This document shows positions 1 to 41,390 of a stretch of DNA of 41,390 nucleotides, piece after piece; the stretch's first letter is position 1, and the number at the start of each line of letters is the position of its first letter. The translations under genes were made by a program, and so were the position numbers. Source of the DNA: Paracoccaceae bacterium (GTDB taxonomy: Bacteria; Pseudomonadota; Alphaproteobacteria; Rhodobacterales; Rhodobacteraceae); assembly GCA_013214575.1 (NCBI GenBank), contig JABSSD010000198.1:1-41390 (forward strand), given 5' to 3'. Under the pieces are notes generated by a model. That model worked only from the letters and a program-made list of their open reading frames with translations. It was not told the origin of the DNA and did no database searches.

Positions 1-1
1 C

Positions 2-82
2 ACCTCTGGGCTGACCGTCGCCGACGTGCAGGCCTGGCCCGGTATCCTGCGGTCTGACGCCTGCCCGGTGCCTGAAGGTTAA
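2..82 (+). CDS. C-terminal fragment of an unidentified protein
   Basis: An open frame enters from the left edge of the window and ends at a TAA at 80-82, giving a 26-residue tail that ends CPVPEG. No family can be recognised from so little. It is the only one of the three forward frames that stays open to this point, and a strong Shine-Dalgarno-like AAGGAGGGG lies just after its stop, as expected at a gene boundary. It could also be non-coding. Confidence 0.3.
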
Positions 83-104
83 AAGGAGGGGTGAGAGCTC
101 TGAA

Positions 105-1070
105 TTGAAGCCCGCCTGTCTGATGAAGACCAGGACAATATCGTCGCTGAGCTGGAAGACTGGCGGCATTAACCAGATCAAGTCTGGCGGTGGCGACGAC
201 ACCATCACTACCGGCTCAGGTGCCGATAAAATCGACGGCGGTGACGGCAACGACAATATTAATGCCGGTGACGGCAGTAACCAGATCAAGTCTGGCAGCG
301 GCAACGATACGATCCTCTCGGGATTGGGCGATGACAAGATCGACGCCGGCTTGGGAGATGACCTGGTCAGCGCTGGCGAAGGGCGCAACCAGATCAAGAC
401 TTTCGGTGGTGACGACACCATCACCACGGGCTCTGGTGCCGACAAGATTGACGGCGGTGATGGCAACGACAGCATCACCAGTGATGGCGGGCACAACTGG
501 ATCAAAGGCGGTGACGGACAGGACTGGATCCAAACCGGGGCTGGCAACGACAAGCTCTACGGCGGCAAGGGCAATGACACCATAAACGCCGGCGCTGGCA
601 ACGACAGCATCTACGGCGGCGATGACGATGATGTGATTGATGGCGGCGCCGGCATGGACCGGATCGCAGGAGACGCAGGCAACGATACCCTTGCCGGCGG
701 AAGTGGTGTGGATCTGATCAATGGCGGTACCGGCAACGACCGGATCATCGGCGGCATCGATGCCGATATCCTCACCGGCGGCTCGGGAGCGGATGTCTTT
801 GTCTTCGCCGGGCTGGATGAACTGGGCGATACCATCAAAGATTTTTCGTTCAGCGACGGGGATGTGCTGGAGATTTCAGGTTTCCTCGAGGCAATGGGCA
901 GTGATCTGGTGACCGCTCTGGCAGCGGACTTGCTAAGCCTAAATGGTACAAGGTCTGCCGCATGGCTGGAATTTGATGCCGATGGTGCAGGCGGCGAGGA
1001 CGCAATCCAGATCGCGTATCTCCAACGGGTCAATGCAGCGGAGGAGATTTCAAGCGATTGGTTCGCATAG
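105..1070 (+). CDS. RTX calcium-binding repeat protein, probable type I secretion substrate
   Basis: Most of the 321 residues are glycine/aspartate-rich nonapeptides of the GGxGxDxIx type (about residues 25-235), which fold into Ca2+-binding beta-rolls in RTX proteins. The last ~90 residues match the usual C-terminal region of such proteins (FVF, then DTIKDF, then GDVLEISGF), which carries the type I secretion signal. The protein is therefore probably exported by an ABC/TolC system and folds outside the cell; no transporter gene is in the window. The first half shows a 36-residue higher-order repeat. The start is unsure: TTG at 105 lies 13 nt after AAGGAGGGG, and ATG at 123 is in frame. The first ~20 residues do not look RTX-like, whereas a neighbouring frame there reads as an acidic peptide ending LEDWRH, so the gene may be truncated or frameshifted at its 5' end. 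Function (adhesin, enzyme or structural) is unknown because no catalytic domain is present. Confidence 0.75.
171..602 (+). repeat. 108-bp (36-residue) higher-order repeat in the RTX gene
   Basis: The motif AACCAGATCAAG (N-Q-I-K) occurs at 171, 279 and 387, and a variant (N-W-I-K) occurs at 495, exactly 108 nt apart each time. One unit equals four RTX nonapeptides. Units 1 and 3 are the most alike, including the peptide [16 protein letters not shown], which suggests that a 216-bp block was duplicated. Confidence 0.8.
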
Positions 1071-1137
1071 GCATTGATGTGCCCAGGTGGGGCAGAGCAA
1101 TCCCACCTAGCTGGTCCTGAACCTTGGTGCCGGATCT

Positions 1138-1323
1138 TTGGCCCACAGTGGCGATGGCCCTGGTGGCCCACAGCGGCGATGGCTCTGGGGGGCGGTGGGC
1201 GAAGCCGATCCCCGATTGCTTGCAACGGGCCTGACAACGCCGGGCGTTGACTTTGCGCGGGTCACTCCGCGCCAAGCCAGGCGGTCTGCCAGCCGCATCA
1301 ACGCCACCCGCGGGCAATCGTGA
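1138..1323 (+). pseudogene. Possible remnant of an IS110-type transposase
   Basis: The forward frame ending at 1323 contains the peptide GVDFARVTPRQARRSA, which resembles the segment of IS110-family (DEDD) transposases in which a G-x-x-F-x-x-V-x-P-x-Q-A-R-x-F-A motif precedes the AKTD-x-x-DA motif. The latter is absent and the frame stops soon after, so at most a short decayed piece is left. No terminal repeats or target duplication can be pointed to. The reading rests on one short motif from memory. The rest of 1071-1560 contains no credible gene. Confidence 0.3.
1140..1189 (+). repeat. 25-bp tandem duplication
   Basis: Two adjacent 25-bp units, both starting GGCCCACAG and continuing GGCGATGGC, lie at 1140-1164 and 1165-1189 and differ at three positions. 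They sit in the non-coding stretch behind the RTX gene. Confidence 0.75.
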
Positions 1324-1467
1324 AGAAAACCGTCGAAATGGTCTTGGAACACCTATGATCTGAGCTCGGCTGGATATCGGATATGACTCCCCCGCAGCCA
1401 AAATTGTGCAACACTGCCAACCCAAACCAGCCTTGTGAATTGAGCGATCCCCGTAGATATAGGCCCG

Positions 1468-1529
1468 ATGACATGGCTTTCCTGAGATCGGTTTGGTTCA
1501 CCACACTCAGGAAATGGAATATATGTCAT
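1468..1529. repeat. Imperfect inverted repeat, 62-bp span
   Basis: ATGACAT (1468-1474) and TTTCCTGAG (1478-1486) are matched by CTCAGGAAA (1506-1514) and ATGTCAT (1523-1529). This gives a two-part stem with a 19-nt loop and an asymmetric internal bulge. It could be the end structure of a decayed mobile element or an RNA hairpin ahead of the sulfotransferase remnant. No gene end nearby makes it an obvious terminator. Confidence 0.6.
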
Positions 1530-1560
1530 TAAGATGGGCATGCTCTAGCAGGAGAACAAT

Positions 1561-2304
1561 ATGAGAATGCTCACGTCACCGGCCGCCAAAAAAAACTGAT
1601 AGAATTAGTGCCGGGCCGATTTACCAAAAATAATTCCCCTAATGGCATCTCCCGTCTGAAAAAAAGAAAATTACGCGAACAATCCGAACATTGAACCCTT
1701 CGTTTTCATATGCGGCCTTTATCGCAGCGGCACAACACTGCTTGAAAGAATGATTGTGGATCGGTTTGACTCGTCCCATTTGCAAGCGTCAGTCCCGGAG
1801 AGCGAAGGTCAACACATGCAAACTGTGTTTTCGACGGCCAGAAAATTTGCTGGCCCCGGCGCTTTCGCATTAATCAGGAAATGTCGGAAGAGTTGAAAAG
1901 TCAAGTTGACTACCCTGCCTATCGCGCTCAAATCTTAAGGGAATGGCGGCAATTTGTTGTAGGAACCTCGCCGGTTCTTGTTGAAAAATCCCCCCCCCCA
2001 AAAAAAACTGTCGCAAGCATCGCTGCCAGAATTAATGACGCATTGGAATGTTGCATATTCGCAAGAGGATAAAGATTTTGGGGAAAGTGATTGCATAATT
2101 AGCCGATACGAAGACTTGGTGGATCGGCCTGAAGACGCGTTAACGCGGCTCGGAACATTCCTATCTCTGACACCACGTTCAGAGGCGGCTGGTCTCGAAA
2201 CACGTTTTTCACAGCTTAGGAATACAAATGCCAAGTATATCGAGGCCCATAACGGAGCTGTATATGGTCATGGTATATGGAATAAATTTGGATACGTGGT
2301 TTAG
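1561..2304 (+). pseudogene. Sulfotransferase family protein, frameshifted and internally deleted
   Basis: Pieces of one PAPS-dependent sulfotransferase-like protein lie in alternating frames. ATG 1561 follows AGGAGA (1550-1555). A frame around 1681-1860 encodes FVFICGLYRSGTTLLERM, the 5'-phosphosulfate-binding loop. The next frame (about 1857-1990) gives the INQEMSEELK region and ends VLVEKSPP. The last frame (to 2304) gives SLPELMTHW and the 3'-phosphate-binding region IISRYEDLVDRPEDAL. Frame changes map near A8 (1588-1595), A7 (1659-1665), GGCCCCGGC (1852-1860) and the run C10A8 (1990-2007). The segment expected between EKSPP and SLPELM is missing, so there is also a deletion. The sequence is more AT-rich than its surroundings, suggesting foreign origin. 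Read as written it makes no full-length enzyme. Clustered sequencing error remains possible for the homopolymer shifts but not for the missing segment. Confidence 0.75.
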
Positions 2305-2438
2305 AAGATGGCCCAAAGGCCCGCCCATTTCATGATGTTTTAATTCAAAAAAGAGCACCGCATTTTAGTTTAATTAGATCTGAGGTTGATCTGGGCGCGG
2401 CCAGGGCATTGCAAACCTGGGGAAGGGTGTGCCCGACC

Positions 2439-2484
2439 ACAGACACAGACACAGACACAGACTCAGACACAGACACAGACACAG
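2439..2484. repeat. Hexanucleotide microsatellite (ACAGAC)n
   Basis: About 7.7 copies of ACAGAC run from 2439 to 2484, with one substituted unit (TCAGAC). It lies in the 320-bp gene-free stretch 2305-2624 between the sulfotransferase remnant and the acetyltransferase gene. No frame across it looks like a real protein; the frames give HR, DT or SV dipeptide runs only. I see nothing else in that stretch. Confidence 0.9.
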
Positions 2485-2624
2485 GGTTCAGGTTGCTCAG
2501 ACGGCAGCCGCCATCGACAGCTGCGCGATTGAAACGCAAGAGACTCAAAGAGACTGGAATTTGGCGCCGGAAGAGGCAGGTGATCTGTCGGCGGTGACGG
2601 CGATTTTGGGCGGAGCCTGCTGTT

Positions 2625-3074
2625 TCAAAGTTCTTTGGTCATCAGCATATATCGGTCCCGTGGTTTGAAGCGGCTGCGGGCATACAGCCGTTGTGCGCTT
2701 TGGTCCTCGCGATCGACGTCCAGATGCAGCGCCTTGATCCCCGCCTCGGCCAGGGTTTTTGGCAGGGTGCTCAGAACCTCGGTGGCGATGCCGCGTCTGC
2801 GCACCGCTGGCCGCACGTAAAGCTCGTCGATAGAGCCATCCATGCCGCCAAATTCGACCGACCAGCTGAAGGTTACAACAGTGTAGCCGATCGGTGCACG
2901 GGTTGGGCCAGCCAGATAGACGGCGCCGTATGGGATGCCATTCAGCAGCGGTTCAATGGCGGCGCGTCGGCTGTCTTCGGTGCTGGCAATTCCCATTTCC
3001 TGATGAAAGGCTGCCATCAGCGCAAGTACCTTATTCAGGTCGTCAGGCTTGGCCAGATGTAGCGCCGCACTCAT
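2625..3074 (-). CDS. GNAT family N-acetyltransferase
   Basis: A 149-residue single-domain protein of the usual GNAT length. It should transfer an acetyl group from acetyl-CoA to an amine. Motif A is clear at about 83-100 (DELYVRPAVRRRGIATEVL), with the pyrophosphate-binding loop RRRGIA at 92-97. The later LDVDREDQSAQRLY (117-131) is the motif B region in which a polar residue and a tyrosine normally contact CoA. The substrate cannot be told from sequence. Its start overlaps the stop of the upstream nucleoside hydrolase gene by 4 bp (3071-3074), so the two are very likely cotranscribed and translationally coupled. Probably cytoplasmic. Confidence 0.85.
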   Translation of the reverse strand: MSAALHLAKPDDLNKVLALMAAFHQEMGIASTEDSRRAAIEPLLNGIPYGAVYLAGPTRAPIGYTVVTFSWSVEFGGMDGSIDELYVRPAVRRRGIATEVLSTLPKTLAEAGIKALHLDVDREDQSAQRLYARSRFKPRDRYMLMTKEL

Positions 3075-4012
3075 AGCCGGGCCAGTCGTTCGGTGAGCAG
3101 GTCAAAGAAGCCATCAGCGTCGACCTCACCGATGAATGTGGCATTGGCGGGCCGGTCGGTGACCCCCCACCAGTCGGCGACGGTCATACCGAGGGTCAGC
3201 TCGGAGTGGGTCTCAATTTCCACGTTGATGTGGCGGCCGGTGAAAAGCGCCGGGCGGATCAGGTAGGCGGTGACGCAGGGGTCATGCAGGGGCGCACCGG
3301 CAGAGCCGTATTTGGCGACATCAAAACGTTCGAAGAACTCGGTCATTTGCGCAACAAATGTGCCAACCTTGCTGTCCAGAGCGCGAAACGCATCACAGCG
3401 CGGTTTGGTGACCAGGACCTTGTGGGTAACATCCAGCGGCATCACCACGATGGGGCAGCCGGATTTGAAGACGATGTCGGCGGCCTCGGGGTCCACGTAG
3501 ATATTGAACTCGGCGGCCGGGGTAATATTGCCGACCTCAAAATAGGCGCCGCCCATCAGGACGATTTCCTGAACCTTTTCAATGATGTCCGGGGCCTTGT
3601 TAAAGGCAGCAGCGATATTGGTGAGCGGCCCCAGCGGGCATAGGGTGATCGTGCCGGAGGGCTGGCTGCGCAGGGTCTCGACGATGAAATCCACCGCGTG
3701 GCCAGCGGCCAGCGGCATGGTTGGTTCTGTCAGCTCCGGACCATCGAGGCCAGTTTTGCCATGCACATGCTCGGCGGTGACCAGTGGCCGGCGAAGCGGC
3801 GCATCGCAGCCGGCATAGACCGGGATGTCTCTCCTGCCGGCCAGCTCGCAAATGATGCGGGCGTTTTTCTGGGTCAGCGGCAGCGGAACATTGCCCGCAA
3901 CGGCAGTAATGCCGAGCACATCGATCTCTTCGGGGCTGGCGAGGGCCAGCAAAATAGCGACAGCGTCGTCCTGGCCGGGGTCGGTATCGATGATGATTTT
4001 GCGTGCGGTCAT
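3071..4012 (-). CDS. Nucleoside hydrolase (inosine/uridine-preferring family)
   Basis: A 313-residue protein with the hallmark DTDPGQDDA at residues 9-17, whose aspartates bind the catalytic Ca2+ and activate water to cleave the N-glycosidic bond of ribonucleosides. Further family features are VLMGGAYFEVGNITP with AEFN near the middle (ribose and metal contacts), the DVTHK segment, and LHDPCVTAYL near residue 243, which carries the conserved HDP. Length is normal. Role: purine/pyrimidine salvage, probably cytoplasmic as no signal peptide is visible. Base specificity cannot be predicted. It is the first gene of a two-gene unit with the downstream acetyltransferase (4-bp overlap). The ATG at 4012 follows AGAGG on the minus strand. 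Confidence 0.92.
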   Translation of the reverse strand: MTARKIIIDTDPGQDDAVAILLALASPEEIDVLGITAVAGNVPLPLTQKNARIICELAGRRDIPVYAGCDAPLRRPLVTAEHVHGKTGLDGPELTEPTMPLAAGHAVDFIVETLRSQPSGTITLCPLGPLTNIAAAFNKAPDIIEKVQEIVLMGGAYFEVGNITPAAEFNIYVDPEAADIVFKSGCPIVVMPLDVTHKVLVTKPRCDAFRALDSKVGTFVAQMTEFFERFDVAKYGSAGAPLHDPCVTAYLIRPALFTGRHINVEIETHSELTLGMTVADWWGVTDRPANATFIGEVDADGFFDLLTERLARL

Positions 4013-4091
4013 AAAAGGCCTCTAGGTGTTGCAGGGACGGAGATTTGCAAGGCTATGGTGATTTGTCCAGCGGTAGTGGCGCCGACAGGTC

Positions 4092-4120
4092 GGGATTTGA
4101 GTATTTTTGGCAAAAAGATG
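4092..4120 (+). repeat. Short interspersed intergenic repeat, copy A
   Basis: GGGATTTGAGTATTTTTGGC followed by AAAAAGATG. It shares the core GTATTTtnGgnnaaGAtGaag with copies at 12983, 21817 and 22031. It lies between nucleoside hydrolase and mazG, just past the mazG 3' end. Confidence 0.6.
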
Positions 4121-4136
4121 CGTCTGAAACGCGCCC

Positions 4137-4967
4137 TTACTCAGTTGGGTGCTTGCTGCGTTCAGCGGCTTTTACCGCGTTCCACAGGGCCTCCATTTCA
4201 TCGAGATTACTGTCTGACGGGGATTTTCCCTGCGCCGCCAACCGGGTTTCAATACCTTCAAAGCGGCGGGTGAATTTGGCGTTGGCGCGGCGCAGCGCGG
4301 CCTCGGGCTCTACCCCAAGGTGGCGGCCGAGATTGGCCATTACAAACATCAGATCGCCGAATTCTTCTTCGACGGCATCCTGGGTCAGCTCATCGCGGGC
4401 TTCGACCAGTTCGGCGCTTTCTTCGGCGATCTTGTCCAGCACGCCCTGCGCCGAGGGCCAGTCAAAGCCAACACGGGCGGCGCGTTTTTGCAGCTTATAG
4501 GCGCGCAAGAGTGCAGGCAGGCCCAGGGCAACCCCGTCGAGGCTGCCTTTTTGGTCTTTGCCGGAGCGCTCAGTGGCCTTGATGGCCTCCCAGTCGCGGG
4601 TCTGTTGCGCGGCGGATTTGTCACGGCTTTCGTCTGCGAACACATGCGGATGGCGGCTGACCATTTTGTCGGACATGGTGGTGACCACATCCTGGAAGGT
4701 GAAATACCCGGCCTCATCCGCCATCTGGGCGTGAAACACCGATTGAAACAGCAGATCGCCCAGCTCGCCCTTCAATTCCTGCCATTGCTGCCGCTCGATG
4801 GCGTCGGCAACCTCATAGGCTTCCTCGATTGTATAGGGGGCGATGCTGGTAAAATCCTGTTCAATATCCCAGGGACAGCCGGTTTGCGGATGCCGCAGCT
4901 GGCGGATGATTTCCAGCAGCCGTTCGATGCCGGCGGTCTGGTCGTGGATCAAGGTGTTTTCGGGCAT
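4137..4967 (-). CDS. mazG: Nucleoside triphosphate pyrophosphohydrolase MazG
   Basis: A 276-residue protein with two tandem MazG helical domains, as in the E. coli enzyme. Domain 1 begins with the conserved GCPWDIEQDF stretch (30-39) followed by the Mg2+-binding EEAYE (48-52) and ELGD (68-71). Domain 2 holds the second set, EESAELVEA then EEEFGDLMF, around residues 185-212. The enzyme hydrolyses (d)NTPs to NMP and PPi, cleans the nucleotide pool, and in E. coli also lowers ppGpp. It stands alone: the M20 amidohydrolase gene diverges from it 64 bp away, and 124 bp separate it from nucleoside hydrolase. Cytoplasmic. Confidence 0.95.
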   Translation of the reverse strand: MPENTLIHDQTAGIERLLEIIRQLRHPQTGCPWDIEQDFTSIAPYTIEEAYEVADAIERQQWQELKGELGDLLFQSVFHAQMADEAGYFTFQDVVTTMSDKMVSRHPHVFADESRDKSAAQQTRDWEAIKATERSGKDQKGSLDGVALGLPALLRAYKLQKRAARVGFDWPSAQGVLDKIAEESAELVEARDELTQDAVEEEFGDLMFVMANLGRHLGVEPEAALRRANAKFTRRFEGIETRLAAQGKSPSDSNLDEMEALWNAVKAAERSKHPTE

Positions 4968-5031
4968 TGCGGCGGCTTTCGTTCCAGTGTCAGATACATC
5001 AATCCCGAGTCTGACCTAAGGAGTCCAGCCC

Positions 5032-6195
5032 ATGCCCGTTGTCAATCGTATCGCCGACTTTGCCGAAGACATGAAGACCTGGCGGCGGCATTTGCATACA
5101 ATCCCGGAGCTGGGTTTCGATCTGCCGGAAACATCCGCATTTGTGGCCGAGCGTTTGCGGGCGTTTGGGGTGGACGAACTGCATGAGGGTATTGCGCAGA
5201 CTGGCATGGTGGCGATCATCAACGGCCAGGGGATTGGGCCGACCATCGGGTTGCGTGCGGATATGGATGCCTTGCCGATACCCGAAGGCACCGGGGTTGA
5301 CTATGCATCGACCAAACCCGGCAATATGCATGCCTGTGGTCATGACGGTCACATGGTGATGCTGTTGGGGGCGGCAAAATACCTGGCTGAGACCCGGAAT
5401 TTTTGCGGTCGGGTGGCGTTGATTTTTCAACCGGCCGAGGAAGATGGCGGCGGCGCTGCTGTGATGGTGGATGAGGGGATCATGGACCGGTTCTCCATTG
5501 GTGAAGTCTACGGCATCCACAATGCGCCGGGATTGCCGGTGGGGGACTTCCTGACCACCTCTGGTGCTCTGATGGCGGCTGTGGATGAGTTTCATATTAA
5601 CATTCAGGGTCTTGGTGGCCATGGTGCTATGCCGCATGAGACCCGTGATCCGGTGATGGCGGCCTGTGGTATTGCCCAGGCGATCCAGACCATTGTCAGC
5701 CGCAATCACTATGCGTTGCAGGATCTGGTGATCTCGGTCACCCAGATCCACACCGGCACCACTGACAATGTGATTCCCGATACCGCCTATATCAATGGCA
5801 CCGTGCGTACCTTTGACCCCGAGGTGCAGGCGATGGTGATGAGGCGGATGCAGGAGATTGTCGACGGTCAGGCGGCGAGCTACGGGGTCGAGGCCAAGTT
5901 GGGTTATGAAATTGGTTATCCTGCCACCATCAATCACGCCGACAAAGCGGCGTTTGCGGTTGGCGTGGCCAGGGAGGTCTCGGGCGACAGCCATGTGGAG
6001 GCCGAGGGGCGCCGGGAAATGGGCGCTGAAGATTTCTCATATATGTTGCAGGCGCGTCCGGGGGCCTATCTGTTTTTGGGACAGGGCGAGAGCGCGGGCC
6101 TGCATCACCCGAAATATGACTTCAATGATGAGATCGCGCCGATTGGAGCCTCATTCTTTGCCCGGCTGGTTGAGCGGTCGCAAGCCCTGCGCTGA
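5032..6195 (+). CDS. M20 family metallo-amidohydrolase (hippurate/N-acyl-amino-acid hydrolase type)
   Basis: A 387-residue protein. The Zn/Mn site of the M20D amidohydrolases is visible: RADMDALPI (76-84), MHACGHDGH (99-107, Cys and His ligands), PAEEDGGGA (135-142, catalytic Glu pair), GIHN (161-164) and a late His in LHHPKYDFND. The internal dimerisation (lid) domain contains GLGGHGAMPHE. The family removes acyl groups from N-acyl amino acids and related amides; the exact substrate is open. The ATG at 5032 follows TAAGGAG (5018-5024). The agmatinase-family pair begins 82 bp downstream on the same strand, so all three may form one unit that deacylates and then hydrolyses a guanidino compound (inference). 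Confidence 0.88.
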   Translation: MPVVNRIADFAEDMKTWRRHLHTIPELGFDLPETSAFVAERLRAFGVDELHEGIAQTGMVAIINGQGIGPTIGLRADMDALPIPEGTGVDYASTKPGNMHACGHDGHMVMLLGAAKYLAETRNFCGRVALIFQPAEEDGGGAAVMVDEGIMDRFSIGEVYGIHNAPGLPVGDFLTTSGALMAAVDEFHINIQGLGGHGAMPHETRDPVMAACGIAQAIQTIVSRNHYALQDLVISVTQIHTGTTDNVIPDTAYINGTVRTFDPEVQAMVMRRMQEIVDGQAASYGVEAKLGYEIGYPATINHADKAAFAVGVAREVSGDSHVEAEGRREMGAEDFSYMLQARPGAYLFLGQGESAGLHHPKYDFNDEIAPIGASFFARLVERSQALR

Positions 6196-6277
6196 CGGGG
6201 TTGGCAACAGGTGAGGTGACAGGCGGCAAGCGCTGGTCTATGCCAGAGCGCAGTCGCAGGCTGAAGGGTATGAGAAA

Positions 6278-7246
6278 ATGGCATTGGAAGATGCAAAATA
6301 CTTGGTCGATGAGGCCTTTACGCGCGAAGACCTGAAGGGGTTGAGCTTTGAGAATACTTTTGGCGGCGCCACGTCGTTTTTGCGGCGCCGCTATCGTAAG
6401 GATCTGACCGGCGTTGATATCGCGGTTACCGGAATACCGTTTGATCAGGCGGTGACCAACCGTCCCGGAACCCGTCTGGGGCCGCGGGCCATCCGTGAGG
6501 CCAGCGCCTTGCAAAGCCCGGATGCGCCTTATGGTTGGGGCTATGACCCGCTGAGCGAGTTTGCGATTATTGATTATGGTGATCTGGCCTTTGACTACGC
6601 GAATATTGCCGGCTTTCCAGATGCGCTGCAAAAGCATATTCACCGCATTCTGGCCGCCGATGTGGCCTCGGTCGCCTTGGGCGGGGATCACTATATCACC
6701 TTTCCCATCCTCAAGGCCTATGCCGAGAAATACGGACCAATGGCGCTGTTGCAGTTTGACGCACATAGTGACAGTTGGGCGGATGACGATATGGACCGGG
6801 TTGATCACGGCACCTTTGTCTACAAGGCGATCAAGATGGGGCTGATTGATCCTGCGCGCTCGGTTCAGGTTGGTATTCGCACCAGCAACGAAGACACAAT
6901 GGGAATGAATATCATTGACGCCGCCGAGGTGCATGAGATCGGCGCGGCGGCAACGGCGCGCCGGATCACAGAGATCCTGGGCGACCACCCGACCTATCTG
7001 AGCTTTGATATTGACGGCTTGGACCCGGCCTATGCTCCGGGAACCGGGACGCCGGTCTGGGGCGGGCTGACCTCGGCGCAGGCGGCGCGCATTCTGCGCG
7101 ACATCGCCGGCATCAACATTATGGGCGGTGATGTGGTTGAAGTGTCGCCACCATTTGATACCACGGGGGCCACGGCCATTGCCGCAGCCCATGTGGCCAC
7201 TGAAATTATCTGCCTGTTGGGCTGGAATATGAGAAACAATGACTGA
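6278..7246 (+). CDS. Agmatinase-family ureohydrolase, paralogue 1
   Basis: A 322-residue member of the arginase/agmatinase fold. All binuclear-metal ligands are present: GGDH (135-138), DAHSD (161-165) and FDIDGLDP (243-250, Asp244 and Asp246). The enzyme should hydrolyse a guanidino group to release urea. Agmatine is the default guess (putrescine synthesis), but the DAHSDSWADDD loop differs from E. coli SpeB (DAHTDTY) and the substrate is open. The 3' end overlaps the start of paralogue 2 by 8 bp (7239-7246), so both products are probably made together. Plausible partners: the M20 amidohydrolase upstream and paralogue 2. Confidence 0.85.
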   Translation: MALEDAKYLVDEAFTREDLKGLSFENTFGGATSFLRRRYRKDLTGVDIAVTGIPFDQAVTNRPGTRLGPRAIREASALQSPDAPYGWGYDPLSEFAIIDYGDLAFDYANIAGFPDALQKHIHRILAADVASVALGGDHYITFPILKAYAEKYGPMALLQFDAHSDSWADDDMDRVDHGTFVYKAIKMGLIDPARSVQVGIRTSNEDTMGMNIIDAAEVHEIGAAATARRITEILGDHPTYLSFDIDGLDPAYAPGTGTPVWGGLTSAQAARILRDIAGINIMGGDVVEVSPPFDTTGATAIAAAHVATEIICLLGWNMRNND

Positions 7247-8186
7247 GTATAATCAACCGATCAGCGGCAACGACCTGGCTAGGTTTTCGGGCCCGGGGAC
7301 CTTTATGAGATTGCCGCAGGCGGCGTCCCTTGCGGGTCTGGATGTGGCGGTGTTAGGAATCCCGATGGATATCGGCACCTCGTGGCGATCCGGCACCCGC
7401 TTCGGCCCCAAACAGATACGGGCCGAGAGCGCCATGATCCGGCCCTATAATATGGCCACCAAGGCGGCGCCATTTGATTACCTGCAAATCGCCGATATCG
7501 GTGATCTTGCGATCAACACCTTCTCGTTGCCGGACAGCCTGCGTATCATCGAGTCCAGCTATGACGCGATTGTGGCCACCAATGTGGTGCCGGTGGCGAT
7601 GGGCGGCGATCACTCGATCACCCTGCCGATCCTGCGCTCCATCGCCAAGAAATATGGCCCGGTGGCGGTGGTGCATGTGGATGCCCATGCGGATGTCAAT
7701 GACGAGATGTTCGGCGAAAAGGAAACTCATGGCACCGTGTTTCGCCGGGCCTATGAGGAAGGTCTGATACAGGCGGACAAGACTTATCAGGTTGGACTGC
7801 GCGGAACCGGCTATGCGGCCAGCGATTTCACCGAGGCGCAGGGCTGGGGCTTTCAGCAATTCCCGGCGGCTGAACTGTGGCATCGGTCGCTGAGCAATCT
7901 GGGTGCGGAAATACGGCGCGATATTGGCAATAGGCCGACCTATCTGACCTATGATATTGACAGTCTTGATCCGGCCTATGCACCGGGCACCGGAACTCCC
8001 GAGATCGGCGGCTTGACGACTCCACAGGCGTTGGAACTGATCCGGGCCTTGCGGGGGGTGAATATTGTCGGCTGTGATCTGGTCGAGGTGTCGCCGCCGT
8101 ATGACACCACCGGCAACACCGCCTTGACGGGCGCCAACCTGTTGTATGAGATGCTGTGCATACTGCCGGGTGTGACAACAAAATAA
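7239..8186 (+). CDS. Agmatinase/guanidino-acid hydrolase-family ureohydrolase, paralogue 2
   Basis: A 315-residue ureohydrolase with intact metal ligands: MGGDHS (121-126), DAHAD (148-152) and YDIDSLDP (238-245). The loop after the second motif, VNDEMFGEKETHGT, resembles what I recall of guanidinobutyrase/guanidinopropionase-like enzymes more than classical agmatinase, so the two neighbours probably act on different guanidino substrates or form a mixed oligomer. Start ATG 7239 lies inside the last codons of paralogue 1. A hairpin follows the stop. Confidence 0.85.
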   Translation: MTEYNQPISGNDLARFSGPGTFMRLPQAASLAGLDVAVLGIPMDIGTSWRSGTRFGPKQIRAESAMIRPYNMATKAAPFDYLQIADIGDLAINTFSLPDSLRIIESSYDAIVATNVVPVAMGGDHSITLPILRSIAKKYGPVAVVHVDAHADVNDEMFGEKETHGTVFRRAYEEGLIQADKTYQVGLRGTGYAASDFTEAQGWGFQQFPAAELWHRSLSNLGAEIRRDIGNRPTYLTYDIDSLDPAYAPGTGTPEIGGLTTPQALELIRALRGVNIVGCDLVEVSPPYDTTGNTALTGANLLYEMLCILPGVTTK

Positions 8187-8191
8187 GATGG

Positions 8192-8222
8192 CTCCCCAAA
8201 TCCAATTGTGGCTTTGGGGCCG
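8192..8222 (+). terminator. Hairpin behind the ureohydrolase pair, weak terminator
   Basis: CCCCAAA and TTTGGGG form a 7-bp stem around a 12-nt loop just after the TAA of paralogue 2, but no T-run follows. It may cause partial termination or stabilise the 3' end of the mRNA. Confidence 0.35.
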
Positions 8223-8247
8223 CATCACAGCGGGGGGCGGCTGAGGT

Positions 8248-8691
8248 ATGGGACGAATTATGATATTTGGCTGGATTTGTTTGGCCGCTGTTGTGGTGGT
8301 GCTGGGCTTGATCCGGCTGGCTCCGGTTGACCCGATTGACTGGAACATCCAACCGGAGTTTTCCGAGGATAAGAGGTTTCGCGGTGGTGTGTTCCGGGTG
8401 GTGCAAACTGGCCCAAGCGGGTTGGCCCGGTTTGATCGGGTGGCCAGTGCCGCACCGCGGACCAAACTGCTGGCAGGCTCCGTCGAGGACGGCTTGGCGA
8501 CCTATGTGACCCGGACCAAATTTATGGGATTTCCCGATTATACCACGGCACGACAAGACGGGGATTTTCTGAAAGTCTATGCCCGGCTGCGATTTGGACG
8601 GTCAGATCTGGGCGTGAACGGGGCGCGGATTGCCGACTGGTTGTTGCAAATGGGACTTCAGGCGGTTCCCGAGGCGACGTCGATCGACTAG
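8248..8691 (+). CDS. DUF1499 domain-containing membrane-anchored protein
   Basis: A 147-residue protein with one N-terminal hydrophobic segment (residues 6-23) followed by a soluble domain matching what I recall of DUF1499: VTRTKFMGFPDYTT, then a hydrophilic stretch and ARLRFGRSDLGVN near the end. The function of the family is unknown. An alternative ATG at 8260 gives MIFGWICLA and would shorten the protein by four residues; GAGG at 8243-8246 is too close to the first ATG and better spaced for the second. Same strand as the ureohydrolases but separated by 61 bp and a hairpin, so co-regulation is uncertain. Confidence 0.75.
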   Translation: MGRIMIFGWICLAAVVVVLGLIRLAPVDPIDWNIQPEFSEDKRFRGGVFRVVQTGPSGLARFDRVASAAPRTKLLAGSVEDGLATYVTRTKFMGFPDYTTARQDGDFLKVYARLRFGRSDLGVNGARIADWLLQMGLQAVPEATSID

Positions 8692-8701
8692 CAATCGGCG
8701 T

Positions 8702-9001
8702 TTACAGCTGCAGATATGAGGCGACCGGGCTGTCGTCGCTTTGGTTTTGATCCAGCGAGGAGGACAGGCAGCCCTGCTGCACCTCGCGCCACATCGGCAC
8801 ATTCAGCGACATTTGGCACTGCGCCATGAACATGCGTCCGTCAACCTGCAGACAGATGGTCTGGCCCATTTCCACCCGTGATCCAGACCGGTCGGTGCAA
8901 TAGCACTCGATGGTCTTGCCACCGGGGACAACGACATCAGACAGCAGGGGTTGGGCCCACAGGGCAAGGGTGGCGGCGATAACGGCTCTGGCATGTTGCA
9001 T
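8702..9001 (-). CDS. Small secreted cysteine-containing protein, function unknown
   Basis: A 99-residue product with a hydrophobic N-terminus resembling a signal peptide (about residues 1-22, ending LLSDV). The mature part contains five cysteines (ECYC, TIC, AQC, QGC), suggesting disulfides in the periplasm. I do not recognise a family. It is convergent with the DUF1499 gene (10 bp between stops) and divergent from prfA, so it must have its own promoter in 9002-9063. Confidence 0.6.
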   Translation of the reverse strand: MQHARAVIAATLALWAQPLLSDVVVPGGKTIECYCTDRSGSRVEMGQTICLQVDGRMFMAQCQMSLNVPMWREVQQGCLSSSLDQNQSDDSPVASYLQL

Positions 9002-9063
9002 GGCGCTAGCATATCACAAGGATCAGGCCAGACCAAATTTCACCACAAGCGGATCACCCACCT

Positions 9064-10119
9064 ATGGTTCCCGAACAACGTCTTGAACAGATCATTCAGC
9101 GGTTTCAGTATCTTGAAGCCTTGATGTCCGATGGCACCAGTGGCAGCGATATTGCCCAGCTGGCCAAGGAGTACTCGGACCTGCGCCCGGTTGTGGAACA
9201 GATCATGTCCTATCGACGGCTCATTTCCGATCTGGGTGACGCACAAGAGATGCTGTCGGACCCGGATATGAAGGGGCTTGCCGAAGAGGAAATCCCGCTG
9301 CTGAAGGCGGCGATACCGGCTGCCGAGACTGCCTTGCAACTGGCGTTATTGCCGAAAGACGCGGCAGACACCAAGCCGGCCATGCTGGAAATTCGCCCCG
9401 GTACCGGCGGCGACGAGGCGGCGCTGTTTGCCGCAGACCTGCTGCGCATGTACCAGCGCTACTCCGAAGCGCGTGGCTGGAAGTTCGAGGTTCTGGAGGA
9501 ACAATTCACCGAATTGGGCGGCATCAAGGAAGTTGTGGCCCATATCAAAGGTGAAAATGTCTTTGCCCGAATGAAGTTCGAATCTGGTGTGCACCGGGTG
9601 CAGCGGGTTCCGACCACTGAAAGTGGCGGCCGTATCCACACCTCGGCTGCAACTGTCGCGGTGCTGCCCGAGGCCGAAGATGTGGATATCGAGATCAACG
9701 CCACGGACCTGCGCATTGATACCATGCGGGCCTCCGGTGCCGGTGGTCAGCACGTGAACACCACCGATTCTGCGGTGCGCATCACCCATCTGCCCACTGG
9801 AGTCGTTGTCACCAGCTCGGAAAAATCGCAGCACCGCAACCGTGAGATTGCGATGCAGGTGCTGAAGACCCGGCTGTATGATCTGGAACGTCAGCGGGTG
9901 GACAGTGAACGCTCGGCGGACCGCGCGGCGCAGGTGGGGTCGGGGGATCGCTCGGAACGCATCCGCACCTATAATTTCCCGCAGGGCCGGATGACCGATC
10001 ACCGTATCAACCTGACGCTCTACAAGCTGGATCAGGTGATGGCCGGGGATCTGGACGAGGTGATCAACGCCTTGCTGGCGGACAATCAGGCGCGGCTTCT
10101 GGCCGAAATGGGCCAATGA
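9064..10119 (+). CDS. prfA: Peptide chain release factor 1
   Basis: A 351-residue class I release factor that recognises UAA/UAG stop codons and triggers peptidyl-tRNA hydrolysis on the ribosome. The GGQ catalytic loop is at 227-229 ([10 protein letters not shown]) and its Gln is the target of PrmC methylation. The codon-recognition tripeptide reads P-T-T (183-185), the RF1 PxT class rather than the RF2 SPF class. The start ATG 9064 has only a weak purine stretch (AAGCGGA) upstream. The stop overlaps the start of prmC by 4 bp, the usual prfA-prmC arrangement, so enzyme and substrate are made together. Confidence 0.97.
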
Positions 10120-10958
10120 GCGGCGCCCGGACCGCAGCGCAGGCGATGGTTACCGCCACCGCACGGCTGCGCGCCGCCGGGGTGCCGGACCCGGCCCGTG
10201 ATGCCCGCGTGTTGCTGGCCCATGCGGCCCGGATCGAGGCCAGCCGGGTCACCCTGATCGCCCCTGAGGATCTGGATCCTGATATTGCCGACCGCTATGA
10301 ACAGTTGATTGCGCTGCGGGCCATTCGGGTGCCAGTGTCGCATTTGTTGGGCGAGCGCGCGTTTTATGGTCGCCGGTTCAAAGTGTCGGGTGATGTTCTG
10401 GATCCGCGTCCGGAAACCGAATGCCTGATCGAGGCGGCCCTTGCATTGCCGTTTCAGCGGCTGTTGGATCTGGGCACCGGCTCGGGTTGCATTCTGGTGA
10501 CGCTGCTGGCGGAACAACCGCTGGCCACCGGCCTTGGGGTGGATCTAAGCGAAGCCGCCTGTTTGCAGGCCAGCGCCAATGCGGTGCTGCAGCGGGTGCA
10601 AGCGCGGGCTGATATTCGCCAATCGGACTGGTTTCAGACCGTGGATGGAAAATTTGATCTCATCGTCTCCAACCCGCCCTATATCGCGCTGTCTGAAATG
10701 CCGGGTCTGTCGGCCGAGGTGCGCGACCACGAACCGCAAATGGCGCTGACTGATGGCGGTGACGGTTTGGGCGCCTATCGCCGTATCGCCAGCGAGGTGG
10801 GGAATTTTCTTACCCCGGGCGGTCGCCTGTTGGTTGAAATCGGCCCAACCCAGGCGGTGGCGGTGGCGGGTCTGTTCGAGCAGGCCGGCCTGCGTCAGAT
10901 CCGGGTGGTTCAGGATTTGGATGGCCGGAATCGAGTGGTTTGTGCGCAAGCCGACTAA
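10116..10958 (+). CDS. prmC: Release factor glutamine N5-methyltransferase
   Basis: A 280-residue SAM-dependent methyltransferase that modifies the Gln of the GGQ loop of RF1/RF2. The N-terminal helical RF-binding domain spans about 1-85. The SAM site has [11 protein letters not shown] (116-126), and the substrate-glutamine motif NPPYI is at 186-190. Length is normal for HemK/PrmC. It overlaps prfA by 4 bp. The following gene is 226 bp away with its own likely promoter region. Confidence 0.96.
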
Positions 10959-11184
10959 ATGGGATGCGTTTGGCCGCTAAATCAGCATTTTTGATCGAAA
11001 AAAGTGGAAAAATCCCATCCTGCCCCTTGTCTGGATGTGCTGGACAGGGTTACACATAGGTGTCGCAGAGTGTTCGGTTTAAAATCCTTACCGGCGACAC
11101 CAAGCCCAAAATGGTCGATGATCCGGCGCTAATAGGTGCACTTTGGGATCTGCGACGCAACGAATCAAGGCTGACGTTAAACAA

Positions 11185-11907
11185 ATGAGATCGTCTAAAA
11201 CACGTTCGCGGTCGAAATCGAACCGCAATCGCCCCACTGGTGGTGGTAATGTTGTGAACCGGGTGTTCGATAGCTCGGGCCCAGAGGGCAAGGTGCGTGG
11301 CACCCCGCAACAAATCATCGACAAATACAATCAACTGGCGCGCGATGCCCAGTTGGGCAATGATGGGGTCGCCGTTGAGAACTTCCAACAGCATGCAGAG
11401 CATTATATGCGAATGCTGGGAGAGGCTCAGCGCGAGCAGGATACCCGCCGCGAAGAGCAGGAACGGCAAAATCGCGAGCGCCAGGTTGAGCGCGACCGGG
11501 AACGCGCCGAGCGTCAGGAGCGCGATGCCGCGGCCCGCAGTGACGCTGCGGCCCGGAATGAACCGGCAGCCGCCCCTCGCGATGATCCGGCAGGGGCGCC
11601 ACAGCCTGATGTCCTGGAGGTGAGCAACACGGTCGAACCGGCAGCGGATTCCGGTCTGGTCGAGACGCCGGAAAGCAAACCTAAGAAAACCAGCACACGC
11701 CGCCCGCGGACGCGCAAACCCGCTCCAAAACCTCAGGAACCAGTCGCCATCAAAGCGGTAGAGGAACCTGCGGCAGCTAAGGCTGAAACACCAGTGGCGC
11801 CGGTCGCGCCCAAGGTTGAGGCGCCGGTTGCGCCGGTCGCACCCAAGGTTGAGGCGCCAGCGGCGTCAGACCGTAAGACTGGCGATACGCCTGAAGCGGC
11901 TGAGTAA
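11185..11907 (+). CDS. DUF4167 domain-containing protein
   Basis: About 240 residues. The start at ATG 11185 gives the basic MRSSKTRSRSKSNRNR typical of the family; the open frame extends 14 codons upstream without a family-like sequence. The DUF4167 core covers about residues 25-85 (VFDSSGPEGKVRGTPQQI, NQLARDAQLGND, QHAEHYMRML). It is followed by a long Glu/Arg/Gln-rich helix likely to be a coiled coil and a low-complexity Ala/Pro tail with tandem APVAPKVE units. Function is unknown. The basic N-terminus suggests nucleic-acid or ribosome contact (inference). An intrinsic terminator follows. Confidence 0.85.
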   Translation: MRSSKTRSRSKSNRNRPTGGGNVVNRVFDSSGPEGKVRGTPQQIIDKYNQLARDAQLGNDGVAVENFQQHAEHYMRMLGEAQREQDTRREEQERQNRERQVERDRERAERQERDAAARSDAAARNEPAAAPRDDPAGAPQPDVLEVSNTVEPAADSGLVETPESKPKKTSTRRPRTRKPAPKPQEPVAIKAVEEPAAAKAETPVAPVAPKVEAPVAPVAPKVEAPAASDRKTGDTPEAAE

Positions 11908-11928
11908 GCCTGTTTAATAGAGACAGAG

Positions 11929-11961
11929 AAAAGCCCCGGTCCAGTTGGACCGGGGCTTTTT
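11929..11961 (+). terminator. Intrinsic terminator of the DUF4167 gene
   Basis: AAGCCCCGGTCC (11931-11942), loop AGTT, then GGACCGGGGCTT (11947-11958): a perfect 12-bp stem followed by a short T-run. It lies 22 bp past the stop codon. Confidence 0.93.
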
Positions 11962-12056
11962 GCATTTGGGGCGCCGTGGTGACGCCCCGCAGAATGTCAA
12001 AGCCATAGAGGTTCTCGCGAACTGGGGATTGGAAAATCCTTAGGCGGGTGTCGCCG

Positions 12057-12902
12057 TCAGGTCCCAGGGTTCAAGCTGCGCGCCAGGGCGCAGAACGCTT
12101 CGAGACCAACCTGCTCTGCGCGCTCGGTCGGAGGAATGCCCGCAGCCTTCAGGTGGTCTTCGATGTCCGGAGACACGCTTTTCAACGCCGATCGCAGCAT
12201 TTTCCTGCGCTGGTTGAAGGCGGCGGCCACCACCTGATTCAGGGTGCCCGCATCGGCCGGAAACCGAGGTTCGGGCAGCGCCGTCAGATGGACAACTGCG
12301 CTGGACACCTTTGGTGGTGGGGTGAAGGCTCCGGGCGGTAGCGACATCACGATATGCGGCTCGGCGCGCCACTGTGCCAACAGGGCGAGGCGGCCATATT
12401 TCTTGCTGCCCGGCTGCGCCACTATGCGTTCGGCCACTTCGCGCTGGAACATCAGGGTCAGGCTCTGCCAGAACGGCGGCCATTGTTTGGGGGTCAGCCA
12501 GCGCACCAGCAATTCGGTGCCGATATTATAGGGCAGGTTGGCAGCAACCCGGATTGGCGAGGTCAGGTGCTCAAGTGGATTGATCTCCAGCGCATCGCCT
12601 TCGATCACCTGCAGGCGATTGGGGTAGGCGGCGGCGATCTGGGCCAGCGCGGGCAGGCAGCGTGCGTCTTTCTCGACGGCCAGCACCCGTCGGGCCCCCT
12701 CGGCCAGCAGGCCTCGGGTCAAACCACCAGGGCCGGGGCCGATTTCCAATACGTCGCAACCGGACAGATCACCGGCCAGGCGGGCGATCTTGGCCGTCAG
12801 GTTCAGGTCCAGCAGAAAGTTCTGGCCCAGAGATTTGCGGGCGGAGAGTTGGTGGTCTGCAATAACCTCGCGCAGGGGAGGCAGGCTGTCGATGGTGGTC
12901 AT
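12057..12902 (-). CDS. rsmA: 16S rRNA (adenine1518/1519-N6)-dimethyltransferase
   Basis: 281 residues from ATG 12902; the 24 extra upstream codons are not family-like. It dimethylates two adjacent adenines in the 3' hairpin of 16S rRNA during 30S maturation. Visible motifs: [14 protein letters not shown] (19-32), SAM motif [13 protein letters not shown] (53-64), acidic VEKD (76-79), EGDAL (101-105) and the catalytic NLPYNIGTE (122-130), with the C-terminal RRKMLRS helix. It is the last gene of the envelope/pdxA cluster, 115 bp past pdxA, and that gap holds one interspersed repeat. Confidence 0.96.
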
Positions 12903-12982
12903 ATTGTTTCTAACTTGGGGCTGGACGTTGGGGCAGGACATTGGGGCTGGGCGTTTTTTTGGGGAGGGCTTCAAAATTTTAT

Positions 12983-13015
12983 GCCTCCGGCGGGGATATT
13001 TGCAGCCAGATGAAG
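12983..13015 (+). repeat. Short interspersed intergenic repeat, copy B
   Basis: GCCTCCGGCGGGGATATTTG then CAGCCAGATGAAG. It has the same GCCTCCGGCGG head as copy D and the same tail type as the others. It ends 3 bp before the pdxA stop codon (minus-strand gene). Confidence 0.75.
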
Positions 13016-13017
13016 GA

Positions 13018-13989
13018 TCAAGCGGTTTTGGCCATGGTCTGCGCCATTTTGAGCGCTTCGATCAGGCTGCTGGGATTGGCCTGTCCCAAGCCTGCGATAT
13101 CACAGGCGGTGCCGTGATCCGGGGAGGTGCGAATGAAGGGTAGGCCGAGGGTGACATTGACGCCGCGGTCAAAATCCAGTGTTTTGATCGGGATCAGCGC
13201 CTGGTCGTGGTACATGCAGATGGCCGCATCGTAGCGGGCGCGGGCGGCGGCGTGGAACAGGGTGTCGGCGGGATGTGGACCGGTGAGATCATAGCTGTCA
13301 GTCTGCATGTCTTGAAGCAGGGCATTGATCCAGTCGAGTTCCTCGGAACCCATGGCGCCGCCTTCGCCCGCATGAGGGTTCAGGCCGGCCACTGCGATGC
13401 GCGGGTGAGGGATGCCGAATTGGTTTTGCAAACCTTTGACGGTGATCTCGATGGTTTCGCGCAGCAGAACCGGGGTCAGACGCCGGGGCACCTGGGCCAG
13501 GGCAATATGAATGGTGGCAGGCACCACCCGCAACTGCTCACAGGCCAGCATCATCACCACGCGGTTGCGCCCGGCCAGCGCCGCCAGAAATTCGGTGTGG
13601 CCCGGATAGGCGAAATCTGCGCCGTCGATCAGGGCTTTCTTATGGATCGGTGCGGTGCAGAGCGCCGAGGCCTGGCCGCTTTGGACAAGGCTGACGGCGG
13701 TTTCGATCGACTGGATGACACCTGCGGCGTGCCGCGCAACAGGCAGTCCTGCGATGGCGGCACCGTCAAAAGCCATGGGAAAAACCGGCAGTGCGGTGGC
13801 GCAGACAGTCAGGGCTTCGGCAGGGGTGGAAATTTCCACAAACGCAGTGCCCTCAGGAAGATGACGGGGATCGCCGATCCAGAAAAAAGGGCAACTGTCG
13901 CGCAGCTTGTCCCAGGCCTTGGCAGCGATTTCAGGGCCCACTCCGGCGGGTTCCCCACAGCTGAGGGCAATGGGGGGGATTGGGCTCAT
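13018..13989 (-). CDS. pdxA: 4-hydroxythreonine-4-phosphate dehydrogenase
   Basis: A 323-residue NAD-dependent enzyme of the DXP-dependent pyridoxal 5'-phosphate pathway; it oxidises 4-phosphohydroxy-threonine to a product used by PdxJ. Family signs: [10 protein letters not shown] near the N-terminus (11-20), PGHTEFLA (129-136), and the three metal-binding histidines at 161 ([10 protein letters not shown]), 206 ([10 protein letters not shown]) and 261 ([12 protein letters not shown]). Its start overlaps the end of surA by 4 bp, the surA-pdxA-rsmA order being widespread in proteobacteria. Confidence 0.96.
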
Positions 13990-15254
13990 TTTATCACGAT
14001 TTCGGCGTCAGCACGCAGCTGTTCAATGAAACTGTCGGAGTAGGCCTCAAGCCGTTGTTGGGTGAGCGCATTTGCGACCCCCTGACGGCCGTCGTCCTCG
14101 CCGCTGCCCAGATCAGCGGTGCGGCCGCACATCATCAGCAGCACCAGGGTTTGGCCATTGTTGCGGGTCAGCACGGCTGAGGTCTCGCCGCTGTCAAGTT
14201 TTGCCAGCTCCAGCGCCACATCCTGCGGGATCTCCGCCGGGGCCAGGCTCTGGATCTCCAGCACCGCGGGATCCTGGTCTTTGGCGATGCCGTAGAGGTC
14301 GTCACAGGTGTCGATCTGGGCGGCGACCTGTTGCGCGGTTGCCTGCGCCTGCGGGCTGTGACCACCGGCAATCAGGTAGCTGGCGTATTCGATAGCCGCA
14401 AAGCGAGGGACGGCCCCGGCGACTTCCCGGACGTCGCGCATCTGAAATAGGGCAATGGCACCCTGTACTTGCAGCGGCGAGGTGATTTCGCCTGCGTTCA
14501 GAGCCAACACAACCTCCTGCAGTTGTGGCGGTAGCTTGGTCAGCGAGACCCAGGGCAGGTGACCCTGATTGTTGCGGCTGTCGGCAGCGGAATATTGTGT
14601 CGCGGCGGATGAAAAGGCTGCAAAGCTGTCCAGCTGGCTGATTTGTTCTGCGAGTTCTTTAACCTGACCCACATTCTGTTCATTGATCGGGATGATCACT
14701 TCGGACAGCAGCACTTGCACGCCACCGGTGCCGGCCCGGCCCATGGCCCGGTCGATTTCGCTTTCACTGGGGCGCGCTAGGGACAGGAACCGCGAGCCGA
14801 CATAGTCCCGCCAGCTCAGGCCGGCAATGGTGTAGTCGCGCAGGGTTTCGGGGGCCACATCATTTTCCGCCAGCGCCTTGAGAAATTCCTCGAGGGTCAG
14901 GTTGGCCCGACCGGCGAATTCGGTCATGCCAAGGGTAATCGCCTCTTCGGAGATCGTGATCCCCGCCTGGGCCGTGGCCTCTTGCTGCAGCCGGTCGTTG
15001 ATCAGATCCTCAAGCGCCCGTTTATTGGGGTCGCCTGGGGTGCCAAGCAGCCGCATGAACTGGGTCCGTTGTTCCAGTTCATAATTTGTGATCACCGATT
15101 CATTGACGGTGATAGCTGGCGAAAATAACCCCTGTGCTGACGTGGATTGCGGCACAATGACCGCCGTACCAAGAAAGAGGGCCGTGTAGGTTACACGGGC
15201 TGTGCCGCGGACCAGATCCGGGGCAGAGAACCAAGACTTTAGGAATTGCTGCAT
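13986..15254 (-). CDS. surA: SurA-type periplasmic chaperone / peptidylprolyl isomerase
   Basis: 422 residues with an N-terminal signal sequence (hydrophobic VTYTALFLGTAVIV, likely cleavage near STSA-QG at ~40/41). The SurA N-domain begins AITVNESVITNYELEQR and continues through ALEDLINDRL. A parvulin-like domain follows at about 172-277 (VQVLLSEVIIPI, then LPWVSLTKLPPQL), and a C-terminal helix closes the chaperone core. It should escort outer-membrane proteins such as LptD to the BAM machinery. Its start lies 16 bp inside the end of lptD, so the two are coupled, and it overlaps pdxA by 4 bp. Whether the parvulin domain is active is unclear. Confidence 0.9.
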   Translation of the reverse strand: MQQFLKSWFSAPDLVRGTARVTYTALFLGTAVIVPQSTSAQGLFSPAITVNESVITNYELEQRTQFMRLLGTPGDPNKRALEDLINDRLQQEATAQAGITISEEAITLGMTEFAGRANLTLEEFLKALAENDVAPETLRDYTIAGLSWRDYVGSRFLSLARPSESEIDRAMGRAGTGGVQVLLSEVIIPINEQNVGQVKELAEQISQLDSFAAFSSAATQYSAADSRNNQGHLPWVSLTKLPPQLQEVVLALNAGEITSPLQVQGAIALFQMRDVREVAGAVPRFAAIEYASYLIAGGHSPQAQATAQQVAAQIDTCDDLYGIAKDQDPAVLEIQSLAPAEIPQDVALELAKLDSGETSAVLTRNNGQTLVLLMMCGRTADLGSGEDDGRQGVANALTQQRLEAYSDSFIEQLRADAEIVIK

Positions 15255-17386
15255 GATCGCCTGTAATTTTGTGTGCCGCTATCAACGGAAAACCCGTTCA
15301 ATGCGATGGTAAAGCCGAAATCGGTCGAAGGCTCAACACTTGATGTGGTAGTATAGCGCCTGTTAACTGAAAGATCGACCTTGACGCATTCGTTTGTGTA
15401 GACAAATCCAATACCGGCGCGTGACGCACGAGAATCGGAAATATCGTAGCGCAGATTGGCGCTGGCGGACCAGTTCGAATGAATCTGATACCGGCCATTG
15501 AACCAGAACTCCGAGGTTTCCTCGGTTCGGCCTTCGGCCGCATCGGTGCCCAGCCATAGGTAGCTGCCTGAAATCTGGGCGTTCTGGTTGGACCAATCGC
15601 CGCGCAGCTCGGCCTTGGAAAAATTCAGCGCGCCATTTAGCAAGCCGCGTGTTGTGATTGCGATACCGTCGTTAAGCTTGAGCTGCCCGGCCATCAATAT
15701 ATCGGAGGAGGTGCCGCTAAGGCCCGAGGATTTGGTGAATTGGCTGTCTGCCGTGCTGCGAAACACTTGGCCGAGGGTGGCGGAGGCCTGCCAGCCGTTT
15801 TGCGAATACCGAGCCCAGTTGATGCCATAAACCAAGGTCACGCCATCCTCGCGGGCATCGGTTGCCGGAAACCGGGACATTTCCAGCAAATTGCCCTGAT
15901 CAAACTCGACGAAATTGCTTTCGTCATTGGGCACCGCATTGCCAATGGTATCGCTCCAGCCCAGCTGCACAATCGGTTCCAGGAATTCCGAGCCCCCAGA
16001 GGTGGTCTGGCGCGTCATTGGCAGCCGAAATGTAATGGCGCCGCGTGGCGTCAGACGGGATTCATTTGACGAATATGTACTGTCATCCTGAATGTTGAAC
16101 GCATCGGCGGACAGGCCAAATTGGGTTTGGGTGACAACTCCGTTCTGCAGGTGCCATTCGCGTTGCCAGTTGGCATCCACCGTGGTGCGGCCGACATCGC
16201 GGCCTATAACATCAGTGTTCGAAGAGCGGTTGTGGGCATGGGCCAGCAGGGTCATTTGCAACTCACCGCCCAATTGCGCCGGATGAAAGCGCTGCTGATA
16301 ATAAATGTCACCGATCGAGGACGGAATTTCAGTCTGCTCGTCGGAATCCCGCAGCGTTTTGTAGTAAATCATACTGGTGATGAACAGGCTGTCGCGATTG
16401 ACTTTTGTCAGCGTCAACTGCGAGCGCAGACGGTCGAGATCTGGCAGCCCGTAATCGGCAAGATAGGCATCGTCCGAGACGGTTCTGATTTGAAATTTAA
16501 GATTATAGCCCTTGTGCAGATCAAAGGCGCCATCGGCAAACAGATAACCGCGGGTATCGCCGGGCTGCAGGTCATCGCGGGTCAAGGCGCCTTCGACTTC
16601 CAGGGTTCCCGTTTTGAAGGCCTGTCGGTAGCGGGCGTCAAGGGTGCGTGTTTTGGACGACAGGTAGGGGGCCAGTGTTAGGTCCCGGGAATCGCCCAGA
16701 GTGAAGAAGTAAGGCACTTTGATCCCGGTGCCCAAACCCGACGTGGTGCGCACCGACGGCACCAGTAAACCCGAGGCGCGCTCCAGTGTCGGATCGGGCA
16801 GGCGCAGAGCAGGGAAATAGAACACTGGCACATCCAGGATTCGGAATTGCGCGTTCTCAAAGTAGAGCTGTCTTTCCAGCTGGTCGTGGGTGACCTTCTC
16901 GGCCCGGATTTGCCAGAGCGGCGGCGAGCCATCATCACAGATCTGGCAGGAGGTGGCCGATGTCTTGTAGAGTTGCGTATAGCGACCACTGACCCGGGTC
17001 ATCTGCACCGAGGCCAGTTGAAGCTGCTGCTGAAACACCATGCGGGCCCCCTGGAGGATGCCATTGCGGAGGTCTTTGTCCATCTCGGCAGCATTTGCCA
17101 GAATGGTGATCTCGCCGCCCTGATCTATGCGAATAGGGCCCTCGATATGAAGAGTGCCCTTGTCGCGGTCAAAGGTGATTTTCTGTGCCCGCAGGCGGAT
17201 GTCGCCCTGAAATGCTTCGACATTGCCCTCGGCGATCAAGGTGCGGTCCGGGGTGATGTAGACCGTATCGGCAACCAGCAATGCCGGCCGTCTGTCCTCC
17301 ACTGACACCGAGGTTTGCTGGGCACCGGCCGTTGAGGCCAGGATCATCCAGGGAACAAAGGTCAATGCGTATAGAGTGCGACGCAT
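15239..17386 (-). CDS. lptD: LPS-assembly outer membrane protein LptD
   Basis: 715 residues from ATG 17386, chosen because GGAGG (17396-17400) is well spaced for it; an upstream start would overlap that site. A signal peptide ends near TAGAQ. An LptA-like beta-jellyroll domain follows (VADTVYITPDRTLIAEGNVE, later LHIEGPIRI), then a long beta-barrel rich in alternating aromatic strands. It inserts LPS from the Lpt bridge into the outer leaflet, normally with LptE, which is not in the window. A CQIC motif near residue 150 could form disulfides. Gene order lptF-lptG-lptD-surA puts the inner-membrane export pair, the outer-membrane translocon and its chaperone in one transcription unit; the spacing to lptG is 1 bp. 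Confidence 0.94.
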   Translation of the reverse strand: MRRTLYALTFVPWMILASTAGAQQTSVSVEDRRPALLVADTVYITPDRTLIAEGNVEAFQGDIRLRAQKITFDRDKGTLHIEGPIRIDQGGEITILANAAEMDKDLRNGILQGARMVFQQQLQLASVQMTRVSGRYTQLYKTSATSCQICDDGSPPLWQIRAEKVTHDQLERQLYFENAQFRILDVPVFYFPALRLPDPTLERASGLLVPSVRTTSGLGTGIKVPYFFTLGDSRDLTLAPYLSSKTRTLDARYRQAFKTGTLEVEGALTRDDLQPGDTRGYLFADGAFDLHKGYNLKFQIRTVSDDAYLADYGLPDLDRLRSQLTLTKVNRDSLFITSMIYYKTLRDSDEQTEIPSSIGDIYYQQRFHPAQLGGELQMTLLAHAHNRSSNTDVIGRDVGRTTVDANWQREWHLQNGVVTQTQFGLSADAFNIQDDSTYSSNESRLTPRGAITFRLPMTRQTTSGGSEFLEPIVQLGWSDTIGNAVPNDESNFVEFDQGNLLEMSRFPATDAREDGVTLVYGINWARYSQNGWQASATLGQVFRSTADSQFTKSSGLSGTSSDILMAGQLKLNDGIAITTRGLLNGALNFSKAELRGDWSNQNAQISGSYLWLGTDAAEGRTEETSEFWFNGRYQIHSNWSASANLRYDISDSRASRAGIGFVYTNECVKVDLSVNRRYTTTSSVEPSTDFGFTIALNGFSVDSGTQNYRRSCSNS

Positions 17387-17387
17387 G

Positions 17388-18491
17388 TTAGCCATCCTCC
17401 GCATGCAGCAGCAGGCCAAGGGTCAGCATGAGCGAGGCAACTGGCGGCGCCCAGGCCGCCAGGCTGACCGGGATCTGGCCGTTCTCACCGAGGATTTGAG
17501 CGAAATTACGGATGAAATAGAGGCCAAAGCCCAACAACACGGCCATCAGAACCGCCAGCCCGGTGCCTCCCGACCGCGCGTGACGCATGGTGAACGCTGC
17601 GCCGACCAGAACCATGGCCATCAGAAACAACGGCCGCGCCAGTTCCACCTGAAACCGAACCTCATGCCGCTTGGTTGAAAACCCGGCCTGGCCAAGGACC
17701 CGAATTGTCTCTGGCAGCTCATAGATCGAAATCCCGCTGGCGGAGCCAATACTGTCGCGAATCCGATCCTGGGTCAGGGTTGTCGGCAGTTTAAGTTCGT
17801 CATGAATGGCCGAGTTTGTTTCAGGGTTTAGACCCGGTGTCAGAGGCCAGGCCTTGGCATTTTTCAACAGCCAGACGTCCCCTTGAATTTGAGCACTTTC
17901 AGCGATGATCTGGCGCACGGGCCCTCCGTCGGGAGCATAAGAAACGATGGTGACATCATGCAGGCTGATATTGCCGGCCTCACCGCCATAGCCAGCGGCA
18001 TGAATGACGGACTGTCCCTGAGCCCCTCCCTGGCGCAGCCAAAGGCCCTCACCAGACAGCGACACCGCCGCTGAGCCGTCGGTGCGGTAGGAATCCGCCA
18101 GATCCTGATACCGGTTTGAGGTGGCTGCAACAATAGGGTTCAGCGTGGTGACTGTCAGCACGCCAATCAGCGCAGCCATGCTCAGCGGTGCGGCCAAGGC
18201 GCGCAGCCCTGACCGGCCTATGGCCCGGGTCACCACCAATTCGCTACTGCGTGCAAGACCGACAAACAACACAATGGTGGATAGAATCATGATCAGCGGC
18301 AGAAACTGGTCCAACGCGGCCGGCGCCGTCAATAAGGTCAGGTTTACCAGCTGACCAAAACTAAGACCGAGCCCGTCAAAACGACGGAACTGTTCGTTGA
18401 GGTCTATCAACATCACCAGAGTAAGCAAAACAATGCAAATGATGGCGAACCATTGCAGGAAGCGGCGCGCATAATAGAGGTCTAGCGTCAC
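17388..18491 (-). CDS. lptG: LPS export ABC transporter permease LptG
   Basis: A 367-residue YjgP/YjgQ-family permease. Transmembrane helices are evident near the N-terminus (FLQWFAIICIVLLTLVML; then about 60-80 and 100-120), followed by a periplasmic beta-jellyroll region (~130-270) and a C-terminal set of helices (ARPLFLMAMVLVGAAF onward). With LptF and the ATPase LptB it extracts LPS from the inner membrane. The start is GTG at 18491 in a GTGA overlap with the lptF stop. Assigned LptG rather than LptF by position (second in the pair) and sequence character. Confidence 0.93.
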   Translation of the reverse strand: MTLDLYYARRFLQWFAIICIVLLTLVMLIDLNEQFRRFDGLGLSFGQLVNLTLLTAPAALDQFLPLIMILSTIVLFVGLARSSELVVTRAIGRSGLRALAAPLSMAALIGVLTVTTLNPIVAATSNRYQDLADSYRTDGSAAVSLSGEGLWLRQGGAQGQSVIHAAGYGGEAGNISLHDVTIVSYAPDGGPVRQIIAESAQIQGDVWLLKNAKAWPLTPGLNPETNSAIHDELKLPTTLTQDRIRDSIGSASGISIYELPETIRVLGQAGFSTKRHEVRFQVELARPLFLMAMVLVGAAFTMRHARSGGTGLAVLMAVLLGFGLYFIRNFAQILGENGQIPVSLAAWAPPVASLMLTLGLLLHAEDG

Positions 18492-19630
18492 TGGGCAGCC
18501 TCTCTTGTCGCCGGTTGTGAGGGGCGTCTAAACAGTTTGATCGGATGTGCTGCAAGTTGAAGGAAGATGGCTGCGATCACCAGCCCAATTGCCGAGGGCA
18601 GATAGATCAGTGGCCAAAGATCGGCATTCTCAAGGACCGGCCCAGCCACCACGCCGCGCAGGCCTTCGATGACAACCAACAGCACAAAGGCCAGCAGCGC
18701 CTGACGCCACACTCCGAACCGTGAAAATGTCCCCAGCATCAGTGACGAAAACCCGATCAACACAACCGCCACGCAGACAAGCGCCCGGGCAAAGCGCAGA
18801 TGCAGTTCTTCGGTCAATTGGCCGCGACTGAATTTTTCCTGCTCGGCAATCTGATCCAGGCGCGTCAGCAACTCATAACTGGGAATAACCCGAATGCCGC
18901 GGTTTTTCTGACCGCTTTTGTCCGTCAAACTGCTGATGTCATATGAGAAATCAGAAAAAACAGTTGATGATAACCTACGACCCTGAAGATCCATGCGAAG
19001 CGCCATTCCGTCCACCATCACCAGATGGGAGCGATCCTGATCTCGAACCAGAAAGGCCCGCGCCCCGGTATAGAGGACGCTTTGACCCGGGGTGCGCCGG
19101 TCGGACAGGAATACATCGTTCAGCGTTCCGTCCGGGTCGATTTTGCGAATGTAAACGGTCACGCCCTTAGCGGGGTGAAGAAAACTGCCTTCGTTCAACA
19201 GCTTGGCGGTAATATTGCGGGTGACTTCGGATTCACGGTCCTTCAGCTGGCCAATCGATGCAGGCAGCAGAAAATGGGTGAGCACCGACATCATCAGCGC
19301 AGTGACAACACCAAAAACAAGCGCTGGCCGCGCCATTTGCCAGGGGCTGGTGCCGGTGGCCCGCAACACGGTCAGCTCACTTTCTCTGCTCAGCCGGTTG
19401 GTCACCCAAACCGCCGAGGCAAAGGCGGCAACCGGCAACACCATCCGCACAAGATTAGGAAGCGCCAATGCGGTGAATTCAAGAAACACAAGCGAAGACT
19501 GTCCATCGCCAATCAGGCGGTCAAACAGCACCACAGCCCGGTTGATCCAGAACACCGCCACCAGGATCAGCGAGAAGAAGCCGAAAAACAGTAGATATTG
19601 GGACAGCAGGTATCTGTCGAATCGTGACAC
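18488..19630 (-). CDS. lptF: LPS export ABC transporter permease LptF
   Basis: 380 residues from GTG 19630 (VSRFDRYLLSQYLLFFGFF), chosen because G7 at 19636-19642 is spaced 5 nt before it and family members start this way; a TTG further upstream is less likely. The architecture matches its partner: N-terminal transmembrane helices, a periplasmic beta-domain (~120-260) and C-terminal helices. It is first of the lptFG-lptD-surA-pdxA-rsmA run; the promoter should lie in 19631-19810, shared back to back with pepA. Confidence 0.93.
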   Translation of the reverse strand: MSRFDRYLLSQYLLFFGFFSLILVAVFWINRAVVLFDRLIGDGQSSLVFLEFTALALPNLVRMVLPVAAFASAVWVTNRLSRESELTVLRATGTSPWQMARPALVFGVVTALMMSVLTHFLLPASIGQLKDRESEVTRNITAKLLNEGSFLHPAKGVTVYIRKIDPDGTLNDVFLSDRRTPGQSVLYTGARAFLVRDQDRSHLVMVDGMALRMDLQGRRLSSTVFSDFSYDISSLTDKSGQKNRGIRVIPSYELLTRLDQIAEQEKFSRGQLTEELHLRFARALVCVAVVLIGFSSLMLGTFSRFGVWRQALLAFVLLVVIEGLRGVVAGPVLENADLWPLIYLPSAIGLVIAAIFLQLAAHPIKLFRRPSQPATREAAQ

Positions 19631-19810
19631 TGCGACCCCCCCAGATCTAGCCAAATTTATTGTCGCCGATGTTAGCGTAGATTGAGGCCGGGTAAAACTG
19701 CAATTTCAACGTCAACGCAGATCCTTCGCGTTCGACTGCCCCTAGCCAATTGCGGTGTCGCAGGCTAGCTGTTGCGGCACCTCGCATCAACCTAAGCTGG
19801 AGCCCGCTTC

Positions 19811-21310
19811 ATGAGCCATCTGACACCAATCCGTTTTGTCGATTACGACCCCAAGTCACTGTCAGAACAGGTCGGGCGTCTGGTGATCCTGATCACCCCC
19901 GAGGGCATCATGGATCACGCTGGGCGCAGCGCCAACCGTCTGAGCAAAGGCGCCGTGGCGCGGCTCATCGCCAGCGACAGTTTTACAAAGGCCAAGACCG
20001 GTCAGATCATCTCGCTGGGCTGGCCTGCGGGCCTGCAGGTCGAAGCGTTGGATGTGCTGGTATTGCCACGCCGGGTCACTCCGATCGAAGCCCGCAAGGC
20101 CGGTGCGGCCCTGGCCAAAATTGGGGCCGGTAAGGTCATGACGGTGATGGCTGGATCAATGCCCAAAGCGGCGGATCTGGCGCTTGGTATTGCTCTGCGC
20201 AGTTATTCTTTCGATCAGCATAAAACGGCCCAGGACAGCAAGACAGTCGAGGCCGTGGTGATTGCGCATAAGGCGCATGAAGAGATTGCTGCGAAATTTG
20301 CACCGATGCTGGCGGTGGCCGAAGGCGTCCACATGACCCGCGATCTGATCAATGAGCCGGCCAATGTACTGACCACAACCGAATTCGCCAATCGCCTGGT
20401 TGAGATGGAAGCCATCGGCCTGAAGGTCGAGGTGCTGGACGAGCCGCAGCTGGAAGAGCTGGGGATGCGCTCGCTGCTCTGTGTGGGGCAGGGGTCCGAT
20501 AGCCCTTCCAAAGTGGTGATCATGCAGTGGAATGGCGGCCTTGAGGGCGAGGCTCCGCTGGCGCTGGTCGGCAAGGGCGTGGTGTTTGACACCGGCGGTA
20601 TCTCATTGAAACCGGCGGGCGGCATGGAAGATATGACCATGGACATGGGCGGTGCGGGCGTGGTGGCCGGCACCATGCGGGCGCTGGCGCTGCGTGGCGC
20701 CAAGGCCAATGTGGTTGGCTTGGTTGGGCTGGTGGAAAACATGCCCTCTGGCAATGCCACCCGCCCCGGTGATGTGGTGACCTCGATGAAGGGGGACACC
20801 ATCGAGGTGATCAACACCGATGCCGAAGGTCGTTTGGTGCTCTGCGATGTGATGTGGTACACGCAGGAGCGGTTCAACCCGGTTGCGATGATTGACCTCG
20901 CGACCCTGACAGGGGCTATTATCGTTGGGTTGGGCCATGAAAATGCCGGCGTGTTTTCAAACAATGACGCGCTGTGCAATGCCTTTCTCAAAGCCGCGGC
21001 TGCCGAAGATGAAGGCGCTTGGCGGATGCCCCTGGGCAAGGGCTACGATGATCTGATTAAATCCCGCATCGCGGATATTAAGAACACCGGCGGCCGCGCC
21101 GCGGGTTCCGTTACCGCAGCCCAGTTCCTGAAGCGGTTCGTCACGGACGAGACCCCTTGGATTCACCTGGATATTGCCGGCGTTGCCTCGGTCAAATCAG
21201 ACACCACCTATGCGCCCAAGGGGGCCACCGGCTGGGGAGTGTCTGCGCTGAACCGGCTGGTATACACCGGATTCGAGACGCAGACCGAGACGCAGACCGA
21301 GACGGAGTGA
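19811..21310 (+). CDS. pepA: Leucyl aminopeptidase (M17)
   Basis: A 499-residue cytosolic aminopeptidase using two divalent metals. Metal and catalytic residues are visible: VGKGVVFDTGGISLKP (253-268, with Lys255 and Asp260) and INTDAEGRL (334-342), the family signature. An N-terminal macro-like domain precedes the catalytic domain. It removes N-terminal residues in peptide turnover; in some bacteria PepA also binds DNA. The ATG at 19811 follows GGAG. The protein ends in a low-complexity tail, ETQTETQTETE, made by an in-frame hexanucleotide repeat and not typical of the family. holC follows 7 bp later, so the two are probably cotranscribed. Confidence 0.96.
   Translation: MSHLTPIRFVDYDPKSLSEQVGRLVILITPEGIMDHAGRSANRLSKGAVARLIASDSFTKAKTGQIISLGWPAGLQVEALDVLVLPRRVTPIEARKAGAALAKIGAGKVMTVMAGSMPKAADLALGIALRSYSFDQHKTAQDSKTVEAVVIAHKAHEEIAAKFAPMLAVAEGVHMTRDLINEPANVLTTTEFANRLVEMEAIGLKVEVLDEPQLEELGMRSLLCVGQGSDSPSKVVIMQWNGGLEGEAPLALVGKGVVFDTGGISLKPAGGMEDMTMDMGGAGVVAGTMRALALRGAKANVVGLVGLVENMPSGNATRPGDVVTSMKGDTIEVINTDAEGRLVLCDVMWYTQERFNPVAMIDLATLTGAIIVGLGHENAGVFSNNDALCNAFLKAAAAEDEGAWRMPLGKGYDDLIKSRIADIKNTGGRAAGSVTAAQFLKRFVTDETPWIHLDIAGVASVKSDTTYAPKGATGWGVSALNRLVYTGFETQTETQTETE
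21275..21304 (+). repeat. Hexanucleotide repeat at the 3' end of pepA
   Basis: Alternating GAGACG and CAGACC units (five hexamers) encode the Glu-Thr/Gln-Thr tail just before the pepA stop. The NAGACN core is shared with the microsatellite at 2439-2484. Confidence 0.85.
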
Positions 21311-21317
21311 GGCGATA

Positions 21318-21776
21318 ATGGGCGCAGTCTTCTTTTATCACCTCACCCGCAGGCCATTGGAACAGACCTTACCCATGCTGCTGGAAAAGGCACGGGGAGC
21401 GGGCTGGTGGGTTGCGGTTCGCGGTCGTGATCCGGATCGCATGGGGTGGTTGGACGAACATCTCTGGCAGGGCGCTAAGGATAGTTTTCTGCCACACGGG
21501 GTGCAGGGTGGGCCCAATGATGCGCTGCAGCCGGTATTGCTGACAACTGGTGCAATGGCTGCCAATACCCCGGATTGCGTGATGGCTGTCGACGGTGCAT
21601 CGGTGAGTTCGGATGAGGTCGAGGCGTTGCAGCGGGTCTGTGTCTTGTTTGACGGCACCGACGCAGATGCCGTTAAACGCGCGCGCAGCCAGTGGAAGAC
21701 ACTGACGGAGGCTGGCTGTTCGGCACAATACTGGTCCGAGGACTCGGGGCAGTGGGAAAAAAAGGCAGAGACCTGA
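21318..21776 (+). CDS. holC: DNA polymerase III subunit chi
   Basis: 152 residues resembling HolC: an N-terminal VFFYHLTRRPLEQTLPMLLE, then GWWVAVRG, the tryptophan-rich LDEHLWQ, FLPHG and, later, the hydrophobic CVLFDGTD strand. The chi subunit links the clamp loader to single-strand binding protein. The pepA-holC neighbourhood is common in alphaproteobacteria and supports the call. The ATG at 21318 is preceded by GGAGTGAGG overlapping the pepA stop. Confidence 0.9.
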   Translation: MGAVFFYHLTRRPLEQTLPMLLEKARGAGWWVAVRGRDPDRMGWLDEHLWQGAKDSFLPHGVQGGPNDALQPVLLTTGAMAANTPDCVMAVDGASVSSDEVEALQRVCVLFDGTDADAVKRARSQWKTLTEAGCSAQYWSEDSGQWEKKAET

Positions 21777-21779
21777 GGG

Positions 21780-21812
21780 CAGGGGCGCTGCCCCTCTTGG
21801 CCTGCGGCCAAT
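21780..21812 (+). terminator. Two adjacent hairpins behind holC
   Basis: GGGGC-GCT-GCCCC followed by TTGGCC-TGC-GGCCAA lie within 35 bp of the holC stop. Neither has a T-run, so they may act as a weak terminator or as 3'-end protection. Confidence 0.45.
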
Positions 21813-21816
21813 TCAC

Positions 21817-21841
21817 CCTGAGGTATTTTGGACAAGAAGAA
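21817..21841 (+). repeat. Short interspersed intergenic repeat, copy C
   Basis: CCTGAGGTATTTTGGACAAG then AAGAA; it matches copy D (opposite strand) over GAGGTATTTnnnACAAGAAGAA. Confidence 0.75.
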
Positions 21842-21859
21842 GCCGGGCTGGCTCTTCCC

Positions 21860-21875
21860 TTAACCGAACGTTAAC
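21860..21875 (+). promoter_or_regulatory. CtrA-type binding site (TTAA-N7-TTAA)
   Basis: TTAACCGAACGTTAACC contains TTAA, exactly seven bases, then TTAA followed by C, the full consensus for the alphaproteobacterial cell-cycle regulator CtrA. It is not in front of a conventional gene: the next plus-strand features are a strong hairpin and a terminator. The site is nearly symmetric and could act either way. Chance occurrence cannot be excluded, but an 8-base match plus the flanking C residues is suggestive in GC-rich DNA. Confidence 0.55.
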
Positions 21876-21890
21876 CAAGATCTGATCTTG
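21876..21890. promoter_or_regulatory. 15-bp palindrome next to the CtrA-type site
   Basis: CAAGATC-T-GATCTTG is a perfect odd-centred palindrome starting directly after the CtrA-type box. It could be a second operator or a short hairpin at the 5' end of the presumed transcript. Confidence 0.5.
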
Positions 21891-21919
21891 TTCCTTGTGC
21901 GGTACAGGCTGAGGAGCCA

Positions 21920-21988
21920 ATGACCGCACAAGGAGAAGCCTCGCTGCGCGACCCATCTGCGTCACGTGGCGGGGTGCCTAGCGATTAG
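21920..21988 (+). CDS. Possible 22-residue peptide inside the structured region
   Basis: ATG 21920 with GAGGAG at 21911-21916 opens a 22-codon frame (MTAQGEASLRDPSASRGG and four more residues) ending TAG at 21986-21988. Both the Shine-Dalgarno sequence and the start codon sit in the loop of the 12-bp hairpin. Composition alone cannot show that it is translated. Confidence 0.2.
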   Translation: MTAQGEASLRDPSASRGGVPSD

Positions 21989-22030
21989 CCTTAAAGTGTC
22001 TTGCCACCGATGTGGGCGCCGCCTGTTATT

Positions 22031-22060
22031 CTTCTTGTTTCAAATACCTCCGCCGGAGGC
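22031..22060 (-). repeat. Short interspersed intergenic repeat, copy D
   Basis: On the minus strand it reads GCCTCCGGCGGAGGTATTTG then AAACAAGAAG, with an internal CCTCCG/CGGAGG hairpin. It lies just behind the end of the minus-strand protease gene. Confidence 0.75.
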
Positions 22061-22083
22061 CTGCGCCAACAGGCGCATTTTTT
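22061..22083 (+). terminator. Intrinsic terminator, plus strand
   Basis: TGCGCC-AACA-GGCGCA followed directly by T6 (22078-22083). Its polarity fits a plus-strand transcript coming from the 21.9-kb region or from holC; for the minus-strand protease gene the T-run is on the wrong side. Confidence 0.8.
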
Positions 22084-22085
22084 GG

Positions 22086-22667
22086 TTAGCGGGTCAAGAC
22101 CAACGAGCCGTTGCGAATTTCAATGCTGGACCAGCGTTGAAGATAGCTCATACCAAGCAGCGATTGGTCCAACTCGCCCTGGTTGACCCAGACCCGGACA
22201 TTTTTGTCAGTGATGGGGCCCAGTGAAATACTGTCAAGCCAGACCGAGGCGGTGCGCACCTCTCCGTTGGCGGTGTTGGCGCGGCCCAGGTAGGCCAGGG
22301 TATCAGGGTCTATTCCGGCCCTGCGCGCATCTTTTGCGTTCAATACAACATCGGTGGCACCGGTATCGACCAGAAAGGTGATGGGCACGGAATTGATGTG
22401 GAGAGTCAGATAATAGTGACCGTCGGCTGAGCGTGGTACCGAGATCTGGCCGCTGTTGCGGATCACGGATTGTTGCGAAAGGACCGTGCGGCGGATGTCA
22501 TCCCAGAGCCCATAACCTGCAATCACGCCCAGAAAGATAAAGGCCCAAATGGCGAGCTGCTGTATTGTTTTTCCCAGCTGCTGGCGGTTTTGTACAAACA
22601 CCCAAGACCCCACAGCCGCCAGCATCAGCACAAGGTAGATCACCCGGCCGTAATCGACATCTGTCAT
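22086..22667 (-). CDS. Membrane-anchored retropepsin-like aspartic protease (TIGR02281 type)
   Basis: 193 residues from ATG 22667, preceded by AGGAGG at 22674-22679. Two hydrophobic helices near the N-terminus (about 7-25 and 37-55) anchor a soluble domain with the retroviral-protease-like active site FLVDTGATDVVL (near 98-109) and a late LLGMSYL flap-like motif. Proteases of this clan act as dimers, with one Asp from each subunit. The physiological substrate is unknown. It stands apart from marC by 45 bp on the same strand, so cotranscription with the marC/ABC-F pair is possible. Confidence 0.85.
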   Translation of the reverse strand: MTDVDYGRVIYLVLMLAAVGSWVFVQNRQQLGKTIQQLAIWAFIFLGVIAGYGLWDDIRRTVLSQQSVIRNSGQISVPRSADGHYYLTLHINSVPITFLVDTGATDVVLNAKDARRAGIDPDTLAYLGRANTANGEVRTASVWLDSISLGPITDKNVRVWVNQGELDQSLLGMSYLQRWSSIEIRNGSLVLTR

Positions 22668-22712
22668 CAAACATCCTCCTGCGGTCCCATTTAGGCGCTG
22701 ATGCGGAACCTG

Positions 22713-23333
22713 CTAGCCAGCAAATCCGAAGTCCTTTAGCCCGTCGAGAATGAACTGCACCGACAGCGCGGCCAGCAGCATTCCCAGAAGCCGGGTGATC
22801 ACATTGATACCGGTTTTACCCAGCATGCGCTCAAAGTGGCCAGAGGCGAGGAACATCACCACCAGAACGGCCAGCACCGCCAGCATAACGGTTATCACCA
22901 TGGCAAAGCCTTCGATACCTGGCCTTTGCCCGGCCAGCAAGATCACCGTAGCAATCGAACCTGGTCCGGCAATCAGCGGCATTGCCATTGGAAAAACCGA
23001 AGGATCCTCAATGTCGTCGTCGCTGCCCTGATCCTGCCGCCGCTTTGTGCGTCGTTCAAACAGCATGTCCAGTGCGGTGAGAAACAGCAGGGCGCCGCCA
23101 GCCACCCGGAAGGCGGCCATCGAGATGCCAACAAATCCCAGCACCGCCTCGCCAAAGGCGGCAAACAGCGCCAGCAGTCCGGCCGCGGTGAAACAAGATC
23201 GCAGCCCAACCGAGCGCCGTCTGGCTGGGCTCATGCCTTGAGTCAGTGCCAGAAATACCGGTGTCAGGCCAATCGGATCCACAATGACAAACAGTGTCAC
23301 AAACGAGGTGATCAGAAAGGCCGTGTCGATCAT
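22713..23333 (-). CDS. MarC family integral membrane protein
   Basis: 206 residues from ATG 23333, the start that opens MIDTAFLITSFVTLFVIVDP; the longer frame runs back into the ABC-F gene and is unlikely. About six transmembrane helices with the family's polar DPIGLTPVFLALT in helix 1 and PMAMPLIAGPGSIATVI in the middle. A short charged loop (ERRTKRRQDQGSDDD) faces one side of the membrane. The function of MarC/YhgN proteins is not settled; an early link to multiple antibiotic resistance has not held up. The start overlaps the upstream ABC-F stop by 4 bp. Confidence 0.88.
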   Translation of the reverse strand: MIDTAFLITSFVTLFVIVDPIGLTPVFLALTQGMSPARRRSVGLRSCFTAAGLLALFAAFGEAVLGFVGISMAAFRVAGGALLFLTALDMLFERRTKRRQDQGSDDDIEDPSVFPMAMPLIAGPGSIATVILLAGQRPGIEGFAMVITVMLAVLAVLVVMFLASGHFERMLGKTGINVITRLLGMLLAALSVQFILDGLKDFGFAG

Positions 23334-25183
23334 AGAGCTGCCGCTTTTTCCAGTTTCTCCAGCGCCTTCATCCACATGGTCTCGGCGCGGCCCAGGGCAA
23401 TCATGACTTCGGCGTGCTTGCTTTGCCAGACCTTGGCCTGATCCTTGTTCTCGGGCTGGTACATCTCGGGATCACCCAGTTTGGTGTCCAGCTTTTCCTT
23501 CATCTGGGTCAGCTTTTCCACCCGTTGCTCGCTTTTGCGGGCTTCCGAGCGCAGCGCCAGAATGGCATCCCGGGTGGGGCGTTTTACTTTTGCCTTTTGT
23601 GCGGCCGCTTTGGGGGCTGGCTTGTCCTTGGCCAGCAGCAGGTCGCGATAGGAGGCCAGGTCGCCCTCATAGGGGGTCACTGTGCCCTTGGAGACCAGCC
23701 ACAGACGATCCGCCACCAGGCTGAGCAGGTGCATGTCGTGGCTGACCAGAATCACCGCGCCGCTATAGGCGGTCAGGGCTTCGACCAGGGCCTCGCGGGA
23801 TTCAATGTCCAGGTGGTTGGTTGGCTCATCGAGAATCAGCATATGCGGCGCGTCAATAGTTGCCAGCAACAAGGACAGCCGCGCCTTTTGGCCGCCGGAC
23901 AGCCGTCCGACTTCGGTGTCAGCCTGATCCGCACCCAGACCAAAGCCTGCCAGACGGGCGCGCAGTTTCGACTGGCCCTCGCCGGGGCGTTCCCGTTGCA
24001 GGTGCATCAGCGGGGTTTCGTCGATGAACAGCTCGTCGACCTGGTGCTGGGCAAAGAAACCAATGCGCAGCTTGTTCGACTGGGTCATCTTGCCCGACAT
24101 TACCTCGAGGCGCGCCGACAGCATTTTGGCCAGGGTGGATTTACCCTCGCCGTTTTTGCCCAGCAGGGCAATGCGATCGTCCTGGTCGATGCGCAGGTCC
24201 ATCTTGCTCAAGATCACTTTGCCATCATAACCAACCGAGGCCCCCTCGGTGGCGATGATCGGGGGAGACATCTCTTCGGGCTCGGGGAAGGTGAACACCG
24301 TACGTGCGGCATCTTCCGGGGCGCGGATGGTTTCCATCTTCTCCAGCATCTTGACCCGGCTTTGCGCCTGCTTGGCCTTGCTGGCCTTGGCTTTGAAGCG
24401 GTCGACAAAGCCCTGCAAATGGGCGCGACGCAGGTCTTGCTTTTTCGCAGCTGCGGCTTGCACCGCCCGGTTAGAGGCACGCTGACGGGCAAATTGATCA
24501 TAGTTGCCAGAGTAATAGGTCAAGCCGCGTTCTTCGACATGCAGGATGCCACCGACCGAACGGTTCAGCAGTTCGCGATCGTGGCTGATGATAATCACGG
24601 TATGTGGGTATTTTACCAGATAGGCTTCCAGCCACAGCGCGCCTTCGAGGTCGAGGTAGTTGGTCGGTTCGTCCAGCAGCAGCAGGTCAGGCTCGGAAAA
24701 CAGCACCGCAGCCAGAGCCACCCGCATCCGCCAGCCGCCGGAGAAATCCGAGCAGGGGCGCAGCTGGGCTTCGACGTCAAAACCCAGGCCTTTGAGGATC
24801 GAAGCGGCACGGGCCTCGGCGGACCAGGCGTCGATATCGGCCAGACGGGTCTGGACATCGGCGATCCGGTGCGGGTCGGTGGCGGTTTCTGCCTCGGCCA
24901 TCAGCTCGGCGCGTTCGGTGTCGGCCGCCAGAACGGTGTCGATCAGCGACACATTCGATGACGGGGCCTCTTGCGAGATGCCGCCGATACGGGCCTTGTT
25001 GGGCAGCGATATTTCGCCAGACTCCAACGCCAGTTCGCCGTAAATCAGCCGGAACAGAGTGGTTTTCCCGGTGCCATTGCGGCCAACTAGGCCAACCTTG
25101 TGCCCATTGGGAATGGTGGCGCTGGCGCCTTCGAACAGGGGCCGACCTTCGACCGCGTATGTGATATCTTTGATGCGTAACAT
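23330..25183 (-). CDS. ABC-F family ATPase (Uup/YheS-like)
   Basis: 617 residues from ATG 25183 (MLRIKDITYAVEGRPLF); the 26 extra upstream codons are not family-like. Two ABC domains without membrane segments. Domain 1: Walker A GRNGTGKTT (34-42), signature FSGGWRMRVALA, Walker B LLLLDEPTNYLD. Then a linker rich in Lys/Ala/Gln (the P-site tRNA interaction motif position). Domain 2: GKNGEGKSTL, LSGGQKARLSLL, LILDEPTNHLD. A C-terminal coiled coil (about 550-615) is typical of Uup and YheS. ABC-F proteins act on the ribosome, in translation quality control or rescue. Which subgroup this is cannot be settled by eye. Confidence 0.92.
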   Translation of the reverse strand: MLRIKDITYAVEGRPLFEGASATIPNGHKVGLVGRNGTGKTTLFRLIYGELALESGEISLPNKARIGGISQEAPSSNVSLIDTVLAADTERAELMAEAETATDPHRIADVQTRLADIDAWSAEARAASILKGLGFDVEAQLRPCSDFSGGWRMRVALAAVLFSEPDLLLLDEPTNYLDLEGALWLEAYLVKYPHTVIIISHDRELLNRSVGGILHVEERGLTYYSGNYDQFARQRASNRAVQAAAAKKQDLRRAHLQGFVDRFKAKASKAKQAQSRVKMLEKMETIRAPEDAARTVFTFPEPEEMSPPIIATEGASVGYDGKVILSKMDLRIDQDDRIALLGKNGEGKSTLAKMLSARLEVMSGKMTQSNKLRIGFFAQHQVDELFIDETPLMHLQRERPGEGQSKLRARLAGFGLGADQADTEVGRLSGGQKARLSLLLATIDAPHMLILDEPTNHLDIESREALVEALTAYSGAVILVSHDMHLLSLVADRLWLVSKGTVTPYEGDLASYRDLLLAKDKPAPKAAAQKAKVKRPTRDAILALRSEARKSEQRVEKLTQMKEKLDTKLGDPEMYQPENKDQAKVWQSKHAEVMIALGRAETMWMKALEKLEKAAAL

Positions 25184-25381
25184 AAAGCGGGACGTAGCAG
25201 ACAGTGACGGTGTGCGCCAGCCTCTGTTATGGGGTTCGATGCGATCTGTTTGTTGAGGCATTTCCGGCGGTCAGACGCCGACTGTCCCCTTTCCAAACGG
25301 TGGCTGCCGTGCTACCCGAGCGCCAAATTGGATCACTGGCGGTGGGGCGTTTTGCCCGACCCCAATAACAGGAGAAGCCCG

Positions 25382-25804
25382 ATGGCTCTGGAACGCACAT
25401 TTTCGATCATCAAGCCCGATGCAACACGCCGTAACCTGACTGGCAAGATCAACGCCAAATTCGAAGACGCTGGCCTGCGCATTGTCGCACAAAAGCGTAT
25501 TCACCTGACCGTCGCGCAGGCGGGTGAATTCTACAAAGTACACGCCGAGCGTCCGTTCTACGGCGAACTGTGTGAATTCATGGCGTCGGCTCCGATCGTT
25601 TGCCAAGTTCTGGAAGGCGAAGGCGCCATTGCCAAGAACCGTGAAGTCATGGGCGCAACCAACCCTGCAGACGCTGCCGCCGGCACTGTCCGCGCTGACT
25701 TTGCTGAATCTGTTGGCGAAAACTCGGTTCACGGTTCCGACGCTCCGGAAACTGCTGCTGAAGAGATCGCTTACTTCTTCTCCGGTCTTGAACTGGTCGG
25801 CTAA
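25382..25804 (+). CDS. ndk: Nucleoside diphosphate kinase
   Basis: 140 residues, the standard length. It equilibrates NTP and dNTP pools by a phospho-histidine mechanism. The catalytic His is at 117 in NSVHGSD, and the N-terminal [11 protein letters not shown] and the REVMGATNP nucleotide-site segments are intact. The ATG at 25382 is preceded by AGGAGA at 25370-25375; the frame continues upstream without family similarity. It is monocistronic with a terminator behind it. Its promoter is in the 198-bp gap shared divergently with the ABC-F gene. Confidence 0.98.
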
Positions 25805-25830
25805 ACCTTAGCTGGTTTTGAAAATTGATT

Positions 25831-25861
25831 GGGCCGTCTGTTCGCGCAGGCGGCCTTTTTA
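25831..25861 (+). terminator. Intrinsic terminator of ndk
   Basis: GGCCGTCTG-TTCGCG-CAGGCGGCC (one G-T pair) followed by T6. It lies between ndk and the convergent TfoX-like gene. Confidence 0.9.
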
Positions 25862-25874
25862 TCTGCCGCGGCGC

Positions 25875-26207
25875 TTAGCGGCGTTTCTCGACGACACCGA
25901 TCCGGTTCAGCGTCGCCTCCAGCTCTGACAGGCCTTTGTCAAAGGCCCGCGCCTTGATGTCGTCAAACCGGATGCGAAGCGCCTTTTTCTCCTCCCCCTT
26001 GCAGTCATTCCACGGCCGGCCCTGCAGGCCCATCACCAACACATAATAGCCAATAAAATGGGGCCTGCTGCCGGTTTTCAGCAGCCGAGCATAGGCCTCA
26101 TCAGCGCCCAACTCCCGCAGCTGTTCAGCCGTTTGGATGCCGGCACGGGCACAGGATTCTTCATATGCGGGGCCGAGATTGCGGATCGAGGATATTGGTG
26201 TGTTCAT
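25875..26207 (-). CDS. TfoX/Sxy C-terminal domain protein
   Basis: 110 residues containing only the TfoX C-terminal helical domain: ISSIRNLGPAYEESCARAGI, then TAEQLRELGADEAYARL and LHF-like segment FIGYYVLVMGLQGRPWND. The domain resembles helix-hairpin-helix modules. In gamma-proteobacterial TfoX/Sxy it is fused to an N-terminal domain and linked to competence gene control; stand-alone forms have no known role. Convergent with ndk. Confidence 0.8.
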   Translation of the reverse strand: MNTPISSIRNLGPAYEESCARAGIQTAEQLRELGADEAYARLLKTGSRPHFIGYYVLVMGLQGRPWNDCKGEEKKALRIRFDDIKARAFDKGLSELEATLNRIGVVEKRR

Positions 26208-26285
26208 GGTTCGTTTCTATCCGGGCCAGGCGCGGTTGTCATCCATAGAAACGCCCGGACGGGGGCCCTCTGCGCATCATGGGAA

Positions 26286-26306
26286 TTGACAGTGTACTTA
26301 CAGTCA
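26286..26306. promoter_or_regulatory. Candidate operator/promoter of the P450 gene
   Basis: TTGACAGTGTACTTACAGTC followed by A holds a -35-like TTGACA overlapping an imperfect palindrome (TGACAGTGTA against TTACAGTCA). Such layouts are common for TetR-type regulators, but no tetR gene is adjacent. It lies 38 bp upstream of the P450 start. No clear -10 is seen. Confidence 0.3.
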
Positions 26307-26343
26307 TTCACCCTCTCTGTGAAATTGAGCGAGGGTGACGGGA

Positions 26344-27576
26344 ATGCCAGCAAACAGAGTGTTGCAAGCAAAGGTGAATATTGAAGGTTTTGATCTGGCG
26401 AATCCGCCGCAGGGGTTTGTTGACGATCCGTTTCCCTACTATGACGCGCTTCTGGCCGAGGCTCCGGTGCTGCCGCAGCCGGATGGATCGGTGCTGCTGT
26501 GCCGTCACCGGGATCTGGACCGAATCTACCGCGATACCAGCCTGTATTCGTCAGATAAAAAGGCGGCTTTTGGGCCCAAGTTCGGGGTCGGTTCGCCGCT
26601 GTTTGAACATCACACCACCTCGCTGGTGTTTTCTGACCCGCCGCTGCACACGCGGGTGCGCCGGATCATGACCTCGGCACTGGCACCGCGCGCTATTGCT
26701 CGAATGGAACCGGGGTTGATCGCAACCGTCGATCATTTGCTGGAGGAAATGGCGCAGCGCGACCAGGTGGATCTGATCGAAGATTTTGCCTCTTCGATCC
26801 CGATCCAGATCATTGGCAACCTGCTGGACGTGCCGATGGAGGAGCGCGGACCGCTGCGGGACTGGTCGCTGGCGATCCTCGGGGCGCTAGAGCCCACACT
26901 GAGCGCGGAGCAGTTGGCCTCCGGTCAGGTGGCCGTTGCCGAGTTCAAAGCCTATTTGTCGGACCTGATTGCGCGGCGGCGGGCACAGCCGGGGGATCTG
27001 GAAAATGATGTGCTGACCCGATTGATACAGGGCGAGGGGGGTGACGGCACATTAAGCGAAATCGAGCTGATCCAGAACTGTATCTTCATTCTGAACGCAG
27101 GCCATGAAACCACCACCAACCTGATTGGCAACGGATTGGCCCTGTTGCAGGATCATCCGGATCAAAAGGACAGGTTGCTGAACAGGCCAGAGCTGATCAA
27201 ACCAGCCATTGAAGAGATGTTGCGGTTCCGCTCTCCCAATCAGCTGGGCAACCGCGAAACCACGGCAGAGGTAGAGATCGACGGCAGGATCATCGCCAAG
27301 GGCACCAATTTTCATCTGCTGATTGGCGCCGCCAACCGCGACCCCGATGTGTTCGACGCACCTGAGGTTTTTGACGTTTCCCGGGCCCGGAACCGCCATC
27401 TGGCCTTTGCCGGTGGTCCCCATGTCTGCGTCGGTCTGACGCTGGCCCGAATGGAAGGCTGGATTGCGATTGGGCGATTTTTGGCGCGGTTCCCGGGTTT
27501 TCAGATCCTGCCCGGTCGCATAGGCGGAGGTCGGATGAGATTTCGCGGCTATGCCAAGCTTCCGGCTGTGTTGTGA
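26344..27576 (+). CDS. Cytochrome P450
   Basis: 410 residues from ATG 26344 (GAGG 9 nt upstream; an in-frame GTG at 26335 is possible). A soluble bacterial class I P450. Motifs, counted from the GTG: I-helix AGHETT (255-260) for O2 activation, K-helix ExxR in EEMLRFRS (294-297), and heme loop FAGGPHVCVG with the thiolate Cys365. The loop has Ala where the usual F-G-x-G-x-H-x-C-x-G has its first Gly. HTRVRRIM (C-helix heme propionate contact) is present. The substrate is unknown. No ferredoxin or reductase gene is nearby, so electrons must come from elsewhere. It is convergent with the response-regulator gene (19 bp between). Confidence 0.95.
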   Translation: MPANRVLQAKVNIEGFDLANPPQGFVDDPFPYYDALLAEAPVLPQPDGSVLLCRHRDLDRIYRDTSLYSSDKKAAFGPKFGVGSPLFEHHTTSLVFSDPPLHTRVRRIMTSALAPRAIARMEPGLIATVDHLLEEMAQRDQVDLIEDFASSIPIQIIGNLLDVPMEERGPLRDWSLAILGALEPTLSAEQLASGQVAVAEFKAYLSDLIARRRAQPGDLENDVLTRLIQGEGGDGTLSEIELIQNCIFILNAGHETTTNLIGNGLALLQDHPDQKDRLLNRPELIKPAIEEMLRFRSPNQLGNRETTAEVEIDGRIIAKGTNFHLLIGAANRDPDVFDAPEVFDVSRARNRHLAFAGGPHVCVGLTLARMEGWIAIGRFLARFPGFQILPGRIGGGRMRFRGYAKLPAVL

Positions 27577-27595
27577 CCGCCGGTGTCAGGACACA

Positions 27596-28210
27596 TCAGA
27601 ACAGACCGGCTTCTTTTGCAGTGATCGCAGCCTGAGTTCTGTTTTTTGCGTCCAGTTTGCGACACAGGGTCCGCACATGCAGTTTGATGGTCACTTCCTG
27701 CAACTCCAGATCGCGGGCAATTTCCTTGTTGGATTGGCCGCGACAAAGACCGCCCAGAACTTCCACCTCGCGCGGGCTAAGTTTCTCAGCCAAGGGGTGA
27801 ACGTTTGCAGGTGATGGCTCTCTGAGCAGCTCAACCGGGACATAAACCTCGCCGGCGCCCATGAAACGGACGGCGTTCAGCAGCGATTTAGCGCCCATGG
27901 TCTTTGGCAGATAGCCAATAGCGCCGGCGTCCAGCGCATCCTGAGCGGTGTGTATGGGGGCACTGCCGGAGAGGATGGCCACGCCCTTGCCGCCATTGCT
28001 TTTCAGCGCGCGCGCCAGCCCTTCGAGGCCAAACATCCCCGGCATGTTATAGTCGAGCAGAACAAGATCAAACGGACCGGTCTTTTCGATCTGGTCCAGT
28101 GCATCTGCCAGGTTAACACTCGTGGTTACTTCGGCGCCGCCTACGGAATGCAGGTAGGCGGATATGGTGTCACGAACCATGTCGTGGTCGTCGGCAAGTA
28201 ATATGCGCAT
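27596..28210 (-). CDS. LuxR/NarL-type response regulator
   Basis: 204 residues from ATG 28210 (MRILLADDHD); a GTG three codons upstream is less likely. Receiver domain: acidic pair in ADDHD (7-11), phospho-acceptor Asp in LLDYNMPG (~53) and the conserved Lys in YLPKTMG. A GerE/LuxR helix-turn-helix covers about 140-204 (LSPREVEVLGGL, then QSNKEIARDL and VTIKLHVRTLCRKL). It should bind DNA when phosphorylated. The hybrid kinase gene starts 426 bp away in the opposite direction and is the obvious partner. Confidence 0.93.
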   Translation of the reverse strand: MRILLADDHDMVRDTISAYLHSVGGAEVTTSVNLADALDQIEKTGPFDLVLLDYNMPGMFGLEGLARALKSNGGKGVAILSGSAPIHTAQDALDAGAIGYLPKTMGAKSLLNAVRFMGAGEVYVPVELLREPSPANVHPLAEKLSPREVEVLGGLCRGQSNKEIARDLELQEVTIKLHVRTLCRKLDAKNRTQAAITAKEAGLF

Positions 28211-28307
28211 GAAACTCACTTACTGGATTAAGTTCCCCCATTTTCCCTTATAGTGGTAGACTTGCCAATACCATCCAATTTTGTGAAATGGAGAGCGTTT
28301 TTCCGCC

Positions 28308-28319
28308 CGAAATATTTCG
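28308..28319. promoter_or_regulatory. 12-bp perfect palindrome CGAAATATTTCG
   Basis: It lies in the 426-bp gap between the divergent response regulator and kinase, 98 bp from the regulator start. NarL/LuxR-type regulators bind inverted repeats, so it is a candidate autoregulatory site. That is a guess from position and symmetry. Confidence 0.35.
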
Positions 28320-28488
28320 ATTTTTTTCGGACATCACCCTCGATGTTCGGGGTGGGGCTGCTCATTTGAGACCTGATAAGCTTGGCTAGGGCGGCGGCGG
28401 CCCAAGTATATCCCAGCCGGTTTTATGTCAGGTTCGGCCGGGCGTCTGCTATTGGGCGTCACACTGACTTTTTGATTTTCCAAATAGG

Positions 28489-28516
28489 TTTACAAGGCTG
28501 TCATATATATTATTTT
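28489..28516 (+). promoter_or_regulatory. Candidate promoter of the hybrid kinase gene
   Basis: TTTACA (28489-28494), 16 bp, TATTTT (28511-28516), within an AT-rich patch (TCATATATATTATTTT). About 120 bp upstream of the kinase start. Confidence 0.35.
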
Positions 28517-28585
28517 GGCCACGCCTCGTTGTCGTCACCTTTGATCCTGGGACCAAAACGCTGGGTGCTGCGGTTCGTCGTGCAA

Positions 28586-28624
28586 CCCGATAATTAGGCC
28601 CGATAATTAGGCCCAAAAATTAGG
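28586..28624 (+). repeat. Three tandem 13-bp units ahead of the hybrid kinase
   Basis: CCCGATAATTAGG occurs twice exactly (28586-28598, 28599-28611) and once as CCCAAAAATTAGG (28612-28624). The last unit runs straight into the Shine-Dalgarno sequence AGGAAGG. Confidence 0.9.
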
Positions 28625-28636
28625 AAGGTCTGCCAA

Positions 28637-31180
28637 TTGAACTCCAAACGCGCCACAGCACGCACAAGACTGGTGCTCACGCTGACGATTGCATGTCTTG
28701 TTGGCCTTGGGACGCTTTCGCTGGGACTTGGACGGCTCGTTCTGGATGAGCTGGATACGGTTGGGACCAATGCCTCCGAGCGATTGACCTGGAACCTGGC
28801 ACAGGTTCAGGTTTCCCACATCAAAATGACGGAAATGGCCTATCGGGCCAGGGCAGGCGACAATCTGAATGTTTATCGCCTTGAGTTCGCCAAATATTAC
28901 ACTCGCGTCGCCATATTGCATGATGACCCGATGTTTGATGAGGTACGGGCAGATGAGATTGTGGCTGAAAAGCTCATCCGGATCCAAAATCGGTTGGAAT
29001 ATTTTGCGCCGATCGTCGCCGGGCCGGATAAGGACTTGGTCAAATCACTGCCCGAGTTGATCATCAAGTTTCAACAAAATGGCAGCGATATTCGCGATTT
29101 GGTTCGATTTGGTTTGCAAATGGAAACTTTGCTCAGTGCCGAAAGCAAACAGCGCGTGTCACTGACGATCAGGCGGCTGGGATGGGTGTTGTTGACGCTG
29201 GTGGCGGCCTTGGCAATGACGGCGCTGATGATCCAGCGCCTGTTCCACCGCAGTCAGGGTTTGATCGCGGCGAATCTGGCCACGGCTGAGCGGTTGCGCG
29301 TTATCGTCGACTCGTCTTTGGAAGCCATTGTATCGGTTGATGTACGGGGCCGAATTCTGAGCTTTAATGGCGCGGCCGAGAAAATGTTCGGCCATTTGTG
29401 CAAAGAGGTGGTCGGCCATCGCCTGATGGATGTGATCATTCCAGAACACTTGCATCAATTCTCCGAAGACAACACCGCAAGTTTCCTGAAAACCGGCGAT
29501 GGTGAGTTGATCAACAAGGGGCGGACGCGGGTGGAGGCCAAGCGGAAATCCGGGGAGATTTTCCCCATCGAGCTCAACGTGACAGCCAGTCAGGATGGCG
29601 ATGATTTGGTTTTTGTGTGCTTCATACGTGATATCACTTCCCGTATTGAAGGCGAGAAAACCTTGCTCCGTGCGCGCGATGATGCACAGGCAGGGGAGCG
29701 GGCCAAGGATAAACTGCTGACAGTACTCAGCCATGAAATCCGAACGCCGCTGAACGGAATTATGGGTTCGATTGAACTGTTGGAGACGGCTGACATGCGG
29801 CCCCAAGAACGGCAATACCTGCGGGCGATGCGGGAGTCCGGAGAATTATTGCTGCATCATGTCGATGAAGTTCTGGAAATGTCCCGGCTCGAGTCTGCTG
29901 CAGAACTCGAACGCAGTGAGCCATTCGATTTGCAGGAAATGCTAACGGGCTTGATTGACGGCCTCTCTCATACTGCTCAATCGGGTGGCAACCTGATACG
30001 TTTGCGGTGCCGCCTGCCTGAGGATGCGCATTGCATCGGTAACTCTAAGTGCATTCAGAAAGTGCTGCTGCGGTTGATTGGCAATGCCCTGAAGTTCACC
30101 GAGCACGGAGAAGTGACCATTGATGTTGAACGTCGTGCGCCCAGCGATACGGTTGAGTTTCGTGTTAGTGATACGGGTGAGGGGATCGCTGCCGATGATC
30201 TGGAACGGATTTTCGACAACTTTGTAACTTTGGACACCAGTTACAGCCGCCAACAAGAAGGGACCGGACTGGGATTGGCGATCACCCGTCGCATTGTTGA
30301 GCAAATGGGCGGCGAGCTTGGCGTTGAAAGTGAACCGGGAGAGGGCAGTATGTTCTGGTTCACATTGTCGTTGCCGCTTGTGTCCTCGCGTCAAAAGCCG
30401 CACCCAAAGATGTCTCCCGATGACGATGCCGCCCGCCGGATTCTGGTTGTCGAAGACAACGATATTAACCGGATGCTGCTGGAGGACATGTTGGTGCGGC
30501 AAGGTCACCGGGTGAGTTGTGCGGTCGGCGGAGCAGAGGGTGTCGAGGCGCTGCAGCATGAGCGGTATGATCTGATTTTGATGGATATAAGCATGCCGGG
30601 TCTGGATGGCATCGAAGCACTTGGGCAGATACGGTCAAGAAAACTGGCCGAAGGTGTGGAAATCATCGCGTTGACGGCTCATGGTGCAGGCGATGATCAA
30701 AGGCGCATTCTGGATGCGGGATTCACTGAAATCCTGATCAAACCTGTGACACTGGCGAGATTGGCAATGGTGATCGACCGCTACACGGGCCAGAAAACAC
30801 CGATTGAAATAAATCATGAGGGTTCGGACATCCGACAATTTGTTGAGGCGCTGGGTCATGAGAAGGCGCAGGGCTATCTCACTGGTTTTTGCCGGGATGT
30901 TGCTTTGTTTTGTCAGGATCTGGCGGCAACAGAGCAGGTCAGCCAGGCCCATCAACGCGAGGCGCACCGTCTGGCGGGCTCATCTGCTGTGCTGGGGCTC
31001 ACGGCGCTCCGCCTCAGCATGCAGGAGATAGAGGCAGCGGCGCTCGGTCCTGTGCCGCTGTCGGCAGCGCTGGCGGATGCATGGCGGCAGGCCAGCGTTA
31101 TCCTGGCGCCACATCTGGACAGTAGCCCGCTCAATGCAGGTGTTTCGCAGGCCTTCTATCCGCCCCGTAACCCTGTCTGA
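28637..31180 (+). CDS. PAS-containing hybrid histidine kinase with receiver and HPt domains
   Basis: 847 residues with start TTG 28637, supported by AGGAAGG (28622-28628) 8 nt upstream. Transmembrane helices at about 11-33 and 181-199 enclose a ~145-residue, mostly helical periplasmic sensor. A PAS domain follows (218-335, with IVDSSLEAIVSVD and IFPIELN). HisKA carries the phospho-His366 in LSHEIRTPLNG. HATPase has the N-box around Asn483, DTGEG (512-516) and GTGLGL (542-547). The receiver has EDND (606-609), Asp650 in LMDISMPG and Lys702. The HPt domain near the C-terminus has His777 in AHRLAGSS. This is a complete His-Asp-His relay able to pass phosphate to a separate receiver, most likely the divergent LuxR-type regulator. 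The ligand is unknown. Confidence 0.94.
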   Translation: MNSKRATARTRLVLTLTIACLVGLGTLSLGLGRLVLDELDTVGTNASERLTWNLAQVQVSHIKMTEMAYRARAGDNLNVYRLEFAKYYTRVAILHDDPMFDEVRADEIVAEKLIRIQNRLEYFAPIVAGPDKDLVKSLPELIIKFQQNGSDIRDLVRFGLQMETLLSAESKQRVSLTIRRLGWVLLTLVAALAMTALMIQRLFHRSQGLIAANLATAERLRVIVDSSLEAIVSVDVRGRILSFNGAAEKMFGHLCKEVVGHRLMDVIIPEHLHQFSEDNTASFLKTGDGELINKGRTRVEAKRKSGEIFPIELNVTASQDGDDLVFVCFIRDITSRIEGEKTLLRARDDAQAGERAKDKLLTVLSHEIRTPLNGIMGSIELLETADMRPQERQYLRAMRESGELLLHHVDEVLEMSRLESAAELERSEPFDLQEMLTGLIDGLSHTAQSGGNLIRLRCRLPEDAHCIGNSKCIQKVLLRLIGNALKFTEHGEVTIDVERRAPSDTVEFRVSDTGEGIAADDLERIFDNFVTLDTSYSRQQEGTGLGLAITRRIVEQMGGELGVESEPGEGSMFWFTLSLPLVSSRQKPHPKMSPDDDAARRILVVEDNDINRMLLEDMLVRQGHRVSCAVGGAEGVEALQHERYDLILMDISMPGLDGIEALGQIRSRKLAEGVEIIALTAHGAGDDQRRILDAGFTEILIKPVTLARLAMVIDRYTGQKTPIEINHEGSDIRQFVEALGHEKAQGYLTGFCRDVALFCQDLAATEQVSQAHQREAHRLAGSSAVLGLTALRLSMQEIEAAALGPVPLSAALADAWRQASVILAPHLDSSPLNAGVSQAFYPPRNPV

Positions 31181-31249
31181 CCAAGACCAAAATCAGCATG
31201 CCTGGAGTGCAGAACCCGGTGACAGCGCGGGTTTTACGACTGCCATGCC

Positions 31250-31393
31250 CTAGCGCCAGAAAGCCACCCAGTCGATCAATTCCAAAAAACGTTTGCCAAG
31301 GAAAACCACATGGACGGTTCCAAACAGGGCGATATCAACCACAAGGGAGGCGATGATGATCAGACCAAGAACGATTGAAATTTTGGTGGTCAT
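31250..31393 (-). CDS. 47-residue single-helix membrane protein downstream of gap
   Basis: ATG 31393 to TAG 31250 encodes 47 residues: MTTKISIVLGLIIIASLVVD, then a hydrophobic and aromatic stretch ending LIDWVAFWR. Residues about 5-32 form one membrane helix, and the rest holds a basic patch (GKR) and a Trp-rich amphipathic end. GAGG sits 3 nt before the ATG (31397-31400). The gene lies 61 bp past the gap stop, with an inverted repeat between, on the same strand. Lack of stops, good Shine-Dalgarno and membrane-like composition argue for a real gene. I recall similar short proteins next to gap in related bacteria but cannot confirm it. Function unknown. Confidence 0.7.
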   Translation of the reverse strand: MTTKISIVLGLIIIASLVVDIALFGTVHVVFLGKRFLELIDWVAFWR

Positions 31394-31406
31394 GTCGCCT
31401 CGTTAA

Positions 31407-31448
31407 GATACCTCACCCGGGCAGATATGCCTGACCGGGTGAGATATC
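31407..31448. terminator. Long inverted repeat between gap and the 47-aa gene
   Basis: CTCACCCGG (31412-31420) pairs with CCGGGTGAG (31435-31443), flanked by AGATA/TATCT, with an inner GGCA-GATA-TGCC. There is no T-run on either strand. It may attenuate read-through from gap into the small gene or protect the gap mRNA 3' end. Confidence 0.55.
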
Positions 31449-31454
31449 TCAAGC

Positions 31455-32474
31455 TCAAGCAGCTTTGGACAGGACAGAAAGACGTCCCATGGCGCAGGCA
31501 ACATCGGCCATGCGCACAGAAAAACCCCACTCGTTATCATACCAGGCCAGAACACGGACCATACGGCCGCCCACAACTCGGGTCTGATCCGGGGCAAAAA
31601 TCGAGCTTTCCGGCGAGTGGTTGAAGTCGGTCGACACCAAAGGCGCCGGCTCGTAGCCCAGAACGCCTTTCATCGGGCCTCTTGCGGCCTCGGCGACGAT
31701 TGAATTGACCTCGTCTACGGTCACATCCCGAGAGGCATAGAAGGTCAGATCCACCGCAGAGACATTTGGCGTCGGCACCCGGATGGCAGAGCCGTCCAGT
31801 CGGCCCTTTAGATTGGGGAGAACCTCGCCCAGGGCAATGGCGGCGCCGGTTGAGGTCGGGATCATCGACATGCCAGCCGCGCGCGAGCGGTACAGGTCCT
31901 CATGGCGGCGATCCAGGGTCGGTTGGTCGCCGGTGTAGGCGTGAATCGTGGTCATGATGCCATGTTCAATGCCGATGCCTTCGTCCAGCACTTTGGCCAG
32001 TGGCGCCAGGCAGTTGGTGGTGCAGGAGCCGTTTGAAATCATGGTGTCGGTGGCGCGGAGCTCATGATCATTGACGCCAAAGACAATGGTTCTGTCGATG
32101 TTTTTGCCCGGCGCCGACAGCAACACCCGCTTGGCGCCCCGCTCCAGATGCACCTTGGCCAGGTTGCCGTCGTTGAATTTGCCAGTACATTCCAGAACAA
32201 CATCGCAGCCGTCCCAGTCCAATGCATTCATGTCATAGGTGGAGTACATCTGCATGTCGCCGCGCCCCAGGTTCATGGTGCCGTCGCCGATGGTCACTTG
32301 GCCTGGAAAACGGCCATGCACAGAATCGTATTTGATCAGGTGGGCCGCAGTTTCCAGCGGTCCGGTGGCGTTCACCTTGATCACTTCGATGTCATCACGG
32401 CCTGAGGCAGCGATATGTGACAGGGTACAGCGGCCAATACGGCCAAATCCATTGATCCCGACTTTGATGGTCAT
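31455..32474 (-). CDS. gap: Glyceraldehyde-3-phosphate dehydrogenase, type I
   Basis: 339 residues. It interconverts glyceraldehyde-3-phosphate and 1,3-bisphosphoglycerate. The Rossmann motif GINGFGRIGR is at 7-16 and the catalytic Cys151 in SNGSCTTNC, with Gly at 149 where Ala is usual. The catalytic His is in the following IHAYTGDQP. In place of the NAD-selecting Asp of the typical VAINDL strand the sequence reads VIKVNATG, so the acidic residue is missing; this is usually seen in NADP-accepting forms. The upstream region holds operator-like sites, and a small membrane-protein gene follows. Confidence 0.95.
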   Translation of the reverse strand: MTIKVGINGFGRIGRCTLSHIAASGRDDIEVIKVNATGPLETAAHLIKYDSVHGRFPGQVTIGDGTMNLGRGDMQMYSTYDMNALDWDGCDVVLECTGKFNDGNLAKVHLERGAKRVLLSAPGKNIDRTIVFGVNDHELRATDTMISNGSCTTNCLAPLAKVLDEGIGIEHGIMTTIHAYTGDQPTLDRRHEDLYRSRAAGMSMIPTSTGAAIALGEVLPNLKGRLDGSAIRVPTPNVSAVDLTFYASRDVTVDEVNSIVAEAARGPMKGVLGYEPAPLVSTDFNHSPESSIFAPDQTRVVGGRMVRVLAWYDNEWGFSVRMADVACAMGRLSVLSKAA

Positions 32475-32525
32475 GTGTATCTCTCCAAGCGAGCAATCCT
32501 TGTGCTGGATATAATGCGGTGCCGG

Positions 32526-32540
32526 TCCCTTCGAAAGGGA
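32526..32540. other. Short hairpin in the gap 5' region
   Basis: TCCCTT-CGA-AAGGGA, 52-66 bp upstream of the gap start codon. It could be in the 5' UTR. Confidence 0.35.
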
Positions 32541-32563
32541 GAAAACGGATATAAATCCATACT

Positions 32564-32638
32564 GTTAGCGCAAAATGTTCATGTTAACGATAACGGAAAT
32601 CAACTGGTGGCGGTAACATTGTGGCCGATTGCGCTAAC
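32564..32638. promoter_or_regulatory. CceR-like operator cluster between gap and the DUF808 gene
   Basis: GTTAACGATAAC (32583-32594) fits a GTTAnCGnTAAC palindrome. GTTAGCGCAA (32564-32573) and its exact reverse complement TTGCGCTAAC (32629-32638) flank it. The LacI-family regulator CceR of Rhodobacter sphaeroides, which controls central carbon genes including gap, binds a palindrome of this kind as I recall. The sites lie 90-165 bp upstream of gap. The regulator gene is not in the window. Confidence 0.5.
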
Positions 32639-32643
32639 GCTTG

Positions 32644-32657
32644 TACCACCGGTGGTA
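32644..32657. promoter_or_regulatory. 14-bp perfect palindrome TACCACCGGTGGTA
   Basis: It lies 46 bp upstream of the DUF808 start and next to the CceR-like cluster. The CG centre and dyad symmetry resemble LacI- or GntR-type operators. No regulator can be named. Confidence 0.45.
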
Positions 32658-32702
32658 TCGGTTAGGTTGGCCCGCATAAGGACAGGCTGAGAGGGACTTG
32701 TG

Positions 32703-33665
32703 ATGAGCGGATTGCTGGCACTGATGGATGATGTGGCGGCGATTGCCAAGGTGGCGGCGGCTTCAATTGATGATGTGGCGGCGCAGGCCCTCAAGGCTGG
32801 CTCAAAGGCTGCTGGTGCGCTGATCGACGACGCCGCGGTGACCCCGAAATACCTGCATGGTTTTGCCGCCAGCCGCGAGTTGCCGGTGATCTGGAAGATC
32901 ACCAAGGGCTCGCTGAAGAACAAGCTGCTGTTCCTGTTGCCCATCGGCTTGCTGCTGTCCAATTTCGCCCCCTGGCTGATCTCGCCCCTGTTGATGCTGG
33001 GCGGGTCGTATTTATGTTTTGAGGGCGCCGAGAAGATCTATCACCTGCTGGTGCCCCATGACGAGACCCATGTGGTGCAGCAGGCCGAACCCGGCGATCC
33101 GGCGCATCTGGAAGAGCAAAGGGCATCTGGTGCCATCAAGACTGACTTGATCCTGTCAGCCGAGATCATGACCATCGCATTGGCCGCTATCCCCGACAGT
33201 AATATCTGGATGGAGGCGGCGACCCTGGCCCTGGTGGGCATTGGCATCACCGTGGCCGTTTATGGCTCGGTGGCGCTGATCGTCAAGGCCGATGATGTGG
33301 GGCTATACATGGCGCAGAATGGCTATTTCGCGGTGACCCGTAAATTGGGCCGTGGGCTGGTGCGGATGATGCCGGGTTTCCTCAACCTGCTGATGGGTGT
33401 TGGCACCGCGGCGATGCTCTGGGTTGGCGGCTCCATTGTGATCCACGGGCTGCAGCAGCTGGGCTATGGCTGGCTGGGCCATCATATCCACGATTACGCC
33501 GCTGCGGTGGGCCATATGGTGCCCGAGGCATGGCTGGGTATCACTGAATGGTTTGCCAAGGCGGCGATGGACGGGCTGTTGGGTCTGGTGCTGGGGTTTG
33601 TGCTTATCCCGGTGGCGACGCGGGTGATTGGGCCTATTTGGGGCTCTTTCAGAGGCTCCAAATAA
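32703..33665 (+). CDS. DUF808 family membrane protein (YedI-like)
   Basis: 320 residues from ATG 32703; GAGAGGGAC precedes it, and GTG 32700 is in frame. The start MSGLLALMDDVAAIAKVAA with repeated SIDDVAAQAL and LIDDAAVTP is characteristic of DUF808. Several hydrophobic helices follow (about 80-115, 150-195, 225-245, 280-305) with a conserved-looking SYLCFEGAEKIYH. The function is unknown; an inner-membrane location is expected. It is divergent from gap, with the intervening operators possibly serving both. Confidence 0.88.
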   Translation: MSGLLALMDDVAAIAKVAAASIDDVAAQALKAGSKAAGALIDDAAVTPKYLHGFAASRELPVIWKITKGSLKNKLLFLLPIGLLLSNFAPWLISPLLMLGGSYLCFEGAEKIYHLLVPHDETHVVQQAEPGDPAHLEEQRASGAIKTDLILSAEIMTIALAAIPDSNIWMEAATLALVGIGITVAVYGSVALIVKADDVGLYMAQNGYFAVTRKLGRGLVRMMPGFLNLLMGVGTAAMLWVGGSIVIHGLQQLGYGWLGHHIHDYAAAVGHMVPEAWLGITEWFAKAAMDGLLGLVLGFVLIPVATRVIGPIWGSFRGSK

Positions 33666-33714
33666 TCAGGCACAACGACAATTGATTGAACACAAATTAA
33701 CAGGACGAGATATT

Positions 33715-34137
33715 ATGACGAAACAACAGACAACAGCAATTATCAAAATTATTTCCGGCCCCTCGCCGACAATGAAAGGGGTAACCGGGGCAGCATCCGG
33801 CGGCCTATCCCCCCTTTTTTCGGCGTTGAGTACAGCAGCGGACCTGGCGCCAATGGATTCCGAACAGCTTTATGGGTTTCTTCACTTTCGAGTTGAAGCA
33901 GCAAGCAGAGCTGAAGGCCGTAGTGGTTGGTTTGGAGGCCGGATGTACAATAAATTCAGTGGAGAAAGTCCTGATTACATCCCTCTTTCTGGGACGCAGC
34001 TACGACAGGCCTTCCTGGTTGCTGGTATTCAACCACCTGATTTTGTCGTTGCAGCAGGCCAATATGAACTGCGGCTGGATTATGTGCGCAAGGCGTATAA
34101 TGCACTTAAGGCGGTAGTCGAGACAAAGGCGTCGTAG
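33715..34137 (+). CDS. Hypothetical protein, 140 residues, no recognised family
   Basis: ATG 33715 follows AGGACGAG (33702-33709), so the start is well supported; an upstream extension into the DUF808 gene is not. The N-terminal ~45 residues are Ser/Gly/Thr-rich and hydrophobic in parts (IIKIISGPSPTMKGVTGAAS), and the rest is mixed with RGGRM-like basic and aromatic stretches ending YVRKAYNALKAVVE. No signal peptide, transmembrane helix or known motif is obvious. Codon use is less GC-rich than in its neighbours, which may point to recent acquisition. It lies 49 bp behind the DUF808 gene and could share its transcript. Confidence 0.6.
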   Translation: MTKQQTTAIIKIISGPSPTMKGVTGAASGGLSPLFSALSTAADLAPMDSEQLYGFLHFRVEAASRAEGRSGWFGGRMYNKFSGESPDYIPLSGTQLRQAFLVAGIQPPDFVVAAGQYELRLDYVRKAYNALKAVVETKAS

Positions 34138-34258
34138 TAAATTGTCCGTGCAAATCACGGGCAGCCCCCTGACCGACCCCGCGGCGAGGGCGCTTTGCAC
34201 CCCATTTCTCGACCCGGACGCCGGTTTTTTCAGTCTCAACGGCTGTTTCAAAAGAAAA

Positions 34259-34276
34259 GGGCGCCCAAGGGCGCCC
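34259..34276 (-). terminator. Intrinsic terminator of tkt
   Basis: On the minus strand GGGCGCCC-TT-GGGCGCCC is followed by TTTTCTTTTG. It lies 49 bp past the tkt stop. Each arm is itself a palindrome, so alternative foldings exist. Confidence 0.8.
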
Positions 34277-34296
34277 AATCTTGTTCCGGCACTGTA

Positions 34297-34318
34297 GGGT
34301 GCGTGCTTGCACGCACCG
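34297..34318. repeat. Hairpin element GTGCGTGC-TT-GCACGCAC
   Basis: A perfect 8-bp stem, extended by flanking G/C pairs (GGTGCGTGC...GCACGCACC), directly behind tkt. I recall the same GTAGGGTGCGTGC-type hairpin as a scattered intergenic element in other proteobacteria; only one copy is in this window. Confidence 0.55.
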
Positions 34319-34324
34319 CTCAAT

Positions 34325-36346
34325 TTAGCCCAGCAGCTCTTTGACCTTGGCAACGGTTGCGTCCGCTGTGATGCCGAACTTCTGGTACAGCTCGCCCGCA
34401 GGGGCCGAGGCGCCAAAGCCTTGCATGCCGATAAAACCGGCCTTCTTATCCTGGCCACGCTCGCCCATCAGCCAGCGATCCCAGCCTCCGGCCCGCATCG
34501 CGGCTTCGATACCAACCCGAACTGGTCCTGCAGGCAGCACCTTGCGGCGATAGGCTTCGTCCTGGGCGGCAAACAGCTCCATACAGGGCATGGAAACAAC
34601 GCGAGTACCGATGCCCATGGCTTCCAGCTTGGCCTTGGCCTCCATCGCCAGCGACACCTCAGAGCCGGTGGCAATCAGGATAGCCTGACGCTTGCCCTCG
34701 GCCTCAGCCAGCACATAGGCGCCCTTGGCGGTCAGATTGCTCAGCTTATGCTCAACCCGAACAGTCGGCAGGCCCTGACGGGTCAGCGACAGAACGGATG
34801 GCGTGTCTTTGGTGGTCAGGGCAATTTCCCAGGCCTCGGCGGTTTCAACTGCATCGGCGGGGCGGAACACATAGGTGTTTGGGGTGGCACGGCAGATTGC
34901 CAGATGTTCCACCGGCTGGTGGGTTGGGCCATCTTCGCCCACACCAATTGAATCGTGGGTCATCACAAACACGGTGGGGATCTTTGACAGTGCGGCCAGA
35001 CGCATCGCCGGGCGCGCATAATCGGTGAAGCAGAAGAAGGTGCCCGAATAGGGGCGAATGCCGCCGTGCAGCGCCATACCGTTCATCGCAGCGGCCATGC
35101 CGTGCTCGCGGATACCCCAATAGACAAAACGACCCTTGCGGTTGTCGAGGTCGAACACCCCCATGTCGCCGGTCTTGGTCAGGTTGGAGCCGGTCAGATC
35201 CGCCGAGCCACCAACGGTTTCCGGCATGATCGGGTTGATCACCGCCAGCGCCATTTCCGAGGCCTTACGGGTGGCGACCTTGGGCCGCTCTTCGCTGATC
35301 TGCTTTTTCAGGGCTTTGACCACAGCCGACAGCTTGTTCGGCGCGTCCATTGCATAGGCGCGGTTGAAGCGATCCTGCTTTTGCTGTGAAACCTCAGCAA
35401 AGCGGCCTTCCCACTCAGTACGATCCGCAGCGCCACGGCTGCCGATGGCTTCCCACTGGGATTTGATTTCGGCAGGCACTTCAAACGGACCGGCGGTCCA
35501 GCCATAGGCCTCTTTGGCCGCCTTCATCTGGTCGGGGTCGGTCAAGGCGCCGTGACCCTTAGAGGTATCCTGCGCGGCGTGACCAAGGGCGATATGGGTT
35601 TTGCAGGCAATCATCGAAGGTTTCTTCGATTTCTTGGCGGCAGTGATCGCCTCGTCGATGGCCAGTGGATCGTGGCCGTCGATTTCGATGACCTGCCAGC
35701 CAGAGGCCTTGAAGCGTTGCACCTGGTTGGTGCGATCGGACAGCTCGACGGGGCCGTCGATGGTGATGTTGTTATTGTCCCAGAACAGGATCAGTTTGCC
35801 AAGGCTATGACGCCCGGCCAGACCCATGGCCTCTTGGCTGATGCCTTCCATCAGGCAACCGTCGCCGGCCATCACATAGGTGTAGTGGTCGACAATCTTG
35901 CGGCCATACTGGGCCCGCTGCATTTCTTCCGCCATGGCAAAGCCAACCGCGTTGGCCAGACCCTGACCCAGCGGGCCCGTGGTGGTTTCAACCGCGTCCA
36001 GCAGGAAATTCTCCGGGTGACCGGCGGTCAGGGCGCCCATCTGGCGGAAATTCTTGATCTGGTCCAGGGTGACCTGGGCATCGCCACAGAGGTGCAGCAG
36101 CGAATAAATCAGCATCGAGCCATGGCCAGCCGACAGGATGAACCGGTCGCGGTCGGGCCACTGAGGCGCAGATGCATCAAACTTTAGATGCTTTTCAAAC
36201 AAGACGGTAGCGACGTCGGCCATGCCCATCGGCATGCCAGAGTGCCCCGAATTGGCAGCGGCAACAGCATCTAGGGTCAGGGCGCGGATCGCGGCAGCCT
36301 TGGCCCAATGTTCGGGGTTTGCAGTACGCAGGGCGGTCAGGTCCAC
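34325..36346 (-). CDS. tkt: Transketolase
   Basis: 673 residues from GTG 36346, chosen because AAAGGA lies 9 nt upstream and the protein then starts [20 protein letters not shown] like its family; the longer frame adds 28 unlike residues. It is a thiamine-diphosphate enzyme of the pentose phosphate and Calvin-type carbon shuffling. His35 ([10 protein letters not shown]) and His75 (LSAGHGS) are catalytic-site residues. The ThDP/Mg2+ motif is GDGCLMEG...WDNNNIT. The second domain contains [14 protein letters not shown] (active-site Glu/His), and the C-terminal domain begins [14 protein letters not shown] Crp/Fnr-type box is 52 bp upstream, and a terminator and hairpin follow. Confidence 0.96.
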
Positions 36347-36397
36347 TGGGTCATTCCTTTGGGTTTTCACGCAGATAGAGGGCTCAATAGCAGTGAT

Positions 36398-36411
36398 TTG
36401 ACAAAGATCAA
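36398..36411. promoter_or_regulatory. FnrL/Crp-Fnr-type box TTGACAAAGATCAA
   Basis: It matches TTGAT-N4-ATCAA with one change (T to C), a substitution common among FnrL and Dnr sites of Rhodobacteraceae. It lies 52 bp upstream of tkt and 175 bp upstream of the divergent coiled-coil gene; the distance favours control of tkt. Confidence 0.5.
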
Positions 36412-36585
36412 GTATTGCTGGGCGTGACATCGCCGCCCAAGGTCAAGATTGGCCTGCAAGTGGTTGAAAGCAAACATGGGGTAATTTACTCCTGCTTTGA
36501 GTAAGCTGGCGCAAACCGGGCTGCAGTTGCGATTCGCTTGTGGGGTTGGGTTTAAGCAGATAGTGCGGATTGGTGAGGAACGGGC

Positions 36586-37440
36586 ATGAGTCAAATCGAG
36601 GAACTGCAAGGCCGTATAACGGCCGCGATGGACAGAATCGGGACCGGATTGGGCGCTCTCGAGGCGGCTCAGGTCGCGGCTCAGGATGCGGCTGCACAAG
36701 ACGATTTGACCCAGGCTTTGGACGATGAAAAACTCGCCAATGCTCAGCTCGCAGAGCGCCTGAAAACGCTAAAGGCGCAATTGGCGGATGTGGCACTGGC
36801 GGCGGATACCTCTGGCGATCTTGAGGCTTTGCAGGCCGAAGTTGAATTGCTGCGCAATGAAGTCGGAAACCCCATCGAAAAAGATGCCCTGAAGGCTGAG
36901 ATTGAGCGGCTGACAGGCGATTTGGAAGCGGCGGGTAACACTGCAGCCGTGATGGCCGAAAGCAAAGCGACGTTAGAGGCCGAGGTCGCCGAACGGAACG
37001 CGGACACTGCGGATGGCGGCTCTGCTGAGCTGCGCGCGGAAATTGATGATCTGAAGGCGCAACTGCAAACCGCGCAGGATGAATTGGCGGCGGCCCAATC
37101 CGCAGCGGCCCAACCCGCAGCTGCACTGGCGGATGGTGACGTCGCGTCCAACCACAGCGAGGAACTGGACCGGCAGAATGATATGCTGGTTCGGCTGGAC
37201 ACTGAATTGCAGCAACTGCGCCACGCCAACGAAAGCCTGCGCAGCGCCAATACCGCCCTGCGTGAGGCCAATGCCGCCGGGGTTGGCGATGCGGATTTGA
37301 TCAATACAGCGATGGAAGCCGAGATTGCAGGTCTGCGCGCCGCACAGGCCAGCGATCAGGCGCAGGTCAATGTGGTGCTGGCCAAGCTGGAACCGCTGTT
37401 GGCCCATGCGCGAAATCTACCAGAAGGGGAGGAAGTCTGA
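36586..37440 (+). CDS. Long coiled-coil protein, ZauP-like partner of ZapA
   Basis: 284 residues, almost entirely Ala/Glu/Leu/Gln-rich heptads (about 1-270) with no signal peptide or transmembrane segment. Its TGA and the zapA ATG overlap by one base (TGATG at 37438-37442), so translation is coupled. In Caulobacter the coiled-coil protein ZauP, encoded directly upstream of zapA, works with ZapA to focus the Z-ring; the same layout and composition are seen here. Coiled-coil proteins diverge fast, so the match is by context rather than by motif. GAGG before ATG 36586 supports the start. Confidence 0.7.
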   Translation: MSQIEELQGRITAAMDRIGTGLGALEAAQVAAQDAAAQDDLTQALDDEKLANAQLAERLKTLKAQLADVALAADTSGDLEALQAEVELLRNEVGNPIEKDALKAEIERLTGDLEAAGNTAAVMAESKATLEAEVAERNADTADGGSAELRAEIDDLKAQLQTAQDELAAAQSAAAQPAAALADGDVASNHSEELDRQNDMLVRLDTELQQLRHANESLRSANTALREANAAGVGDADLINTAMEAEIAGLRAAQASDQAQVNVVLAKLEPLLAHARNLPEGEEV

Positions 37441-37856
37441 TGCCCGAGTTGACCATTCATATCGGCGGTCGTGATTTTGAAGTTTCCTGTCAGGATGGCG
37501 AGCAGAGCTTTTTGCAATCGGCAGCCAAAATGCTGGACGATGAGGCGCAGGTGTTGTCGGACCAGATCGGCCGGATGCCCGAGGCCCGAATGTTGCTGAT
37601 GGCCGGCCTGCTGCTGGCGGATAAAACCGCGGCGGTTGAGGACCGGATCAAGATTGTCGAGACCGAGCTGGCGGCGCGGGATGCGGAGCTGGTTGCGCGG
37701 GACGCGGAACTGGCCGAGCTGCGGGCCGCGCCAGCCCCCGAGCCCGAGCGCATCGAGATTCCGGTGGTGCCGCCGCAAGTCACCGATACGCTGAGCGAAT
37801 TGGCCGCCCGGGCCGAGGCAATGGCGGCGCAGATCGAAGAAAAACTGGCTCAGTAA
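37440..37856 (+). CDS. zapA: Cell division protein ZapA
   Basis: 138 residues. The N-terminal globular domain has ELTIHIGGRDFEVSCQDGEQ and the following FLQSAAKMLDDEAQVL, typical of ZapA. A long C-terminal coiled coil (about 70-138) includes repeated ARDAEL units and a Pro-rich interruption at about 98-116. ZapA binds FtsZ and bundles protofilaments at midcell. It is somewhat longer than E. coli ZapA (109 aa). Translationally coupled to the upstream coiled-coil gene. Confidence 0.9.
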   Translation: MPELTIHIGGRDFEVSCQDGEQSFLQSAAKMLDDEAQVLSDQIGRMPEARMLLMAGLLLADKTAAVEDRIKIVETELAARDAELVARDAELAELRAAPAPEPERIEIPVVPPQVTDTLSELAARAEAMAAQIEEKLAQ

Positions 37857-37898
37857 CCGCCCTGTATCTCGGTATCTCTGCCTCAGTTGAACGACAAA

Positions 37899-37924
37899 AG
37901 GCCCCCAGATCGCTCTGAGGGCCT
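37899..37924. terminator. Bidirectional hairpin between zapA and grxD
   Basis: AGGCCC-CC-AGA / TCT-GA-GGGCCT with a TCGC loop. On the minus strand it is followed by TTTTGTCGTT, making it the likely grxD terminator, and it can also serve zapA. Confidence 0.7.
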
Positions 37925-37946
37925 AGTCGTTTCTGGGCAGATCAGC

Positions 37947-38309
37947 TCAGGCGTTGGATTCGCGGATCTTGTTGGAGGCCTCTTTGTCATAGGCGATGCC
38001 ATTGGCATCAAACATACCGTCCAGCTCACCGGACAGGGTCATCTCGACAATGATATCGCAGCCGCCAACAAATTCACCTTTGATGTAAAGCTGTGGAATG
38101 GTGGGCCAGTCAGAGTAATCCTTGATGCCGGCCCGGATGTCTTCGTCGGCCAGCACGTTGACGTCGGTATAGTCGATGCCGATGTAGTTCAGCACCCCGG
38201 CGACCTTGGAGGAGAAGCCACACTGCGGCATCTCTTTGGTGCCCTTCATAAACAGCACCACGTCATTGGCTTTGACGGTTTCGTCGATACGGGTTTTTGC
38301 GTCGGTCAT
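37947..38309 (-). CDS. grxD: Monothiol glutaredoxin, Grx4/GrxD family
   Basis: 120 residues with the CGFS active site at 30-33 ([11 protein letters not shown]), the glutathione-binding [16 protein letters not shown] (68-83) and the GCDI segment. Monothiol CGFS glutaredoxins bind a bridging [2Fe-2S] cluster with glutathione and hand it to target proteins, often as a heterodimer with BolA. A bolA gene lies upstream on the same strand with one small gene between, in line with that partnership. Cytoplasmic. Confidence 0.96.
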
Positions 38310-38343
38310 GTCGCGTTTCCTTAGTCTACCGCGCCGTGGCGCT

Positions 38344-38595
38344 TCATTTTATGTTACGGCCGCTCATACGCCTGCCGACGTCTTCTAACAGCTGGTTTTG
38401 TTTTATGGTCTGTTCAACCAGATCCAGATCCGTTGCTTCTTGTCCCAGCGCAACCTTGTTGCGATTTCCGCTGCGCATTTTGGGTTGCGACTGTGACAGT
38501 GTCCGCCTTTTGTTGCGCTTCACATAGGCTTCAATGCCGATTGCCGCAACAATAAGTGCAACAATTCCAGTTATGATCCAAGGACCAGTGGTCAC
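38344..38595 (-). CDS. Small membrane-anchored protein between bolA and grxD
   Basis: 83 residues. An N-terminal membrane helix (about 5-23, [20 protein letters not shown]) is followed by a strongly basic stretch ([10 protein letters not shown]) and a polar tail. The positive-inside rule suggests an N-out anchor with a cytoplasmic tail. I recognise no family. It overlaps bolA by 4 bp (38592-38595) and lies 34 bp before grxD, so it is very likely cotranscribed with both. A role at the membrane in Fe-S trafficking is only a guess. Confidence 0.7.
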
Positions 38596-38828
38596 TCAGG
38601 CGCTTTGGTGGTCAGGCCCAGAGCGTGGATCTCGCCATTGGCGCCATCCATCTTGCCCTTGAGCGCCGCCATCACCGCGCGTTGTTGCTGCACCCGGTTC
38701 TTGCCCCGAAAGCTCTCGTCGATCACCTGGGCCGAGAAATGCACCCCGTCGTCCCCCATCACAGTGATCTCGGCGTTGGGGAAGCTTTCGCGGATCAGTG
38801 TTTCAATGTCTGAGGCTGTCATGGCCAT
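38592..38828 (-). CDS. BolA family protein
   Basis: 78 residues from ATG 38828 (MAMTASDIETLIRESFPNAE), preceded by GGAGA about 9 nt upstream (38837-38841); the longer frame adds an unlike Arg/Thr-rich leader. The class II KH-like fold shows TVMGDDGVHFSAQVIDESF, then QQQRAVMAALKGKM and the terminal [12 protein letters not shown] with the conserved His used for cluster binding with glutaredoxin. Together with the nearby CGFS glutaredoxin it probably forms a [2Fe-2S] heterocomplex. First gene of the bolA-small protein-grxD set. Confidence 0.92.
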   Translation of the reverse strand: MAMTASDIETLIRESFPNAEITVMGDDGVHFSAQVIDESFRGKNRVQQQRAVMAALKGKMDGANGEIHALGLTTKAPE

Positions 38829-38940
38829 TGGGGTCGTCTCCTGTCTTTGTGCTCTAGATGTAGATGTGCCGGGGCGGGGCCGCAAGGGGGCGTGGTGATG
38901 GCAGGTCGGGCAGGGCCCACCACAGCGGCGTTTTGCCGTC

Positions 38941-38963
38941 CCCCCGCCCTTGGGGGGCGGGGG
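38941..38963. other. GC-rich hairpin between purL and bolA
   Basis: CCCCCGCCC (38941-38949) pairs with GGGCGGGGG (38955-38963). A CTTTCTTT stretch follows on the plus strand, but no plus-strand gene ends here; for purL (minus) no T-run follows. It may still help end purL transcription. Confidence 0.45.
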
Positions 38964-39019
38964 CTTTCTTTGTGGCAGCGGTGCTGTCAGGCCACAGCCA
39001 GGCCACTGCTACGCCTCAG

Positions 39020-41185
<2,166 letters not shown>

Positions 41186-41341
41186 TGATCATTTGTCCCC
41201 GGATGGCTGGATGTGGGCGCCTTTTAGGACAAGCTGGCCTCAGGGGGAAGGGAAAAGCGGTCATTTGGGTTTCAGCCGCCGGTGTTTCCTGTTCGCACAG
41301 AGGCGAAAAGCGCTGACAGATCGCAGCTCCCGCCCGTCGCT

Positions 41342-41383
41342 GGGTATCAGAGATACCCGCTCTCGTTGGGCGTGGCGCCACGC
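41342..41383. other. Two consecutive hairpins at the right edge
   Basis: GGGTATC-AGA-GATACCC (41342-41358), then the palindrome GCGTGGCGCCACGC (41370-41383). They lie in the 205-bp gene-free end of the window, upstream of purL. They may terminate a gene beyond the edge or be part of the purL leader. Confidence 0.4.
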
Positions 41384-41390
41384 AAAGCCC

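What the first reader, a model, noticed from the sequence alone, without database searches (positions are those of the whole stretch)
21860..22083. CtrA-type box driving a possible structured small RNA or hairpin-masked 22-aa leader
In a 309-bp gap without a conventional gene, five signals line up on the plus strand: a full TTAA-N7-TTAA CtrA motif, a 15-bp palindrome, a perfect 12-bp inverted repeat whose loop contains a second 4-bp hairpin, GAGGAG and an ATG, a 22-codon frame, and an intrinsic terminator with T6. The arrangement suggests a cell-cycle-controlled transcript of about 190 nt, either a non-coding RNA with an exposed GAGG loop or a peptide whose start sits in a hairpin loop. I do not recognise it as a known family.
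Basis: partly seen in the sequence, partly recalled or inferred. Interest (0 to 1): 0.7.

Follow-up and report, generated by a model that had tools for sequence, protein, structure and literature searches.

The report
Guide-like RNA matching dispersed genome sites
The gap holds a gene for a small structured RNA of a bacterial family not found described, whose loop and tail spell out, in two pieces, the sequence of dozens of short sites scattered at gene ends in the same genome, and the two change together in evolution, as a guide and its targets would.

Summary
The RNA starts at about 21899 with a hairpin, GCGGUACAGGC-K-GNNN-M-GCCGAUGACCGC, then a 10-11 nt arm. The hairpin occurs in 147 of 198 genomes of the family, one per genus, in other families of the class, and on plasmids. 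No Rfam family matches. The last three loop letters and the arm match, at fixed spacing, a dispersed site: NNN-TATTT-n3-arm. Loop equals NNN in 142 of 153 elements. Different guides of one genome have different site families: 22 exact copies for the window's, 59 for another. Between two congeners, sites whose guide is shared survive in place (9 of 9) though n3 varies; of 8 sites whose guide is absent, 5 are gone and 3 rewritten to match a resident guide. A written prediction (arm position 3 C to T) was met in one genome and in a broken guide of a second. Best reading: a trans-acting two-part guide RNA. DNA or RNA target, partner protein and effect are unknown, and some sites persist where no guide was found.

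The parts
21780..21820 (+). REP-like module before the upstream site (GGGGCGCTGCCCC..GGCCTGCGGCC..CACCCTG), repeated through the genome and family
   Evidence: blastn hits to query 1-68 in several places per genome
21821..21842 (+). upstream site copy: AGG-TATTT-TGG-ACAAGAAGAAG
   Evidence: one of 22 exact TATTTNNNNCAAGAAGAAG copies in the genome; 20 of 22 preceded by AGG
21860..21876 (+). CtrA-type box TTAACCGAACGTTAACC; half-sites start 39 and 28 nt before the hairpin, the usual places in relatives
21899..21927 (+). conserved 5' hairpin of the RNA (predicted 5' end at about 21899)
   Evidence: pattern and covariance searches, stem covariation
21911..21914 (+). tetraloop GAGG; its last three letters (AGG) equal the NNN of the cognate sites
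21928..21938 (+). arm ACAAGGAGAAG: matches the site arm ACAAGAAGAAG except for the usual A-to-G change at position 6
21939..22028 (+). variable middle of the RNA (inner hairpin and linker), poorly conserved
   Evidence: listing, by eye; fold (z -0.95, not significant by itself)
22029..22049 (-). downstream site copy, inverted: AGG-TATTT-GAA-ACAAGAAGAA; in the RNA it can pair with the arm and, as a pseudoknot, with the loop
22062..22083 (+). G+C hairpin with T6; also kept beside the protease gene where the RNA is absent (G007)
4099..4119 (+). solo site GAG-TATTT-TTG-GCAAAAAGAT, cognate of another guide of this genome (contig C23, loop GGAG, arm GCAAAGAGAAG)
12994..13014 (+). solo site GGA-TATTT-GCA-GCCAGATGAA, cognate of the guide on contig C85 (loop GGGA, arm GCCAGGTGAAG)

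Best explanation
The locus encodes a small RNA, transcribed from about 21899 and probably under CtrA control, that belongs to a new family of trans-acting two-part guide RNAs. Shown by sequence: a conserved 5' hairpin presents three variable loop letters, and a 10-11 nt arm follows directly. Together they equal, at fixed spacing, the site NNN-TATTT-n3-arm that recurs at gene ends, and guide and sites change together. Inferred: the RNA pairs with the strand complementary to the site (5'-arm'-n3-AAATA-NNN'-3'). The arm forms the main helix, the loop a 3-bp helix, and AAATA runs along the hairpin, as in an H-type pseudoknot. The RNA's own 3' copy can occupy the same place in cis. Also inferred: the target is somewhat more likely the DNA site than an mRNA, with an unknown partner protein, and binding marks or insulates gene ends (termination, roadblock or chromosome/plasmid organisation). 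Shares of belief: RNA family 0.95; two-part guide-site coupling 0.9; pairing in trans 0.75; DNA rather than RNA 0.55; any particular effect 0.3 or less.
For: Family. Coupling: loop equals NNN in 142 of 153 (upstream) and 140 of 147 (downstream), including rare triplets AAG, AGA, TGG, CCG, CGG, GCG. An arm match of at least 8 of 12 was found upstream for 153 of 176, against a mean of 49 and a maximum of 57 when the site is taken from another element; spacing is 3 nt in 147 of 153. Of 141 distinct loop-arm combinations, 133 have a matching site nearby. Trans sites: 20 of 22 exact copies with AGG; 28 of 30 read (of 59 exact) with GGA; 7 of 7 with GAG. Census: 26 of 27 G003 sites belong to three of its four guides, and all 20 G004 sites belong to its two. 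Orthologous gaps: 9 of 9 kept when the guide is shared; 0 of 8 keep their family when it is absent, 3 of the 8 switched in place. Prediction: G001 arm GCTGGGTGAA has the predicted T at position 3; the G005 remnant arm GCTAGGTGAA is as predicted. Plasmids: 5 of 6 inspected guides have a cognate site on the fetched stretch, all five with the right NNN; permuted arms give 0-0.02 per stretch. Sites in +|+ (3) and -|- (4) orientation are all kept, which speaks for DNA.
Against: No expression data, no partner protein, no phenotype. Most elements carry an inverted downstream copy in the RNA itself, so part of the covariation can be explained by cis folding. G006's guide (GCCAAATGAA) mismatches its sites at one letter and lacks the usual A-to-G change. 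Sites persist where no cognate guide was found: one in G002 (genome 85% complete), two in G005 (guide broken), and the same AGG/ACAAG site in both G006 and G007. G003 has one site of G004's type, which fits none of G003's guides exactly, and none counted for its fourth guide. G054 has a repeat hit but no guide by pattern or model. 7 of 176 elements have no matching site in the stretch examined, and an eighth (L121) is just below the cut-off. The fold of the window RNA is not more stable than shuffles (z -0.95).
Confidence: 0.6

Rival explanations
1. A MITE/REP-like mobile element: the RNA gene is cargo between inverted ends, and the dispersed sites are other copies of the ends; guide and site match only through common descent or gene conversion.
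For: The RNA is flanked by inverted copies; sites often sit beside REP-like hairpins; congener G007 lacks the whole interval between GAGG-like letters, and four other congeners have no guide at this place.
Against: Only two short segments match, one of them inside a hairpin loop, with a systematic A-to-G difference at arm position 6 (120 of 153). Solo sites are kept at orthologous places with n3 free to vary (14 of 27 letters the same, against 90 of 90 in the arm; the motif figure is biased upwards by the search). Three sites switched family in place to match a resident guide.
Confidence: 0.15
2. A conventional trans-acting antisense sRNA: the RNA pairs with the 3' UTRs of mRNAs that carry the complement (arm'-n3-AAAUA-NNN') and stabilises or destabilises them.
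For: Of 52 clearly placed sites read in the own genome 13 are -|- and 18 convergent, so complementary RNA would exist after one gene; in several, arm' begins right after the stop codon.
Against: 18 of 52 are +|+, where the mRNA has the same sense as the guide, and the three such sites with a shared guide are kept. A +|+ site at a gene end also occurs in G006, G007 and G002. Guides whose site lies only in direct orientation have no complementary transcript evident nearby.
Confidence: 0.17
3. A self-contained structural RNA: loop and arm pair only with its own 3' end, and other copies of the repeat are irrelevant.
For: A downstream inverted copy matches in 147 of 176 elements and can form the outer helix and pseudoknot.
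Against: The upstream copy, outside the predicted transcript, matches equally often (153 of 176). Some members, by eye, end in an ordinary terminator without the downstream copy (L120, L121, L301, L307, L453, L456). Distant sites follow the guides.
Confidence: 0.05
4. A stand-alone guide for a trans-encoded recombinase or transposase (bridge-RNA or seekRNA like), the sites being integration targets or scars.
For: Two-part guide, several specificities per genome, presence on plasmids, absence of the interval in G007.
Against: No recurrent transposase recognised by eye in the 25 largest neighbour clusters (not searched by family); sites are uninterrupted and conserved in place.
Confidence: 0.08

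Closest known systems
IS110 bridge RNA / IS1111 seekRNA (abstracts and section lists of PMC11208160 and PMC11187229 read)
   Same: Short non-coding RNA with guide segments that correspond to a DNA site
   Different: Those RNAs are encoded in the IS with a transposase and direct recombination; here no transposase is linked in the window, sites are not interrupted, and a fixed TATTT plus free n3 lies between the two segments
REP elements and REP-derived RNAs such as E. coli naRNA4/REP325 (recalled; PMC6907758 seen in a listing, passages of PMC12306157 seen)
   Same: Palindromic dispersed elements at gene 3' ends, and an RNA related to them
   Different: Here separate guide genes with a conserved hairpin match several site families by loop and arm, and sites follow guides in evolution; the REP survey's main text has no occurrence of Rhodobacter, Roseobacter or Paracoccus
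TIGR-Tas (start of abstract seen in a listing)
   Same: Modular RNA-guided DNA targeting found by sequence mining
   Different: Tandem guide arrays with a Tas protein; no array seen here
CtrA-controlled small RNAs of alphaproteobacteria (recalled)
   Same: CtrA-type box at the promoter
   Different: No sequence relation tested; many members have only a half-site and some have none, and the outgroup members listed show no obvious box by eye

Membership tests
Any of 4227 Rfam families | Covariance-model score at or above gathering threshold | tested here: not met
   0 matches in the whole window; the only hit up to E 5 in 21780-22100 is a microRNA model on the minus strand at E 0.38, 18 bits against 100
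IS110/IS1111 bridge RNA or seekRNA | RNA encoded next to a transposase within an IS | tested here: not met
For relatives only the 25 largest neighbour clusters were looked at by eye
IS110/IS1111 bridge RNA or seekRNA | Guide segments covary with a DNA site | tested here: met
   Loop and arm covary with NNN and site arm; this is works-like, not membership
IS110/IS1111 bridge RNA or seekRNA | Binds its recombinase and directs recombination | not testable with these tools
   Needs biochemistry
CtrA-regulated small RNA | CtrA-type box at the promoter | tested here: met
   TTAA-N7-TTAA in the window; half-sites in relatives concentrated 27-28 and 38-39 nt before the hairpin
CtrA-regulated small RNA | CtrA-dependent expression | not testable with these tools
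   No expression data
Leader peptide / small protein gene | Conserved reading frame with ribosome site | tested here: not met
   Frame length 3-940 codons over 174 relatives; tetraloop varies
REP/RAYT system | Dispersed palindromes served by a Y1 (RAYT) transposase | not tested
   Palindromes present; RAYT presence was not searched
TIGR-Tas or CRISPR-type array | Tandem guide array with effector gene | tested here: not met
   Single hairpin units, by eye no array in the listed flanks; effector genes were not searched

The most novel reading that the evidence does not exclude
A widespread RNA-guided DNA-recognition system without a linked nuclease or transposase: small CtrA-controlled guide RNAs, several per genome and also plasmid-borne, each read dozens of chromosomal sites through a 3-nt loop plus a 10-nt arm around a fixed TATTT, and genomes rewrite sites in place when guides change.
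Probability: 0.42. Interest if true: 0.96.

Novelty: categorically new. Interest (0 to 1): 0.88.

Why it matters
If right, a large bacterial family and its plasmids use base-pairing guide RNAs to address sets of sites at gene ends, a way of naming genomic sites that I know only from defence and transposition (recalled). The site grammar makes it testable: changing three loop letters and a few arm letters should move the RNA from one site family to another. It also suggests a function for a class of intergenic repeats that look like ordinary REP elements.

Tried and rejected
Leader peptide and SD-in-loop: rejected, frame and loop not conserved. The 12-bp stem: its lower part is a coincidence of this locus. 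Known RNA family: none. Phage origin: no match in the phage collection, and no exact pattern match in IMG/VR. A 70-aa protein beside many relatives as partner: no Pfam or NCBIfam match, and no such neighbour was seen at the window's copy, so not pursued. Recent insertion of solo sites: the window's two solo sites are also in congeners, so no young insertion could be dated. Strand bias relative to replication: glanced at from listed positions, nothing clear, not computed. Weak model hits at 22-27 bits: L388 and L392 judged chance, L386 undecided, L387 read as a broken guide; G056 and G082, missed by the pattern, have clear guides by model. Five Sphingobium plasmid hits lie inside acrB and are probably chance. 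A first, mis-spaced site pattern for the C85 guide found nothing. Literature searches; only listings and abstract starts were seen except for the papers named.

The 176 elements were chosen by an exact hairpin pattern from loci L001-L207 and de-duplicated, so the invariance of hairpin letters is partly by construction; 174 with enough upstream sequence were used. Alignment A1 used 83 of 165 distinct sequences. Of 74 GCCAG-type sites (59 exact), 30 were read. Of 27 G003 sites, 18 had an orthologous gap in G004; 9 were left out. In one search the looser pattern also gave chance hits (reversed control up to 5 per genome), so only hits with 0-1 mismatches were taken as guides.

Full report
1. What is in the gap. 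A blastn of the gap in 147 genomes (own included) matched 70 and showed separate modules. A 65-bp repeat at 21780-21847 occurs in several places per genome. A core at about 21897-21945 is conserved in other genera, often in other genomic places; the commonest lies between a glutathione-transferase-like and an acyl-CoA-dehydrogenase-like gene (names by eye).

2. The RNA family. With 66 bases of the core, 175 of 295 family genomes match at E <= 0.01 (at most three candidates per genome were scored). The hairpin pattern with up to 3 mismatches is in 147 of 198 genomes, one per genus, with up to 5 copies; the reversed pattern gave 0 in the rows listed. The own genome has four: contigs C110 (the window), C85, C23 and C140. 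Rfam has no match. A covariance model of hairpin plus arm finds 12 of 289 genomes of the class, 8 of them in other families. Of 14 genomes with no pattern hit, it finds clear guides in 2 (G056, G082), one weak hit (G014) and one chance hit (G045). On A1, 99.9% of hairpin cells pair, against 93.2% in shuffles. Two of nine pairs show changes on both sides, a number the shuffles also reach, while cells changed on both sides are 48 against 17. Outgroup members add further changes of the lower stem (by eye).

3. Promoter. In 174 relatives TTAA is concentrated 27-28 nt (107 occurrences) and 38-39 nt (35) before the hairpin. TTAAC within 20-60 nt is in 111 (shuffled mean 5.7) and [GT]TAA-N7-TTAA in 37 (shuffled mean 0.16). 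An A at -11 (65%) and a T at -7 (75%) suggest a -10 element and a start at the hairpin's first base; the window itself has T at both places. The window's box lies at the usual places. Many relatives have only one half-site and some none.

4. The two-part match. Flanking most elements is the sequence NNN-TATTT-n3-arm: upstream in the same orientation, and usually downstream inverted. The loop's last three letters equal NNN in 142 of 153 upstream and 140 of 147 downstream sites with an arm match. Shuffling loops among elements gives far fewer matches: at least 3 of 4 letters, observed 142 of 150, shuffled mean 53, maximum 70. The arm matches at 8 or more of 12 positions in 153 of 176 upstream and 147 of 176 downstream, against means of 49 and 50 when the site comes from another element. 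It starts 3 nt after TATTT in 147 of 153 and 135 of 147. Position 6 is A in the site and G in the RNA in 120 of 153, so pairing with the complement would use a G-U wobble there. There are 113 distinct arms and 141 distinct loop-arm combinations; 133 of 141 have a matching site nearby. Eight of 176 elements have none at that cut-off.

5. Dispersed sites. In the own genome TATTTNNNNCAAGAAGAAG occurs 22 times exactly, and 20 are preceded by AGG, as the window guide's loop requires. TATTTNNNGCCAGATGAA (guide C85) occurs 59 times exactly and 74 times with up to one mismatch; of 30 read, 28 are preceded by GGA. TATTTNNNCAAAGAAGAAG (guide C140) occurs 3 times exactly and 7 times with up to one mismatch, all 7 after GAG. 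Reversed-pattern controls were 0. The C23 guide's family was not counted genome-wide; the window holds one such site. Of the 59 sites read, 52 could be placed between called genes: 18 convergent, 18 +|+, 13 -|-, 3 divergent; 4 lay inside a called frame and 3 had a flank missing. So they sit mostly at gene 3' ends, in either orientation.

6. Guide and sites change together. In 800 kb of G003 and 860 kb of G004 the site census with up to 2 mismatches is as follows. G003: 9 ACAAG-, 11 GCCAG-, 6 GCAAA- and 1 AAAAG-type. G004: 13 GCCAG- and 7 AAAAG-type. Reversed arms give 0. G003's guides are the first three types plus CAAAG; G004's are GCCAG and AAAAG. So G003's single AAAAG-type site has no exact guide there (its CAAAG guide differs at two letters), and no site was counted for that guide. 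Of the 27 G003 sites, 18 have an orthologous gap in G004. The 9 whose guide is in both genomes are all kept: 3 +|+, 4 -|-, 2 convergent. In these, the arm is identical at 90 of 90 letters, NNN-TATTT at 71 of 72, n3 at 14 of 27, the next 20 nt at 100 of 180, and the 30 nt before at 227 of 270. The motif figures are biased upwards because sites were found by the motif. Of 8 whose guide G004 lacks, none is kept: 3 are replaced in place by a site for a guide that G004 has, and 5 are degraded or absent. The single AAAAG-type site is kept. Among seven congeners the two solo sites of the window are intact in all 8 cases with the guide (G004's has one change in TATTT); without it 3 are degraded and 3 intact. 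A third site, ACAAG-type, is present in G006 and G007 although neither has that guide. Cases are related and few, so I give no probability.

7. A prediction. Before looking, I noted that G001 and G005 carry GCTAGATGAA (one copy GCTAGATAAA) in place of GCCAGATGAA at two orthologous sites, and predicted a guide with loop GGGA and arm GCTAG(G)TGAA. G001's guide has loop GGGA and reads GCTGGGTGAA: the predicted T at position 3, with a further A-to-G at position 4. G005 has no intact guide found, but a remnant whose hairpin lost its 5' half and whose arm reads GCTAGGTGAA. G006's guide GCCAAATGAA is an exception to the A-to-G rule and has one mismatch to its sites.

8. Coming and going. In congener G007 the interval from site to site is missing between holC and the protease, leaving ...CACCC-GGAGGC..., while the T6 hairpin remains. 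G001, G005 and G006 have short gaps without the RNA; in G004 the two genes are about 9 kb apart; none of the four has a guide at this place. G002 and G003 have it.

9. Plasmids and other families. A plasmid search found 35 records at E <= 0.1; five lie inside acrB and are probably chance. I inspected six plasmids of 17-60 kb, two of them from Hyphomicrobiales. Five of six guides have a cognate site on the fetched stretch, all five with the right NNN (permuted arms 0-0.02). Two of the five sites lie about 1 kb away, so the match is not only that of a neighbouring repeat. In contigs of other families of the class, some guides lie beside plasmid-type genes: Rep3 (2), RPA, ParA-like, MobA/MobL and HigB, among the ten proteins searched.

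10. How it probably works. The complement of the site, 5'-arm'-n3-AAATA-NNN'-3', can pair with arm and loop while AAATA runs along the hairpin. That is the geometry of an H-type pseudoknot and would explain a fixed TATTT and a free n3 (inference). The RNA's own downstream copy can form the same contacts in cis; the predicted fold of the window RNA contains the hairpin and the outer helix, though its stability is not above shuffles. Sites in +|+ orientation are as well kept as those in -|- orientation, and several guides have only a direct-orientation site nearby, so an mRNA target alone does not suffice and DNA is favoured, weakly. A partner protein is expected but not found. What binding does at gene ends is open: roadblock or termination, insulation, and chromosome or plasmid organisation are all possible.

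11. Known kinds. Bridge RNA and seekRNA (abstracts read) share the guide principle but are IS-encoded with a transposase, which is not the case in the window. The REP survey (passages of PMC12306157) has no occurrence of Rhodobacter, Roseobacter or Paracoccus. Eight searches of the open library listed no paper whose title or abstract start describes such an RNA; most hits were seen in listings only, and subscription papers are not covered.

Noticed in passing
L387 (G005:C21:30520-30554): A guide gene that lost the 5' half of its hairpin, apparently by deletion between two GGCGGGGA copies, one in the upstream site and one in the loop; two cognate sites are still intact, so the loss looks recent.
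   Followed up: partly
L009, L021, L022 and 36 other loci (cluster 3): A conserved 70-aa protein near the guide at the commonest locus; a blended sequence of it has no Pfam or NCBIfam match.
   Followed up: partly
window 2450-2483 and 21260-21310: Short tandem repeats (CACAGA units; CGCAGACCGAGA units at the end of the pepA-like gene) that differ in length from the congener G003.
   Followed up: no
window 161-1145: A stretch that aligns to several shifted places in G003, as a tandemly repeated region would.
   Followed up: no
PLSDB listing, two Legionella plasmid records: The hairpin query also matches on two Legionella plasmids; seen in the listing only.
   Followed up: no
G006, G007 and G002 regions: An AGG/ACAAG site 4-5 nt after a stop codon (overlapping the gene end in G002) and about 80 nt before the next gene, with no G+C hairpin before it, +|+ oriented in three congeners: the hairpin is not an obligatory part of the site, and G006 and G007 keep it without that guide.
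   Followed up: partly
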